A DNA stretch of 55,624 nt from Candidatus Aenigmatarchaeota archaeon (GTDB taxonomy: Archaea; Aenigmatarchaeota; Aenigmatarchaeia; PWEA01), in contig PWEA01000025.1 of the NCBI GenBank assembly GCA_003553905.1, forward strand, positions 1 through 55,624, written 5' to 3'. A model generated the notes under the pieces. It was not told where the DNA came from, did no database searches, and saw nothing but the letters and a program-made list of their open reading frames with translations. The position numbers and the translations under genes are program-made. This document shows positions 1 through 55,624 of this stretch, one piece after another; the stretch's first letter is position 1; every line of letters starts with the position of its first letter.

Positions 1-349
1 CTTCGCCTTCGTTACATATAGAATCATCGTCGATCTCTACATCTAGATACATACCATCTCCTCTGGCCTCTTCGCTCACCATATAAATAAAATCCTCCAG
101 ATTTCTCTTCCTGGGCTGGTTGTTGTCTGTTCCGTATTCACAGTCGCTGTTTTCTACTGTATCGTAGATACCTTCCTTTACGCTTCTAAAAATTCTCTCC
201 TCTCGCTGCATATAAGCACCGGTAAGACTCATATCCTCGTATGCTCTGATGAATCCTAAAAGACCTCCCAAAGATATGGCTATTATGACTATAGATATGA
301 CAAAGAACTGGCCCTTACCACCGATATCAAATCCTGACCATCTGAGCAT
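1..349 (-). CDS. Pilin-like membrane protein, 3' end outside window
   Basis: Only the first 116 codons are in the window; the reading frame is open to base 1. Read from the ATG at 349 the protein starts MLRWSGFDIGGKGQFF and continues into a single hydrophobic segment (about residues 15-35), then a charged, Cys-containing domain. A short N-terminus with Gly-Lys-Gly-Gln directly before the hydrophobic helix is typical of archaeal class III signal peptide (type IV pilin-like) proteins, cut by a prepilin peptidase and held in or on the membrane. The start lies 23 bp inside the end of the DUF424 gene, so it is the last visible gene of the mcm operon. Family assignment rests on the N-terminus only. 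Confidence 0.6.
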   Translation of the reverse strand, partial: MLRWSGFDIGGKGQFFVISIVIIAISLGGLLGFIRAYEDMSLTGAYMQREERIFRSVKEGIYDTVENSDCEYGTDNNQPRKRNLEDFIYMVSEEARGDGMYLDVEIDDDSICNEGE

Positions 350-620
350 GATCAACACCGTCTATTTTTAATATTTTTTCTTGATCAAAAAAACCATTTT
401 CGATTAGAAATGAAACCACATCGCCGCCGACTGCATTTATTATAGTACTCTTCTTGGCCTTTTTCAGAAGTTCATCCTTTTGTATAGACTGGGTACCATA
501 GAAACTTTCGCTCACTTTGAATGACATCTTTTCGTCTTCTAAAAGTTTTCCGAGTAAATTTTTGTCACAGACTGCAAGAACTACATGGTCCTCTGTTTCC
601 GTAAAGTTATGGTAAAACAT
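327..620 (-). CDS. DUF424 family protein
   Basis: A 97-residue conserved archaeal protein. The sequence carries the family pattern: a VVLAVCDKNLLGK stretch near the N-terminus, VSESFYG in the middle and a C-terminal GVDHAQMVRI. The molecular role of DUF424 is not known. Its ATG at 620 directly abuts the stop codon of the aIF2-beta gene (621), so the two are almost certainly translated from one message; linkage of DUF424 to translation and replication genes points to a role in information processing (inference). Recognition is by recalled family pattern. Confidence 0.8.
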   Translation of the reverse strand: MFYHNFTETEDHVVLAVCDKNLLGKLLEDEKMSFKVSESFYGTQSIQKDELLKKAKKSTIINAVGGDVVSFLIENGFFDQEKILKIDGVDHAQMVRI

Positions 621-1022
621 CTAAAACTGCCTTACAGCCTGTTTAGTACCACAGGCCTCGCATTTTATTTTCTTTATCCTGTCCTCCTCCACAAGTTCAG
701 TGTCGGCTTTATCACAGGCAGGACATATCACAAACTCGTCTATATACTGGCTAAACTTTTCTGAAACCTTTCTTTCGGTTATCCGTCCTTGGAAAATCGC
801 TCTGGAACCATCCGCCTTCCCGGGCACACCCAGCTCTCTACGAAGAAAGTTCATTATATGATCAGGAGATCTCCTCAGTTTATCGGTTATCTTGGAGAAG
901 TTTTTAACTATCGTTTTCTCCCCTTCGTTCATTATATCAGGATCCGGAACTTCGAATCTATCCTGGTCCACGGACTCTGATATCTTCTCCTTTGCCCTGT
1001 CGTAAAGTTCATCGTAATCCAT
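621..1022 (-). CDS. eif2b: Translation initiation factor aIF2 subunit beta
   Basis: Beta subunit of the heterotrimeric factor aIF2, which brings initiator Met-tRNA to the small ribosomal subunit. From the ATG at 1022 the product is 133-134 residues, the normal archaeal length, beginning MDYDELYDRAKEKI; an upstream in-frame start would add 32 residues and overlap the previous gene, so it was not chosen. The C-terminal zinc ribbon is visible as CPACDK followed by CEACGTK. The conserved central region contains HIMNFLRRELG. It lies 25 bp after the RPA-like gene and abuts the DUF424 gene, in the operon headed by mcm. Confidence 0.93.
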   Translation of the reverse strand: MDYDELYDRAKEKISESVDQDRFEVPDPDIMNEGEKTIVKNFSKITDKLRRSPDHIMNFLRRELGVPGKADGSRAIFQGRITERKVSEKFSQYIDEFVICPACDKADTELVEEDRIKKIKCEACGTKQAVRQF

Positions 1023-1047
1023 AAAATCGCCTGCATTATCATGTATT

Positions 1048-1803
1048 TTAAAGCTTCTTAATCTTACCGGGTCGTGGTTCAAAGCAGGTACCTTCGGTAA
1101 GTAGATCGTTAACCACATTATCTATCTCGTTTTCTTCTGCATCAACATTATCTATTATATCCTGATAGGATGCCCCTTCACCCTCGTCTATATTTTCTAT
1201 AGCCTCCATAACCTCCTTCCTCAGTTCGCTCTTATCCTCTTCCTCTGCTTCATCATCAAAGCTATCCTTTCCCAGGTCTTCGGCCTTAATTATAGCTTCC
1301 GCCCTTTGGATACCAACTTCCTCAGCAAAGACTTCTTCACTGTTATCTGGGTGCTTTTCTCTCAACTCTTCAAGCCTCTCCTTGTCCTTCTTAATAGACT
1401 TAAGCTGCTCTGCAACCTCGGATAGATTGAGGGTCATCATGTTAGGATCATCAGCCTTCCTTAGGACCTCGGAGTTTATGTATATCTCACCCTCGTACTC
1501 CTGTACTTTACCTATGCATATAACAAGATCTCCTTCCTCAACTTTCTTATAGTCATCCAGGTCCTGGAAAAATTTTGCTCTTATAGTCTCAGAACCGTCG
1601 TCAAGAACTATGAATGCATAGCTTTCATCGTCATTCACAAACTTTGTAGTTACTGTGGCAACCAGTTTAACTCTGCTGATTCTCTGCCCCCGTGGCGTAA
1701 CCAAGTAATTGCTTTTGAATCCCTCGCGTCGAAAGTACCTACCGCTAACCAAATCTTCAAAAAGGGCCCTCTTTGCGGTCAATCTCTCCTGTTTTCCGTT
1801 CAT
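1048..1803 (-). CDS. RPA-like OB-fold single-stranded DNA-binding protein with C-terminal winged helix
   Basis: A 251-residue protein with an OB-fold nucleic-acid-binding region (about residues 40-115, including VKLVATVTTKF and DLVICIGKVQEYEGEIYI), an acidic helical linker and a C-terminal winged-helix-like domain (about 190-251). This architecture is that of RPA32/archaeal RPA-associated subunits, which protect single-stranded DNA during replication and repair. The last residues (FEPRPGKIKKL) closely resemble the end of the MCM encoded two genes upstream (FEPRPGHVQKV), suggesting the two winged helices are related. The gene starts 4 nt after the DUF3467 stop codon, so it is in the mcm operon. 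Confidence 0.78.
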   Translation of the reverse strand: MNGKQERLTAKRALFEDLVSGRYFRREGFKSNYLVTPRGQRISRVKLVATVTTKFVNDDESYAFIVLDDGSETIRAKFFQDLDDYKKVEEGDLVICIGKVQEYEGEIYINSEVLRKADDPNMMTLNLSEVAEQLKSIKKDKERLEELREKHPDNSEEVFAEEVGIQRAEAIIKAEDLGKDSFDDEAEEEDKSELRKEVMEAIENIDEGEGASYQDIIDNVDAEENEIDNVVNDLLTEGTCFEPRPGKIKKL

Positions 1804-1807
1804 CGTA

Positions 1808-2137
1808 TCATCCTATATAGGTTGGTTCTTCTGCATCGTCGGCTTCTACTTCCTTTTCATTCTTTTCCTTTTCGATAATCTCTATCTCACCGAACTTATC
1901 CTCGTACTTCTCTACATTTTTTTCAAGAATCCTGAGTATCTTCTTGGCCAGGACGGGATCCATAACAATGGGCCTGTGCCATACAACTGATTCAACTTTC
2001 CTACCATCCTGGGAAGTACTTACCTTTGGTGTTGACTGCTTAAAGTCGAACACAAACTTATGGGGATTGAACAGGACAGAAAACGAATCACTGAAAAAAC
2101 CTTCCGATTCCTTTTCCTTTTTCTTTTCTTTAACCAT
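1808..2137 (-). CDS. DUF3467 family protein
   Basis: About 110 residues from the ATG at 2137, starting MVKEKKKEKESEGFF. A longer reading from 2158 would overlap the mcm gene; the ATG at 2137 has a GGTG ribosome site and lies just after the mcm stop at 2142. The core (NPHKFVFDF, then WHRPIVMDPVLAKKIL, ENVEKYEDKFGEI) matches the DUF3467 pattern of small proteins of unknown role. Lys/Glu-rich disordered tails flank it. Its place between mcm and an RPA-like gene suggests a replication-linked accessory, but nothing in the sequence shows an activity. Confidence 0.7.
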   Translation of the reverse strand: MVKEKKKEKESEGFFSDSFSVLFNPHKFVFDFKQSTPKVSTSQDGRKVESVVWHRPIVMDPVLAKKILRILEKNVEKYEDKFGEIEIIEKEKNEKEVEADDAEEPTYIG

Positions 2138-2141
2138 ATAA

Positions 2142-4142
2142 TCACACCTTCTGAACATGACCGGGTCGTGGTTCGAATATCATACCTTTGTTCTTCATCT
2201 CTTTTATTAGCTTGTCTGGTTTACTTAAACCTTCCTCCTCCAAGGCCGAAAGGAGATCCTCTTCTGGTATATTGTTACCAAGGTCTTCCTCCAGTTGGTC
2301 CAGTACATCCATAACCTTGCTCATCTTCGATCTCTCTGAAGCAGGTGTACCCCCTTCTGCTCTATCTATATCTATCTCATGTGTTTCCGGATCCATTCCA
2401 AGCTGCTTTATCGAATGCTTCATAAGTTTTATAGCCCTCTGAGCATCCTGCTTTTGAACTACATCGGCAAGCCTGACCTTTGCTGAAGCCTCGGCAAGCC
2501 TTTGGAGTGCCTCGTACTGCCTGAGAGTTATAGGAACTGTATCGCTATCGACGTCGACGTACTTGTTACGAAGATCGACATAAAAGTTCTTGAGCGTAGA
2601 TGCAGCCTTCTTTGTCATCTCAGGCCTGCAGTTCCTTCTTGCATATGATATATACTTTTTGAGAAAGTCTATCTCTATAACCGGTTCTGCGTCGCTTTCG
2701 TCTCCTATCCTGGAGCCTATTATATGATTCACGATATTTTCGTCTCTTTCCCTATCTGGAACGTCTCTGAGGGCAAACTTAAGATCGAAACGGGAGAGAA
2801 GTGTATCAGGAATGTCTATCTGCTCGGCTATGGGTCTGTATGGATCGAAACGGGAGAACTTGGGATTTGCACCACCTATTATAGATGTCTGGGCAGGTAA
2901 AGTAGCCTGTATTGTCGCCTTTGATATAGATACGGTCTGCGTAGACATCGCCTCATGTAGGTTCACCTGATCTTCCTTCGACATCTTATCGAACTCGTCT
3001 ATACACAGAACACCTTTGTTTGCAAGCACAAGAGCACCTGCTTCCAGTACCCATCCACCCATAAGCTCCTCGTCTCTGACAACGGTAGCAGTAAGACCTG
3101 CAGCCGTAGTTCCCTTACCCGAAGCATACTTACCACGGGGAAGCATATCCGCAGCCAGTTTGAGAAGCTGCGTCTTTCCTGCACTTGGATCACCGACAAA
3201 AAGTATGTGTATATCACCCCGTATCCTCGTGCTATCCGGAAGCCTGTGAGGTACACCACCAAATAGCTGTAGAACTATAGACTCCTTCTCCTTCTCAAGT
3301 CCGTACATGGAAGGAGCAAGCGATTTGATCAGTTTCTCGTATATCTTATCATCATTAGCAAGTTCCTTTATCTTTTCCTCTTCCTCCTCGGTTACTTCCA
3401 TCTCTTCAAAGGTAACCTCTTTGGGATTCAGCCAGTTGGCCTCGATAAAGATATCCAACTGTCTTGTCTTCTTACCCTGTATACGTTTGGGCATCTCCCT
3501 GACTATACCTGTAAGTTCAAGTCTCGTACCAGGATCAGTTCTTCTCTGCATCTTCGGAGTTGTAAGACCGTCCTTCAGATAAACAGCCACTTCACCGGGC
3601 TTCTCACCTGAAACCTTTTCAAAGAGATCCTCTACATGTATCCATCTCGCATCACTCAGCTCCCTGTCGACCTGGTTGAAACCACGTTTTCTCCCGCAGT
3701 CACAACGAGACGGATACGACATCCTCTTTTTGAGCTGTGGTATTTCCATGGTCTCACCACAGTCCGGGCATTCAAATATAACGACTTCCAGTTCCGGCTT
3801 GACCTCCGAGGCCCTGTTAACGGTACCCTCTATCTTCAAGAACTTACCCAGATGGTTGCTCCTGAGATCCTTTATCCTTGTTCTCTCGTCGTCGGGTATG
3901 TTTTCAACACGAACATTAAGATTTACCTCTTTGTCTGTACCAAGATCTATCTCATCTATAGCATCTTCAGCAGCGTCGAAGAAATCCTTGGGGTTCTCCA
4001 AAAGCTCTTCTGTCAGCTCATGGCCTGCATACTTATCTAACACTTTAAAATCTATAAGAACAAAGCTTCTGTCCTCTCGCACAGCCTCCAGAAGATCCTC
4101 TTCGTAGAACTTCCTGAAAAATTCCTCAAGCTCTTCAATCAT
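2142..4142 (-). CDS. mcm: Replicative DNA helicase MCM
   Basis: Hexameric replicative helicase that unwinds DNA ahead of the fork. From the ATG at 4142 the product is 666 residues, normal for archaeal MCM. Visible parts are the N-terminal domain with a zinc-binding set (CPDCGET, then CDCGRKRG), an AAA+ core with Walker A GDPSAGKTQLL (about residues 315-325), Walker B LCIDEFDK and the arginine-finger region LLSRFDL, then a C-terminal winged helix ending FEPRPGHVQKV. No intein interrupts Walker A. A TTG-started form 9 nt longer is possible but less likely. It heads a six-gene minus-strand operon; a TATA-like element lies at 4181-4190. Confidence 0.97.
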   Translation of the reverse strand: MIEELEEFFRKFYEEDLLEAVREDRSFVLIDFKVLDKYAGHELTEELLENPKDFFDAAEDAIDEIDLGTDKEVNLNVRVENIPDDERTRIKDLRSNHLGKFLKIEGTVNRASEVKPELEVVIFECPDCGETMEIPQLKKRMSYPSRCDCGRKRGFNQVDRELSDARWIHVEDLFEKVSGEKPGEVAVYLKDGLTTPKMQRRTDPGTRLELTGIVREMPKRIQGKKTRQLDIFIEANWLNPKEVTFEEMEVTEEEEEKIKELANDDKIYEKLIKSLAPSMYGLEKEKESIVLQLFGGVPHRLPDSTRIRGDIHILFVGDPSAGKTQLLKLAADMLPRGKYASGKGTTAAGLTATVVRDEELMGGWVLEAGALVLANKGVLCIDEFDKMSKEDQVNLHEAMSTQTVSISKATIQATLPAQTSIIGGANPKFSRFDPYRPIAEQIDIPDTLLSRFDLKFALRDVPDRERDENIVNHIIGSRIGDESDAEPVIEIDFLKKYISYARRNCRPEMTKKAASTLKNFYVDLRNKYVDVDSDTVPITLRQYEALQRLAEASAKVRLADVVQKQDAQRAIKLMKHSIKQLGMDPETHEIDIDRAEGGTPASERSKMSKVMDVLDQLEEDLGNNIPEEDLLSALEEEGLSKPDKLIKEMKNKGMIFEPRPGHVQKV

Positions 4143-4180
4143 ACCCAACAAACCCCGTACTAAATAATCCCCAACTCTAC

Positions 4181-4190
4181 TTAAATTTAA
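4181..4190 (-). promoter_or_regulatory. TATA-like element for the mcm operon
   Basis: A TTAAATTTAA stretch sits 39-48 nt upstream of the mcm ATG. With usual archaeal spacing this puts transcription start about 15-20 nt before the start codon. The call rests on base composition and position only. Confidence 0.5.
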
Positions 4191-4260
4191 CCCGGGCTAG
4201 ATTATCATAAAAAGAATTATCCACAACAGCAAACAAAGACATTAATCCGTCATCGAATTT

Positions 4261-5985
4261 TTATAATTTCGGACAACAGAAGGCGTAGGCGTAAATATCC
4301 CCTCCGTCAGTCCTTTTGCACCTCCAACCGTCAGGATAATCAGCATTAGAAGCACTCGGTTCAGGAGCATTTCGTGAGATAGCTTCATCATCAGTATGTG
4401 TATTACAACCTCCTGCAATCAACCTCATACCACTATCACAATCAATTGAATTAAAGCCATCATCGTAGTTTTGCTCATAGGTACATTCATCCCAATCAAA
4501 GCCCGTGTCCTTCAACCTTGCTGCATCATCCTCCTCTTCAGGCTCACCCAAATCTGTTATTCTATTGTTGTTCACGTCGAGGTCGCCGCCGCTTTGTATT
4601 GTGACTCTTTCATTAAACCCTCCTGTATAAAAACTCATCCCACCTTCTGTTCTATACCTTATTCCATCTTCATTGCTTATATAGTCACCAGTACTACTAT
4701 CCCCGTCCAAATGAATTCTTTCCCCATCTGCTATCACGACATCCCCATCCACGTCCAGCTTAGCATCCGGACTCGTCGTCCCGATGCCGACGTTTTGATC
4801 AGGATCAACGGTCAACGCATTGGTCCCCGAAGTCCTCAAAGAAAGCTCATTACTTTCCCCCGTACCTGTACCTGTGTGTTCCCCTATATACAGACCCGTA
4901 GTTCCACTGCCTTTATTGTTTGCCTCAATAGCATTCGTGTATACCCAAGGAGTTTCGATATAGCCTTCGCCGTCTAATGGGCCTTCTGACTGGAAATGAC
5001 CCTGGATCGAATTAGCTCCCCAATTGTCATCATATCCAGACAATTCGTTTCCAAAAATGGCAAAACCATCGTCAACGTGCAGATCAGCTTCCGGACTCGT
5101 CGTCCCAATGCCGAAATCGCCGTCGCTGGTCATTCTATGCTCTATATCACCATCACCGCCACCACCAGGCCTGAATCTTATGTGGTTGTTTGCATCGATT
5201 CCCATATTAGAGGATCCCCAGAACACGTTTCCCTCGGGCCCGTATATCCTACGAGTAGAAGAACCTGTGAAAGTCAAATGATTATCCATGTAAGTTTCTC
5301 CATCAATATGAAGCTTCGCCCCAGGACTCGTCGTCCCGATGCCGAAGTTACCGTAATTTATATAGCTATCACTCGGCCCTCCTCGCAGCCAAATATCTCT
5401 ATTACCATCCTCATCAGTCAATTCTAATAACGCTCCTACACCATCACCACTCACTGCACCACGCATACGTGCTAGTGAACCTGTTACTTCGCCCTTAGAC
5501 ATAATATTTGGTCCATGCCCCGAATCCGTGTAAGCAGTTATATGCCCTCCCGAAACCTCCAGTTTATCATCCGGAGTCGTCGTACCGATGCCTATGTTGC
5601 CTCCGCTTTGGTAAATGTTTGAAGTAGAGAGTGTATTGCTGTCATCGAACCTGGGTATGTAGTTCTCTTGTCCTTCCCCGCCTATTGCTCCAAGATCATC
5701 TGAAATGTGTTTACACACATATTCACCATCGGAACCTATGCGAACAACCACTTCATCTTCGTTGCACTCATCACCAAAAAAGCCGGATAGTTCTCCTATA
5801 TCTTCTATATTTTTTCCGCTCATATTGAGATCCTGGTGTGCACCCGAACCCAAGTCTATCTCCTCGAGTGGATGGCCCTGGTAAATATCACTTGCACCGA
5901 CAAGACCCGAAAAAGAAACAAATAGAACTGCTGCCAATGTAATTACAAGAAAACAGTTCTTTCCAAAAACAAAACGTGTACTCAT
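4261..5985 (-). CDS. Secreted surface protein with GIGTTSP tail-fibre-like repeats
   Basis: A 574-residue exported protein. Residues 1-32 form a signal peptide (hydrophobic core LVITLAAVLFVSFSG, then GAS). The mature part holds four copies of a short module reading roughly N-x-GIGTT(S/T)P-xx-KL-x-V-x-G, spaced irregularly and joined by Gly/Asp-rich linkers. Such modules are typical of phage tail-fibre-like and bacterial surface beta-structural proteins. The C-terminal 70 residues contain six Cys (including GGCNTH, WRCKR and a terminal FCCPKL) and may be a receptor-binding or disulfide-stabilised tip. It stands alone, with a TATA element at about 6010-6018 giving a near-leaderless start. The function (attachment to another cell?) is inference. 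Confidence 0.75.
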   Translation of the reverse strand: MSTRFVFGKNCFLVITLAAVLFVSFSGLVGASDIYQGHPLEEIDLGSGAHQDLNMSGKNIEDIGELSGFFGDECNEDEVVVRIGSDGEYVCKHISDDLGAIGGEGQENYIPRFDDSNTLSTSNIYQSGGNIGIGTTTPDDKLEVSGGHITAYTDSGHGPNIMSKGEVTGSLARMRGAVSGDGVGALLELTDEDGNRDIWLRGGPSDSYINYGNFGIGTTSPGAKLHIDGETYMDNHLTFTGSSTRRIYGPEGNVFWGSSNMGIDANNHIRFRPGGGGDGDIEHRMTSDGDFGIGTTSPEADLHVDDGFAIFGNELSGYDDNWGANSIQGHFQSEGPLDGEGYIETPWVYTNAIEANNKGSGTTGLYIGEHTGTGTGESNELSLRTSGTNALTVDPDQNVGIGTTSPDAKLDVDGDVVIADGERIHLDGDSSTGDYISNEDGIRYRTEGGMSFYTGGFNERVTIQSGGDLDVNNNRITDLGEPEEEDDAARLKDTGFDWDECTYEQNYDDGFNSIDCDSGMRLIAGGCNTHTDDEAISRNAPEPSASNADYPDGWRCKRTDGGDIYAYAFCCPKL

Positions 5986-6086
5986 TAAGGCTTAATTACT
6001 TTCTGTAGTATAAAAACCTTTTGAGAACTCTGGATCAACAGGCAGCAACTTTTAATAATATGTCTTTCGTAAACTAGGCAGGATAG
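5986..6086. promoter_or_regulatory. Divergent promoter region
   Basis: The 101 bp between two divergent genes carry a minus-strand TATA-like TTTTATAC at about 6010-6018, 25-33 nt before the ATG at 5985, and a plus-strand TTTTAATAATA at about 6050-6059, roughly 28-37 nt before the GTG at 6087. Both fit archaeal spacing. No shared operator is obvious. Confidence 0.5.
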
Positions 6087-6716
6087 GTGTATAAGTTGAA
6101 GGTAAATAAAAATACCGGGAAAATTCTATTCGTCCTTGTTTCAGGAATTGTCCTGGGTTTGATTACAGGAATGGTTTTAGGACTACCCGAATACGATCCT
6201 ACAGCCGCCGATAGCCGAGAAGAAACCCTGGAAAGGGTTGTCGAAACCTACAGGAAAGCCAATCCCGGGACCCAGATAGAGGCGATGAGCATAGAAGAGT
6301 TTAGCGGTTTATATAGAATTAGGCTGTCCTCTGGTGGGGACGAAGGAACCTATCAGACTGTATACACAACGAAGGACGGTAAATTCCTAACAGAGATATT
6401 AACAAATATAACGGAGTTCAGGACTTTCACTGAAAATAGGTTAAGCTTCATAGACTGTCTTGAAGAAGAAGATGTGATCGTATTCGGTGCCCTGGGTACA
6501 GAAAATGAAGAGATAAGGCAGGCCACGGAACTTCAGCTACAGTTGCTGGGAGGTCCCGAATACCTTGAAAGAGTGTATATAGACTGCACAGAGGATCTGG
6601 AATGGTGTGCAGAACAGGGCGTAGAGGTAGTACCATCGGTGAAACACGGCGAAGATATATATGGCGGAGTTAAAACATACGAATGGTTCGAAGAAGTAGT
6701 TGGTTGCACAATCTGA
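6087..6716 (+). CDS. Membrane-anchored thioredoxin-fold protein lacking CXXC
   Basis: A 209-residue protein starting at GTG 6087 behind a GGATAG sequence. Residues 10-33 form one transmembrane helix (ILFVLVSGIVLGLITGMVLGL). The outer part has a first region (about 40-115) without recognised motif and a C-terminal region (about 120-209) with a thioredoxin-like pattern: DVIVFGALGTENEEI where the active-site CXXC would normally sit, then VYIDCTED, and VEVVPSVKHG, which resembles the cis-Pro loop. The CXXC pair is absent, although four Cys remain elsewhere. It may be a redox-inactive binding domain. Assignment to the fold is moderate. Confidence 0.55.
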   Translation: MYKLKVNKNTGKILFVLVSGIVLGLITGMVLGLPEYDPTAADSREETLERVVETYRKANPGTQIEAMSIEEFSGLYRIRLSSGGDEGTYQTVYTTKDGKFLTEILTNITEFRTFTENRLSFIDCLEEEDVIVFGALGTENEEIRQATELQLQLLGGPEYLERVYIDCTEDLEWCAEQGVEVVPSVKHGEDIYGGVKTYEWFEEVVGCTI

Positions 6717-6740
6717 CTAGATAAAATAAAAATAAGAGGT

Positions 6741-7283
6741 TTAGAGGGCGTCTATCTCTTTGAGGTCTTCTTCTACCTTCTCTACTGCTTTTTCAACATC
6801 CTCTATCGAGCGCCCTCCGGTGCAGACGATCTTTCCTGATCCGAAAAGTAGAAAGGCCGCCGCGGGTTCCTCGATCCTGTACACAAGACCTGGGAACTGC
6901 TCCGGTTCATACTCGGCATTCCTGAGGGTGAATGCTATTTCGTTAAGCCTTAGTTTTCCGTCAAGCTGCGCCGATGCAACTATGTTCTGGATCTTTATGT
7001 CCTTGACTTCGTCGACGTCTATCCCTGTTTCTCTAACACCTTCAAGAACCTTGTCTATCGCTTCCCTAGCTCCCTCCGGGGAGTTTGCACCAGTACATAC
7101 TATCTTCCCTGAATTGAATATCAAGGCCGCTGCATTTGGATCGTTCATCCTGTACACAAGACCTGGGAACTGCTCCGGTTCATACTCTGTGCCAGGAAGA
7201 TGTGCAACTACCTTATTCAGGGGGATTTTTGCACTAAGCGTGGCTGAAGCGACAACGTTCTCTATTTTAAGTTCATCAACCAT
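6741..7283 (-). CDS. tbp: TATA-binding protein TBP
   Basis: General transcription factor that binds archaeal TATA boxes and recruits TFB and RNA polymerase. The 180-residue product is the usual length and consists of two direct repeats of about 90 residues, each with a version of IxNVVASAxL, then EYEPEQFPGLVYR and a SGKIVCTG strand. The start ATG at 7283 is the first codon. The two halves share a 41-bp stretch that is identical even at synonymous positions (see the repeat entry). It is transcribed divergently from minD. Confidence 0.98.
   Translation of the reverse strand: MVDELKIENVVASATLSAKIPLNKVVAHLPGTEYEPEQFPGLVYRMNDPNAAALIFNSGKIVCTGANSPEGAREAIDKVLEGVRETGIDVDEVKDIKIQNIVASAQLDGKLRLNEIAFTLRNAEYEPEQFPGLVYRIEEPAAAFLLFGSGKIVCTGGRSIEDVEKAVEKVEEDLKEIDAL
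6874..6914. repeat. 41-bp perfect direct repeat inside tbp (copy 1; copy 2 at 7147-7187)
   Basis: The sequence at 6874-6914 recurs exactly at 7147-7187. It encodes EYEPEQFPGLVYR in both TBP half-domains. Identity at all third codon positions, while the flanks have diverged normally, suggests recent gene conversion between the half-repeats. Confidence 0.85.
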
Positions 7284-7400
7284 ATAGAATCACCTGGTTT
7301 TTAAACCAACACTTTACATATTGTTAAGGGGTATTTAAAAAGGTTTTATAAATGAATGGTATATTTTTATACAATGAGTTAAAGAGGTAAACTGGGGTCT

Positions 7401-8162
7401 ATGTCTGATGTAATATCAATAGTTTCCGGAAAAGGTGGAACAGGCAAAACGTTCACCGCAGCAAACCTTTCCCTCGCTCTCCAGAAATTTGGTAATCAGG
7501 TTGTATGTCTAGATACAGATCTTGACTCACCAAACCTAGCTATGCAGCTAGGCCATATACCGGAAGACAAAACCATAGAAGACGTTCTAAGGGGAGACAT
7601 AAACGAACTTAAAGCTGTCAATGTACATGGTTCCGGACTTATGTTCATACCTTCCTCCCTTCCCCTTACAAACGAAAGGATAACAGAAGGGAAAATAAAA
7701 AAGATGGTAGATAGATTCTCGGGGTTCGCTGACCACACCGTTATAGATGCTCCGCCTGGGTTCAGAGAAGGCTTCTACAACAGCATGAAAGTATCTGACA
7801 GAATGATTGTGGTAACCAATCCGGAGTTTCAGGCCATACAGGACGTAAGAAAAATAGCCGACGAGGCTAGAAAACACAACGTAAAGATAGAAGGAGTTGT
7901 TCTAAACAAGGTAGAAGGTATACTTGAGGAAGCTAGCAGACATGAGATAGAAAAGATCACAGGTCTTGATGTAATACAGACCATACCTCACCACAATGAA
8001 GTAAGAAAAAGCATACATAAGATGCAACCTCTGGTAGCAGACAAACATTCAAAGATCGGACATAGCTTCAGAGAACTTGCAGCTGATCTCACAGGTAAAA
8101 GGTTCAGGGCTCCGTGGTATTCAAAAATCATCAGAAGCCTTAGAAAACTTAAGGGGGAATAA
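7401..8162 (+). CDS. minD: MinD/ParA-family ATPase
   Basis: A 253-residue P-loop ATPase of the MinD group. The deviant Walker A KGGTGKT is at residues 11-17, followed by LDTDLDSPN (Walker A prime region) and the Walker B-like HTVIDAPPG. The C-terminus (APWYSKIIRSLRKLKGE) could form a basic amphipathic membrane-targeting helix as in MinD. Such proteins position partner complexes by ATP-dependent membrane cycling. The start at 7401 follows a GGGG sequence; a TATA-like TTTTTATAC lies about 30 nt upstream. The next gene begins 3 nt after its stop, so it is co-transcribed with a glycosidase, an unexpected pairing. Confidence 0.9.
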   Translation: MSDVISIVSGKGGTGKTFTAANLSLALQKFGNQVVCLDTDLDSPNLAMQLGHIPEDKTIEDVLRGDINELKAVNVHGSGLMFIPSSLPLTNERITEGKIKKMVDRFSGFADHTVIDAPPGFREGFYNSMKVSDRMIVVTNPEFQAIQDVRKIADEARKHNVKIEGVVLNKVEGILEEASRHEIEKITGLDVIQTIPHHNEVRKSIHKMQPLVADKHSKIGHSFRELAADLTGKRFRAPWYSKIIRSLRKLKGE

Positions 8163-8165
8163 ACA

Positions 8166-10175
8166 ATGAAAGTTGAGACCGACAAAGAGTTTAGATTCGC
8201 ATTCCCACAGGAAGAAAATCCTGACTGGAACTACGGCAGAAACAAGTCCTTCGCTCTAAAAAGGACGGATTCCTGTTGGAGTTCATCCCTTTCTTCAGTT
8301 GAAAGAGATGGTTTCGTAATGCCAAACAGAGACTATCCACAACAGGGAGTTGTTGTGAAAGTATCCGGAAAGTATACAAAGTTCCTCGATGCCCCTGCAT
8401 TCAAGCTTATTCATGATAAAAAAACCCTGAAGCTCGAAAAAGAGGACGTTGAACTAACACCATGGGAAGCTACATACACATATAGATCAGGGAACACTGT
8501 TCTAAGGGTTTCATACTATCTATCGAAATCTACCATGAAAAACAAGTACGGCGGATGGATAAAGTTCGATATTGATTCGGAACTAGACGACCTGAGACTG
8601 GTCCTTTGTCCCCTTGTCGATATAAGAAAAATAGAAGAAGACAGTCCACCCGTCGATGAATACAACGTAGAAGCAAAAGATCATATCTTAAGAGTTCAAA
8701 GGGGGGGAAAAGATATTATCTTCGGGTCTTCGGATGAAACTGAAGTTAAACCAGAAGAAGAAAGATGGACTTACAAACTCGGCCTTGGGTACAGAGAGAA
8801 GAAAAACGACATAAGGTTTAAAGAAATAAACAGAAAACCTATACGGACAGGGATTTTGACCTACCGGGTATCAGGAAAAGATTCTATAAAGGTTGGGTTC
8901 GCATGCGGAAAGGATATAGATAAATCTGATATACAGTTCTTCAAAGGTACAGATACACAAAAGGACTTAGAAAAAGCAAGGAAAATGCTTGACATATTTA
9001 GTTTCCCGAACAACGATATCGAAAGGAGATTTATGAAGGCAAGACTATTAAGTTTTTTCAGGTTCTCAGTCAAAGAAGGCGGCATGGAGATACCCGGGGC
9101 CGGGGAATGGTGGTTAAAGGATGTGTATTTCAGAGATCTTTTTGAATCAATATTCCATAACATGGAAGTCTATAGACAGGTAAAGGGAGATGAATGGTTG
9201 AAAAAAATACTCACATGGGCCAGAATATACTTGGAAGATGGATCGATGGCTATAAAAGTAACAGAGGGAGAACCTTCATACAATTCGACAGACGCTTTAT
9301 TACTTTATCTTCTATGCGCCGCCAAGTTCTACGAAAAAACAGGAGATAAAAACTTCAAAAAGAGCATGAGAAAAACATTTGAATCTGTTGTTGGAAGCTT
9401 AAATGAGTATGATGACGGCTTAATTAGATGCAGACCGGACTGTTCACGCATAGACTCAAAAATTGATGGTAGATCAACCAGAATACCTGACAACTGGGAT
9501 GTGGAAGAGAACGGTGGCTTTTTGCTACCCGAGGTAAACGCCCTTTGGATAAGGGTTCTAGAAAAATACAACAAGATTTATGGCACAGGGATCGACATAA
9601 CAAAGATATGGAAATCTTACAAGAACACGTTCTGGGATGGGAAAAAAGGTTTCCTATATCAAATAGTATACAAAGAAGATGGGAAGAACCTAGAAGACCG
9701 AAGAGAAAGCTCAGTTGCAGTGGTTTCCCTTGCGCTACTTAAAGATCACTTCTTTGGTTATGAAATACACAAGGCCTGGAAGGTAATCGAAGAAAGGCTT
9801 CTCGTGGGAAGAAAACCAGTATTCTTTGACTGTGGTCACATGCCATTCGGAATACTAACCAAAAACAGCAGGGAAAATATATATCTCGATGACGACCAGC
9901 GCCACGAAGCCGTTGTATGGCCCAGAGACTGTCCCTATCTATTTAAAATCCTCGAGAAGATAGGAAGAGAAAAGGTAAAAAAACAGATAATAAAAAATAT
10001 GCTAGATCACCAGATGTCGGAAGGAGCTGTGTTTTACAACCATGGGCTGTTCTCGCTTCCCGAAGGCGAAAATCCACACGAAACCTCTCTTTCTTCCAAC
10101 CCTATTCCTGTGAGAAATCCCATAAAGCTTGCACCACATTTTTTATCGGGAGACATAGAAGTAAAGGAAAGATAA
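8166..10175 (+). CDS. Divergent Gde_C/GH133-like glycoside hydrolase (amylo-alpha-1,6-glucosidase type)
   Basis: A 669-residue protein with no signal peptide, so probably cytoplasmic. The C-terminal half looks like the (alpha/alpha)6 barrel of archaeal glycogen-debranching enzymes: EWWLKDVYFRDLFES (about residue 312), YNSTDALLLYLL (about 372), LLPEVNALW (about 453), FWDGKKGFLYQIV, SSVAVVSLALL, and RHEAVVWPRDCPY (about 579). The N-terminal half may be the GDE_N-type beta domain. The family releases glucose at alpha-1,6 branches of glycogen or limit dextrin. Several signature positions deviate, so the exact substrate is uncertain; a GH15 glucoamylase is the main alternative. It follows minD by 3 nt. 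Confidence 0.65.
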   Translation: MKVETDKEFRFAFPQEENPDWNYGRNKSFALKRTDSCWSSSLSSVERDGFVMPNRDYPQQGVVVKVSGKYTKFLDAPAFKLIHDKKTLKLEKEDVELTPWEATYTYRSGNTVLRVSYYLSKSTMKNKYGGWIKFDIDSELDDLRLVLCPLVDIRKIEEDSPPVDEYNVEAKDHILRVQRGGKDIIFGSSDETEVKPEEERWTYKLGLGYREKKNDIRFKEINRKPIRTGILTYRVSGKDSIKVGFACGKDIDKSDIQFFKGTDTQKDLEKARKMLDIFSFPNNDIERRFMKARLLSFFRFSVKEGGMEIPGAGEWWLKDVYFRDLFESIFHNMEVYRQVKGDEWLKKILTWARIYLEDGSMAIKVTEGEPSYNSTDALLLYLLCAAKFYEKTGDKNFKKSMRKTFESVVGSLNEYDDGLIRCRPDCSRIDSKIDGRSTRIPDNWDVEENGGFLLPEVNALWIRVLEKYNKIYGTGIDITKIWKSYKNTFWDGKKGFLYQIVYKEDGKNLEDRRESSVAVVSLALLKDHFFGYEIHKAWKVIEERLLVGRKPVFFDCGHMPFGILTKNSRENIYLDDDQRHEAVVWPRDCPYLFKILEKIGREKVKKQIIKNMLDHQMSEGAVFYNHGLFSLPEGENPHETSLSSNPIPVRNPIKLAPHFLSGDIEVKER

Positions 10176-10207
10176 AAAAATAAGAGATATTTGGGAGTCC
10201 AGGTTTC

Positions 10208-10378
10208 CTAAACTGTTATGGCATCCACAGGACATACACTCTCGGCCTGTTTTGCTTCTTCCGTGTCCTCGTCCTTGATTACTTCTGCCTTCCCGGCTTC
10301 ATTCATCTCGAATATATCAGGAGCTACGGAAACACAAGACCCGCAACCTATACACGCATCCTCATCTACTTCGACCAT
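10208..10378 (-). CDS. Ferredoxin, single [4Fe-4S] type
   Basis: A 56-residue electron carrier starting MVEVDEDACIGCGSC. Four ligands are visible as C9, C12 and C15 (CIGCGSC) and C49 (SVCPVDAITV), the pattern for one [4Fe-4S] cluster. The protein is strongly acidic. A TATA-like AAAATATTAAATAC at about 10408-10421 lies 30-43 nt upstream of the ATG, so it may have its own promoter although a SufT-like gene lies upstream on the same strand. A plausible electron donor for enzymes in this region cannot be named. Confidence 0.9.
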   Translation of the reverse strand: MVEVDEDACIGCGSCVSVAPDIFEMNEAGKAEVIKDEDTEEAKQAESVCPVDAITV

Positions 10379-10441
10379 GTTACCACAAGATTCATAGGCA
10401 CCTCTGTGTATTTAATATTTTGGATTAGTTCTGCCGGTGGA

Positions 10442-10528
10442 TCAAACTACATAGCGGTACCTGAGAAAAAATCCTACAGCTATCAGGACAAGGAAGATGA
10501 CTATCAAAAGTTTAGTTTCCTTTGACAT
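10442..10528 (-). CDS. Small single-span membrane protein (28 aa)
   Basis: A very short gene whose ATG shares its A with the TGA stop of the SufT-like gene (ATGATG arrangement), implying translational coupling. The product begins MSKETK, then a hydrophobic segment LLIVIFLVLIAVGFFL and a basic RYRYVV tail, giving one membrane helix. No family is recognised. The coupling to the upstream stop is the main support. Confidence 0.5.
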   Translation of the reverse strand: MSKETKLLIVIFLVLIAVGFFLRYRYVV

Positions 10529-10827
10529 CATTCCATCCCAAGTTCTTTCCTAGCCTTTTCTGACAGTCTATCGGGAGACCATGGTGGATCAAAAACAACA
10601 TCAACTTCAACCCTTTCAACACCTTCTAGATCCCCTATGCCTTCCTCGACCTTCTTTACAAATACCTTATGCATAGGACAACCAGGTGAAGTAAGAGTCA
10701 TTTCCACTTTTACATCTTTCTCTTCTACTTCAACATCATAGATAAAACCCATATTGACTATATCTATCTTCGTCTCAGGATCGTATATCTCCCCTAGTTT
10801 CTCCATCACATCATCTTCTGAAACCAT
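10528..10827 (-). CDS. SufT/MIP18-like Fe-S assembly factor (DUF59)
   Basis: A 99-residue DUF59 protein. The family marks are YDPETKIDIVNMGFIYDV near the N-terminus and the TLTSPGCPM motif with its conserved Cys, followed by DPPWSPDRLSEKARKELG. Relatives act in iron-sulfur cluster maturation. The nearby ferredoxin on the same strand is a potential client. It is divergent from the DUF192 gene across about 50 bp that contain TTTTTAAAC, which could serve as promoter. Confidence 0.88.
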   Translation of the reverse strand: MVSEDDVMEKLGEIYDPETKIDIVNMGFIYDVEVEEKDVKVEMTLTSPGCPMHKVFVKKVEEGIGDLEGVERVEVDVVFDPPWSPDRLSEKARKELGME

Positions 10828-10877
10828 GACAACAACTTAGTAGTTCAATCTTTTTTAAACTAAAAGGTTTACTATGA

Positions 10878-11294
10878 ATGTGTAACCGGGCTTCAGAATA
10901 CAAGTCTAGACCAAAACCACAGAAAAAACTCGGGGTGCCCAACATCAAAATATTTCACAAAAACGAAAGGTTTCTAAACGTAGAAAAGACCGAAAGCTTA
11001 TTCGGATCAATGAGAGGTCTGATGTTCAAAAAGCTCAGGGAAGGACATGGACTGTTGATGGACTTTCCTTACGTGGCTCGGTGGAGTATCTGGATGCCCT
11101 TCGTTCCACAGGACATAGCTGTATTTTTTATCGATAAAAACAATACCGTGGTGGATAAAAAGCTTGCAAAAAGACTGACCATGGATCCACGGACCTGGAA
11201 GGTTTATAAGCCTCAGGAAGGATGCAAATATGTATTAGAATGCAGGAGCGAAAGGTTTGACGATATAGAGATAGATGAAAAAATTGTATGGTAA
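10878..11294 (+). CDS. DUF192 family protein
   Basis: A 138-residue protein with the DUF192 core: ESLFGSMRGLMFKK, then WSIWMPFVPQDIAVFFIDKNNTVVD, and a C-terminal YVLECRSER. The family is widespread in archaea and bacteria and its function is unknown. The first 19 residues are basic and low in conservation; a GTG at 10935 is an alternative start. The stop is followed after 1 nt by the MetAP ATG, so the two form an operon. Confidence 0.83.
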   Translation: MCNRASEYKSRPKPQKKLGVPNIKIFHKNERFLNVEKTESLFGSMRGLMFKKLREGHGLLMDFPYVARWSIWMPFVPQDIAVFFIDKNNTVVDKKLAKRLTMDPRTWKVYKPQEGCKYVLECRSERFDDIEIDEKIVW

Positions 11295-11295
11295 T

Positions 11296-12186
11296 ATGGA
11301 AGAAGAGATATTGAAAAAGTATAGGAAGGCCGGAAAAATAGCGGCGAAAGCCAGAGATTTCGGTAAGGAGATGATAGACGAAGGAGTTTCATACGAAAAG
11401 GTAGTTGATCAAACAGAAAAAAAGATAAAAGAACTCGGTGGAAAGCTTGCATTCCCTGTGAATCTTTCAATGAACGAGGTGGGTGCACATGACACAGCAG
11501 ATATAAATGAAAAGAGGAATATAGAGCCCGGGTTAATTAAAATCGATGTGGGAGTCCATATAGACGGATATATAGGAGATACTGCAACAACAGTTCCTGT
11601 AAAAACTAAAAACAAAGAGCTTGTTGAGGCCTCTGAAAAAGCACTAGAAAAAGCCCTGGATATGATAAAACCCGGTATAAAGATATCAGAAATTTCATCA
11701 AGGATTGAAAGTACAATAAAGGACTTTGGATATAACCCGATAAGAAACTTGACAGGACATGGCCTTGGTCAATACGACCTACATGCCAAGACGAAGTTCC
11801 CAAATATTGAGACCGAGCTTGACTACAAACTAAAAGAAGGTGATGTATTTGCACTGGAGCCCTTTGCAACCGATGGAGCAGGTAAGGTAATAGAATCAAA
11901 CAGAACAATGATATTCAAATGGAATGATGAGAAACCTGTTAGATCAAGGGAAGCAAGAAAGATACTAAAAATGGCCAAAGGTAAATTCAACAAACTGCCC
12001 TTTTCAAAGCGATGGCTTGTAAATGACATATCTAAACTCAGATTAAACATGTCCCTCAGACAGCTAGAAAGTATAAACGCCCTGTACAAATATCCTGTTC
12101 TCAGAGAGGCCGAAGGAGGAATCATATCACAAGCAGAACATACGGTAATCGTGGGTAAAGACCCTGAAATAACTACAATGCTCTAA
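11296..12186 (+). CDS. map: Methionine aminopeptidase, type II
   Basis: Removes the initiator Met from nascent proteins. From the ATG at 11296 the product is 296 residues. The five metal ligands of the pita-bread fold are visible: Asp in IKIDVGVH, Asp in GYIGDTAT, His in TGHGLGQYDLH, Glu in ALEPF and Glu in QAEHTVI. An insertion of about 60 residues before the last ligand marks type II enzymes, the archaeal form. The 3' end overlaps the convergent Lhr gene by 4 bp. It is co-transcribed with the DUF192 gene. Confidence 0.96.
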   Translation: MEEEILKKYRKAGKIAAKARDFGKEMIDEGVSYEKVVDQTEKKIKELGGKLAFPVNLSMNEVGAHDTADINEKRNIEPGLIKIDVGVHIDGYIGDTATTVPVKTKNKELVEASEKALEKALDMIKPGIKISEISSRIESTIKDFGYNPIRNLTGHGLGQYDLHAKTKFPNIETELDYKLKEGDVFALEPFATDGAGKVIESNRTMIFKWNDEKPVRSREARKILKMAKGKFNKLPFSKRWLVNDISKLRLNMSLRQLESINALYKYPVLREAEGGIISQAEHTVIVGKDPEITTML

Positions 12187-14966
12187 TCTGACCAGTACTT
12201 CTTAGTCCTAGTATACTCTTTCTCCTTTTCAAGAATTTCTTCATAAAACTTATCGCCATCCGTCTGTTGAGCCAGGATCCTTATCGCAGTTTCGGGCCCA
12301 ACACCCCTTCCGGCAAGTGCTTTTATAAACTGTCTGCCGTAGGTAAGAACTAGATCTGCCACATGCTCCATCTTATCTCTCGTAGTTTGCTCGCTTTCTG
12401 TAAGCTCCTTTCCTTCCGATAATTTTTCTAGAATCTGCTCCTTTCCCTCTTCGTATGGCTTAATGGCTGTTATCCTCCCGGAACCGCATGCAGAACATTT
12501 GATATCCTCGGGGAGATCCCTGACCTTCTTCGTAATACGATACTGTCCACATCTCATACACATGAGGCGCACCTTGGTGTTTTTTATCCTATTTTTGAAC
12601 GCTTTGAATATCTCCTCCTTGGGCTTCTCGGGTCCCATCAGTTCCTTGAACTTATGGCTTAACCCTTTCTCACCTATCTTACCACCTTCACACACCTTCA
12701 ACTCAAGATTATCCTCGTGTATACTTCTAAGAACGTTCTTGGCTCCCTCAATATCGAGTTTCTCCTGGAAAACCTCGCGTTTTGCTTCATCGTGTATAGG
12801 GGAATCGCGGTATGATCTAACGATTCCGGATATGTTTACTCTGTCCCACTTAGCGCGTTTCTCAACGGCACCAAAACGCTTTGCAGCATGTATGAAACGC
12901 CATTTGAAAAGTTGGCTCTTTTCTATCGAACTATCGAGAATCATCTCCAGGTCCTCTGGACGTGTCCTCTCAAGAACATTCTTGACCGACTGTATATCGG
13001 CACCCTGTAACATTATGCGGTAGGGATCGTTCTTAACCGCCATGGATCTTCCTTTTTCTTCCATTAGAACTGAAGCAAGGAACTTTCCAAGGGTCTGGTT
13101 GGCTAAAGTTCCGTTACATGAATGAATTACAACAAACTTTCCTTTTTTCTCCAAAAACATCTCGCCTTCGTCCGCCACCTCCTCCAAGCCTTCGTTGATA
13201 TATTCAACTATACAGTCGGCAGCACCTTTATCAACGGGATAGTTCTTCATTAGCTTATTCTTTGCCTCTTCATGATCACCATCTTGGATCCATTTTTTCA
13301 CCTTTCTTCTAAGTTCTTTGACTTCCTTTGCCACGCTCCTCGGAACAGGTATGAGCTCTCCTTCCCAGGCAGGTACAGCTGAATCCACCTCGTTAACAGG
13401 CTCGACGAGAACCTTCCCCTCATCCACCGATAGAATCCTCCAACTCCTTCCCTTCATGATAAAGGTGGTTCCTGGTTCGCCGTACTCCGCAACAAATGAT
13501 TCATCCAGTTGACCAACGTCTTGACTCTGGACTGTATCCACGACCTGATAGTTGTACACATCCGGTATTGTAGAAAGGTTTTCGTAGTAGTACTCCCATG
13601 CCTTTTTGGAACGCTTAACCTTCTCGTCTATCCATAAATAGTATAGGTTTGACATGAACCTAAGTACTTCGTAGAACTTCTGCTCCGAGAGATCTCTATA
13701 AAAATAACTCCTCGTAACGAGATCAAATATATCCTCCCACTCCAGACCGTATACATCTATACAGTATCCAACTATCTGATTAGCAAGTACATCCAAGGCG
13801 CCTTTGTGAAACTTCGTTGGTTCAAGCTTTTTTTCCAGTGCTCTTCTGGCTACAACAGCAGACTCTATGACATCATCCTCGTTCCTTGCTATTATTTTTC
13901 CATTGGATTCCGCCTGAACCTGATGGCCGCTCCTACCTACTCTCTGGAGCAGTCTTTTTACCTGCCTAGGAGATCCATACTGAACAACCCGGTCTATATG
14001 CCCTATATCTATACCAAGCTCAAGAGAAGAAGTGCATATAAGACTCTTTATCTCCCCTCCTTTGAAGCTATCCTCGTTGTTTATCCTAACGTCCTTGGAA
14101 AGAGAAGAATGGTGTATGGAGTGATCATACTCCTTTTCCAGTCTGTTGAGTCTAGAAGAAAGTACTTCGGATGCTTCTCTTGTATTGGTGAAAACAAGCG
14201 ACGAGTCACTCTCTTCTATCAGGTCGTGTATCCTTCTCAGCCTGGATGTAGATTCCTTATCTGCAAAAAGCTTTTCGCCGAGCTCCTCGTCTTTATCACC
14301 GGGTTTGGGCATCTCAACCTCTATACTGAACTCTTTGGTCTCCACAGCGCTTATAACCTCAGCATCGTCCGACAGCGTACTTGCAACCTCTTCGGGTGAA
14401 CCAACAGTAGCGGAAAGTCCTATCATCTGTGGATCACCACATAGCTCTCTAAGCCTCTCAAGACCCAGTGAAAGCTGGACACCTCTCTTAGACTCTACAA
14501 GCTCATGTATCTCGTCTATTACAACGTACTTGACATTCTTCAGATGTTCTTTCATCTTCGAACCAGGAAGTATTGCCTGAAGAGTTTCTGGAGTAGTTAC
14601 AAAAATTTGTTCTGGAAATTCTGCTTGTTTCCTTCGCTTGTAGTTCGATGTATCACCATGACGTATGGTTACCTCTATATCGAGACGGTTACACCACCAA
14701 AGAAGCCTCTTAAACATATCTCTGTTCAATGCACGGAGAGGTGTTATATACAGAAGAGCTATAGGCTCCGTGTCCTCGTTAAGAAGTCTATGAAAAAGAG
14801 GGAGCATGGCTGCCTCTGTCTTTCCTATACCGGTCTGTGCCGTAAGAAGAACATCCTTACCGGAGATGATAGGATCTATTGTCTTTTCCTGGGGCTTCGT
14901 AGGTCTATCCCAACCCTTTTCTTCTATAAGTTTTCTTATCTTTGGGTCCAGTTTTTCAAAAGACAT
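12183..14966 (-). CDS. lhr: Lhr-type superfamily 2 DNA/RNA helicase
   Basis: A 927-residue ATP-dependent helicase. Visible motifs are a Q-motif-like RPTKPQEKTIDPI, Walker A AQTGIGKTEA (about residue 43), TPLRALNRD, TTPETLQ, DEIHEL (a DEIH box), SATVGSPEE, TSSLELGIDIG and QRVGRSGH. The C-terminal part carries a zinc-binding set CMRCGQY plus CSACGSG. This matches the large helicase Lhr implicated in recombination and repair. The ATG at 14966 starts MSFEKLDPKIRK; an extension to 15005 would add 13 unconserved residues. Single gene, divergent from the AdoMet synthetase gene. Confidence 0.93.
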   Translation of the reverse strand: MSFEKLDPKIRKLIEEKGWDRPTKPQEKTIDPIISGKDVLLTAQTGIGKTEAAMLPLFHRLLNEDTEPIALLYITPLRALNRDMFKRLLWWCNRLDIEVTIRHGDTSNYKRRKQAEFPEQIFVTTPETLQAILPGSKMKEHLKNVKYVVIDEIHELVESKRGVQLSLGLERLRELCGDPQMIGLSATVGSPEEVASTLSDDAEVISAVETKEFSIEVEMPKPGDKDEELGEKLFADKESTSRLRRIHDLIEESDSSLVFTNTREASEVLSSRLNRLEKEYDHSIHHSSLSKDVRINNEDSFKGGEIKSLICTSSLELGIDIGHIDRVVQYGSPRQVKRLLQRVGRSGHQVQAESNGKIIARNEDDVIESAVVARRALEKKLEPTKFHKGALDVLANQIVGYCIDVYGLEWEDIFDLVTRSYFYRDLSEQKFYEVLRFMSNLYYLWIDEKVKRSKKAWEYYYENLSTIPDVYNYQVVDTVQSQDVGQLDESFVAEYGEPGTTFIMKGRSWRILSVDEGKVLVEPVNEVDSAVPAWEGELIPVPRSVAKEVKELRRKVKKWIQDGDHEEAKNKLMKNYPVDKGAADCIVEYINEGLEEVADEGEMFLEKKGKFVVIHSCNGTLANQTLGKFLASVLMEEKGRSMAVKNDPYRIMLQGADIQSVKNVLERTRPEDLEMILDSSIEKSQLFKWRFIHAAKRFGAVEKRAKWDRVNISGIVRSYRDSPIHDEAKREVFQEKLDIEGAKNVLRSIHEDNLELKVCEGGKIGEKGLSHKFKELMGPEKPKEEIFKAFKNRIKNTKVRLMCMRCGQYRITKKVRDLPEDIKCSACGSGRITAIKPYEEGKEQILEKLSEGKELTESEQTTRDKMEHVADLVLTYGRQFIKALAGRGVGPETAIRILAQQTDGDKFYEEILEKEKEYTRTKKYWSD

Positions 14967-15095
14967 ATATAACAGCGTTATACCCATATTTGTGAGTTTT
15001 TGCATGAAATTATTGTTTACAATGTCTTAAAAATCTATAACAAAGAAATAATTGAAACTTTTAAAAACTAGTAAAACTTAATAGTAGTCGATAAA

Positions 15096-16283
15096 ATGAA
15101 AGGTCTCACTATTACTGATGCAAACAGAGGTCCCATAGAAGACCAGAAGATAGAGCTCGTTGAAAGAAAGGGATATGGACATCCCGATACGCTTGCTGAT
15201 GGGATAGCCGAATCAATATCAAAGTCCCTGTCTAGAATGTACAGAGAAAAATACGGTAGAATTCTCCATCACAACACGGACCAGGTCGAAGTCATAGGTG
15301 GAAAGGTAAATGTGGATTTCGGTGGGGGAGAGGTCGTAGAACCTATACATATAATACTCTCTGGAAGGGCTACAACAGAAGTATCAGGTAATGAGCTACC
15401 GGTGCATGAAACGGCTATAAAAGCAGCCAAATCATTTGTAAAGGAAAAACTCAAAGAAGTATCAATGGAAAAAAACTTCGTATGGGACTCGAGAATTGGA
15501 CATGGATCCGTTGACCTTATGAGTCTTTACGAAGACGAAGAGGTGGTGAAGGCAAATGATACCTCATTTGGTGTTAGCTACGCACCTTTCAGCGAGACCG
15601 AAGAACTTGTTCTGAATACCGACAGATACATAAATTCAGAAAGATTCAAGAAAAGGTTTCCTGAGCTAGGTGAAGATGTAAAGATAATGGCCGATCGGCA
15701 CGGAAATAGAATAAATCTGACCGTAGCAGGCGCTCTTGTTGCTAGAAAGGTTCCGAATCTGGATCACTATATATCAATAAAAGAAAATGTCATTAAAGAA
15801 GTGGAAGACTTTGCCTCCAAAGAAACAGAAAGGGAAGTAGACGTCTATATGAATACCGCAGACGACCACGAGAAAGGAATAGTCTATCTGACATTAACAG
15901 GAACATCGGCCGAAGCAGGTGACGATGGCTCAGTGGGCAGAGGAAACAGAACAAATGGAATTATAACACCATGCAGACCGATGAGTCTTGAAGCGCCTGC
16001 GGGAAAGAATCCGCTTGCACATGTAGGAAAGGTCTACAATGTACTAGCAAACTTCATAGCAAAGGACATAAGCAAAAAAACAGATGTCGAGGAGGTTTCT
16101 GTCAAACTTTTATCACAGATAGGAAAGCCTATAACAGAACCAAAGGTTGTAGATATAGAAGTTGTAAAACCCGGTAACATTTCAGACGTCAGGTACGAAG
16201 CAGAAAAAATAACATCTGACTGGCTTGATAACATAGGGAAGGTAACAGAAGAAATAATACAGGGCAATCTTTATGTTTATTAG
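15096..16283 (+). CDS. mat: S-adenosylmethionine synthetase, archaeal type
   Basis: Makes S-adenosylmethionine from methionine and ATP. The 395-residue length and the motifs [53 protein letters not shown] and [14 protein letters not shown] are those of the archaeal AdoMet synthetase family, distinct from bacterial MetK. A TATA-like CTTTTAAAAACT lies at about 15058-15069, about 30 nt before the ATG. Provides the methyl donor for methyltransferases such as TrmY elsewhere in the window. Confidence 0.97.
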
Positions 16284-16408
16284 AATGGTAGATCTTCAGG
16301 TTAATTATGATTTCTATGGCTCTTGATTATAGACAACGCTAAACGACAAAAGAAAAAGAATTAAGGGTACTCCTAAGTTCTCTACAGACATTAACAAACA
16401 AAAGGGGG

Positions 16409-16780
16409 TTAGAAAGGCATTGTAACTTCTTCCTCTTCGTCCTCTTCTTGTGTAAATCCTGTATCCGTGCCTCTGGAACTGGACGGCTCCTCTACAGTTG
16501 CTTCTCTACTTGTCTGTCCCTTAACTGAATCAGAAGATATGTGTTTTATTATCACTATATCGCCTACTGCTTTGATGAACTGATAAGGGATAACTATACC
16601 CTTCTTACCTCCGAGCATCCTGGCAAGGTAGCTTCCTTTCTTTGCCTTTAATACTATGGAACCCATTCGGAACTTATCAAGATCTATCTTGACGTTCTTT
16701 ATCTGACCACAGTATTTACCTCTGTCTGTAAAAACGTCCTTCGAGAACATTCCTGAAAGTTTTTCAATATTTACAGGCAT
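16409..16780 (-). CDS. PRC-barrel domain protein
   Basis: A 123-residue protein: an N-terminal PRC-barrel-like beta domain (about residues 1-80; LSGMFSKDVFTDRGKYCGQIKNV, then GIVIPYQFIKAVGDIVIIK), followed by a low-complexity Ser/Thr/Glu tail that ends EEEEVTMPF. Archaeal PRC-barrel proteins include cell-division partners of SepF/FtsZ in haloarchaea; whether this one acts so is inference. It is monocistronic, with an AT-rich promoter region up to the tRNA-Ser. Confidence 0.75.
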   Translation of the reverse strand: MPVNIEKLSGMFSKDVFTDRGKYCGQIKNVKIDLDKFRMGSIVLKAKKGSYLARMLGGKKGIVIPYQFIKAVGDIVIIKHISSDSVKGQTSREATVEEPSSSRGTDTGFTQEEDEEEEVTMPF

Positions 16781-16934
16781 ATATTCACCTCTTTATTATC
16801 TTTGCGCTAGTATATAATTCTATCCAGGCATTTTTAAATCTTTATCGGACTACAACTTCTTTCACAGCTTATTGTATGTAAAAATGTATGTAAAAAGAAA
16901 TTTAAAAACCAAGATAGAATGGTAGATAGTAGAT

Positions 16935-17021
16935 GTTGGGGTGGCCGAGCGGCTCAAGGCGCAGGATTGCTAATCCTGTGGGCTCACGCCCTCGCGGGTT
17001 CAAATCCCGTCCCCAACGCCA
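16935..17021 (+). tRNA. tRNA-Ser (GCT)
   Basis: A type II tRNA without intron. The acceptor GTTGGGG (16935-16941) pairs with CCCCAAC (17011-17017), discriminator G, and CCA is encoded. The anticodon loop reads TTGCTAA with GCT, and a long variable arm contains GGGCTCACGCCC. TTCAAAT T-loop is normal. A TATA-like AATTTAAAAACC lies about 25 nt upstream, next to a direct repeat of TGTATGTAAAAA. Confidence 0.95.
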
Positions 17022-17078
17022 TTCTCAGTAACTTCAAAACCTCAAACGTTTTTAACTAGAAAGTTTCAATTTAATGCT

Positions 17079-18983
17079 ATGAAGCAAAGTAAGCTCGAGG
17101 AGCTAAGGACATATCTTGAGCCCCTTAAGGAAGAAGCAGGTGAATACTTGAAGGCGGTGATGGTGGCCGGTTCTGCAGCCCGGAAGGAGATGGTAGAAGG
17201 TTCTGATATAGATATCTACGTAATTCTAGACGATACAAAGGAAGGTGCAGACAAGTCTGTGTTCATAAAAACAAAAAAGGTTTTAAAGAAAATACAGGAC
17301 GAATCTCCTGACGAGCTTGATCTTCATTTCCAGAAACCGAAGCCTCTTTCCAAATGGTGGGATTTAATCATATCAGGAGAACCGTGGGTAGTTACCTCCA
17401 TAAAGGAGGCACAGCCCCTCTACGATCCTTCCGACTACGTAACCCTAACAAAGAAGCTTGCAAACCAAGGCGATCTACATGGAACAGAGGAAAGGGCTAA
17501 GAAGTTGCTTGAAAGAGCAAGAGGTAAAATAGGGAAGGCAAAGAAAGTGCTTCTGGAAGAAATAATTACAGAAGTACTGAGGTCTATGACCGATTCAGCT
17601 CAAGCAGTCCTCATGTATAGCGGTTCTGCACCACCCTCCCCTGAAGATGTAGCAGACAAACTTGAAGAGAAGTTCATTGAAGACATGGACATACTTCCCA
17701 AGCAGGCCATAATAGACTACAAGCAGATATACAAGATCTCGGATAAGGTCAGCCATGGAACACTGACAGATATATCAGGCGAAGAGATCGAAAACTATCT
17801 CAGAAACGCCGGGAGGTTTGTAAAAACCATGGCAAGGCTATTCGATAAATTGGAGAAGGAAAAACAGGAGAACATAGTTAGCGAATCGCATGAAAAAGCT
17901 ATAGAACTTTGTAAAGAGGCACTAGCTCAAAGAGGTGCAGAAATACCCGAAAACAGAGAAAAGATTCTAGATAAATTCAGAGAAGTCTTTGTTGACAAGG
18001 GTCTTGTTAGCGAAAACTACTGGAAGCTCGTAGAGGGAATAGCAGAAAACAAAAGAAGGTTGGACAAAGAAGGTCTTGAGGAAATGTCCGAAGAAGAAGT
18101 GTACTCAACTAGGCTCTATGTCAGAGAGTTCAAATCAGCATTAGAAGGAGCAGTAATGGATGAAGAACTACCTGATCTGGAAAAAAGCATCACAGAAGAA
18201 GACGTCAAGGAAGATGAACCTGAGCTTGTTGAAGCAGCAGAAAGGGTAAGAGATAGACTGATTAAAGACCATGAAAAGGCCGTTAAGTCTATTTGGTTCT
18301 TGAGACCGGGTGAAATAAAAAGGGGTAGCAGCATGACCTTCATAATTCTTTACAACGACCTCGAGGCCGATGAAGATATAGATGATTTTGAGATGGCCGT
18401 CAAGAAAGTGGTCAAAAGTGTAAGCAACGAAAAGGGTATTGATATGGCCATTTCCTTTTACAAGCTTACAAACTACTGGAATGTTATAAGACATGGTTCT
18501 CCAATCACTTTTTCGGAAATAAGAAACGGTATATCCGTCTATGATCCTTCGGGTTTCTTCAAGCCTCTGAAAAAACTTCTGAAAAGCGGAAGGATACCAG
18601 GTTCAAAGGAGGCTATGAGGTCGCTTATAGCTACTTCACCAAGGCGTGTTTTAAAAGTAAAAAAGATTCATAAGCCCGAAGTAGTGAACCATATGTACGA
18701 TGCAGTAGTCGCCGCGGGACAAGCAGTTCTCATATCCGAGGGTGTGGCCCCACCCGTTCCAAAGAAACTTCCCGATGAGCTTAGAAAACATCTCGTGGAA
18801 TCGGACGAAATGCTTGATAAAGATGTAAAGAAGTGCGAAGAAATCATAGTAACCTGGAAAAACTATGAGCACGACAGAAAAGAAGAAATCCATGGCAAGA
18901 GGATAGATAAGCTTGTATCCATGGGCATAAGCTTCATAGATGAAGCAGAAGAGCTCATGGAGAAGAAGTTAGAGGGTATGTAA
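17079..18983 (+). CDS. Tandem nucleotidyltransferase-HEPN protein with inactive second copy
   Basis: A 634-residue protein built as two similar halves. Half 1 has a Pol-beta-type nucleotidyltransferase with G31-S32 and D43-I-D45 (GSDIDIYVIL) and a third Asp in LDLHF (D81), then a HEPN-like helical domain (about 160-265) containing AQAVLMYSGSAPPSP. Half 2 repeats the layout: RGSSMTFIILYND (416-428), a shared YDPS segment, and a helical part with GQAVLISEGVAPPVP, but DxD is S418-x-T420 and the third Asp aligns with A457. So one active-looking and one dead NTase. The target is unknown; NTase-HEPN pairs occur in toxin-antitoxin and nucleotide-transfer systems. Monocistronic. Confidence 0.72.
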   Translation: MKQSKLEELRTYLEPLKEEAGEYLKAVMVAGSAARKEMVEGSDIDIYVILDDTKEGADKSVFIKTKKVLKKIQDESPDELDLHFQKPKPLSKWWDLIISGEPWVVTSIKEAQPLYDPSDYVTLTKKLANQGDLHGTEERAKKLLERARGKIGKAKKVLLEEIITEVLRSMTDSAQAVLMYSGSAPPSPEDVADKLEEKFIEDMDILPKQAIIDYKQIYKISDKVSHGTLTDISGEEIENYLRNAGRFVKTMARLFDKLEKEKQENIVSESHEKAIELCKEALAQRGAEIPENREKILDKFREVFVDKGLVSENYWKLVEGIAENKRRLDKEGLEEMSEEEVYSTRLYVREFKSALEGAVMDEELPDLEKSITEEDVKEDEPELVEAAERVRDRLIKDHEKAVKSIWFLRPGEIKRGSSMTFIILYNDLEADEDIDDFEMAVKKVVKSVSNEKGIDMAISFYKLTNYWNVIRHGSPITFSEIRNGISVYDPSGFFKPLKKLLKSGRIPGSKEAMRSLIATSPRRVLKVKKIHKPEVVNHMYDAVVAAGQAVLISEGVAPPVPKKLPDELRKHLVESDEMLDKDVKKCEEIIVTWKNYEHDRKEEIHGKRIDKLVSMGISFIDEAEELMEKKLEGM

Positions 18984-19096
18984 TACTTGTTCCCATCGAA
19001 GTTTGGATCGAATTCTTGTTATATTCTATAATCCTGCTACATTTTAAAAGTCGAGGTCCTAAATATTCCCTATGAAAAACTATCACTACAAGATGG

Positions 19097-19702
19097 ATGA
19101 AGCCCGTGATTCTCATGTTTGAAATACTTTTGGATCTTTACGACTTAAAGGATGAAAGAAGAACAGGATGGGAACTACGAAGAATAGAGGACCCCGAAAC
19201 TGTCGCTGGACATTCCTGGGGTGCAGCAGTTCTAACTTTTCTCTACGGCCAAAGAGAAGAAATAGACATAGATAGGGCCATTAAAATGGCCCTGGTACAC
19301 GATATGGCAGAGTACGACACAGGCGACTTTCCTATACGTGCCGATTCACAGGCAAAACAGATAGACAGAAACAGAAAGAAGAAGATGGAAAAAGAGGTAA
19401 TGAAAAGACTGGACAAAAAAATCGACAGAGAACTTGTTTTGAACCTATGGGAAGAGTACGAGAACAGTGAAACGAAGGAAGCAAGGTTCGTGAAGGATAT
19501 GGATATGGTGGATATGTGTCTTCAGGCGTTAAAGTATGAAAAAGACGGTAGATACGATAAAAACGAAGAAAACCCCAACTTCATGGAATATGAGAGGCTT
19601 GATGAGTTCTTTGCAACAACAAAAGACCGTATAAGCACCGAAACAGGGAAAAAGCTCTTCGAAGAAATAAAGAAAAGATATACGAGACTCAGGGAAAAGT
19701 AA
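19097..19702 (+). CDS. HD-domain hydrolase, YfbR/HDDC2-like
   Basis: A 201-residue metal-dependent phosphohydrolase. The HD ligands are His in VAGHSWGAA, His-Asp in ALVHDMAEYDTGD and Asp in VKDMDMVDM. The WG after the first His and EYDTGD fit the 5'-deoxynucleotidase (YfbR/HDDC2) group, which dephosphorylates deoxynucleoside monophosphates. The start is uncertain: ATG 19097 was kept, but ATG 19115 (MFEILLDLYDL) is equally consistent with the family. A TATA-like ATTTTAAAAG lies at about 19042-19051. Confidence 0.82.
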   Translation: MKPVILMFEILLDLYDLKDERRTGWELRRIEDPETVAGHSWGAAVLTFLYGQREEIDIDRAIKMALVHDMAEYDTGDFPIRADSQAKQIDRNRKKKMEKEVMKRLDKKIDRELVLNLWEEYENSETKEARFVKDMDMVDMCLQALKYEKDGRYDKNEENPNFMEYERLDEFFATTKDRISTETGKKLFEEIKKRYTRLREK

Positions 19703-19799
19703 TATCTATCTACGTGGATAAAGGCTTCCTTTGTTTCTTGCTTTAAACTTTCTTATGGAACCGGGAATTATTTTAAAGTGGGATAATAAAGAAGTATGC

Positions 19800-21080
19800 A
19801 TGAGAAAACACATCGACTTTATACGCACCCAGTCAAAGAAACACACAAAATGGTTCTCCAATTCTCTTCCTATGATAGCATCGGAAAACATAATAAGCCC
19901 TCTTGCGAGGGAAATGATGCTTTCGGACTTCCAGGACAAGTATGCAGAAGGTCCAGTGGGTGATAGATATTATGAAGGGAACGAATACGTAGACAACGTA
20001 GAGAGAAGAGTGAAAAAGCTTGCAAGAGAGACCTTTGATGTGGATTACGCAGACGTAAGGCCGCTTTCAGGAACAAATGCTAACCAGGCTGTTCTCATGG
20101 CCCTCGGAGGCCCAAATAAAAAGATAACAGCGCCGGATGTATCCGATGGAGCGCATATCAGTAGTGCTAAGTTTGGATCCGTAGGATTCCGAGGCATGGA
20201 ACCGGAAACGTATCCGTTTGATGTCGACGAAATGAATCTGGACATAGAAGGAACCAAGAAGCTGATAAGAAAGGAAAGGCCTGATATAGCACTTTTCGGA
20301 CGATCGGTTTTTCTCTTTCCTCCACCACTAGACGAGCTAAAAGACGTGTTTGAGGAAGTTGGATGTAAAGTATGGTACGATGGAGCGCATGTACTGGGCC
20401 TTATAGCCGCTGGAAAGTTCCAGAAGCCTATGGAGGAGGGGGTAGATATAATGACAGGGAGCACCCATAAAACGCTACCGGGACCACAGAAGGGAGTTGT
20501 ACTTGCAAATCCTGCAAATGAGGAAGAGAAGGAAAAGCTTTCGGCTGGTGTTTTCCCGGGTGTTCTTTCCAACCACCACATGCACTCTGTAGCCGCGCTA
20601 GGAATAACACTGGCCGAACAGAGAAAGTTCGGGGAAAAATACGCAGAACAGATAATAAAAAATGCCAAGGCCTTGGGACAGGCTTTGTACGAAAGAGGAA
20701 TAGATGTCCTATGTGAACACAAGGGATTCACAGAATCACACACACTGGCAGTGGACGTTCAGGAACATGGAGGCGGTGGAACACTTGCAGAAGCCCTGGA
20801 AGAAGCCAATATAATAGCAAACAAAAACCTTATGCCATGGGACGATGTAGAGAGCGCAAAGGAGCCGAGCGGCCTCCGATTCGGGAGCCAGGCGCTGACA
20901 CGACTCGGCATGAAGGAAGGTCATATGGAAGAAGTTGCAGAGCTCATAGAGAGGGTGGTTGTAAACAGGGAGAAGCCAGTGAAAATAAAGGAAGATGTAA
21001 AGGCTCTGCGCGAAGATTTCCAAGAGATTCATTACTGCTTCGATGGAGGAGAGAAAGGCTTACATGGAATGGGGTATTAA
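19800..21080 (+). CDS. glyA: Serine hydroxymethyltransferase
   Basis: PLP enzyme interconverting serine and glycine with a one-carbon carrier. From the ATG at 19800 (MRKHIDFIRT) the product has 426-427 residues, the archaeal length; a longer reading from 19731 adds 23 unconserved residues. A TATA-like ATTTTAAAGT at about 19769-19778 places transcription start at the chosen ATG. Motifs include MIASENIISP, EGPVGDRYYEGNEYVD, PLSGTNANQAV, YDGAHVLGLI and the PLP-lysine site TGSTHKTLPGPQKG. Single gene. Confidence 0.95.
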   Translation: MRKHIDFIRTQSKKHTKWFSNSLPMIASENIISPLAREMMLSDFQDKYAEGPVGDRYYEGNEYVDNVERRVKKLARETFDVDYADVRPLSGTNANQAVLMALGGPNKKITAPDVSDGAHISSAKFGSVGFRGMEPETYPFDVDEMNLDIEGTKKLIRKERPDIALFGRSVFLFPPPLDELKDVFEEVGCKVWYDGAHVLGLIAAGKFQKPMEEGVDIMTGSTHKTLPGPQKGVVLANPANEEEKEKLSAGVFPGVLSNHHMHSVAALGITLAEQRKFGEKYAEQIIKNAKALGQALYERGIDVLCEHKGFTESHTLAVDVQEHGGGGTLAEALEEANIIANKNLMPWDDVESAKEPSGLRFGSQALTRLGMKEGHMEEVAELIERVVVNREKPVKIKEDVKALREDFQEIHYCFDGGEKGLHGMGY

Positions 21081-21099
21081 ATGAATTAATCTTGTGATA

Positions 21100-21939
21100 T
21101 TAGGAAGTTATATCTTCAGATTTTTCCAGTAGATCCTTAGACAGGCTTTCATAATGTTCATCGTCCTTTAAAATCTGTTCCATTTCTTTCTTGAAATGTT
21201 CCTCCTTTTCTTCCATCATTTTCTCTACTTTTTCTTCCTCAGTGCCTCTCTTTTCATCGTATTTATCTTTTAAACAACTCACATAATCTCCGATGCCTGG
21301 GGAAGAGCTTTTCCATGTTTGCTCCAAACTTTCCCAAGTATTCTCCTCCTCAAGCGACATATCATCTCTTACTAAATACCCCTTTAAACTGGCATATGCT
21401 TCGTCAAGAGTACTCATAACAATCCCACATAGATCCGCTCTAAAACCCTCTTTATAGACACCCTCAATTTCATGTTCTCTTAAGCCATCTTCATGTGTCT
21501 TCAGATGTTCATATTCGTGAGCAATATGCTCTATAATATTGTTTATATACCTTGCCTTAATTTTTTCAGCAACCTCTTCCACTTCTTTACTTCCTGAGAG
21601 ATCACCAGCCTCATAAAGCTCCATTAAAACATCAAACTCAAAGGACAATTGCGCGTTTTGTTTAGTCTGATTTCCCCTCGCCCCGTATTTATTACTTCCG
21701 GTTCCCTTGAGCCTGTGCTGACGGATCTCATTCGCTGCATCATTTTCCTCAACAATTTCAGAGCTAAGCACAGAACTGGAAATTTTAGTTTCCCTCTTTC
21801 CCAATCCCTCAAACGCATTCATCTTAGCTGTACTATGAAAGACCTTTATTTTTCCCTCTTTCCTTTTGTATATTCCGCCAACAGTTCCTTTGTATTTCTC
21901 AAAATCTTCATCTGACAAGCTTTCTCCATACATTAGCAT
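21100..21939 (-). CDS. Putative HExxH zinc-peptidase-like protein, start unclear
   Basis: A 279-residue protein from the first in-frame ATG at 21939. Residues 141-145 are HEYEH, a HExxH zinc-peptidase motif, within a helix (NIIEHIAHEYEHLKTHEDG), and about 25 residues later comes EGFRADLCGIV, which could hold a third ligand. The C-terminus is long, Glu/Lys-rich and probably coiled coil. No family was recognised. The coding-like frame continues 36 codons upstream (about to 22047, with DYDDEVIEKLRKKGFYEKI) but contains no ATG, GTG or TTG before a stop, and a TATA-like TTTAAATA at about 22056-22064 would start a transcript near 22030. The 5' end may be disrupted or use a rare start. Confidence 0.5.
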   Translation of the reverse strand: MLMYGESLSDEDFEKYKGTVGGIYKRKEGKIKVFHSTAKMNAFEGLGKRETKISSSVLSSEIVEENDAANEIRQHRLKGTGSNKYGARGNQTKQNAQLSFEFDVLMELYEAGDLSGSKEVEEVAEKIKARYINNIIEHIAHEYEHLKTHEDGLREHEIEGVYKEGFRADLCGIVMSTLDEAYASLKGYLVRDDMSLEEENTWESLEQTWKSSSPGIGDYVSCLKDKYDEKRGTEEEKVEKMMEEKEEHFKKEMEQILKDDEHYESLSKDLLEKSEDITS

Positions 21940-22135
21940 TTGAAAATTCCCATCCTCTGAAATTTTCTCGTAAAAACCCTTTTTTCTCAGCTTTTCGATT
22001 ACTTCGTCATCATAGTCCGGAATGTTATCACCAAGTAATAATTACATAATATACTATTTAAAGGTTATCGTTATGGAAGATATCGATTAGTACCTTAAAC
22101 AAAGGCTTTTAAGCTAATTTCTTTAAATAAAGCCT

Positions 22136-23281
22136 ATGCTAAAACCGGATTACTCGGAAAAGTGTGTTACAAAAATAGTTCCCACAGTAAAACACATTCT
22201 AGGATTGGACTCCGAAGAAAGTTTGATAGAAGAAAGGTCTGACAAGGTTCTTCTTGTGGTTATAGACGGTCTTGGTTACGACAAACTTATGGAATTAATT
22301 GACGAGGACGAGAATCTAAAAGAAACAATAAAAATGTTCAACGAAGAAAAAATCACCACGTCCTTTCCAACATCCACTGTCCCGGGACTTTTCTCAATAC
22401 TAAGTGGTAAGCCACCGGGTAAACACGGACTTCTGGAGTGGGTTTCTTACAACAATGAGCTCGGAGTGAGATATAAACCATTACCTTTCGAAGCTGTGGA
22501 AGATGAAGATAAGGAAAAATTTGGAGAAACTGTAATGAAGGAGGATATATGGCCGGAAACTATTCAAGATATGCTGTCCGGTGAGATGGAAACTTATCAG
22601 ATACAACCCAAGAAAATAATAGACGACGAAGAGAAGTACCGGAAAGGGTATGGAAACCTTGTCGAGGCATTTGTAAAGACAAGTAAAGCTGTAAAAAAAG
22701 AAGACAAGAAATCTTTCTACTATCTCTACATAAGTGCCCTGGATACATCCAACCATGAAAACGGTCCCGATGAAGAAGAATCGGAAGAACTTGTTAAGGA
22801 GATATTCAGACTCATGGAAAAGTACATACTGAAAGAATTAGATGACTTACATGTAATTGTAACCGCGGACCACGGCTTCATGGATATACAGGACAAAGTA
22901 GACATGAAGGAAGAGGGGGAACTTTACAAAAAGATATCGCCATATTTAGAAACACATCAAGACAAGGAAATAAAACCTGTGGGGGCACCCAGAATGGTAA
23001 ATTTCCATGTAGAGAACGATAAAGTAGAAGAATTTATAGATATACTGAACGACGAAATTGACGCTGATTTTAATCTAATAAAGACAGAAAAATTACTAGA
23101 AGATGGGTTTTTCAGTGAAGGTGAATTATCAGAAAAATTTGTAGAAAGTCTTGGAAATGTGACCCTGATAATGACAGGTAACTCCATAATAACATTTGAA
23201 CCATACGACGACTACGAAGGAATGCATGGCGGTTTAACAGAAGCAGAGTTGTATGTGCCTTTCTTATCTAAGAGGCTTTAA
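22136..23281 (+). CDS. Type I phosphodiesterase / nucleotide pyrophosphatase family protein
   Basis: A 381-residue protein of the alkaline phosphatase superfamily. Metal-binding and catalytic motifs are VVIDGLGYDK (first Asp), TTSFPTSTVPGLFS (catalytic Thr or Ser), SALDTSNHENGPD, TADHGFMDIQ and GMHGGLTEAE. No signal peptide is visible, so it is probably cytoplasmic; the substrate (nucleotide, phospholipid or cofactor) cannot be told. The start ATG at 22136 follows an AT-rich promoter with CTTTTAAGC about 28 nt upstream. Confidence 0.85.
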   Translation: MLKPDYSEKCVTKIVPTVKHILGLDSEESLIEERSDKVLLVVIDGLGYDKLMELIDEDENLKETIKMFNEEKITTSFPTSTVPGLFSILSGKPPGKHGLLEWVSYNNELGVRYKPLPFEAVEDEDKEKFGETVMKEDIWPETIQDMLSGEMETYQIQPKKIIDDEEKYRKGYGNLVEAFVKTSKAVKKEDKKSFYYLYISALDTSNHENGPDEEESEELVKEIFRLMEKYILKELDDLHVIVTADHGFMDIQDKVDMKEEGELYKKISPYLETHQDKEIKPVGAPRMVNFHVENDKVEEFIDILNDEIDADFNLIKTEKLLEDGFFSEGELSEKFVESLGNVTLIMTGNSIITFEPYDDYEGMHGGLTEAELYVPFLSKRL

Positions 23282-23342
23282 TATAACATCTTAGTAAATA
23301 TTTTTAAACTCTGAAGTTCATGCATGTGGTGTAATACGAAGA

Positions 23343-23456
23343 GGGCCGGTAGTCTAGTGGCTATGACGCCACCCTTACAAGAACCCTTCAGAAAAACGTT
23401 CATTTGAGGGGAGCAAAGATAGGTGGAGATCGCAAGTTCGAATCTTGCTCGGCCCA
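23343..23456 (+). tRNA. tRNA-Val (TAC) with 41-nt intron
   Basis: Acceptor GGGCCGG (23343-23349) pairs with TCGGCCC (23449-23455), discriminator A. The anticodon stem CCACC (23369-23373) pairs with GGTGG (23422-23426). The anticodon TAC is at 23376-23378. An insertion of 41 nt (23380-23420) sits at the canonical 37/38 position, to be removed by the archaeal splicing endonuclease. T-arm GCAAG-TTCGAAT-CTTGC is normal. CCA is not encoded. Confidence 0.92.
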
Positions 23457-23477
23457 TCACAAAAGGAGGTGATCGAA

Positions 23478-23639
23478 GTGTTAATTGTTAAGAACGCTGT
23501 AAAAGAAGCTGCAGGTGACAAGAACGTTAGCTCTGACTTTTACGAAAAACTTGATGAAGAAGTAAAGGAACTCATTGGAAAAGCAGTAGATAGAGCTGAA
23601 GCAAACGGAAGGAAAACTGTACAGGCGAGGGATCTATAG
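23478..23639 (+). CDS. Small histone-fold protein (DUF1931-like)
   Basis: A 53-residue protein from GTG 23478, which has a very strong ribosome site (AGGAGGTGATC, complementary to the 16S 3' end) just upstream. A longer reading from 23445 would run into tRNA-Val and is rejected. The sequence (LIVKNAVKEAAGDKNVSS, then VKELIGKAVDRAEANGRKTVQARDL) resembles a histone fold ending in the RKTVQxRDL motif common to archaeal histone-like DUF1931 proteins. Probably DNA- or RNA-associated. It sits between two intron-bearing tRNA genes. Confidence 0.75.
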   Translation: MLIVKNAVKEAAGDKNVSSDFYEKLDEEVKELIGKAVDRAEANGRKTVQARDL

Positions 23640-23690
23640 GAGATCTCATCCCTTTCCTTTTTATTTTTTCGGTTACAGAGTTAGATGTAC

Positions 23691-23805
23691 GCTCCTGTAG
23701 TCTAGTCCGGTCAAGGATACTGGCCTTTCGATTCCGAAAGGATTGAGCCGAAATGGCGATGAAAGAAGAAAGCCAGTGACCCGGGTTCGAATCCCGGCGG
23801 GAGCA
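23691..23805 (+). tRNA. tRNA-Glu (TTC) with 40-nt intron
   Basis: Acceptor GCTCCTG (23691-23697) pairs with CGGGAGC (23798-23804), discriminator A. The anticodon stem CTGGC (23720-23724) pairs with GCCAG (23772-23776); anticodon TTC at 23727-23729. The 40-nt insertion 23731-23770 is at position 37/38. Without it the tRNA is 75 nt. T-arm CCGGG-TTCGAAT-CCCGG is intact. Confidence 0.93.
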
Positions 23806-23848
23806 TTCCAGTTTAAAACTTTAATATATAGGTATTCTTAACCTACGT

Positions 23849-24283
23849 ATGGTTGAAATTCTTGATTTGGAGGATGACAGCCACAGAAAGATAATAATCA
23901 TATTAACACTGTTGATGATAGCTCTTATCCTTATCTTTTTTGCATGGAGCTACAGCATAGTAGAAAGAAATGTACTTCGCTGTAGTTGGGAAAGAATACC
24001 GCATGCAGTTCACTCCTCGGATCAAAATGTCGACTCAAACATAACCGCAAAGAATGCGTTCTTGGAATTTAAAGATGTGCCTTCGGAAGCATCTATCGAA
24101 ATTCGTGGTCTAGGTCCCTCTTTCTGGGAAATAGAAATAGTCAAGAACGACGTGATCTCTCAGAAATATGGAATCAATTCCGCGGGCAACATCTATCGAT
24201 ACGAAGAAAACTGTGTTGAAGTGAATAAAACCTTAACAGAAGGTATGGACGATATGTTCGGACGGTTTAATGAAAGTTTATAA
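23849..24283 (+). CDS. Single-span membrane protein, unknown
   Basis: A 144-residue protein with a short cytoplasmic N-terminus (VEILDLEDDSHRK), one membrane helix (about residues 15-36, IIIILTLLMIALILIFFAW) and an outside domain of about 105 residues with two Cys (CSWERIPHAV and NCVEVNKTL), possibly a disulfide. No family is recognised. A TATA-like TTTAATATATAGG at about 23820-23832 gives a near-leaderless start. It lies between two intron-bearing tRNA genes. Confidence 0.6.
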   Translation: MVEILDLEDDSHRKIIIILTLLMIALILIFFAWSYSIVERNVLRCSWERIPHAVHSSDQNVDSNITAKNAFLEFKDVPSEASIEIRGLGPSFWEIEIVKNDVISQKYGINSAGNIYRYEENCVEVNKTLTEGMDDMFGRFNESL

Positions 24284-24313
24284 AATTCAAAAACTAAGAT
24301 GTACTGTTCAAAG

Positions 24314-24419
24314 GCGGGGGTACCCAAGTGGTCAAAGGGGCTAGATTCCTGCAAAAGGAAAGCCAAGCTTAGGACCTAGTGGTTTAGTACCTTCGCAGGT
24401 TCGAATCCTGCCCCCCGCA
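24314..24419 (+). tRNA. tRNA-Leu (TAG) with 22-nt non-canonical intron
   Basis: Acceptor GCGGGGG (24314-24320) pairs with CCCCCGC (24412-24418), discriminator A; long variable arm as in Leu. A continuous reading gives no valid anticodon arm. Removing 24345-24366 joins CTAG to GCTTAGGACCTAG, giving a perfect CTAGG/CCTAG stem and loop CTTAGGA with anticodon TAG (24370-24372). The intron is thus between positions 30 and 31. Its ends fit a bulge-helix-bulge: GGCT pairs with AGCC, flanked by the bulges AGA and AAG, with a TTCC/GGAA inner hairpin. The intron-less tRNA-Leu(CAG) at 32556 supports the mature form. Confidence 0.88.
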
Positions 24420-24474
24420 TATCATTCTAAGTAAGAATAAAACCAAGCGTCTAGTCTTTATAACCGATTTGTCA

Positions 24475-24792
24475 TCAAGGATATGGATAGGGTTCATCAG
24501 GAAGCTCTACTCTAACGTCGTCTAACACAAGCTCGTAGCACTCTCCATCTAATCTGATGTCTGAACCATCGCTGTAGACATCGGACTTGGCACCCAAACT
24601 CATTGTGTCTATTGTCCTTACTTCCGGATTAACATGTCCTCTATCCTCGTAGAAAATTCCTCTTTTCTCGGCCCGTAGGACTCCAAATCCAATGTCAATC
24701 TTCTCACCTTCAGTCACCCTAATAGAACGGCTCTCATTTCCTTCGGTTATTTTCACACGGTAGTCTTTTAAATCTCCATCTTTTTTCTCCAT
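24475..24792 (-). CDS. Hypothetical protein (105 aa)
   Basis: A small acidic protein starting MEKKDGDLKDYRVKITEG, without membrane segment or recognised domain; several short beta-strand-like stretches (RSIRVTEGEKIDIGFGVLRAE, YELVLDDVRVELP) suggest a compact beta fold. The end is Pro/Tyr-rich (DEPYPYP). A TATA-like AGTATAAAAGC lies at about 24826-24836. It stands alone between tRNA-Leu and the divergent nitroreductase gene. Confidence 0.55.
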   Translation of the reverse strand: MEKKDGDLKDYRVKITEGNESRSIRVTEGEKIDIGFGVLRAEKRGIFYEDRGHVNPEVRTIDTMSLGAKSDVYSDGSDIRLDGECYELVLDDVRVELPDEPYPYP

Positions 24793-24897
24793 TTTACTGA
24801 CCCCAAGAACTTGCTTGTGGAGAAAGCTTTTATACTTTTTCGTACTTCATAATTCCATAAATTTATATAGGTCAGGGTGAATTTTTTAACAGGTAAC

Positions 24898-25545
24898 ATG
24901 GACGTTCTAGAAGCTATATTACGGAGAAGAAGCATCAGAAGATTCAAAGAAAGAAATATAAAAAAGGAAGAGGTTGCTGAAATACTCAAAGCCGCAAGAT
25001 GGACTCCTTCCGCCGGAAACAGGCAGCCTTGGGAAATAATAGTCGTGAGGGATCGGGATTTAATCGAGGAACTCGCGGAAATATCCCTCGAACAGGACTG
25101 GATGAAATCCGCTTCTCTGATTTTCGTAGTTTGTTTAAACGAGGAGCTAGCGGAAGGTAGCTACGGCAAAAGAGGCGTAGAAGTTTATGGAATGCAGGCA
25201 ACGGGAGCTTTAATTGAAAACATGCTCCTGAGAATTACAGAAATGGGACTTGGAGCATGTTGGGTAGGATCATTCGACGAAGACCGTGTGGAGGATCTGA
25301 TAAAAACACACGAAGAAAAGGTCCGACCGGTTGCAATGATACCGGTTGGTTATCCAAAGAAAACCCCAGGCCCACCACCAAGAAGAGAAATCAATGCCTT
25401 TTCACATGTAGACGAATACAAAGGAAAAAACCTTAGAAACTGGAGAGGACTTGTAAAGTGTGTAAAGAAAGCAAAACTCGAAACTAAAAGATTTATGAAC
25501 TCTCTGAGAGAAGACTCAGAAAACAACAGCAATAATCAGGAGTAA
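24898..25545 (+). CDS. Nitroreductase family protein
   Basis: FMN-dependent oxidoreductase of about 215 residues. The start ATG at 24898 (MDVLEAILRRRSIRRF) was chosen over an upstream in-frame start because a TATA-like ATTTATATAG lies 29-38 nt before it. Family marks are RRRSIRRFKER, RWTPSAGNRQPWEIIVV (flavin and substrate contact), ENMLLRITEMGLGACWVG and PVAMIPVGYPKKTP. The physiological substrate is unknown. The C-terminal 40 residues are basic and extra to the family core. Its 3' end overlaps a small minus-strand reading frame. Confidence 0.9.
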   Translation: MDVLEAILRRRSIRRFKERNIKKEEVAEILKAARWTPSAGNRQPWEIIVVRDRDLIEELAEISLEQDWMKSASLIFVVCLNEELAEGSYGKRGVEVYGMQATGALIENMLLRITEMGLGACWVGSFDEDRVEDLIKTHEEKVRPVAMIPVGYPKKTPGPPPRREINAFSHVDEYKGKNLRNWRGLVKCVKKAKLETKRFMNSLREDSENNSNNQE

Positions 25546-25620
25546 AGCTCCCACAGCTACAGATATTTTTCTATTGTGTTTTTGAAATCCCTTGGAGATT
25601 GTTTTTTTCATGAATATCAT
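25516..25620 (-). CDS. Possible small membrane protein downstream of ftsZ (34 aa)
   Basis: A short frame starting MIFMKKTISKGFQKHNRK followed by one hydrophobic helix (ISVAVGALLLIIAVVF) and a stop. The Lys-rich N-terminus and single helix recall the SecE gene often found after ftsZ, but it is shorter than SecE and lacks its amphipathic helix. It overlaps the end of the nitroreductase gene and lies beyond a hairpin after ftsZ. Weakly supported. Confidence 0.3.
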   Translation of the reverse strand: MIFMKKTISKGFQKHNRKISVAVGALLLIIAVVF

Positions 25621-25635
25621 TTAGAAGTAGAAAAC

Positions 25636-25663
25636 GGAAGGGCGAACTCAGGTCCGCCCTCCC
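25636..25663 (-). terminator. Hairpin after ftsZ, possible terminator
   Basis: GGAAGGGCG (25636-25644) and CGCCCTCCC (25655-25663) form a 9-bp stem with one wobble and a 10-nt loop. Read on the minus strand it is followed by GTTTTC, and it lies about 60 nt beyond the ftsZ stop. Between it and ftsZ is a strongly strand-asymmetric tract (G-rich on plus, C-rich on minus). Confidence 0.5.
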
Positions 25664-25720
25664 GGTTGTGGGGTGTGGGGGTGTGTGGAGGTGAATTAAA
25701 GTGGGGGTGTTAGAAAGTGC

Positions 25721-26893
25721 TCATTTATTGAGCATCCGTATACCCAACTCGTCGGATACACCTTCGTTTTTTTGTTCTGGGTTTTTAGAAGAGTTTTTTT
25801 CCTGGGATCTTGGACCCAGTATGTAAGGCGATTTGACTCCTGTGATTATAGCTATTACTTGCATACTTCCTTCGTACTCTGGAACAACTCTGGCGCCCCA
25901 TATTACCTGTGCCTGTGGATCCAACTGCTTCGATATTGATTCACCGATTTCGTTTATCTCATCCAGTTTGAGATCCTCGCCACCAATTACCTGAATTATT
26001 GCACCATCCGCTCCCTCGTACTTCATATCAAGCAATGGATGGTTCATGGCCTTCTGTGTTGCTTCTTCTGCCCTGCTACTTGAATCCGCCTCACCTATGC
26101 CTATTGAAGCTACGCCACCGTCTTTCATTATGGTCTTGACATCGGCGTAATCCAGGTTCACGAGCGAAGGCTGGGTTATTGTTTCACTTATCCCTTTGAT
26201 CATCGTTGAGATCAGTTCGTCGGCCACAGCAAAGGCCTGTTTTACAGGTAGATCACCGGCATAGTTGAGAAGTCTCTGGTTTTCTATCGCTATAACAGTG
26301 TCTGTAACCTTTCTCATTCTTTTGAGACCTTCTTCGGCCTTGACTATTCTCGTACCTTCCATCTTGAAAGGCATCGTAACTGCTGCCAGTACTATAGCTC
26401 CTTCGTTGTTTGCCATCTCAGCAACAACCGGAGCAGCTCCTGTGCCTGTTCCTCCACCAAGACCGCATGTAATAAAGACCATATCTGCGTCCTTAAGCTC
26501 TTCGCGAATCTCTCTCTGCGACTCCTCGGCAGACTTCTTACCTACTTCTGGTTTGCCGCCGGCACCTAAGCCTTTGGTAGTCTCTCGGCCTATTAACATC
26601 TTTTTGTCAGCATTTGAGGCACTCAGGTGTGAAGCATCTGTGTTAAGTGCCAAGGTTTCGGCACCATCTATCCCCATTTCTGTAAGTGTGGTGATAGTAT
26701 TGTTACCAGCTCCGCCTACTCCTACCACCTTTATCTGAGCCTGATTAATGTCTATATCAAACTCATCCTCCACTTCCTGGTGATCTATGCCGTCAGCCCC
26801 CCTAGGCAAGTTATGCACAGAATCATTGTTTTTTTGTTCTTTTTCTGATTTTTCGAAGTTTCTTTCAAAAGCGTTTTGAATTACGGAATCCAT
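25721..26893 (-). CDS. ftsZ: Cell division protein FtsZ
   Basis: Tubulin-like GTPase that forms the division ring. Motifs are VGVGGAGNNTI near residue 60, the tubulin signature GGGTGTGAAP, and AVADELISTMIKGISETI; the C-terminus ends DELGIRMLNK, a likely SepF/partner-binding tail after a variable linker. The ATG at 26893 was chosen; the TTG 12 nt upstream touches the AGGAGG ribosome site directly and so is unlikely. The N-terminal 45 residues are hydrophilic and Asn/Glu-rich. The 5' region is unusually long and structured (see 26957-27120), and a C-rich tract and hairpin follow the gene. Confidence 0.96.
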   Translation of the reverse strand: MDSVIQNAFERNFEKSEKEQKNNDSVHNLPRGADGIDHQEVEDEFDIDINQAQIKVVGVGGAGNNTITTLTEMGIDGAETLALNTDASHLSASNADKKMLIGRETTKGLGAGGKPEVGKKSAEESQREIREELKDADMVFITCGLGGGTGTGAAPVVAEMANNEGAIVLAAVTMPFKMEGTRIVKAEEGLKRMRKVTDTVIAIENQRLLNYAGDLPVKQAFAVADELISTMIKGISETITQPSLVNLDYADVKTIMKDGGVASIGIGEADSSSRAEEATQKAMNHPLLDMKYEGADGAIIQVIGGEDLKLDEINEIGESISKQLDPQAQVIWGARVVPEYEGSMQVIAIITGVKSPYILGPRSQEKNSSKNPEQKNEGVSDELGIRMLNK

Positions 26894-26956
26894 TTTTTTG
26901 TTCAACCTCCTTTATTATGTTTTTTGAAATATGTTTTTCAACATCCAAATCTTTTT

Positions 26957-27120
26957 AAGGTTTCATACGAAACCTTCTATTGCCCAAGAAATAGTTTCAG
27001 ATAAGTCTAACTCGCATAAGAAATCTGGTCTGCAAACTTGCCCAAGTTTGCGTGATTTCGGTTCGAATGCCCAACTTCCAACCGATGCCCAGTCGGATGG
27101 AAAATCGACTATACGTTATT
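26957..27120 (-). ncRNA. Structured ftsZ leader or independent RNA with TGGGCA-loop hairpins
   Basis: This gap of about 390 bp has no gene but dense inverted repeats. From high to low coordinate on the minus strand: TTCC/GGAA plus CCGA/TCGG hairpin (27076-27102), GGTT-GAA/TTC-AACC hairpin (27060-27083, exclusive with the previous), an 8-bp perfect GCAAACTT/AAGTTTGC hairpin (27032-27051) inside GAAATC/GATTTC (27020-27059), CTATT/AATAG (26977-26994), and an 8-bp perfect AAGGTTTC/GAAACCTT hairpin (26957-26976). On the minus strand each of the first four loops carries TGGGCA. A TATA element at 27145-27154 would start this RNA near 27120. It matches no RNA family I recognise. Confidence 0.6.
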
Positions 27121-27144
27121 ACTATTCTAACATTTTAAGTTATA

Positions 27145-27154
27145 CTTTATAAAG
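27145..27154 (-). promoter_or_regulatory. TATA box for the ftsZ leader RNA
   Basis: CTTTATAAAG preceded on the minus strand by purine-rich GGGAAAG (BRE-like). The box is a palindrome, so it could also act on the plus strand. A second minus-strand candidate, CCTTAAAAAG near 26951-26960, could drive a short-leader ftsZ transcript instead. Confidence 0.5.
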
Positions 27155-27283
27155 CTTTCCCTTGATATCAAATAAATCAACTGTATAAAATATATGTTAA
27201 TCTATACATATCAGGGGTCTTAGAAATCGTGTTTCCATTTTTATAAATTCAGAAATCTATTTAGTAGCGAAAGGTGTGGACAA
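27155..27283. other. Intergenic region upstream of gatC
   Basis: AT-rich. Contains an ATATGT/ACATAT inverted repeat (27192-27211) and a TATA-like TTTTTATAAATT at about 27238-27249, 35-46 nt before the gatC ATG. No gene seen. Confidence 0.5.
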
Positions 27284-27565
27284 ATGAAAAACAATGAACT
27301 AGAAAGAATTGCTTCTGCGGCATGTATAGATCTTACAGAAAACGAAAAGAAAGGCCTCGAAGAAGATATGGAAAATATACTTGACTGGTTTTCACAACTA
27401 GATAAAATAGATACCAAAGACGTAGAACCTGCATTTCACCCAATCGACATAAAAAACGAGATGAGAGAAGATGTGGTAGAGGAGTGTCTGGACAACGAAG
27501 ATGTGTTTTTAAATACAGAAAACTACGAAGACGGTTTTTTTAAAGGACCAAGCATAGGTGATTAG
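27284..27565 (+). CDS. gatC: Asp/Glu-tRNA amidotransferase subunit C
   Basis: The 93-residue GatC subunit, which wraps around GatA and stabilises the GatCAB complex that converts Asp-tRNA(Asn) or Glu-tRNA(Gln) to the amidated form. The family pattern is ERIASAACIDLTENEKKGL, then ILDWFSQLDKIDTKDVEPAFHP. The start ATG follows AGGTGTGG. It is 15 nt before gatA and heads a gatC-gatA-gatB-trmY operon. Very acidic compared with bacterial homologues. Confidence 0.93.
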   Translation: MKNNELERIASAACIDLTENEKKGLEEDMENILDWFSQLDKIDTKDVEPAFHPIDIKNEMREDVVEECLDNEDVFLNTENYEDGFFKGPSIGD

Positions 27566-27580
27566 ATCAGATACAAGGGC

Positions 27581-28966
27581 ATGAGTGCTTCGGAATTTGT
27601 TACAGGCGAAGTAGACTTAGAAAAATTTCATAAAAAACTGGAAAAAAGAATCGATGGATTAGTTGAACTCGGATTAATAAGACCCATTGACTATGAGTAC
27701 AGTGACAAAAAGGATGGTAAACTAAATGGCCTTCCGTTTACACTTAAGGATTCCATATGCTCAAAGAATGATCCAACCTACGCCGGCTCAAAAATATTGG
27801 AAGGCTATAAACCCCCGTTCGATGCAACCGTAACCAAAAAGATAAAGGACTCTGGAGGAACTATATTTGCTAAAACACACCAGGACGAGTTTGCCTTCGG
27901 AACTGCTTCGACAAACTGTGCATTCACAACGCCAAAAAATCCATGGGATAAAGAAAGATGTTGTGGAGGCTCGTCCGGTGGGGCAGCAGGACTATCCGCA
28001 GCTCTTGATCTACCGCATATAAATCTGGGTGAGTCAACGGGTGGATCTATATCAGAACCTGCTTCTTTTACTGGTGTCGTAGGACTAACACCTACCTATG
28101 GCCTCGTATCAAGATATGGACTGATATCCTTTGCAAACTCTCTGGACAAGATAGGTCCAATCTCAAGAAAAGTAGAAGATGCAGCTTTGGGGCTTGACAT
28201 AATATCTGGAAAGGACTTCAAAGACCAAACGACGGTAAAAAAAGAAACCAACTACAGAAAATCTATATCTGAAGATCTATCTGGAATGAAGATAGGGCTG
28301 CCGACGAGTTATTTTGACATAGCACAAGACGAAGTTTCCGAAGTTGTGATGAATGCAGTAGATGATATGAGAAGCCTGGGGGCTGAAACAGAGGAAATTG
28401 AACTTGAAATGACTGAAGCTGCACTCCCAGCATATTACATAATAGCTCCTGCGGAGGCTTCGACAAACCTGGCAAAATACTGTGGAATGAGATATGGGAT
28501 GGAAGGAGAACCAGATGGCAACTTCAGGAACTACTTCTCCAAAATAAGAGGCAAAGGCTTCGGAGAAGAAGTGAAAAGAAGGATAATGCTCGGGACCTTC
28601 ACAAGGATGGCAGGTTATCGAGACAAATACTATCTAAAAGCTCTAAAGGTCAGGAAAAAGATAATAAACGATTTCAAGCGTGCATTCAAAAAGGTAGATG
28701 TCCTGGCTGCTCCGACTGCTCCCATGGTTGCCCCAAAGATAGAGGAAGTAGAAGAAATGGCTCCTGTCGAACAGTACAAACTCGACAAACTCACCGCACC
28801 TATAAATCTCGCTGGAATGCCTCAACTTTCTGTTCCGTGTGGGTTCCATAAAAAAATGCCTGTTGGTCTCCACATACTAGGTGACCATTTCCAAGAGGAA
28901 GATATACTAAGAGCCGGACATAACTACGAAAAGAGGAGAGGTAAAATAGACTATCCGGAGGCATAA
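27581..28966 (+). CDS. gatA: Asp/Glu-tRNA amidotransferase subunit A
   Basis: Glutaminase subunit of GatCAB; amidase-signature enzyme of 461 residues. The Ser-cis-Ser-Lys catalytic set is visible: Lys in LPFTLKDSIC, Ser in CCGGSSGGAAG and Ser in GESTGGSISEPA. Ammonia released from glutamine is passed to GatB. SISEPA replaces the usual SIRQPA, and GES the usual GSD, mild deviations in otherwise strong motifs. The N-terminus is shorter than in bacteria by roughly 20 residues. The next gene begins 1 nt after the stop codon. Confidence 0.95.
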   Translation: MSASEFVTGEVDLEKFHKKLEKRIDGLVELGLIRPIDYEYSDKKDGKLNGLPFTLKDSICSKNDPTYAGSKILEGYKPPFDATVTKKIKDSGGTIFAKTHQDEFAFGTASTNCAFTTPKNPWDKERCCGGSSGGAAGLSAALDLPHINLGESTGGSISEPASFTGVVGLTPTYGLVSRYGLISFANSLDKIGPISRKVEDAALGLDIISGKDFKDQTTVKKETNYRKSISEDLSGMKIGLPTSYFDIAQDEVSEVVMNAVDDMRSLGAETEEIELEMTEAALPAYYIIAPAEASTNLAKYCGMRYGMEGEPDGNFRNYFSKIRGKGFGEEVKRRIMLGTFTRMAGYRDKYYLKALKVRKKIINDFKRAFKKVDVLAAPTAPMVAPKIEEVEEMAPVEQYKLDKLTAPINLAGMPQLSVPCGFHKKMPVGLHILGDHFQEEDILRAGHNYEKRRGKIDYPEA

Positions 28967-28967
28967 A

Positions 28968-30386
28968 ATGAGCGAAGAAAACGTAAAGATAGGTCTCGAG
29001 ACCCATTTGCAGCTATTAACAGACTCTAAGCTATTCTGTGGCTGCCCAACCACAGGCAACGATAATCCAAATACACGGGTTTGTCCAACGTGTTTGGGGA
29101 TGCCAGGATCAAGACCTAGAATAAACAAAAGGGCTATAGAGATGGGCATAAAGGTTGCCGCAGCACTGGGTTGTGAAACTCCCGATGAGATGAACTTTTC
29201 AAGAAAAACCTACTTCTATCCCGACATGCCTAAAAACTTCCAGATAACACAGTTCTCAATTCCTGTAGGCACAAACGGTGAAGTTACAATGGAACTAGAC
29301 AGCCAAGAAAAGACTGTAAGAATAAAAAGGGTTCATATTGAAGAAGACCCTGGTAAGCTTAAACATATCGGTGGAAATATAACTTCTTCTGACTATGTTC
29401 TTATAGACTACAACAGGAGCGGAGTACCTCTATGTGAAATAGTAACAAAACCCGACCTTAAAAGCCCCGAAGAAGCAAGAACCTTCCTGAGAAAACTATC
29501 AGAAATATTTGAATATCTCGGTGTTTACGATACAACAGGTGAGGCAACAATACGTAGCGATGCAAACATATCAACAGGTGGCGAAAGAGCTGAGGTCAAG
29601 AATATAACTGGTTTCAAGGATACGGAAAAGGCGCTTAGGTATGAAATAAGAAGACAGGTAAACCTGAAGAAACGTGGCAGAAAGGTAAAAAGAGAAACAA
29701 GAGGATACGATGATAAATCAGGGACTACGAAGCCCCTCAGAACCAAGGAACAGGAAGCTGATTACGGTTATATCTTCGAGCCGGATCTGACGAGGATAGA
29801 GCTAAGAGACAGTTGGGTAAATACACTTGAAAAAGAGATTCCCGAACTTCCACATCAAAAAAAGAGAAGGTACGTGGACGAATACCAACTATCAAAGGAA
29901 GTTGCCGCAGCGATATGTTCAGACTTTGATATGACAAAGATATTTGAAGATATAATAAACAAGGGAAAGAACGTAAGCATCGTTGCAAACATTCTCTCTG
30001 GCCCCGTTAAAAAGGTATTAAACTACAACGAAATCCGTTTGGCTGAATCAGAAATCGATGAACAAAAGATTATTAAAATAGTGGATATGGTTGAAAACAA
30101 AGAAATAACAGACAGAAATGCAGAGATGATAATAAGGGATATAGCTATCGAGGATAAGGATCCGGAAGATGTGAAGAAGGAAAAGGGTCTTGGGGCTGTA
30201 ACCGACGACAAAATAGATGACATGGTAGACGAAGTTCTGAGAGAAAACGAAGATGTGGTCGAGGACTATATGAACGGCAAAGGGGAAGCTCTAAATCACC
30301 TGGTGGGTAAGATCATGGAAAAGTCTAGAGGAAATGCAGACCCACGGAATGCAAGAGATACCCTCAAAAAGAGGATTGAAAACTAG
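28968..30386 (+). CDS. gatB: Asp/Glu-tRNA amidotransferase subunit B
   Basis: Kinase/amidotransferase subunit of GatCAB, 472 residues. Motifs include VKIGLETHLQL, the zinc-binding set CGCP plus CPTCLGMPG, KNFQITQFSIPVG, VHIEEDPGKL, DYNRSGVPLCEIVT and RSDANIS. The C-terminal helical and YqeY-like tail (about 300-472) binds the tRNA D-loop. It abuts trmY with no spacer, so translation is likely coupled. Confidence 0.96.
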   Translation: MSEENVKIGLETHLQLLTDSKLFCGCPTTGNDNPNTRVCPTCLGMPGSRPRINKRAIEMGIKVAAALGCETPDEMNFSRKTYFYPDMPKNFQITQFSIPVGTNGEVTMELDSQEKTVRIKRVHIEEDPGKLKHIGGNITSSDYVLIDYNRSGVPLCEIVTKPDLKSPEEARTFLRKLSEIFEYLGVYDTTGEATIRSDANISTGGERAEVKNITGFKDTEKALRYEIRRQVNLKKRGRKVKRETRGYDDKSGTTKPLRTKEQEADYGYIFEPDLTRIELRDSWVNTLEKEIPELPHQKKRRYVDEYQLSKEVAAAICSDFDMTKIFEDIINKGKNVSIVANILSGPVKKVLNYNEIRLAESEIDEQKIIKIVDMVENKEITDRNAEMIIRDIAIEDKDPEDVKKEKGLGAVTDDKIDDMVDEVLRENEDVVEDYMNGKGEALNHLVGKIMEKSRGNADPRNARDTLKKRIEN

Positions 30387-30992
30387 ATGCGTGAATTTAT
30401 AGTATACTCAGAAAAGGGCGCTACATCTTCCAATTTTAGTATAAAAGATCTTCCCGGGAGCGGAGGTAGAATGGATCTCATTGCAAGATGTGTTATTTCT
30501 GCGCTCTGGTTATCGAAAGACATCAGAAGAAACAGCCGCATAATCTTCTCCCTTAATGGACCGCCACAGGAGCCAGTGGCATTGGAGTTCGACGGATCAG
30601 CTCTCGAAAGAGTGACGCCCGATGAAAGAAATATAGCAATCTGGATAAAAAAATCCTTTGGAAGAAAAGAGATTGAAAAAAAGTGGAAGGAGGTACATAA
30701 AGGTATCAGAATTTCAAAGAGAAAGTTTGAAGATATAATAAAAGACAAAAAAGATAAAAAATTATACATACTGAATGAAGACGGCGATGATATAAGAAAT
30801 GTAGAAATCGATGGAGACCCTGTTTTTATACTTGGTGATCACATTGGACTCCCAAATAAAAAATTAAAGTTCGTCCAGGATCACAACGGGGAAAAGATTT
30901 CACTTGGACCGAAGAGCTACTTCACTACACATTCTATAACACTTACACACAACGAATTGGACAGACAAACCACAGCACAAGTAAATAAATAA
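30387..30992 (+). CDS. trmY: tRNA (pseudouridine54-N1)-methyltransferase TrmY
   Basis: SPOUT-class methyltransferase (formerly DUF358) making N1-methylpseudouridine at tRNA position 54 in archaea, using AdoMet. The 201-residue length and motifs MREFIVYSEKGATSSNFSIKDLPG, GRMDLIARCVISALWLSKDIRRNS, LERVTPDERNIAIWIKKS and the knot region PVFILGDHIGLP are characteristic; the substitution YFTTHSITLTHNELDR near the C-terminus completes the trefoil knot. Last gene of the gat operon. Confidence 0.95.
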   Translation: MREFIVYSEKGATSSNFSIKDLPGSGGRMDLIARCVISALWLSKDIRRNSRIIFSLNGPPQEPVALEFDGSALERVTPDERNIAIWIKKSFGRKEIEKKWKEVHKGIRISKRKFEDIIKDKKDKKLYILNEDGDDIRNVEIDGDPVFILGDHIGLPNKKLKFVQDHNGEKISLGPKSYFTTHSITLTHNELDRQTTAQVNK

Positions 30993-31050
30993 ATCCAAGT
31001 TCATTAGTTGTCAAGAAGGGTCAAATATAAAAACTATGGTGTGTAATTAT

Positions 31051-31127
31051 GGGCCCGTAGCCTAGTCAGGATTCAAGGCGGCTGGCTTCGGACCAGCAGA
31101 TCGGGGGTTCAAATCCCTCCGGGCCCG
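31051..31127 (+). tRNA. tRNA-Arg (TCG)
   Basis: Acceptor GGGCCCG (31051-31057) pairs with CGGGCCC (31120-31126), discriminator G. Anticodon arm GCTGG-CTTCGGA-CCAGC gives TCG. D-stem GCC/GGC encloses a long but normal D-loop; T-arm GGGGG-TTCAAAT-CCCTC is slightly imperfect. No intron and no encoded CCA. Confidence 0.94.
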
Positions 31128-31160
31128 CTATACAAATCCTGGACCTGGTTATCTTTGTAA

Positions 31161-31249
31161 GCTCCCGTAGTCTAGCCCGGCCAAAGTTTTGCGGCTAAGG
31201 ATACGAGCCTCTCGAGCTCGGGACCCGGGTTCGAATCCCGGCGGGAGCA
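31161..31249 (+). tRNA. tRNA-Glu (CTC) with 14-nt D-loop insertion
   Basis: Acceptor GCTCCCG (31161-31167) pairs with CGGGAGC (31242-31248), discriminator A. Anticodon arm CGAGC-CTCTCGA-GCTCG gives CTC. Alignment with the other tRNA-Glu (23691) shows the same TAGTCTAGYCCGGYC...AAGGATA D-arm, but with 14 extra nucleotides (31183-31196, AAAGTTTTGCGGCT) between the conserved blocks. This may be a very short intron in the D-arm or an expanded D-loop. Confidence 0.9.
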
Positions 31250-31351
31250 CTATTTTCATCACATACCAACAGGTAAATGCAATAAAATAAGAAAAAGAAA
31301 ATGTAAATAAGAAATTAAATCTGTTTTGTAAGAATCTCAAAGCTGAGTTCT

Positions 31352-31546
31352 CTATTCTACCTTCTTTACGTTAACAGCTCTTGGTCCTTTTTCGCTTTCC
31401 TCCTGTTCAAACTCTACTTCGTCGCCTTCGTTAAGATGACCTTCTTCCACATCGCTTGCGTGAACAAAAAGGTCCTCGTCTGCGTCTTCAGGTTCAATGA
31501 AACCGTAGTTCTTCTGTGTATTGAAGAACTTTACTGTACCTTTCAC
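31352..31546 (-). CDS. csp: Cold-shock domain protein
   Basis: A 64-residue single cold-shock domain protein that binds single-stranded RNA or DNA. RNP motifs are visible as KNYGFIEPE (RNP1) and DLFVHASD (RNP2). The GTG at 31546 (MKGTVKFFNTQ) fits the family and is preceded by GGAGGTGA at suitable distance; the GTG at 31555 lies within that ribosome site. Strong ribosome site, single gene. Cold-shock domains are less common in archaea than in bacteria and occur mostly in haloarchaea and some other groups. Confidence 0.93.
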   Translation of the reverse strand: MKGTVKFFNTQKNYGFIEPEDADEDLFVHASDVEEGHLNEGDEVEFEQEESEKGPRAVNVKKVE

Positions 31547-31610
31547 AAAATTCACCTCCTAACTGACTTCGCTTTGAACTCCAAGTATTTAAGTGTGTTG
31601 CCTGTTGCAG

Positions 31611-32072
31611 CTATATGTCAAAACCCTTCTGATATTCGTAGCTAACAAGACCGATAGAAAGTATAGACCCACCAAAATAAGGAAGGATTCCGTATGTTCC
31701 AAAAAGATAGGCTACCATAGATGAAACATAGAAGTAGATGATAATAGCATATGGGATAATCCACCAAACGTTTTTCCAGTGATTCTTAACAATAGCTTTC
31801 TTTTCGTCGTCATCCAGTTCCCCCAAAAACATATCCTTATAGCTTGACCCGTTGGTTGAAACGCTTCTATTCCAGTTTTCCTTAACATCTTTCCAACAGT
31901 AATTAATCATAGGATATGTGGTAAGAAGCCCCAGTATGAAGACAAATATCCAGAGATTTGCCTGCCAAAGGCTTAAAACAGATGCAAGTGTATAACCAAG
32001 GATTAAAAAGCTCATACCGTAAAGTATCAAAGATATCTTCTTAGAAAACGTCACCTTGGTCAAAAAGCTCAT
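31611..32072 (-). CDS. Four-helix membrane protein, unknown
   Basis: A 153-residue protein with about four hydrophobic segments: residues 12-32, 38-58, 102-122 and 125-145. Between helices 2 and 3 is a hydrophilic loop (WKDVKENWNRSVSTNGSS, then FLGELDDDEKKAIVKNHWK). No family recognised; Trp- and Tyr-rich interfaces suggest a genuine integral membrane protein. Confidence 0.6.
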   Translation of the reverse strand: MSFLTKVTFSKKISLILYGMSFLILGYTLASVLSLWQANLWIFVFILGLLTTYPMINYCWKDVKENWNRSVSTNGSSYKDMFLGELDDDEKKAIVKNHWKNVWWIIPYAIIIYFYVSSMVAYLFGTYGILPYFGGSILSIGLVSYEYQKGFDI

Positions 32073-32130
32073 ACCAACATTTAGATATGAAGATTAATAA
32101 AATAGATGGTAAAGAAAATAGAAAGAAGTT

Positions 32131-32397
32131 CTATGCTACCTTGCTCTTCTTCTTCTCTTCGATTAGCTCGTTTATCTCCTGATTGTTTTTCTTCCAGAAC
32201 TTAAACTCTGCATCCGTCATCGCATAAGGAAGTTCGATGTTCTCGATAAGTTCGTACTTTCTTCCCTTTACCTTCTTCTTACCGTTAACTTCCACAACGT
32301 CTGCTTTAAGCCTAACCTTAGACTTCTGCTTCCCAGGTTTAACTAGGATCTTGTCTTCTGAATCTATTCTCACAATCGATGCGTGCTCGTATATCAT
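32131..32397 (-). CDS. Conserved hypothetical protein (88 aa)
   Basis: From the ATG at 32397 (MIYEHASIVRIDSEDKILV) with GGGGGTG upstream. The first half looks like a small beta-barrel rich in Lys and Val (KQKSKVRLKADVVEVNGKKKVKGRK); the second half is helical (YAMTDAEFKFWKKNNQEINELIEEKKK). No Cys and no membrane helix. I do not recognise the family. The region between this gene and tRNA-Leu(CAG) is AT-rich promoter-like sequence. Confidence 0.55.
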   Translation of the reverse strand: MIYEHASIVRIDSEDKILVKPGKQKSKVRLKADVVEVNGKKKVKGRKYELIENIELPYAMTDAEFKFWKKNNQEINELIEEKKKSKVA

Positions 32398-32555
32398 GTA
32401 ATACACCCCCTAGGAACTATCACGATTTTTAGACTTTTACGTTTCGGGACTTATAGTTTACTTTATGTTCAAACTATTTAAGTCTTTTCCCTCGTTTGTC
32501 GAACATTTGACATCAAATAAAAATATATAAACCACAGTTAGAAAATCATAACCAA

Positions 32556-32639
32556 GCGGGGATACCCGAGTGGTCAAAGGGGCTAGGTTCAGGGCCTAGT
32601 GGTTTAGTACCTTCGTCGGTTCGAATCCGACTCCCCGCA
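32556..32639 (+). tRNA. tRNA-Leu (CAG)
   Basis: Acceptor GCGGGGA (32556-32562) pairs with TCCCCGC (32632-32638), discriminator A. Anticodon arm CTAGG-TTCAGGG-CCTAG gives CAG (32590-32592); variable arm TGGTTTAGTACCTTCG is identical in layout to tRNA-Leu(TAG) at 24314. No intron. Confidence 0.95.
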
Positions 32640-32666
32640 TAAAACAGAAAATAGAACTTTGTTTAT

Positions 32667-33023
32667 TCATCTAATTTCAAGTTCGCCGAGTTCTTTGAAA
32701 AACTTCTCGGCGGCTTCATCGGAAACCTGTTTTGCAAAAATACTATAAGCCTCAAGAATGCCATAGTCCCTGGCACCGGCCCTTATCTTTTCAACCAAAT
32801 CCTCGGATATTTCCGGCAGATCCTCCTCATCCAGGTCTATAAACAGACTCATCTCTTCATTCTCATCCATCTTTTCAAAGTCATCTGGCATAATTGTCCT
32901 AAACTCGTCCATGCCCATTGACTCCATATGATGTTTATGGGCACCACAAAAAGGACATGTATCTGGTTTTTCCGTTCCTAGATAAACTTCACCACATATT
33001 TCACATCGACATGCCTTGTACAT
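32667..33023 (-). CDS. Rubredoxin-like zinc/iron domain protein
   Basis: About 118 residues from the ATG at 33023 (MYKACRCEICG), which a TATA-like CTTTTTAAG at about 33046-33054 supports as leaderless; a 12-residue longer form is unlikely. The N-terminal CEICGEVYLG...CPFCGAHKHHM is a rubredoxin-type metal-binding knuckle pair as in rubrerythrin C-termini. The rest is acidic and helical (SEDLVEKIRAGARDYGILEAY). The rubrerythrin at 34833 lacks this module, so the two could be functional partners (inference). Confidence 0.7.
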   Translation of the reverse strand: MYKACRCEICGEVYLGTEKPDTCPFCGAHKHHMESMGMDEFRTIMPDDFEKMDENEEMSLFIDLDEEDLPEISEDLVEKIRAGARDYGILEAYSIFAKQVSDEAAEKFFKELGELEIR

Positions 33024-33148
33024 TGTATAGTGATTGGCCTGAAAACTTAAAAAGTTCAAACTCTTGTAATATCAAATTAACTACTATAGAGTTGTAAATA
33101 AGCAAAACCTTTATATACTAGGAATGTTAATTACTACTTGGTGACAAT

Positions 33149-33583
33149 ATGTCTGAATATGTTGAAATAGGTCCTGTTAATGGACTTCTAATAAAAGAAA
33201 AGGATGGTGAAAGGGAGTTTCTAGGATACGATGAAACCGATGCCATAAAGATCAAGGAAACCTACAAAGCACCAGAGGGTTCGGAAGAAGGTTATGTGGG
33301 CATTCCTAAGGAAATAAGAGACGAACTTGAGTCGGAGATCAGCATGAATATCAACGATGTTGTTGTGAGGAACGAAAAAAACGGAATGTATTCTAAACAA
33401 AAACCAGCAAAGACTGCTGAAAAGCTCACAAGCGACGGTGAATACAGCGCAGACAATCCCGAAAACCATGCAGTTATGACAGATGATCTGATAAAGTTCC
33501 TGGGACTTGAAAAGGTGGACGAGAGGGATACAGAAGAGTTCTCAGAAAAGTATGAGGGTTTCGACCTCTATATCAGCTACTGA
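33149..33583 (+). CDS. Hypothetical acidic protein (144 aa)
   Basis: Starts MSEYVEIGPVNGLLIKEKDG. A segment GYVGIPKEIRDELESEISMNINDVVVRNEKNG has a weak resemblance to AbrB-type beta-strand-helix swaps, but the match is not enough for a call. The rest is rich in Glu, Asp and Lys, with no membrane segment. A good TATA element (CCTTTATATACTAGG at about 33109-33123) lies upstream. Confidence 0.5.
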   Translation: MSEYVEIGPVNGLLIKEKDGEREFLGYDETDAIKIKETYKAPEGSEEGYVGIPKEIRDELESEISMNINDVVVRNEKNGMYSKQKPAKTAEKLTSDGEYSADNPENHAVMTDDLIKFLGLEKVDERDTEEFSEKYEGFDLYISY

Positions 33584-33652
33584 TCCCTCAAAATTCTTTA
33601 TTTTAATGAACTAGATGACCAACATAGTTTTGACCAGAGTGAAACTGATCAG

Positions 33653-34765
33653 TCAACGACAAACCATGTCCTCAACTATGTAAGAAGCTAGACCCGTTTC
33701 CTGCATCTTATCAACAAAGCCATCATCTGCTCCGGGTGGAAGAAAATCATCACAGTCATAGACTTTTTTCAAATTTTTCCAGCCAGGGTTCTCTCCGTTT
33801 ATTTCTAAAAAAGCAAGATCACCTGTCTCGTTATCAACAAGATAGTCTATAGCAGAAACCCTTGCCCCACTTTTTTTGTGTATTAACAGTGAAACATCTT
33901 TCTGGAAGTCATCCAAATCAATGTGTTCCTTTGATTTACTGTTCTGTGCCCTGATATCACCTTCTTCTACCTCTCTTACATAAGAACCGTATATATCCTC
34001 CTCGGAGTTACCGGGGCCGACCATCTGAACTCTAAGCGAAGGAGCTTCAAACATATCCTGAACCAGGAAATCCTTTCTTTCGTAGTTGTCTATATATGAT
34101 TTATATTTGGATCCTGTATAAATTGGCATTATGCCGTTCCCTCCTCTGTCATCACACGGCTTCAATACCTGTGATTTATGGGCTCCCTGCAATCTCCTAC
34201 GTACATAGTCCTTAACGTCACTTTTTTCTTCTGGGCCGGGGTTCTTAAGGTTAAAAATCCTTGTGGTGGGTACAACATCACTCACTTTTTTATCCATTAT
34301 TTCTTCATCCCAACGCGAAATATCGATAGTAGTTAATGCCTTATCATTACAATATTCAATAGAATCTAATGTGTTGGTCATAAACCGTTCATGGTCTTCT
34401 TCTATCTCTGATAGAGCTTTCTTAGCAACGAAAACATCTATATCGGAACCCTTTGGTCTGAAGCCTCTGATTCTCAGATGATCAACATCGGAAAACTTAT
34501 CAAAAAAGTTAACATCACCCTTTTCGGATGCAGGTAACCATTTCCTTCTCTTGAAACCATCGGAATCGTCAAGGGGATAGTAATCCTTTTTCTTTCTTTC
34601 CTTGTATCTAAACTCCCCATCTTCAAAAAATATATCCTGTGGATTTATGACAAGATGTTCAACACTGTCTTGATAGTTCTCGATTTCCCAGATCTCATCC
34701 CAGAGACCTTTGCCCTTCTTTGGCTTTTTAGTACATGGAGTTACGTAACCTACAGTCGTTGTCAT
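33653..34765 (-). CDS. ATP-grasp family ligase-like protein
   Basis: A 370-residue protein with ATP-grasp features in its C-terminal two thirds: HKSQVLKPCDDRGGNGIMPIY (ATP-binding Lys and Gly loop), DFLVQDMFEAPSLRVQMVG and the metal-binding AFLEINGENPGWKNL, as in RimK and glutathione synthetase relatives. The N-terminal part begins MTTTVGYVTPCTKKPKKG and may be the preATP-grasp domain. The family joins a carboxylate to an amine or thiol with ATP; the substrate is unknown. Single gene, start ATG at 34765. Confidence 0.7.
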   Translation of the reverse strand: MTTTVGYVTPCTKKPKKGKGLWDEIWEIENYQDSVEHLVINPQDIFFEDGEFRYKERKKKDYYPLDDSDGFKRRKWLPASEKGDVNFFDKFSDVDHLRIRGFRPKGSDIDVFVAKKALSEIEEDHERFMTNTLDSIEYCNDKALTTIDISRWDEEIMDKKVSDVVPTTRIFNLKNPGPEEKSDVKDYVRRRLQGAHKSQVLKPCDDRGGNGIMPIYTGSKYKSYIDNYERKDFLVQDMFEAPSLRVQMVGPGNSEEDIYGSYVREVEEGDIRAQNSKSKEHIDLDDFQKDVSLLIHKKSGARVSAIDYLVDNETGDLAFLEINGENPGWKNLKKVYDCDDFLPPGADDGFVDKMQETGLASYIVEDMVCR

Positions 34766-34832
34766 ACAGGTCTAAGGCTTTGTAAACAAGGATTTAAAGC
34801 TTATGGTTGGAAAAATAAATAAGAAAGGTGGT

Positions 34833-35189
34833 TTAGAGACGGTCTCTCAGCCCCTTGAGTGCCTTCTTATGCCTTTCCTCATCCTTCGCTGTTGTGATAA
34901 GATAGGCCTTCGTCTCTCCAGACTGATCCTTGGCTATCTCCATTCTGGTACTGTTGGCATCGTCTTCTCCGCCGATCATCTTCTTCAGATTTTCTTCTGT
35001 GGTTCCTACCTTTCCTGCTAATTCTGCAGCTATTCCGGCATGCTCCGCTTCAGCTAAAGCGTTCTCTCTGAACTGTCTCGCAATTTCCGGATAGCCTTCT
35101 CTCTCAGCCTGACGAGCCATAGCCATGTAGAGGCCCACTTCCTCCGTCTCATCTGCAAACCATTCCTTCAGATACTTTTCAAGTTCCAT
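34833..35189 (-). CDS. Rubrerythrin-like diiron protein without rubredoxin domain
   Basis: A 118-residue four-helix ferritin-like protein. The ATG at 35189 (MELEKYLKEWF) is preceded by GGAGGTGA. Candidate diiron ligands are visible in FADETEEVGLY, AEAEHAG and TAKDEERHKK. The rubredoxin module of classical rubrerythrin is missing. Such proteins reduce hydrogen peroxide. It lies 35 nt after the peroxiredoxin gene on the same strand, so both form a peroxide-defence operon. Confidence 0.85.
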   Translation of the reverse strand: MELEKYLKEWFADETEEVGLYMAMARQAEREGYPEIARQFRENALAEAEHAGIAAELAGKVGTTEENLKKMIGGEDDANSTRMEIAKDQSGETKAYLITTAKDEERHKKALKGLRDRL

Positions 35190-35224
35190 GTTTTTCACCT
35201 CCGTTTGATAATTTTTAATTTTTT

Positions 35225-35887
35225 CTAAGATTTTCTATGACACAACCACCAGTCGTAGCACTCAATTTCTCCTTTCTCTTCCTGTTTTCTCCTCTTCTCT
35301 ATTTCCTCTTCGCTTGACGCAGGCGGCATTATCACATCATCTCCTACAATTTCGTTTTCCGGCCAGTTAGCTGGAATCGCTACACCTTCCTCGTCGGACT
35401 TCTGGAATCCCTTGATCATTCTAACTATCTCATCCATATTTCTGCCAAGTTCCGCTGGATAGTACAGAATGGCTCTGATCTTAGATTCGGGATCCACGAT
35501 GAATACTGCTCTTACTGTAGCCGTTCCACCGTCGCTGTGAAGAAGACCAAGCCTTTCTGCTACCTTTCCGTTCCCATCAGCTATTATAGGGAACTCAATT
35601 TCTTCTCCTAGATTTTTGTTTATCCACTCCGTCCACTTCAGGTGACTGTGAACCTGATCTATGCTGAGTCCTATCAGCTCAGTGTTAAGCTCCTTGAACT
35701 CATCGTATCTCTTCTGAAAGGAGTAAAACTCGGTCGTACAGACCGGAGTAAAGTCACCGGGATGTGAGAAAAGAATAAACCACTTGCCCTTATACTCTTC
35801 GGGTAGATTTATTTCTCCGTGGCTTGTGTTTATCTTCAGATCCGGAAACTCATCGCCTATCAAAGGAATTCGGTTTTCTTGTTCCAT
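35225..35887 (-). CDS. Peroxiredoxin (Prx6/archaeal 2-Cys type)
   Basis: A 220-residue thiol peroxidase. The peroxidatic Cys is in [17 protein letters not shown] (about residue 49); a C-terminal [12 protein letters not shown] holds two more Cys, as in archaeal peroxiredoxins where they act as resolving Cys. The ATG at 35887 is preceded by GGGGGTGAAAAAC. It shares an intergenic region with the Lrp-type regulator gene, which contains a perfect palindrome; the gene's own TATA-like TATTTAAAG lies at about 35913-35921. Confidence 0.93.
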
Positions 35888-35963
35888 GTTTTTCACCCCC
35901 ATTTACGAAAAACTTTAAATATTTTCGTTGTATTATATAATATAGTTAGAAATATAAATAAAT

Positions 35964-35984
35964 TTACTTCGAAATTCGAAGTAA
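35964..35984. promoter_or_regulatory. 21-bp perfect palindrome, candidate operator
   Basis: Ten-base arms TTACTTCGAA and TTCGAAGTAA around a central A. It lies 8 nt before the Lrp-type regulator ATG (35993), directly after that gene's TATA-like AATATAAATAAAT (about 35950-35962), so a bound protein would cover the transcription start. A second palindrome, TATTATATAATA (35931-35942), lies closer to the peroxiredoxin promoter. Confidence 0.65.
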
Positions 35985-35992
35985 GTGGTATA

Positions 35993-36418
35993 ATGGACAA
36001 AAATGACAGAAAGATTATTGAACTTCTTAGATCGGATTCGAGAAGACCGTTCACCGAGATAGCAGAGAAAATAGGAGTCACAGAAGCCACGGTAAGAAAC
36101 AGGGTCAGTTCTCTGGAAAAGAGGGGTATAATAAAAAGATATACTGTGCAGGTGGACCACAAAAAGATGGGTTACAATACGAAAACTATTCTGGGTCTAG
36201 ATGTAGAGCCCGAAAATCTGATAGAAGCTGCAGAAATGATAGGTAAAATAGAGGAGGTAAGGAACGTTGCCACGTGTACTGGTGATCATATGATAATGGC
36301 TGAGGTCTGGGCCAGGGATAATTCACACCTCGGAAAAATAATGTCCGAAAAGATAGGTAGCGTAGAGGGTGTCAAGAATCTATGCCCGGCAATAGTCATG
36401 GAAGAAATAAAAGTATAG
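35993..36418 (+). CDS. Lrp/AsnC-family transcriptional regulator
   Basis: A 141-residue regulator starting MDKNDRKIIELLRSDSRRPF: an N-terminal winged HTH (RPFTEIAEKIGVTEATVRNRVSSLEKRGIIKRY) and a C-terminal RAM-type ligand-binding domain (TILGLDVEPENLIEAAEMI, NVATCTGDHMIMAEVWARD). The ATG at 35993 fits; an upstream extension to 35819 runs through the promoter and is rejected. Divergent from the peroxiredoxin-rubrerythrin operon, which it probably controls along with itself (inference). Confidence 0.92.
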   Translation: MDKNDRKIIELLRSDSRRPFTEIAEKIGVTEATVRNRVSSLEKRGIIKRYTVQVDHKKMGYNTKTILGLDVEPENLIEAAEMIGKIEEVRNVATCTGDHMIMAEVWARDNSHLGKIMSEKIGSVEGVKNLCPAIVMEEIKV

Positions 36419-36434
36419 AAAGGATATAATATTT

Positions 36435-36986
36435 ATGATTGTTATTGGATTGACGGGACCAATTGGTTCTGGAAAGGATGCCGTTTCTAACTATTTAGAA
36501 GACAAACACGACTTCAAAACCTTCAGCTGCGGTGATGCGATAAGAGAGATAGCAAAGGAGGAGGACCTTGAACCTACGCGAGAAAATCTACAGATGATTG
36601 GAAAAAAATACAGGAAAAGGTGGGGAAATGGATTCCTCGGTAAAAAGGCTGCCGAAATGGTAAATGAGTCCGAAGTAGGAAAGACTGCTGTAAACGGTAT
36701 AAGAAGCCCTGAAGAGGTAGATGAACTGAGAAGCCGTCTCGGTGATTCATTCGTTCTGGTATATGTACATGCGGGCGAAAAGACGAGGTTTCAAAGGCTG
36801 AAGGAAAGAGGTAGAACAGGCGATCCCCAGACAGTAGAAGATTTTAGGAACCAGGATCGAAAGGACAAGGAAAAGTTTGGGATGGAAGAAACATTCTCAC
36901 TTGCCGATAGAACAGTTGTAAACGAACAAAGCCTCAATAAGCTATACGGAGAGGTCGAAAAGCTTCTAAAAGATATCAAGCAATAA
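36435..36986 (+). CDS. UPF0200 P-loop kinase-like protein
   Basis: A 183-residue nucleotide-kinase-like ATPase. Walker A GPIGSGKDA is at residues 8-16; CGDAIREIAKEEDLEPTRENLQMIGK, NGIRSPEEVDELR, FVLVYVHAGEKTRFQRLKERGR and DRTVVNEQSL match the archaeal UPF0200 family, related to dephospho-CoA kinase and other small kinases; substrate unknown. It starts 17 nt after the Lrp-type gene and may be co-transcribed. The 3' end overlaps the convergent protease gene by 11 bp. Confidence 0.85.
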   Translation: MIVIGLTGPIGSGKDAVSNYLEDKHDFKTFSCGDAIREIAKEEDLEPTRENLQMIGKKYRKRWGNGFLGKKAAEMVNESEVGKTAVNGIRSPEEVDELRSRLGDSFVLVYVHAGEKTRFQRLKERGRTGDPQTVEDFRNQDRKDKEKFGMEETFSLADRTVVNEQSLNKLYGEVEKLLKDIKQ

Positions 36987-38136
36987 ACGACATAGCAAGA
37001 GTAGAAAGTAAAAGTAAAAGTGCTATTGTTGAAACACCCTTAACTATGATATCGCTTCTCTTCGAAAAGAATCTTTCCGACAGGGATTCGAGTATAAGAC
37101 CACCGTCCAACGGTTTGACTGGAAGTAGATTCATTACCCCGATGCCTATGTTTAGTATAACCATCCATGAGAAGAGGCTCCTTAGAAAGTCCAACAAACC
37201 TCCAAAGGTGGTATCCCTGTATCTGCTATCAAGAGCATGTGTAGTAGAAACACCTGATATACCCATAAACGGTTTCCCGGGATCCTCTGGGTTTTCTACT
37301 AGCTGAAGCCTAGTTGTAGAATCCATCGTCTCAACATGTATTTCATCGCCCGGGTTGTATTCATCTAACAGTTCCCTAAAGTCCTCCAAGCTCTTTGTCC
37401 TGTGGCCCTCTATGCTCAGTATAGGACTGGTCAGATTCAATTCTTCTGCAGGAAATCTGTCGATATCGTACTCCGTTGCATCAACATATCCCATAAAACC
37501 AACGCCTTGCACGGTAAAGGCAGGTAAAAATGCAAAGGAAAGGAATATAAAAGTAACAAATGCAAGACAAAAATTAGCAAATGATCCTCCGGAATACACT
37601 TTTATCTGCTCTTTCCAGTTCTTCTTTTCTAAATCCTCCTCATCGGGTTCCACGAAGGCACCCGGAATCACAACGAAAAGAGCAAGACCAAGGCTCTTTA
37701 TATTAGACTTGACGTTTTTTACCATAATACCGTGCATACCTTCATGCACAACAACCAAAACAAGTATTGAGATTATCCATTCCCAGAACGGAACCGCTAT
37801 AACACCGGGACGTGCAGTAGCTTCACCGCTCGGTGAAGGCAGTACTAGAGCCGGACCTTCTGCCGTAGGTGGCCCGAAAATCTGCTGGGTGAATATAGAT
37901 CCTATAAAGATAAAGGCAAAAACCATTCCTATTATACCAACTGCGATTGAGACAACACCAACCTTATTCCAAAAGTTCTCGCTAAAGGAAGATATCCTTT
38001 CTATAAGCCCCCTGCCGCGCTGCGTTCTTCTCATAAAAAGAACGTAGTTGTTGACCTCTATGTTTTTCCTATCCACGATGAGGAAAATGGCCATGACTAA
38101 AAAGAAAGCAATCACAGACAGTAGATATAGATCCAT
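36976..38136 (-). CDS. Site-2-type membrane metalloprotease (M50)
   Basis: About 386 residues, multi-spanning. The zinc motif is VVVHEGMHGIMVKN (HExxH) and the distal Asp lies in MNLLPVKPLDGGLI. Between them is a PDZ-like domain (about SPILSIEGHRTKSLEDFRELL). An N-terminal membrane segment (DLYLLSVIAFFLVMAIFLIV) and further helices before the active site give roughly six spans. Such proteases cut transmembrane segments of regulators or signal-peptide remnants. The ATG at 38136 was preferred over GTG 38151 because a TATA-like AATATAAC lies about 20-27 nt upstream; the choice is not firm. Confidence 0.88.
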   Translation of the reverse strand: MDLYLLSVIAFFLVMAIFLIVDRKNIEVNNYVLFMRRTQRGRGLIERISSFSENFWNKVGVVSIAVGIIGMVFAFIFIGSIFTQQIFGPPTAEGPALVLPSPSGEATARPGVIAVPFWEWIISILVLVVVHEGMHGIMVKNVKSNIKSLGLALFVVIPGAFVEPDEEDLEKKNWKEQIKVYSGGSFANFCLAFVTFIFLSFAFLPAFTVQGVGFMGYVDATEYDIDRFPAEELNLTSPILSIEGHRTKSLEDFRELLDEYNPGDEIHVETMDSTTRLQLVENPEDPGKPFMGISGVSTTHALDSRYRDTTFGGLLDFLRSLFSWMVILNIGIGVMNLLPVKPLDGGLILESLSERFFSKRSDIIVKGVSTIALLLLLSTLAMSFIA

Positions 38137-38198
38137 TGTATCACGCTTCACAAAGTTATATTTTGAAGCTTATAAAAACCGATGCATAGTTATCTCTT

Positions 38199-39791
38199 AT
38201 GCCTAAACACTGGATAGATAAGCTAGTGGATAAAATAAGAAGAGAAAGGGGGGATAAAGACAGCTATGTTTTAAACTGTGGCATGTCGATATCAGGCATG
38301 ATGCATATAGGAAACCTGCGAGGTGAACTTATGATACCATCTAGGGTATCACGGGTCCTGGAAAAACATGGCAAAGATGTTTCTTTTAGAGGTGTTTACT
38401 ATACACAGGACAGATTCAAAGCAAAGGAAGGTCAGATCCAGCAGTTCGAAGACCCCGATGAAGCAAAAAAATACAAGGGATGGAGGCTTATAGACCTACC
38501 TGACCCCGATGGTTGCCACAAAAACTGGGTAGATCACTTCAACTCCACGAACCACCCGTTTCTTAAAGAGTTTGATATAGAAGTCGATCCTATAACGACT
38601 ACAGATTTCTACAAGATGAAGGAGACAAAAGAAATTGTGAAAAAATTTCTTGAAAACAAGGAAAGGGTGAGGGAGGTCATCAACAGGTTCAGAGACAGAA
38701 ATCCAAAACCAGAAGGTTGGATACCGTTTGATCCTCTTTGCAACCAATGTAATAGAATAGATACAACAGAAGCGCTTGAAATAAACTTTGAGAAGGAAAA
38801 GGTCAGGTATAGATGTAAAGACTGTGGACACGAAGGATGGTCTGACCTAAATAAGGGAAAACTAGCGTGGCGCCTAGAATGGTCTGCACTATGGCATGTT
38901 CTGGATGTTGACTTCGAACCGTTTGGAAAGGACCATGCAACCCCGGGTGGATCCAGAGACTCCTGTATAGCTATATCAAAGGAGTTCGGATTGAACTATC
39001 CCACGGGATTTTCGTTTAACTGGGTCTACTGGAAGGAAAACAACAATGTAAAGGAAATGACATCATCAGGAGACATAGGAATGACCGCAAAGGACTATCT
39101 TGACGTGGCAGAACCAGAAGTCCTCACCTATCTATATCTCTCAACAAAACCAGCAAAGGAAATATACTTTAGTCCTGAAGAAATACCAACCTATCACAGA
39201 AGATTTGATAGAGCAGAGTCTATCTACTTCGGTAGAGAAGAGGCAAGAAGTGAAAAGAGAGAAGCCAATATAAAGAGAAACTACGAACTTGCGGTTATCG
39301 ATGTCCCTGAAAAAAAGCCGGTCAGGCCACCATATGATTCTTGCTGTTTTGTAGTTCAGCTGGCTGAGGACAACGAAGAAGCAATTGAACTTCTGATGGA
39401 AACTGACCAGATACCGGACAGAATGAGCGAAAAGGACAAAGAACTATGCCTTCAGAGAGTCGAAAACGCAAAAAAATGGCTAGAAAGGTTCGAACCAGAA
39501 GACCACCTCATTCATATACAGGAGGATATATCCACCATAGAAAAAGATCTCACCGATGGACAGACAAAGGTATTGAGAGAACTGAGAAAGAGACTGAAAG
39601 AAAGAGAATGGACCGCAGAAGAACTACAGGACGAGATATATGGCATGAAAGATGAATACGATATATCCGCAGGCGATCTTTTCCGAGGGATATATACAGC
39701 TATCCTTGGAAAGAAAAGTGGTCCAAGAGCTGGTCAGTTGATTAAAGCAATCGGACAGGAAAGAGTTGTAAAAATTCTAGAAGACCTTTAA
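38199..39791 (+). CDS. lysS: Lysyl-tRNA synthetase, class I
   Basis: Archaeal-type class I LysRS of 530 residues that charges tRNA-Lys. The HIGH motif reads MHIGN within SGMMHIGNLRGE; the KMSKS motif is changed to MTSSGDIGM. A zinc-ribbon set CNQCNR plus CKDCGHEG is inserted. The C-terminal helical region (AGDLFRGIYTAILGKKSGPRAGQLI) is the anticodon-binding cage and matches the family. ATG at 38199 is preceded by an AT-rich promoter with TTATAAAAACC. Confidence 0.95.
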   Translation: MPKHWIDKLVDKIRRERGDKDSYVLNCGMSISGMMHIGNLRGELMIPSRVSRVLEKHGKDVSFRGVYYTQDRFKAKEGQIQQFEDPDEAKKYKGWRLIDLPDPDGCHKNWVDHFNSTNHPFLKEFDIEVDPITTTDFYKMKETKEIVKKFLENKERVREVINRFRDRNPKPEGWIPFDPLCNQCNRIDTTEALEINFEKEKVRYRCKDCGHEGWSDLNKGKLAWRLEWSALWHVLDVDFEPFGKDHATPGGSRDSCIAISKEFGLNYPTGFSFNWVYWKENNNVKEMTSSGDIGMTAKDYLDVAEPEVLTYLYLSTKPAKEIYFSPEEIPTYHRRFDRAESIYFGREEARSEKREANIKRNYELAVIDVPEKKPVRPPYDSCCFVVQLAEDNEEAIELLMETDQIPDRMSEKDKELCLQRVENAKKWLERFEPEDHLIHIQEDISTIEKDLTDGQTKVLRELRKRLKEREWTAEELQDEIYGMKDEYDISAGDLFRGIYTAILGKKSGPRAGQLIKAIGQERVVKILEDL

Positions 39792-40045
39792 GAAGAAAGC
39801 TTTCTGAAAAAGTTATACAGAGCTGCTATCAGTGCACCTGCTATCACACCATCCACAAAAGCCCAAACAGCTCCGATGAGTATACCCAAGGCGGTCTTGT
39901 CAAAACCTATATAGATACTAGATACAAGGGGAACAAGTTCTTCTCCCCACCCAAAACTCGCAGCTACACCTAAGAAGACTACGAATATAACACATACAAT
40001 TCCAAGGGATGCACCCAGAGCCCATGGATCAATTCTCTCAGCCAT
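39788..40045 (-). CDS. Small holin-like membrane protein
   Basis: An 85-residue protein with two hydrophobic regions (about residues 9-30 and 53-78), containing FGWGEELVPLVSSIYIGFDKT between them and GALIAALYNFF at the end. This pattern occurs in a small archaeal/bacterial family annotated as holin-like, of unknown role. It begins 1 nt after the zinc-ribbon gene stop, so the two are translated together, and its 3' end overlaps lysS by 4 bp. Confidence 0.7.
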   Translation of the reverse strand: MAERIDPWALGASLGIVCVIFVVFLGVAASFGWGEELVPLVSSIYIGFDKTALGILIGAVWAFVDGVIAGALIAALYNFFRKLSS

Positions 40046-40046
40046 T

Positions 40047-40181
40047 TTATCTCTTCTTTTCTAAGACATGTTTACAGTCCGGATTTGTGCACTTCCATTT
40101 CTCGAAAACATCCTCTCCAAAGGAGAAAGGCACTAGGACTCCTTCGTCGCACATCGGACAGTCGGGAAAAATACTTTCCAT
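40047..40181 (-). CDS. Small zinc-ribbon protein (44 aa)
   Basis: A short gene with a strong ribosome site (AGGAGGTG, 9 nt before the ATG). The product starts MESIFPDCPMCDEGVLVP and ends KCTNPDCKHVLEKKR; two Cys pairs (CPMC, and CTNPDC with four residues between) form a zinc ribbon. No function assigned. It is directly followed by the holin-like gene. Confidence 0.7.
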   Translation of the reverse strand: MESIFPDCPMCDEGVLVPFSFGEDVFEKWKCTNPDCKHVLEKKR

Positions 40182-40218
40182 TTAAAATCCACCTCCTGTT
40201 TAACTGATCTTTCTAAGC

Positions 40219-40632
40219 CTACATACAATCCTTTATTTCCTTTAATAAATCTTCCGCCTCGTTCTCGTCGAGTTCTTCTGCATCCCATCTGATATCGACG
40301 GAATCGCCGTGATATCTCGGAATTATATGAAAATGTATATGGAATATTTCCTGTCCTGCAACGGGATTGTTTGATTGAAGGATATTGAAACCGTCTGCAT
40401 CAGTTGCCTCGACTACAGAATCGGCTACATCCTGAACAACCTTCAATGTATGCTTTAGTTCATGGTCCGGTAGGTCCAAAAGTTCGGGGTAATGTTCCTT
40501 TGGAACTACTAAACTATGCCCTTTTGTAGCAGGATTTATATTGAGGAATGCCAGGAAATGCTCGTCTTCGTATATCTTCCAAACGGGGGCATCCCCATGT
40601 ATTATATCACAAAATATACAGTCTTGGTTCAT
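40219..40632 (-). CDS. HIT-family nucleotide hydrolase
   Basis: A 137-residue HINT-like hydrolase acting on nucleoside phosphoramidates or related compounds. The histidine triad is IFHIHFHIIPR, and the N-terminal zinc-binding-like CIFCDI is the family start. ATG at 40632 (MNQDCIFCDI) fits both the family and a TATA-like TTTATTTAAAC at about 40657-40667; a 15-residue longer form is rejected. Confidence 0.93.
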   Translation of the reverse strand: MNQDCIFCDIIHGDAPVWKIYEDEHFLAFLNINPATKGHSLVVPKEHYPELLDLPDHELKHTLKVVQDVADSVVEATDADGFNILQSNNPVAGQEIFHIHFHIIPRYHGDSVDIRWDAEELDENEAEDLLKEIKDCM

Positions 40633-40671
40633 AACTCCAATTATCTCCCGAGGGTTTAAATAAATATAGGA

Positions 40672-41021
40672 ATGCAATACAGGACCAAAAAATTAGCATC
40701 GTTATTAGTATTTTTATAGTTCCTACTGCACCTCAGGTTTCAGTAGGACCTGTAGCACATGCCGGTATTCCTCCTTACATAGAGAAATGGATCAAGAGGA
40801 GGTTCTCAGAAGGATTTACAAGGGAGCAGCTGAAGGGATCACTCAAAAGAGCTGGACAGAATCCAAACCTTATTGACATGTACGAGATGAAAATGCTTCA
40901 GGAAGAATCCGGAACGAAGGAGCAGTTGAAAGGAAAGACCAGATCTAAACCTAATACACCGAAGGAGATAAGCTGGATACTTGAAAGTCTTCGTAATGGT
41001 CTTGGTTACCGGAACAATTAG
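40672..41021 (+). pseudogene. Small secreted protein, interrupted by a T-run frameshift
   Basis: From ATG 40672 the frame reads MQYRTKKLASLLVFL and stops at a TAG (40717) right after a run of five T (40711-40715). The neighbouring frame from there reads IVPTAPQVSVGPVAHAG and continues without stop to TAG 41019-41021 as a coherent 90-residue domain (GIPPYIEKWIKRRF, GFTREQLKGSLKRAGQNPNL, EISWILESLRNG). One extra T would join them into a signal peptide plus a small helical domain. The downstream frame has no usable early start codon. Could be a pseudogene, a sequencing error, phase-variable or frameshifted. Confidence 0.6.
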
Positions 41022-41107
41022 ACAAATATCTCTTCATAAGCAGTCATATACAGGTAAGCTGCGTAATTAATCAAAAATATTTAAACCTCTATAGATAAAT
41101 CAGAGAT

Positions 41108-43309
41108 ATGAGGAGTTATACGTATGCCGTAATACTTTCCATTTTTTTCTTTGCAATAATCTTAGTTCCCCTAATCTTCGTAGGTGTACCCGACACGATA
41201 ACCGGTTATTTCATTGAGCCAACCGGTGATGTTGAAGAAATTTCGGACTGGCACGACCTTCACGACATGAGAAACAATCTGGATGGTGAATACGTCCTGA
41301 TGAACGACCTGACCAATGAGACAGAGGGTTACAGTGACTATAATGAAAAAGAAGAAGATTATGAAGTTACTCATGAGAAACCCGGCAGCGAGGACTGGAA
41401 GGACGGTGACACCGTAGAACTACATTTCGATGAGGAGGATTACGGTTCAATTTTATCTGTAGAGGATTATAATGATAATTCTATTAACTATACCAAGGGC
41501 AACAATAACATTACACTCGATGAAGATGTTGGGGACGATGAAGTTTACATAAAGTATGAGGATGCTTTAGTAGGTCGGGATCCAATAGGAAACAATGAAA
41601 TTCCTTTCACAGGAACTATTTGCGGTCAACAAAATAAGATAGAAGATTGGGTTATTGATAGACCCAGTGAGGACTATATTGGTCTGTTCGGTTCTACTGA
41701 TAACGCTAATATTCAGAATATCGGTTTATCTAATGTTGACGTAACCGGAGGAGATTATGTCGGTGTTTTAGTCGGAGAGAACGATGGTGGTTTTATTGAG
41801 AAAAGTTTTGTTTCTGGTGGTGTAACAGGAGGGGAAAGAGCGGGAGGTATTGTTGGATATAACGATGATGGACAAATCAAAGATTGTTATTCCAGAGGAG
41901 GACGGCGGGACGAGGAAACCCCTGATGCCCTCGATTTAATAGGGAGAAAATATGTTGGTGGTGTAGTTGGACACAATACAGGAACTGTTGAAAATTCTTA
42001 TAGTACGATGGCAACTTGGTATTTAAAGGACCCTATTGATACGAGAGGAGGTTTGATAGGATTAAATGATGAAGGTGCTGAAGTAATAGATTGCCCACGA
42101 CAAGATTGGGGGCGACGGGCCATTGGGAAAAATAATGGTCAAAAAGTTGGGAGGGTAGTAGGAGCACCTGAAGAAGATATGCAGGATATCAGATTATACA
42201 CGGAAGATGACTTTGGAGAATATCCTGATTTGAATAATCCTTGGAATATAACGAAATTAGAAGAATGGGATGGAGAAACCTGGGTTATCGATGGAGAAGG
42301 AAACATTAGTGACGGTCTTCCATTCTTTCTTTGGATAGAAGAATACGAGCTGGAAGTGGATGTTAAGGGGGAAGGAACAACCGATCCACAGACGGGAAAC
42401 CATACTTATATTGAAGGCGAAGAGGTGGATATTGAAGCCAATCCCGATGGTGGCTGGTATTTCGACGAGTGGACCGGCGATGTAGACGGTATTGAAGACC
42501 CCAAGTCACCGAATACTAAAATAACGATGAATGATGACTATTCTATTACTGCAGAGTTCGAGATCGATCGCCACGAGCTTAAAGTAGATTCCGGAGACCA
42601 TGGCCAAGTTACTAACCCAGGAGAAGGGACGTATGAATATGATTATGGAACTGTGGTAGCTCTAGAAGCCGAGGCAGATGAAGGATATGACTTTGTTGAG
42701 TGGACCGGTGATGTAGAAAATATAGAGGATACAGATTCAGCCAGCACTACTGTGACCATGGAAGATAACTACACTATAAAAGCCGGTTTTGAAATAAGCG
42801 AATATGATCTTACTGTAGATTCCACCGATGGTGGTGAGATTGTTAAACCAGAAGACGAAACAACCACACACAAACATGGAACTGTGGTAGCTCTAGAAGC
42901 CGAGGTCGATGATAATTATCACTTTGTTGGGTGGAGCGGAGGTAATAACATAGAAGATAGAGGGTCTCCAAGCACTACTGTGACCATGGAAGGTGATTAC
43001 TCCGTAACTGCAGAGTTCGAGATCGATCAATATGAGCTTACTGTAGATTCGATAGATGGCGGTGAGGTTGTTGAACCAGGAGAAGGGACGTATGAATATG
43101 ATTATGGGACTGTGGTGGAGCTTAAAGCTGAGGCAGATGAAGGATATGAGTTCTCAGGATGGATTGGTTCAATAAATTCAAAGAATATTGAAGAAACTAT
43201 AACTATGACCGAAGACAGGGAGGTTCTGGCATACTTCTCTTGGACATACTGTGTAATAAGAATATGTGGACCTGGAAATGTATGTGATGAGGTTACGGTG
43301 ATGTGTTAA
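41108..43309 (+). CDS. Large surface protein with GLUG-like and InlB-type repeats
   Basis: A 733-residue exported protein. Residues 1-26 are a signal anchor/peptide (AVILSIFFFAIILVPLIF). Residues about 30-330 contain GLUG-type beta-helix repeats (YVGVLVGENDGG, AGGIVGYNDDG, VGGVVGHNTG) that recur in adhesins. Residues about 410-715 hold four InlB B-repeat-like modules (YELEVDVKGEGTTDP, HELKVDSGDHG, YDLTVDSTDGGE, YELTVDSIDGGE), each with a GYxFxxWxG core and an ITAEFE-type end. It ends with Cys-containing CVIRICGPGNVCDEVTVMC. Repeated nucleotide blocks show recombination potential. TATA-like ATATTTAAACC about 30 nt upstream. Likely cell-surface adhesin. Confidence 0.8.
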   Translation: MRSYTYAVILSIFFFAIILVPLIFVGVPDTITGYFIEPTGDVEEISDWHDLHDMRNNLDGEYVLMNDLTNETEGYSDYNEKEEDYEVTHEKPGSEDWKDGDTVELHFDEEDYGSILSVEDYNDNSINYTKGNNNITLDEDVGDDEVYIKYEDALVGRDPIGNNEIPFTGTICGQQNKIEDWVIDRPSEDYIGLFGSTDNANIQNIGLSNVDVTGGDYVGVLVGENDGGFIEKSFVSGGVTGGERAGGIVGYNDDGQIKDCYSRGGRRDEETPDALDLIGRKYVGGVVGHNTGTVENSYSTMATWYLKDPIDTRGGLIGLNDEGAEVIDCPRQDWGRRAIGKNNGQKVGRVVGAPEEDMQDIRLYTEDDFGEYPDLNNPWNITKLEEWDGETWVIDGEGNISDGLPFFLWIEEYELEVDVKGEGTTDPQTGNHTYIEGEEVDIEANPDGGWYFDEWTGDVDGIEDPKSPNTKITMNDDYSITAEFEIDRHELKVDSGDHGQVTNPGEGTYEYDYGTVVALEAEADEGYDFVEWTGDVENIEDTDSASTTVTMEDNYTIKAGFEISEYDLTVDSTDGGEIVKPEDETTTHKHGTVVALEAEVDDNYHFVGWSGGNNIEDRGSPSTTVTMEGDYSVTAEFEIDQYELTVDSIDGGEVVEPGEGTYEYDYGTVVELKAEADEGYEFSGWIGSINSKNIEETITMTEDREVLAYFSWTYCVIRICGPGNVCDEVTVMC

Positions 43310-43310
43310 T

Positions 43311-43655
43311 ATGAAAAAAGGTTTATCTCCTGTATTGGGTTTTGTATTGGTGCTCCTCATATCTATAATACTGGCTGGATCGGTGATCGCATGGATAAGA
43401 ACCACCACGGATCAGGCCGAAAGTGAAGTCGAAGAGATGAGCCGGGATCGAAAGGTGAACTTCTATATAAGCAACGTAGAAACAGAAAACGGTGATATAA
43501 ACATAACCATAACCAACAACGGAAGATTTTCTATACCTATAGATGAAATGAGGGGATATTACAAAGATGAACCACTGGAAGAGATGGAACACATAGAGGG
43601 ACCAGACCCTATCCCACCGGGAGAAACAGCAAAGTTTAGAATAAAAGATGTTTAG
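43311..43655 (+). CDS. Archaeal pilin-like protein (class III signal peptide)
   Basis: A 114-residue protein. KKGLSPVLGFVLVLLISIILAGSVIAWI is the archaeal pilin-type signature: basic start, Gly before a Ser-Pro-Val-hydrophobic helix (about residues 4-28), then a beta-rich outside domain (NFYISNVETENGDINITITNN, then DPIPPGETAKF). It begins 1 nt after the adhesin stop, so it is in one operon with it, and its stop overlaps rfcS by 4 bp. Likely forms or accompanies a type IV pilus-like filament. Confidence 0.8.
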   Translation: MKKGLSPVLGFVLVLLISIILAGSVIAWIRTTTDQAESEVEEMSRDRKVNFYISNVETENGDINITITNNGRFSIPIDEMRGYYKDEPLEEMEHIEGPDPIPPGETAKFRIKDV

Positions 43656-44596
43656 GAAATAGCGAACTGGGCAAGCAATGCTTCTAACTGTATCTGTTCG
43701 TCTGCTCCTTCATCGAGCCTGAACTCGTAGTCACCCATTTTTTCTATTATTCTTATCTTCCTCTTTTCGTCTATATCCAAATCATAAATCTGCCTATGTA
43801 TCTCCTTTATTACATCCATACCAGATATACCCTTTTCGAGTAATAGCTCCTGTAGTCTGTCTTTGGACTCTGTGAACTTCCCATCCAGGGCTTTCTTCAG
43901 CATAGTTTCTATAGCTTGTGGTTTTGCCTGAGAAGATATTTCGTAGACAACGTCCTCTGTAACTTCCTTATCAGTTGCAGAAACAGACTGAAGTAGGTTT
44001 ATAGACTTCCTCAAATCCCCCCTTGTAACTGAAAATATAGCATCCAGCCCGCTATCATCGTAACCAACTCCCTCCTCTTTGCATATCTTCTCCATGAGAC
44101 CCGAAGCATCTTCTTTGCTAAGCCTTGGAAATCTGAAAATGGAACAACGTGATCTTATTGGATCTATTATCTTGCTGGAGTAGTTGCATATTAGTATGAA
44201 ACGTGCCGTTTCAGTATAGTTCTCCATTGTTCTTCTCAGAGCATGCTGAGCTTCAGGTGTCAGAGCATCGGCCTCATCCAGAACTATAATCTTAAAAGGA
44301 ACATCTCCAACTGATTTCGATCTTGCAAAGTCCTTCACCTGATTTCTTATGATATTTATACCCCTGGTATCAGATGCATTCAGTTCCAGTACGTTGTTTT
44401 TCCACATGTCACCAAAAAGGTCCTTCGCTATTGCCGTAGCAGAAGCACTTTTCCCTGTTCCTGCTGGACCTGTAAAAAGTAGATGTGGCAACGACTCATC
44501 CTTAACAAATGCCTTAAGGCGTTGTATAACATGCTTGTGGTTAACTATACCATCGAGTGTATCAGGTCTATATCTTTCGGTCCAAACCTCTACCAT
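43652..44596 (-). CDS. rfcS: Replication factor C small subunit
   Basis: AAA+ subunit of the clamp loader that places PCNA on DNA. From ATG 44596 (MVEVWTERYRPDTLDGIVNH) the product is 314 residues. Walker A GPAGTGKSASA, Walker B VLDEADALT and the SRC motif RSRCSIFRF are visible; the C-terminal collar domain follows. The shorter start is preferred as family members begin with this WTERYRP sequence; a TATA-like CTTATTAAAAG lies at about 44627-44637. Confidence 0.96.
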   Translation of the reverse strand: MVEVWTERYRPDTLDGIVNHKHVIQRLKAFVKDESLPHLLFTGPAGTGKSASATAIAKDLFGDMWKNNVLELNASDTRGINIIRNQVKDFARSKSVGDVPFKIIVLDEADALTPEAQHALRRTMENYTETARFILICNYSSKIIDPIRSRCSIFRFPRLSKEDASGLMEKICKEEGVGYDDSGLDAIFSVTRGDLRKSINLLQSVSATDKEVTEDVVYEISSQAKPQAIETMLKKALDGKFTESKDRLQELLLEKGISGMDVIKEIHRQIYDLDIDEKRKIRIIEKMGDYEFRLDEGADEQIQLEALLAQFAIS

Positions 44597-44689
44597 ATGT
44601 AATCCCTCAAAAACTTTCACGTTGTCTTTTAATAAGCTTTGTGGTTAGAAGATTTAAATCTCTAGGATGTAATTGTGTTGACAATAAAT

Positions 44690-45226
44690 ATGAAAATTGC
44701 CATCACAGGTACACCCGGAACCGGTAAAACATCGGTAGCAGAACGCCTTGCCGAACAGACGGATATGGAATATGTTTCCATAAACAAAGTAGCGAGAAAA
44801 AAGGACTGTATAATATCATACGACGAAAAAAGGAAATCGGATGTAGTAGATGTAAAATGCCTGAGAGAAAAAACAGGAGATATGGAAGACTGTATCCTAG
44901 ATGGTCATCTATCGCATTTTATGGAAAATGATATAACATTCGTCCTTAGGTGCAAACCTTCTGATCTCCGCAAGAGGTTGGAAGGGAAGAGTTGGAAGGA
45001 TCAAAAGATACAGGAAAACGTAAATGCAGAGATAACCGGTGTAATCGAAGGCGAAGCAAGAAACGGAAACGACGAAGTTTATTCCATAGACACCACCAAC
45101 AAGTCCGTAGATAGGATTGTCGAGATTGTTTCGAAAATTGCAGAGGAAGGTGGAGGGGAGGAGTACAAGGACCACTTTGACTGGATAGAAAAAGGCAAAA
45201 TAGATTTAAATGACTCTAATAGTTAA
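44690..45226 (+). CDS. AK6/Fap7-type adenylate kinase
   Basis: A 178-residue P-loop kinase with broad NMP kinase activity, in eukaryotes and archaea linked to small ribosomal subunit maturation. Walker A GTPGTGKTS is at residues 7-15. DCILDGHLSHFME and FVLRCKPSDLRKRLEGKSWKDQKIQENVNAEITGV match the Fap7/AK6 layout. ATG 44690 is used; an upstream GTG 15 nt earlier is less likely. It overlaps the next gene, sua5, by 17 bp. Confidence 0.9.
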   Translation: MKIAITGTPGTGKTSVAERLAEQTDMEYVSINKVARKKDCIISYDEKRKSDVVDVKCLREKTGDMEDCILDGHLSHFMENDITFVLRCKPSDLRKRLEGKSWKDQKIQENVNAEITGVIEGEARNGNDEVYSIDTTNKSVDRIVEIVSKIAEEGGGEEYKDHFDWIEKGKIDLNDSNS

Positions 45227-45821
45227 AGATTTGAACGAAAAAATTCTGGAAGAAGTAGCCAAAAGACTCAGAGAAGGAGAAAGCTGTATATATCCAACAG
45301 AAACCTGTTATGGCCTTGGAACAAATGCAGTAGAAGAAGAAGCTGTGAGAAACATATACAGTATAAAGGAAAGGAATCCAAGTAAAAAGCTTTCGTGCAT
45401 TGTCTCTTCAATTGAAAAAGCAGAAGAGTACTGCAACCTTACTGAAACTGAAAAAAGGGTCTGCGAAAGGTTTATGCCCGGTCCATTGACCCTGGTAACG
45501 GAAAAAAAGGATTCTGTTCCCGATATACTCAACAAGGACTTTGTGTTTAGAATTTCGTCAAACGAGGTCGCAAACACACTGGCCAAAAAAGCAGGTGTCC
45601 CTATAGTAGCCACGTCTGCCAACTTCTCAGGAACAAAAGGTAGATACTCAATCGATGATATTTCATTGGTCATAAGAGACCGTGTAGATGTGATACTTGA
45701 CTACGGAAAGCTCGATGTCAAAAAACCATCCACCATAGCAAAAATACACAAAGACGGCATAGATATATTCAGACAAGGACCGATTTCAAAGAAACAAATC
45801 GAAAAGTTTTTAAGTATTTAG
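45210..45821 (+). CDS. sua5: Threonylcarbamoyl-AMP synthase (Sua5/YrdC)
   Basis: Makes threonylcarbamoyl-AMP for the universal t6A37 modification of ANN-decoding tRNAs. The 203-residue length is that of the YrdC domain alone, lacking the Sua5 C-terminal domain. Motifs: YPTETCYGLGTNAVEEEA, IKERNPSKKLSCIV, MPGPLTLVTEKK, RISSNEVANTLAKKAGVPIVATSANFSGT, and STIAKIH near the C-terminus. It overlaps the AK6 gene and precedes L40e by 24 nt, within a translation-linked operon. Confidence 0.93.
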   Translation: MTLIVKDLNEKILEEVAKRLREGESCIYPTETCYGLGTNAVEEEAVRNIYSIKERNPSKKLSCIVSSIEKAEEYCNLTETEKRVCERFMPGPLTLVTEKKDSVPDILNKDFVFRISSNEVANTLAKKAGVPIVATSANFSGTKGRYSIDDISLVIRDRVDVILDYGKLDVKKPSTIAKIHKDGIDIFRQGPISKKQIEKFLSI

Positions 45822-45845
45822 TTGTGAAAGAGGTTAGGTGACTAT

Positions 45846-46013
45846 ATGCCCGAAGAAGCCGCCAGGATAAGACTTTTTGAAAACGTTTTTATATGCATGA
45901 ACTGCAAGGCCAAGAAAAGAGCTAAGCCAAGGAAGGTCAGAGACGGTAAGGTCAGATGCAGAAAGTGCGGCTCGAAAGATCTAAGGACAAAATCCAAAGA
46001 AGACAGGAGCTAG
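45846..46013 (+). CDS. rpl40e: Ribosomal protein L40e
   Basis: A 55-residue zinc-binding large-subunit protein: MPEEAARIRLFENVFICMNC, then a basic stretch and CRKCGSKDLRTK. Two CxxC pairs (CMNC, CRKC) bind zinc. Length and basic composition fit archaeal L40e. The stop codon TAG at 46011-46013 is 2 nt before the ATG of the UbiA gene. Confidence 0.93.
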   Translation: MPEEAARIRLFENVFICMNCKAKKRAKPRKVRDGKVRCRKCGSKDLRTKSKEDRS

Positions 46014-46015
46014 AC

Positions 46016-46831
46016 ATGAAGCCCTTTCTCCGGCTTATCAGACCTATAAACTGCTTAATGGCATCTATAGCTGTTCTCATAGGAGCCTACTTAGGAGGCA
46101 TAACAGGATCACTTACGCCCATACTTTTTGGTATGGTAGCTGCCTTCGCTGTGTCAGGCGGCGGTATGGTGATAAACGATTACTACGACAGGGATCTGGA
46201 TATAATATACGACCACGACAAACCTATACCCAACGGAGACATATCTCTAAAGACAGCGCTTATAATTTCGTTTGTGCTTTTTTCGGTCGGTATCTATCTT
46301 TCTGCGTGGATAAACATATATGCACTTTCCATCGCCTTGATAAACTCCCTGCTCCTAGTAGGATACGCAAAGGATCTACAGAAAAGGTTTCTGCTGTCAA
46401 ATCTGGTAGTATCGTTTCTCGTTGGTTCAACGTTTGTCTTCGGTGGGATTACAGTGAGCAACTTTATGCCTTCTATACTTCTGGCAGCGATGGCCTTCTT
46501 TGCGAACACGGCAAGAGAAATAATCAAAGATATAGAAGACAAGGAAGCCGATGTCACCAAAGGTGTAAAATCCGTCCCGATAGTTCTAGGAAAAGAAAGT
46601 GCGAGGACTATATCCTCCCTGTTTGTTATAGTAGCAATTTGTATGTCCCCGCTTCCGATTATACTTGATATATTCCATATCAGGTACGGGATACTAGTAA
46701 CCTTTTCAGTAGCTGTATTCCTATGGTCCATATACCTGATAGAAAAGAAAGATGATGTATCTAAGATACAGGGCCTTTTAAAACTGGGGATGCTTCTGGG
46801 TCTGATAGCTTTTTTAGGAGGAGCATTCTAG
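46016..46831 (+). CDS. UbiA-type prenyltransferase, probable DGGGP synthase
   Basis: A 271-residue polytopic membrane enzyme (about eight or nine helices). The two Asp-rich motifs are NDYYDRDLDIIYDHDKPIPNG and DIEDKEADVTKGVKSVP. In archaea the family member with the second motif preceded by NTAREIIKD is digeranylgeranylglyceryl phosphate synthase, which adds the second isoprenoid chain in ether-lipid synthesis. A longer reading from 45956 runs through L40e and is rejected. Directly after L40e, probably co-transcribed. Confidence 0.87.
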   Translation: MKPFLRLIRPINCLMASIAVLIGAYLGGITGSLTPILFGMVAAFAVSGGGMVINDYYDRDLDIIYDHDKPIPNGDISLKTALIISFVLFSVGIYLSAWINIYALSIALINSLLLVGYAKDLQKRFLLSNLVVSFLVGSTFVFGGITVSNFMPSILLAAMAFFANTAREIIKDIEDKEADVTKGVKSVPIVLGKESARTISSLFVIVAICMSPLPIILDIFHIRYGILVTFSVAVFLWSIYLIEKKDDVSKIQGLLKLGMLLGLIAFLGGAF

Positions 46832-46868
46832 GAAGATTTAAATATTCTACTCCAAAAACTCTTGTGTT

Positions 46869-47222
46869 ATGACTGAAGAACTCGATGACTCAGAAAAGGT
46901 AAAGGGAAAAGAAAATCTGAAGCTTGAAAAGATCGATGAGTTGGTAAAAAAAGGTGAGTTGGATCCTTCCAATGTGAAGTTTACTACATGGCAGGACAAG
47001 AAAAACGATGACGGAGAAATAATAGGTACTGCAAGGGTTGTCCAAGAAGAAGACGAAGAACTTGCAAAGGTCGAGTATATTTGTCCGCGATGTCAAAAAC
47101 ACGGATTCAAGGAAACGGAGTACAAGAGGCCATTCTGGGTAAAGTGTGAGGGCTGTGAGAAGAGCTTTTCAATACCAAGGCTCAAGGACAAGGTCAAAAA
47201 GAAAAAGAAACCCGATGTCTAG
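46869..47222 (+). CDS. Zinc-ribbon protein, unknown
   Basis: A 117-residue acidic protein. The C-terminal half has CPRCQKHGFKETEY and CEGCEKSFSIPRLKDK, a zinc-ribbon of the type found in transcription or translation accessory factors. The N-terminal half is charged and probably disordered (VKGKENLKLEKIDELVKKG). ATG 46869 follows an ATTTAAATATTC promoter-like stretch about 30 nt upstream. Next on the plus strand is tRNA-Thr, 6 nt away. Confidence 0.6.
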   Translation: MTEELDDSEKVKGKENLKLEKIDELVKKGELDPSNVKFTTWQDKKNDDGEIIGTARVVQEEDEELAKVEYICPRCQKHGFKETEYKRPFWVKCEGCEKSFSIPRLKDKVKKKKKPDV

Positions 47223-47228
47223 AAACCA

Positions 47229-47336
47229 GCCTCGGTGGCTCAGAGGTAGAGCGCGTCCTTGGTAGGAAGACCGGGATAATCTCGAGTATTCACAGAAAGG
47301 ACGAGGTCGCGGGTTCAAATCCCGCCCGAGGCTCCA
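47229..47336 (+). tRNA. tRNA-Thr (GGT) with 33-nt intron
   Basis: Acceptor GCCTCGG (47229-47235) pairs with CCGAGGC (47326-47332), discriminator T, CCA encoded. Anticodon stem CGTCC (47254-47258) pairs with GGACG (47299-47303); anticodon GGT at 47261-47263. The intron 47265-47297 lies at position 37/38. It starts 6 nt after a protein-gene stop codon. Confidence 0.92.
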
Positions 47337-47404
47337 GTTATCAACCATGAACTGTCTTGTACTTAACTAATAAAAACTTCTTTGGTTAGGTGTATATAGA
47401 TAGT

Positions 47405-49594
47405 ATGCCCAAAAAGGAAACAGGCTCACGCAGGTTTGGAGCTTTTCAGGGAGTTTTTGTTCCAACATTTCTCAGTATAATAGGAGTTATACTTTTTCTG
47501 CGTCTTGGTTATGTTGTAGGCGGAGCTGGCTTAATTGGAACTATAGGCATAATAATCCTCGCAATGTCTGTTACGCTTGCAACGGGCCTATCATTGAGTT
47601 CTATAGCCAGCAACATACGGATAGGAGCCGGTGGAGCTTACTCTATTGTAACAAAAACACTGGGACTTGAAATTGGGGGAAGTATAGGAATCCCCCTCTA
47701 TCTGGCACAGGCCTTTTCTGTAGCTCTTTACATATTCGGTTTTTCTGAAGCCTGGCAGTTCGCGTTTCCAGAACACAGCATAACAACAGTAGCACTCCTA
47801 TCCTTTGCAGCTATCTTCCTTCTTACATTCATAAAAACAGACTTCGCGATGAAAATTCAGATAGGTGTTTTCAGCCTTATATGCCTAGCTCTTGTAGTTA
47901 TATTCATAGGAGGGGGCATGCAACTGGGAAATCTTTCTGTTCCCTTGGTAGGTACAGGTGAACCGGTTTTTTGGACGCTTTTTGCAATATTTTTTCCTGC
48001 TGTAACTGGCCTCATGTCAGGAATAGGTCTATCCGGTGAGCTAACTAATCCGAAGGAGCAAATATCGAAAGGAATACTTTATGGCCTCGGAACCACCACT
48101 GTAATATATCTTGCAATGGCATTCCTCCTGTCCTATACTACAACACCCGATCAGTTAATTGAAAACACACTTATACTGACTGAAATCTCACTGATACCCG
48201 AATTAGTGGTGGTCGGGATGTTAGCAGCTACCTTCTCTAGCGCCCTTACCATGTTAATAGCGGCACCACGTGTACTCCAAGCTCTGGGAAGTAAATCAAT
48301 AGTTCCCAAAGGCAGTCTCCTCTCAAAGATAAGTAAAGATGGTGAACCAAGAAACGCGATAGGTATAACAGCTTTGATTATAATACCATTGCTTGTCCTG
48401 GGCAGCCTTAACCTAGTTGCACAAGTACTTACAATGTTCTTCCTCATAACATACGCAAGTATAAACCTATCTGTTTTCCTAGAACAACAGCTTGGAATAA
48501 GAAGTTTCCGACCAACATTCAAAGTCCCGAAGGTTGTACCGTTATATGGATTCATAGCATCCCTGATGATAATGTTTGTAGTAAACCCCTACGCCGGTAT
48601 AGTAGCAACCACGTCTGTTATCATAATTTACATAGCCCTGTCAAAGAAACCGCTTGAAAGAGAACACGGGGATGTGAGATCGGGCTTGTTCAGAGCTCTT
48701 TCGGAGTGGGCTGCAGAGAAAACAAGAAGATTACCCGAATCCTCAAAACATGTTTGGAAACCAAACCTCCTTGTTCCTGTAACTACAAACAAAACGCTGA
48801 TAGGTAACTTTCCTCTTTTAAAGTCGATAGCATATCCACATGGAAGAGTAACTATACTCGGTCTCGATGTAAAGAACGAAGACAGCATACCAAAGGAAGA
48901 AACTACCGACCATAAAAACGATAAAAAACTTGAAGAAATACCGGAAACAGTCGATAGGTTTGAAAAGGACAAGATCTTTGCAACCTATTCAAATATAGAT
49001 GCTATAGACTACACCAACTCTGTTATAGTTTCCATGGAGGCAATAAGGAGCCAGGTGTTTTCTCCAAATATACTTTTCCTGCCATACGAACCAGAAGACG
49101 TGGTGGACGAAGATCTTGGAAAGATCATAGAGGCCTCCGAAGAAAACTACTGTGGAATTGCACTTCTCGATAAGGATGAAAGTGTTAGACTCGGGACTGA
49201 AGGAGATATCCATGTCTGGATATCTCCGAAGACTCTGGAAGATGATTTATTTGAAAGAAGGTATTACGACCTATCTCTTCTTATAGCGTATAGTATAAAG
49301 AAAAACTGGGTTGGAAGAATACATATATGGATGGTTGTAGACAACGAGGAACAGAGAGGTGAAGCTGAAAACTACCTAAACACGCTCGTTTACGAGTCCC
49401 GGTTTCCCAAATCAACGGATATACAGATCGTAGATGGGAAGTTTCATGATGTACTGAAGGAAGCACCTGCAGGTGATCTACACATAATACCATTCGAAGA
49501 GTCCGATACAAGTTCCCTGGCTGATATTTCAGAAATAGGTGGCAAATCTTACCTCTTTGTGCATGACTCGACAAAAGAAAGTATCCTGGCCTAG
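47405..49594 (+). CDS. SLC12-like cation-chloride/amino acid cotransporter (APC superfamily)
   Basis: A 729-residue transporter with about 12 membrane helices (residues 15-415) and a long cytoplasmic C-terminus (about 420-729). The first helices (FGAFQGVFVPTFLSIIGVILFLRLGYVVG, GAGGAYSIVTKTLGLEIGGSIGIPLYLAQAF) resemble the SLC12/Na-K-Cl cotransporter family rather than typical amino acid permeases. The C-terminal domain resembles the regulatory tail of this family. Likely ion or osmolyte uptake; substrate unknown. ATG 47405 (MPKKETGSRRFG) follows TATA-like CTAATAAAAAC; a GTG at 47390 is an alternative. Confidence 0.8.
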   Translation: MPKKETGSRRFGAFQGVFVPTFLSIIGVILFLRLGYVVGGAGLIGTIGIIILAMSVTLATGLSLSSIASNIRIGAGGAYSIVTKTLGLEIGGSIGIPLYLAQAFSVALYIFGFSEAWQFAFPEHSITTVALLSFAAIFLLTFIKTDFAMKIQIGVFSLICLALVVIFIGGGMQLGNLSVPLVGTGEPVFWTLFAIFFPAVTGLMSGIGLSGELTNPKEQISKGILYGLGTTTVIYLAMAFLLSYTTTPDQLIENTLILTEISLIPELVVVGMLAATFSSALTMLIAAPRVLQALGSKSIVPKGSLLSKISKDGEPRNAIGITALIIIPLLVLGSLNLVAQVLTMFFLITYASINLSVFLEQQLGIRSFRPTFKVPKVVPLYGFIASLMIMFVVNPYAGIVATTSVIIIYIALSKKPLEREHGDVRSGLFRALSEWAAEKTRRLPESSKHVWKPNLLVPVTTNKTLIGNFPLLKSIAYPHGRVTILGLDVKNEDSIPKEETTDHKNDKKLEEIPETVDRFEKDKIFATYSNIDAIDYTNSVIVSMEAIRSQVFSPNILFLPYEPEDVVDEDLGKIIEASEENYCGIALLDKDESVRLGTEGDIHVWISPKTLEDDLFERRYYDLSLLIAYSIKKNWVGRIHIWMVVDNEEQRGEAENYLNTLVYESRFPKSTDIQIVDGKFHDVLKEAPAGDLHIIPFEESDTSSLADISEIGGKSYLFVHDSTKESILA

Positions 49595-49595
49595 A

Positions 49596-51416
49596 TCAAG
49601 AGATATACACTTCTATTTCTTTATTGTTGGCAATGGCTCTCACAAGCTTTTCTCCTAGCTCAGAGTTCTTTGTAAGCTTTATCTCACCACCTTTGCCTAC
49701 TGTTGCAGTAAAGAAATACTCCTTTTCTATGTATATGTTAGCGTTTTCGCCTGAGTAGTTGTCGTCAAAGTTGAAGGTTACATATGCGCCTGTTTCGCCT
49801 ATCTCGAATTCTATCTTTTCGCCTGTAGTCTTAGTTTTAGGCTCGACATCTATATTAACACCAAGCTTGTTTTCGAGCTTCTCCACTGTTTTTCCATTCC
49901 TTCCTATTAGATGTGGGATATTGTCGTTGTCTACCTTTGCAGCTATCCTGTCCTCGGATATAAACTCTACGTCGGGGTTATCATCGAACCTCTTCAGCTC
50001 ATCTATTATCTTATCCTTGGCAAGATTGTGTATGCCCTTCTCCTCTGTTTCCTGAACCGGAACCACTATGTTTTCCTCTCCGTAGGTATAAATCTCATAT
50101 TCAAGTGCTCCTGTTTCGAAGTCCCTGATATCTATGACAGGTCTTGCGAGATCCTGTTCTTGCATCCCGGAAGGGACCTTGACCTTCATCGTAAGCGAGT
50201 AGACCTTTGCTACATCACCTGCATCTATATGTATAACAGTATCAAGAACGTGTGGTATCATACCCAGTTCGGTTCTTCCAACAAATCTTTGTACGGCGTC
50301 TATAGGATCCGATGCATGTACTACTCCTACCATCCCTGTACCGGCCAACCTCAAATCAGCAAATGTAGAGAAATCATAACCTTTCCTGACTTCGTCGTAT
50401 ATTGTGTAGTCAGGTCGAACCAGAAGAAGAACATCCGCCGAGTTGTCCATTCTGCCCTCCAACTGTGTATACTGTGTGATATCTTTAGAAACATCAAGAT
50501 CCCGAGGCGACTCCAGTGTCTTAACTATGTTTCCATTAGAGCTGTAGAACTCGGCAAGGGACTGCGCAAATGTAGTCTTGCCGCTACCTGGATTCCCGGC
50601 TATAAGTATCCCTTCTGCCTTGTTTTCAAGCCTTTTGCGAAGTTTCTCTGTGAGAGAATAATCATCCAGGGTGAGTTTGACAAGTGGCCGGACAGCAGTT
50701 ATCTCTCTTCTCAGAGAAAAGGGTGGCTTAGCTATTACAATCCTATAGTCCCTAAACTGTATTATCTCTGCGCCCTTCTTTGACATCTCTACTTCGGCAT
50801 CGTCCTTCTTTCTTGCCATATCTATTATATTTCTACTAAGTTCTTCCAGATTCTCCTTGGACAACTGTTCCTGGGATATCTCCTGGAGTTCAAAACTACC
50901 CGGAGAGCCCCTCTTTGCCTTTGGTTTACAACCCTCGACAAGATGAACACTCATAGTAGATTCATCAAAGAAGTCCTCCAAGAGGAACTTGTCTTCGTTC
51001 TCCTCTTGTTCTATAAATACAACATCGAGGCCCTCTGCTTCAGCAACCTGCGACTGTACGTAGTCTTCTGTATAAAGAACTGCGTCTTCTTCATCGACAT
51101 GGTCCTTTATCAGGGCATCTATCCTTCCCTTACTTGCAAGTTTTATCTCTTCTTCGGTCGGCCTTCTTCCTGTATGTGAAACCTTTATGCCTTCATCTTC
51201 GAAAGTCCTTAGTTTCTTTATCTCATCCAACCCTTCGAATCCTGTCTCTCTTCCCCTGTTTGCCTGTGCCTGAAGTTCGTCAACCACGGCCTCCGGAACT
51301 ATTATATCAGTATCATTGAGTTTTCCTTCTTCTACCATCTCAGAAAGCTTCTTATCTATAAGTATAGATGTATCTGGTACTATCTTCTTGTTATCTTTGT
51401 CCTGTCTTTCTTCCAT
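49596..51416 (-). CDS. PIN domain-ATPase-KH domain protein (COG1855-like)
   Basis: About 606 residues in three parts. N-terminal PIN domain (residues 1-140: KIVPDTSILIDKK, then EEDAVLYTEDYVQSQVAEAEG), with acidic positions suitable for nuclease metal binding. Central secretion/VirB11-type ATPase (about 240-460) with Walker A AGNPGSGKTTFAQ. C-terminal KH RNA-binding domain with the GxxG loop IGRNGK. The family is widespread in archaea; its function is unknown but an RNA-targeting, ATP-driven nuclease is plausible. ATG 51416 follows a family-like start MEERQDKDNKK. Confidence 0.87.
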   Translation of the reverse strand: MEERQDKDNKKIVPDTSILIDKKLSEMVEEGKLNDTDIIVPEAVVDELQAQANRGRETGFEGLDEIKKLRTFEDEGIKVSHTGRRPTEEEIKLASKGRIDALIKDHVDEEDAVLYTEDYVQSQVAEAEGLDVVFIEQEENEDKFLLEDFFDESTMSVHLVEGCKPKAKRGSPGSFELQEISQEQLSKENLEELSRNIIDMARKKDDAEVEMSKKGAEIIQFRDYRIVIAKPPFSLRREITAVRPLVKLTLDDYSLTEKLRKRLENKAEGILIAGNPGSGKTTFAQSLAEFYSSNGNIVKTLESPRDLDVSKDITQYTQLEGRMDNSADVLLLVRPDYTIYDEVRKGYDFSTFADLRLAGTGMVGVVHASDPIDAVQRFVGRTELGMIPHVLDTVIHIDAGDVAKVYSLTMKVKVPSGMQEQDLARPVIDIRDFETGALEYEIYTYGEENIVVPVQETEEKGIHNLAKDKIIDELKRFDDNPDVEFISEDRIAAKVDNDNIPHLIGRNGKTVEKLENKLGVNIDVEPKTKTTGEKIEFEIGETGAYVTFNFDDNYSGENANIYIEKEYFFTATVGKGGEIKLTKNSELGEKLVRAIANNKEIEVYIS

Positions 51417-51541
51417 ATCTAAAACACCTTTGTACATTCTAAGTTTTCTCAGAAGGGGCCACGGATAAAATCAACATTAACCTTTATAAGTCTTTCGGCA
51501 ACCGAAACAAATAAAATTACCAAACTATAATTAGTTAGTCT

Positions 51542-51682
51542 ATGGTCAGCTACAACACAGTAGTCGAGAAAGGAAAAGAGGTGGACACATGGAAGGGTGG
51601 GAAAATATTCCAATATAAGGACAAATACTACTGGGTCAAACCTGAAGAGAAAAAAATAGCTATGGAGGGAAACTTCCTCTGA
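51542..51682 (+). CDS. Small hypothetical protein (46 aa)
   Basis: A short frame starting MVSYNTVVEKGKEVDTWKGG and ending KIAMEGNFL. Contents are rich in Lys, Tyr and Trp (KIFQYKDKYYWVKPEEKK) with a beta-like pattern, and codon use fits neighbours. A TATA-like CTTTATAAGTC at about 51482-51492 lies upstream. No recognised family. Confidence 0.5.
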   Translation: MVSYNTVVEKGKEVDTWKGGKIFQYKDKYYWVKPEEKKIAMEGNFL

Positions 51683-51718
51683 GTATTGTCCCTTGCTTCC
51701 ATCTGTTCAGTAAAAGGA

Positions 51719-52186
51719 TCACTTCACCTTTGCTACATCTCCTATCGTAAGATCCTTCCCCTCTTTACCATTGAACTTTTCTGGGTCTATATCCAGATCC
51801 TCGAAAAGCTCTACTTCAAACTTTCTTTTGAGTTTTTTACAAAGTTCTTCATCGGGTTTCAGTTCCCCGTGCTCCACCCTTCTGATAACTGACTCTTTTT
51901 CCGATATATCATGAGAAAGCTCTTCCATGGAAAGATCGGACTGCTCTCTGGCTTTTCTTACAACTTCACCATAGTTCTTCTTCAGTACCTTGTCTGATCC
52001 GTCAAAACTCGAGCTATGCCATGAAGAACTTTTCTTTTCGCTGGGCTTTTGGGGTTCTGCATCAACCACGACTTCCTTTGATTTTAAAGTACCGAGAGAC
52101 GAACATTCGTCACAAACTCTCATTTCACTACCCTCAACCTCGGCTATACACGATGCATCGGACGTACCACATACTTCACAGTTCAA
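51719..52186 (-). CDS. mbf1: Multiprotein bridging factor 1 (MBF1)
   Basis: A 155-residue transcription coactivator/ribosome-associated factor. N-terminal zinc ribbon (CEVCGTSDASC, then VCDECSSLG), an acidic/Ser linker, then a Cro/C1-type HTH (YGEVVRKAREQSDLSMEELSHDISEKESVIRRVEHG). The start is TTG 52186 with AGAGGTGA 6 nt upstream, a convincing ribosome site; no ATG is nearby in frame. Single gene. Confidence 0.92.
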   Translation of the reverse strand: MNCEVCGTSDASCIAEVEGSEMRVCDECSSLGTLKSKEVVVDAEPQKPSEKKSSSWHSSSFDGSDKVLKKNYGEVVRKAREQSDLSMEELSHDISEKESVIRRVEHGELKPDEELCKKLKRKFEVELFEDLDIDPEKFNGKEGKDLTIGDVAKVK

Positions 52187-52432
52187 GAAAACTCACCTCT
52201 AAAAATCTTTCTAGAATTAAGGATTTAATATGCAAGAAAATCCTCCGTGTTTGGATTTATCTCTCCCACAAGTTAAAGTTAAAATCCACGGTTTAAATAT
52301 TTTACCATTAAATATACATAAATAGGACGCAACAACTTGATTTCTAAAAAGATGTTACTGGTCAGTAATTTCAAAGTATAAATTCTTTAGGGTTAAATAC
52401 TATTTACAATTCAAAAATGAGGTGTGTCCAAT
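52187..52432. other. Intergenic region between mbf1 and the coiled-coil gene
   Basis: AT-rich, divergent promoter region. It includes AAATATTTTACC (about 52296-52307), an ACTTGATTTC...AAGATG stretch without clear structure, and ATACTATTTACAATTC about 35 nt before ATG 52433. No gene or repeat seen. Confidence 0.4.
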
Positions 52433-54658
52433 ATGACAGATAATACAAATCAGAACGAAAACAACACGAAAAACGATAGAACCAACAAATTAATGAAAAA
52501 TTACGAAAGGCTCCAGAAAAATATGGAGACCTATACAAACAACGCAGAAACAGCAATTTCCAAGCTCGAGAACCCTGAAGAAATTTCTCTAGAAGACTGG
52601 AAAAAAATCATCGATAAGAAAGAGAAGTATGAGGACAAGGTAAAGGATGTGAAAGGAAATCTTGAGAACATATACGAAAATATTGGTACATCATGGGAAG
52701 ATATGAAGGAAATGGAAGGACTTGATTATCTACCAACAGAAAAGGAGGTAGGAGAACTTGAAGAATATGTACAAAAAATAAAGGGAAAACTTGAAAACAA
52801 AGTAAACGAGTACCAGGAGGATATAGACAACTTTGCTGATATTTATGAAGGATACAGGGAAATCTCAGAAGCTGAGTGGAAGATAGATAAAATACAGGAA
52901 GAAAAGGGTCTCTCAGATGAAGATATGGAGGAAATACACGAAAAACAGAAGAAAATCAAGAAGGAAGAAGAAGAAATAAAGGAAATGGAAAAGGAGAAGA
53001 AAAGGAAAGAACTAATGAAAAAAAGAGGGGAGAAAGCTGAGGATAAAGATCAATTAGATAGAGAACTGAATGAAATTAGCAATGGAATTAAGAAGAAGTA
53101 TAATAAACTTGAAGAAAGTAAAAATCTTGCTGAAAAGTTTCCTGTCACAAAGGACGACATAGATAAAATTTACGAGAAGATGAAGGAATTGAATGAAAAG
53201 TACGACGAATATGGTGAGGTGCTGGACGTAGACGAGGAAACAAAAGAAAAAATGGATGAACTCTCAGACTTTTACAAAGACTTCCTGGGTGAGAGGGAAA
53301 AACTGGAAAGGGCAGCAAAAAACCATTATAATCTGACCAAAAAAGGTTACAATGATGACCAGATCAAAAAGTTCAGCGAGATTATGGACAAAGAAGATGG
53401 GAGTAAGTACGATGAATTCAAAGAAAAGGCGGGGATTCTTTCGGAAAAACTTGACGATACAGATATCCGAAGAGAAATGATCAAAGCAGGAAGAAAGTCC
53501 TATGATGGAGAATTTATAGGAAAAATTGGTGATTATTCCGAACTATCTCTTGGAAGTCTGGTAGGATTCCTAGAAGATCTCGAAGGCGAGGACTACGATA
53601 CAATCGACAAGGAATGGAACAAATACCTGGAACAAAGAGAAGAAAAGGATCTGCCACCGATTACAGCAGCTCTAGTAGGAAAGGCTATTGATGAGAAAGG
53701 AAATTCTGAAGCTGCAGAACATCTTATTTCAGTTGAAGGTGTCAGTGCCAAGGTGGTGGACTCAAATCAACTATCTCACCTATACGAGATGATAGACCGT
53801 TTAAACGAAATCGACGAAGAAGATGGGAAGTGGGATAGATTCAAGGAATACATGAATAAAATTGCACCTCCCGGAAGCAATCGTCACAAGGCAGCCTGTG
53901 TAGGCTTTGCCGCTGCACTACCATTAGCAGCAGGATATGGAATGGCGATGCACGAGGAAGATACCGAATTTGAAACTTCGGGAAGAGATGTAAGCTTCCC
54001 GTTCCCTACTGTAGTCAGAAGTCAAGAAAGAAACTCAACAATGTCCGGTGAAATGACATCTGACCCAATAGTAATAAGAGGTAACTTAACCGGAGATAGA
54101 ACAAACGAAGTTGAGCTTGGATTAAGGGATGTAGAAGGATCCATAGGCCTTGAAGATCAAGATGGAACTCTCTGGATAAACGAAACCAAGGGAGAAGTAG
54201 AAAGTTATCCAAGAAACAGAACGCAACTACTTAATGAAACCGATGGAACCGTACAAATAAATGAAACCGATGGAACTTTACAGATAACTGAAGGTGTTCT
54301 GGAAGGAAACTACACACAGGTCATCGATGATGATCTGGAATCGGAGCCCTTCACAGTAGATGGTAACATCGATGGACAGGTTGAATCAGAAGAAGAAAAA
54401 GAGGTATCGCTTCTTCCCTTTGCGATGGGTCTCGGTGCCCTGGGTTGGGCTTACTCCAAAAACAAGGAAAGACTCAGTAAGCTTATAGAAAATACTAAGG
54501 ATGACCATAAGGAAGACAAATACGAGGCTATCAGATACATAAACCACATGTCAGAGCTTTCGGATGAAATCGACGAGGCATATCTCGAAGACAAGAGAAA
54601 AATGAAAGACATCATGAAGGAAGCTTGGAAGGACTACGATGATATGGAATTAGATTAA
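52433..54658 (+). CDS. Two-span membrane protein with large cytoplasmic coiled coil
   Basis: A 741-residue protein. Residues 1-430 are hydrophilic and strongly coiled-coil (KKIKKEEEEIKEMEKEKKR and similar), without signal peptide. Helix 1 (about 487-505, ACVGFAAALPLAAGYGMA) leads to an outside loop of about 150 residues with repeated INETDGT units and many NxT/S glycosylation sequons. Helix 2 (about 659-677, LLPFAMGLGALGWAY) returns to a short charged cytoplasmic tail. ATG 52433 is preceded by GAGGTG; a GTG 9 nt earlier is possible. No family is recognised. May scaffold the envelope or sense the surface (inference). Confidence 0.65.
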   Translation: MTDNTNQNENNTKNDRTNKLMKNYERLQKNMETYTNNAETAISKLENPEEISLEDWKKIIDKKEKYEDKVKDVKGNLENIYENIGTSWEDMKEMEGLDYLPTEKEVGELEEYVQKIKGKLENKVNEYQEDIDNFADIYEGYREISEAEWKIDKIQEEKGLSDEDMEEIHEKQKKIKKEEEEIKEMEKEKKRKELMKKRGEKAEDKDQLDRELNEISNGIKKKYNKLEESKNLAEKFPVTKDDIDKIYEKMKELNEKYDEYGEVLDVDEETKEKMDELSDFYKDFLGEREKLERAAKNHYNLTKKGYNDDQIKKFSEIMDKEDGSKYDEFKEKAGILSEKLDDTDIRREMIKAGRKSYDGEFIGKIGDYSELSLGSLVGFLEDLEGEDYDTIDKEWNKYLEQREEKDLPPITAALVGKAIDEKGNSEAAEHLISVEGVSAKVVDSNQLSHLYEMIDRLNEIDEEDGKWDRFKEYMNKIAPPGSNRHKAACVGFAAALPLAAGYGMAMHEEDTEFETSGRDVSFPFPTVVRSQERNSTMSGEMTSDPIVIRGNLTGDRTNEVELGLRDVEGSIGLEDQDGTLWINETKGEVESYPRNRTQLLNETDGTVQINETDGTLQITEGVLEGNYTQVIDDDLESEPFTVDGNIDGQVESEEEKEVSLLPFAMGLGALGWAYSKNKERLSKLIENTKDDHKEDKYEAIRYINHMSELSDEIDEAYLEDKRKMKDIMKEAWKDYDDMELD

Positions 54659-54704
54659 AGCTTTGTGTCAACTGTCTCCGTACCGATTTGAGGGGGTTTA
54701 AATA

Positions 54705-55624
54705 ATGAAAATAGATTTGCCAAGAGGAGTTGCAGGAATATTATTCATATTATTTTTATGTATACCATTTTTACTTTCTGCTTCAGTTGTTGCCGATGAA
54801 ACAACTGGGAATATTGGCTGGATTCTAGAATTCAATGAAACTACAGGTGGATTTGTAAGAAATATTCAAGGAAATTTCTTGGAAGGTTCCCAAGTAAATA
54901 TATCACACCGAGATAGCAACCATTACCCAGACGATTTAATCTTCGAAACGGATGGATCAGGACACTGGATGGTGGGAGAAAAACATGAGTTCCAATACTT
55001 GGGAACGAGAGAAGTAAAAATGGATATGATTGTAGAAAAAGACAACTATATTACAAACAATACAGAACTTCTGTTTGCTTTAAATCAAGACGATGAAGGC
55101 GAAGATTATTGTTACGGACCGGACGTATGTGAAATTGAAACGATAGATAAGGATCATGATATTATATGTCATGCCCAATGTGAGTTTAACAGAACACTTC
55201 AACCCGAATACGCTTACTTTGAAGTAGACATTATTGAAACAAACTCTCCCGTGACAGAAGGCCAAGATCTTGATATCGATGTTCTTGTGAACAATTTAGG
55301 AGCCGAGGAGGACACACAAGAAATTGAACTGTACGTCTCAGGTGATTATGGAACTTTATTGGATTCCAAAGAAGTAACCTTGACAGATGATTCTGAAAAA
55401 ATAACATTAACATGGAACACAGAAATAAACGATGTGGGACACTACACAATCGAAGTATTAAGCAATGACGACCAGGATCATGAGGATATAGTTGTTGAAA
55501 AATATGAGCATGATCTTGTACTGGATTCGACGGACGGTGGTTCTGTTATTGAACCAGGAGAAGGTACATTTACATATGAACATGGAGAAACGGTGGATAT
55601 CGAAGCTGAATCAGATGGCAACTA
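54705..55624 (+). CDS. Secreted protein with CARDB-like and InlB-type repeat domains, 3' end outside window
   Basis: The frame is open to the window end (306 full codons). Residues 1-30 form a signal peptide (GILFILFLCIPFLLSASVVA). Residues about 31-180 are novel, with four Cys. Residues about 185-275 look CARDB-like (FEVDIIETNSPVTEGQDLDIDVLVNNLG, then VTLTDDSEKITLTWNTEIN). An InlB-type repeat then begins (HDLVLDSTDGGSVIEPGEG), the same module as in the 41108-43309 protein. Ribosome site GAGGGGG lies about 10 nt before ATG. It follows the coiled-coil membrane protein on the same strand by 46 nt, possibly in the same operon. Confidence 0.75.
   Translation, partial: MKIDLPRGVAGILFILFLCIPFLLSASVVADETTGNIGWILEFNETTGGFVRNIQGNFLEGSQVNISHRDSNHYPDDLIFETDGSGHWMVGEKHEFQYLGTREVKMDMIVEKDNYITNNTELLFALNQDDEGEDYCYGPDVCEIETIDKDHDIICHAQCEFNRTLQPEYAYFEVDIIETNSPVTEGQDLDIDVLVNNLGAEEDTQEIELYVSGDYGTLLDSKEVTLTDDSEKITLTWNTEINDVGHYTIEVLSNDDQDHEDIVVEKYEHDLVLDSTDGGSVIEPGEGTFTYEHGETVDIEAESDGN

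Follow-up and report, generated by a model that had tools for sequence, protein, structure and literature searches.

Antisense RNAs that set the copy number of bacterial plasmids usually present one to three unlike loops and are themselves plasmid-borne, and RNAs that bind CsrA/RsmA, such as CsrB and RsmZ, carry many hairpins with a G-G loop motif, CsrA-type proteins binding GGA loops. In plasmid antisense systems, YUNR is a rule for loop-loop recognition and speeds pairing (PMC4485353). StfZ, an Escherichia coli RNA that is antisense in cis to ftsZ, was reported to lower FtsZ upon overexpression, and loop kissing has been proposed for it (PMC9628754). In haloarchaea, CdrS and CdrL, protein regulators acting on DNA, control ftsZ2 (PMC7439475). 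For a leader RNA of an archaeal ftsZ, we found nothing in the full-text literature, in which coverage of subscription papers is limited.

Here, we describe a row of covarying hairpins with lineage-specific loop words, confined between two facing promoter-like sites upstream of ftsZ in a Candidatus Aenigmatarchaeota archaeon, an arrangement that suggests a previously unreported antisense-RNA control of cell division. The window, meaning the whole stretch of 55,624 nucleotides that was analysed, belongs to a 702-kb genome placed through its FtsZ relatives. The closest named relatives, with 94% FtsZ identity, are MAGs of the T1Sed10/B1Sed10 series, which we take to be of soda-lake sediment origin; sister contigs are PWHK01000004.1 and PWIB01000008.1. 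A class-wide FtsZ search gave a match in 138 of 156 genomes, and the regions upstream of these ftsZ genes were fetched and oriented, with 126 long enough for most tests.

The locus resembles StfZ in that an antisense RNA would arise from the region upstream of ftsZ. In contrast to the archaeal array, StfZ is bacterial, its loops take in both the ribosome site and the start codon, no repeated-word hairpin array has been reported for it, and there is no known sequence relation between the two. Plasmid copy-number systems likewise have mirror-image hairpins from one DNA stretch and YUNR in the recognition loop, but the ftsZ array is chromosomal and archaeal and repeats one word up to six times. 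CsrB and RsmZ also show a G-G motif on many hairpins, whereas ftsZ leaders differ in their words from one lineage to another, with GGG or GGC frequent (GGACA loops occur in families f20, f23 and f26, and GGGCA and GGGGGA in the window and elsewhere, respectively). CdrS and CdrL would share gene-specific control of an archaeal ftsZ and differ as DNA-acting proteins, CdrS not being found in DPANN (PMC7439475).

The features of the locus are collected in Table 1. A gene-free gap noted previously before ftsZ is present (26894-27283), although it is not ftsZ's alone but common to the divergent gatC, in whose place the sister genomes carry a different divergent gene. Both perfect 8-bp stems reported in the initial annotation exist, as do its four TGGGCA cores, all on the minus strand (26981-26986, 27039-27044, 27068-27073 and 27086-27091). 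The proposal that all four are apical loops needs correction, as they are not all clean in one fold and the two 5'-most hairpins share bases; similarly, the same word does recur on different stems, but one of the two perfect hairpins lacks it. The stem at 27032-27051 reads GCAAACTT GGGC AAGTTTGC. Folding of the array exceeded that of shuffles modestly on the minus strand (z -2.0 to -2.3) and more strongly on the plus strand (z -3.4). A search of the 702-kb genome returned no TGGGCA pairs 10-40 nt apart besides the ftsZ array, and Rfam covariance models run against the window matched tRNAs only, with no family for the array.

Table 1. Features of the ftsZ locus in the window, in order of position; promoters and RNA start are predictions.
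Feature	Position	Strand	Basis or remark
ftsZ	25721..26893	-	390 aa, ATG at 26893; Pfam Tubulin 1.2e-47, FtsZ_C 1.8e-31
Shine-Dalgarno GGAGG of ftsZ	26906..26910	-	sequence
AT-rich element ATATGTTTTTC (class consensus ATATATTTT), upstream of antisense BRE	26929..26939	+	position logo; found before tfb promoters too
Antisense promoter, BRE-like CCAAATC and TATA-like TTTTTAAG, pointing away from ftsZ	26945..26959	+	score 10.3
Perfect 8-bp hairpin without the word, directly downstream of antisense TATA	26957..26976	strand-neutral	AAGGTTTC GTAT GAAACCTT
Hairpin, word TTGGGCA at 26981-26987	26977..26994	-	stem kept only in part among relatives
Predicted antisense RNA start	26981..26990	+	inferred from TATA distance and TTCT/AGAA position bias
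Hairpin GCAAACUU-GGGC-AAGUUUGC, word TTGGGCA at 27039-27045	27032..27051	-	perfect 8-bp stem
Alternative hairpin, word TTGGGCA at 27068-27074	27059..27084	-	read from sequence; one internal mismatch; overlaps hairpin 27078-27100
Hairpin, word CTGGGCA at 27086-27092, core CCGA-CTGGGCA-TCGG	27078..27100	-	invariant in four genomes
Sense promoter, BRE GGGAAAGC and TATA TTTATAAA (TATA 27146-27153)	27146..27161	-	score 17.3; predicted start near 27123
gatC, divergent neighbour in the window's genome	27284..27565	+	Pfam GatC

The repeated TGGGCA hairpins are confirmed as real and extend well beyond the window. Between three and six copies of the word are kept in four genomes of the genus and in three of another family of the same order, which excludes an array arising by chance. 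CCATCCGACTGGGCATCGGTTGG is unchanged in the four genus genomes, each with three or four words, and the second family places three to six TGGGC-type words on different stems. Upstream of the ftsZ2 paralogue, used as a negative control within the genus, we detected no TGGGC. The genus alignment revealed two-sided changes at three pairs, a covariation that is modest alone because most alignment columns are invariant. In the hairpin at 27032-27051, one two-sided change turns A-U into G-C in a single genome (G004), while the arms of the hairpin at 26957-26976 are invariant within the genus and family f5 has another hairpin at the same place; the word of the alternative hairpin becomes CTGGGTA in G003.

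Structure and shared loops are also evident across the class. Counted without regard to strand, ftsZ leaders contain 176 perfect stems of at least 6 bp, as against 56.5 (sd 7.1) in dinucleotide shuffles. Their loops bear GG in 81 cases (11.6 expected) and CC in 13 (5.3 expected), and a 5-mer is common to at least two loops of one leader in 30 of 126 leaders compared with 6 expected; the same test on the region from -450 to -300 yielded 2 of 118. The word itself depends on lineage: UUGGGCA in f1, f3 and f5; CUGGACA in f20, f23 and f26; UUGGGGGA in f28, f30 and f31; UUGGAAC or UUGGGAC in f13; and CCCCCA in a few leaders. Many leaders have no clear array, including most of f16 and f32.

Covariation was assessed using all 17 distinct CTGGACA copies in leaders, not preselected for hairpins, with six flanking bases per side. 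The flanks formed 5.59 pairs on average versus 2.76 with permuted flanks (z 9.0), and 16 of the 17 copies were closed by at least five of six flanking pairs (2 expected) on stems that varied, revealing strong covariation of the CUGGACA hairpins. Flank pairing was also seen for TTGGGC[AG] (z 5.1) and TGGGGG (z 4.6), as opposed to 0.9 and -1.7 for reversed control words. These z values are optimistic because related genomes were counted as independent save for the removal of identical contexts, although the pairing effect at CTGGACA is very large despite this kinship. By contrast, only 5 of 37 TTGGGC[AG] copies had at least five pairs as 7-nt loops, and many of them, some in the window, therefore lie outside strong hairpins with 7-nt loops. 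The initial annotation had been staked on relatives showing compensatory changes and conserved loops, and both are found.

Several simpler readings of the repeats were considered and rejected. By reasoning, neither the CA that follows GGG, nor the paired stems, nor loops of the CUGGACA type would be needed for a G-quadruplex built from the four GGG runs; also on reasoning only, the words do not fit one anticodon loop, as T-box-like pairing with a tRNA anticodon would have it. A small plus-strand protein from frame 26931-27152 is contradicted by stops or shifts that break the frame in G001 and G003, and by an ATG upstream of the antisense TATA.

Over the five positions outside GG, word identity is 0.54 within a leader, 0.40 between genera of a family and 0.36 between families, so that copies on different stems of one leader are more alike than those of related genera. 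Two RNAs acting purely in cis would not depend on a common word, since every loop already complements its antisense counterpart, whereas any-to-any kissing or a trans partner would depend on it. The uniformity within leaders therefore makes a trans-acting RNA-binding protein the main and a serious rival: a lineage-specific protein would read the loop word on several hairpins of the ftsZ message and control translation or decay, and the facing promoter would be incidental. A uniform word is what one trans-acting partner would lead us to expect, and the preponderance of GG over CC (81 to 13) places GG in sense-strand loops of most lineages. However, the words diverge widely (UUGGGCA, CUGGACA, UUGGAAC and UUGGGGGA), up to CCCCCA in a few leaders, which is a large shift for a protein to follow, word pairs occur only at ftsZ in the window's genome, and the conserved antisense promoter would be left unexplained. 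We consider this protein-binding leader unlikely, though far from negligible.

Promoter-like sites flank the array on both sides. The TATA box proposed at 27145-27154 as the promoter of the array RNA does coincide with a strong predicted BRE/TATA. Across the class, sense BRE/TATA sites cluster at -300 to -175 from the ATG. In f13 loci (L045, L064, L060, L058 and others), repeated TTCCACANGAAAT-like sites stand directly upstream of the sense TATA and resemble a DNA operator array.

The second TATA-like element, near 26955, had been suggested to drive ftsZ separately. This is not supported: on the antisense strand, relatives carry CGAAATCTTTTTAA and the window CCAAATCTTTTTAA, and similar sites elsewhere stand before opposite-strand genes. 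The site belongs to a near-universal element of the class, TTTAAAAAGnTTTCG-N7-AAAATATAT, located 25-150 nt before ftsZ, which on the opposite strand reads ATATATTTT-N-CGAAAtCTTTTTAAA, matching an upstream element, BRE and TATA. A sequence-only model of the element matches best at ftsZ in most class genomes, partly by construction, and other readable sites precede opposite-strand genes, including tfb (identified by eye from its zinc-ribbon start) in G125, G128, G130 and G145. Rigid spacing, the lack of consensus pairing and these off-target sites indicate that the element is an opposite-strand promoter; on the same evidence we rejected both a structured RNA or riboswitch core and a second sense promoter of ftsZ.

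We scored these sites with a general BRE/TATA matrix, written from general knowledge and untrained, against a simple base shuffle. The antisense site reaches 10.3 in the window and 12.8 in three sister genomes, with 95% of shuffles at 9.3. Scores of at least 9.3 were obtained for 74 of 124 ftsZ leaders versus 9 of 50 window genes, a set that includes ftsZ. Antisense sites of the class cluster at -150 to -25 from the ATG, and an antisense-strand start at AGAA would agree with the T-rich positions some 28-35 nt from the antisense TATA. In the window, the antisense BRE is without its G (CCAAA); at about 26948 it has TTTGGAT in place of the TTTCGA of three sister genomes, and is therefore weaker than theirs. 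Among nearest upstream frames, 51 are divergent and 50 co-directional, so the antisense promoter serves no fixed neighbour, which led us to reject a promoter of the divergent gene. By its sequence features, the element at 26945-26959 is a predicted class-wide opposite-strand promoter.

Two further observations concern this site. An inverted repeat flanks the antisense BRE/TATA, with arms at about -22 to -17 and +5 to +14 of TTTCG (about 26940-26975 in the window; z 7.1 versus permuted partners); the arms differ among genera, the register shifts, and the repeat may represent an operator or, alternatively, a hairpin close to the ribosome site. At tfb and other promoters (L250, L252, L254, L257 and L259), an ATATATT-like element precedes CGAAA by 5-7 nt and is perhaps a general upstream promoter element of the class.

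The array is confined to the interval between the two sites. In the 41 leaders with both, which are separated by a median of 157 nt, GG-loop hairpins occur at 6.97 per kb between the promoters, 0.2 upstream and 0.91 downstream. This supports one hairpin array being shared by two convergent transcripts, as predicted from these sites. Class-wide, the folding advantage of the array region over shuffles lies mainly on the antisense strand, where z averages -2.57, as opposed to a mean of -1.33 on the sense strand (Wilcoxon 7e-8); an upstream control region gave 0.02. Part of this excess may reflect composition, since G and T are more abundant on the sense strand and shuffled versions of it fold well. 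YUNR is present in 87 of 176 sense loops (49%) and 53 antisense loops, compared to 20 of 56 (35%) in shuffles, and G-U versus A-C next pairs, at 30 to 22, did not settle the strand.

Promoters on both sides, together with T-rich tracts that follow the array on the sense strand, would also suit an independent small RNA that starts at either promoter, ends in or just past the array and acts in trans through its loop word, ftsZ being a mere neighbour. Several identical loops are apt for a multi-site antisense RNA, yet the module accompanies ftsZ even as the gene upstream varies freely, the best site for the promoter element in most class genomes is the one at ftsZ, and no second array was found in the word-using genomes G000, G010 and G011; we judge such an RNA rather improbable. 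Short directional sites repeated three to seven times between promoters are common operators, and the word is reversed in a few lineages (CCCCCA), as might be expected were the words duplex-DNA sites for a transcription factor. The copies, however, sit in loops of varied yet self-complementary stems, for which a duplex-binding factor has no need, making this reading very unlikely.

The best explanation, which we advance tentatively and at somewhat less than even confidence, is a cis-antisense control module of ftsZ in which two transcripts meet by loop kissing and FtsZ output is lowered. The sense promoter would give an ftsZ message whose leader is about 230 nt long, the array forming its first two thirds, and the promoter opposite to this target would transcribe an antisense RNA back through the array, giving two RNAs with mirror-image hairpins. 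By analogy with plasmid systems, we infer that first contact would be the kissing of short loops, the sense loops carrying YUNR (UUGG, CUGG) with a U-turn. RNA pairing or polymerase collision would then leave less ftsZ message or less translation. With one word in every loop, any sense hairpin could recognise any antisense hairpin. Genome-wide searches of G000, G010 and G011 located close word pairs at ftsZ only, and no regulon is therefore needed. A regulatory RNA tied to ftsZ, as first proposed, agrees with the conserved array and its predicted promoters.

If true, such a module would represent RNA-based, ftsZ-specific control common to many genera of one class. A broader possibility, to which we give rather less credence than to an even chance, is that these are class-wide archaeal ftsZ-control RNAs whose loop word is lineage-specific and changes jointly in a leader, a partner following it, either an antisense RNA with any-to-any recognition or a co-evolving RNA-binding protein. 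That would be a form of cell-division control distinct from the CdrS type, and an unusual example of RNA loop recognition evolving in concert. The shift of the word as a set between lineages would be a natural experiment in RNA recognition, and the module offers exact start sites, loops and compensatory changes for testing.

Beyond the class, loci labelled Micrarchaeum, Altiarchaeota or DPANN (L157 and L159-L164) have a distant ftsZ with upstream hairpins sharing loops (CTGGTAA, CCCC-rich), and L157 has an antisense BRE/TATA too, at -65. Elsewhere in the window, Rfam matched four long tRNAs missed by ARAGORN (23343-23456, 23691-23805, 24314-24419 and 47229-47333), which are probably intron-containing tRNAs; three of them lie close together, beside a small histone-like frame.
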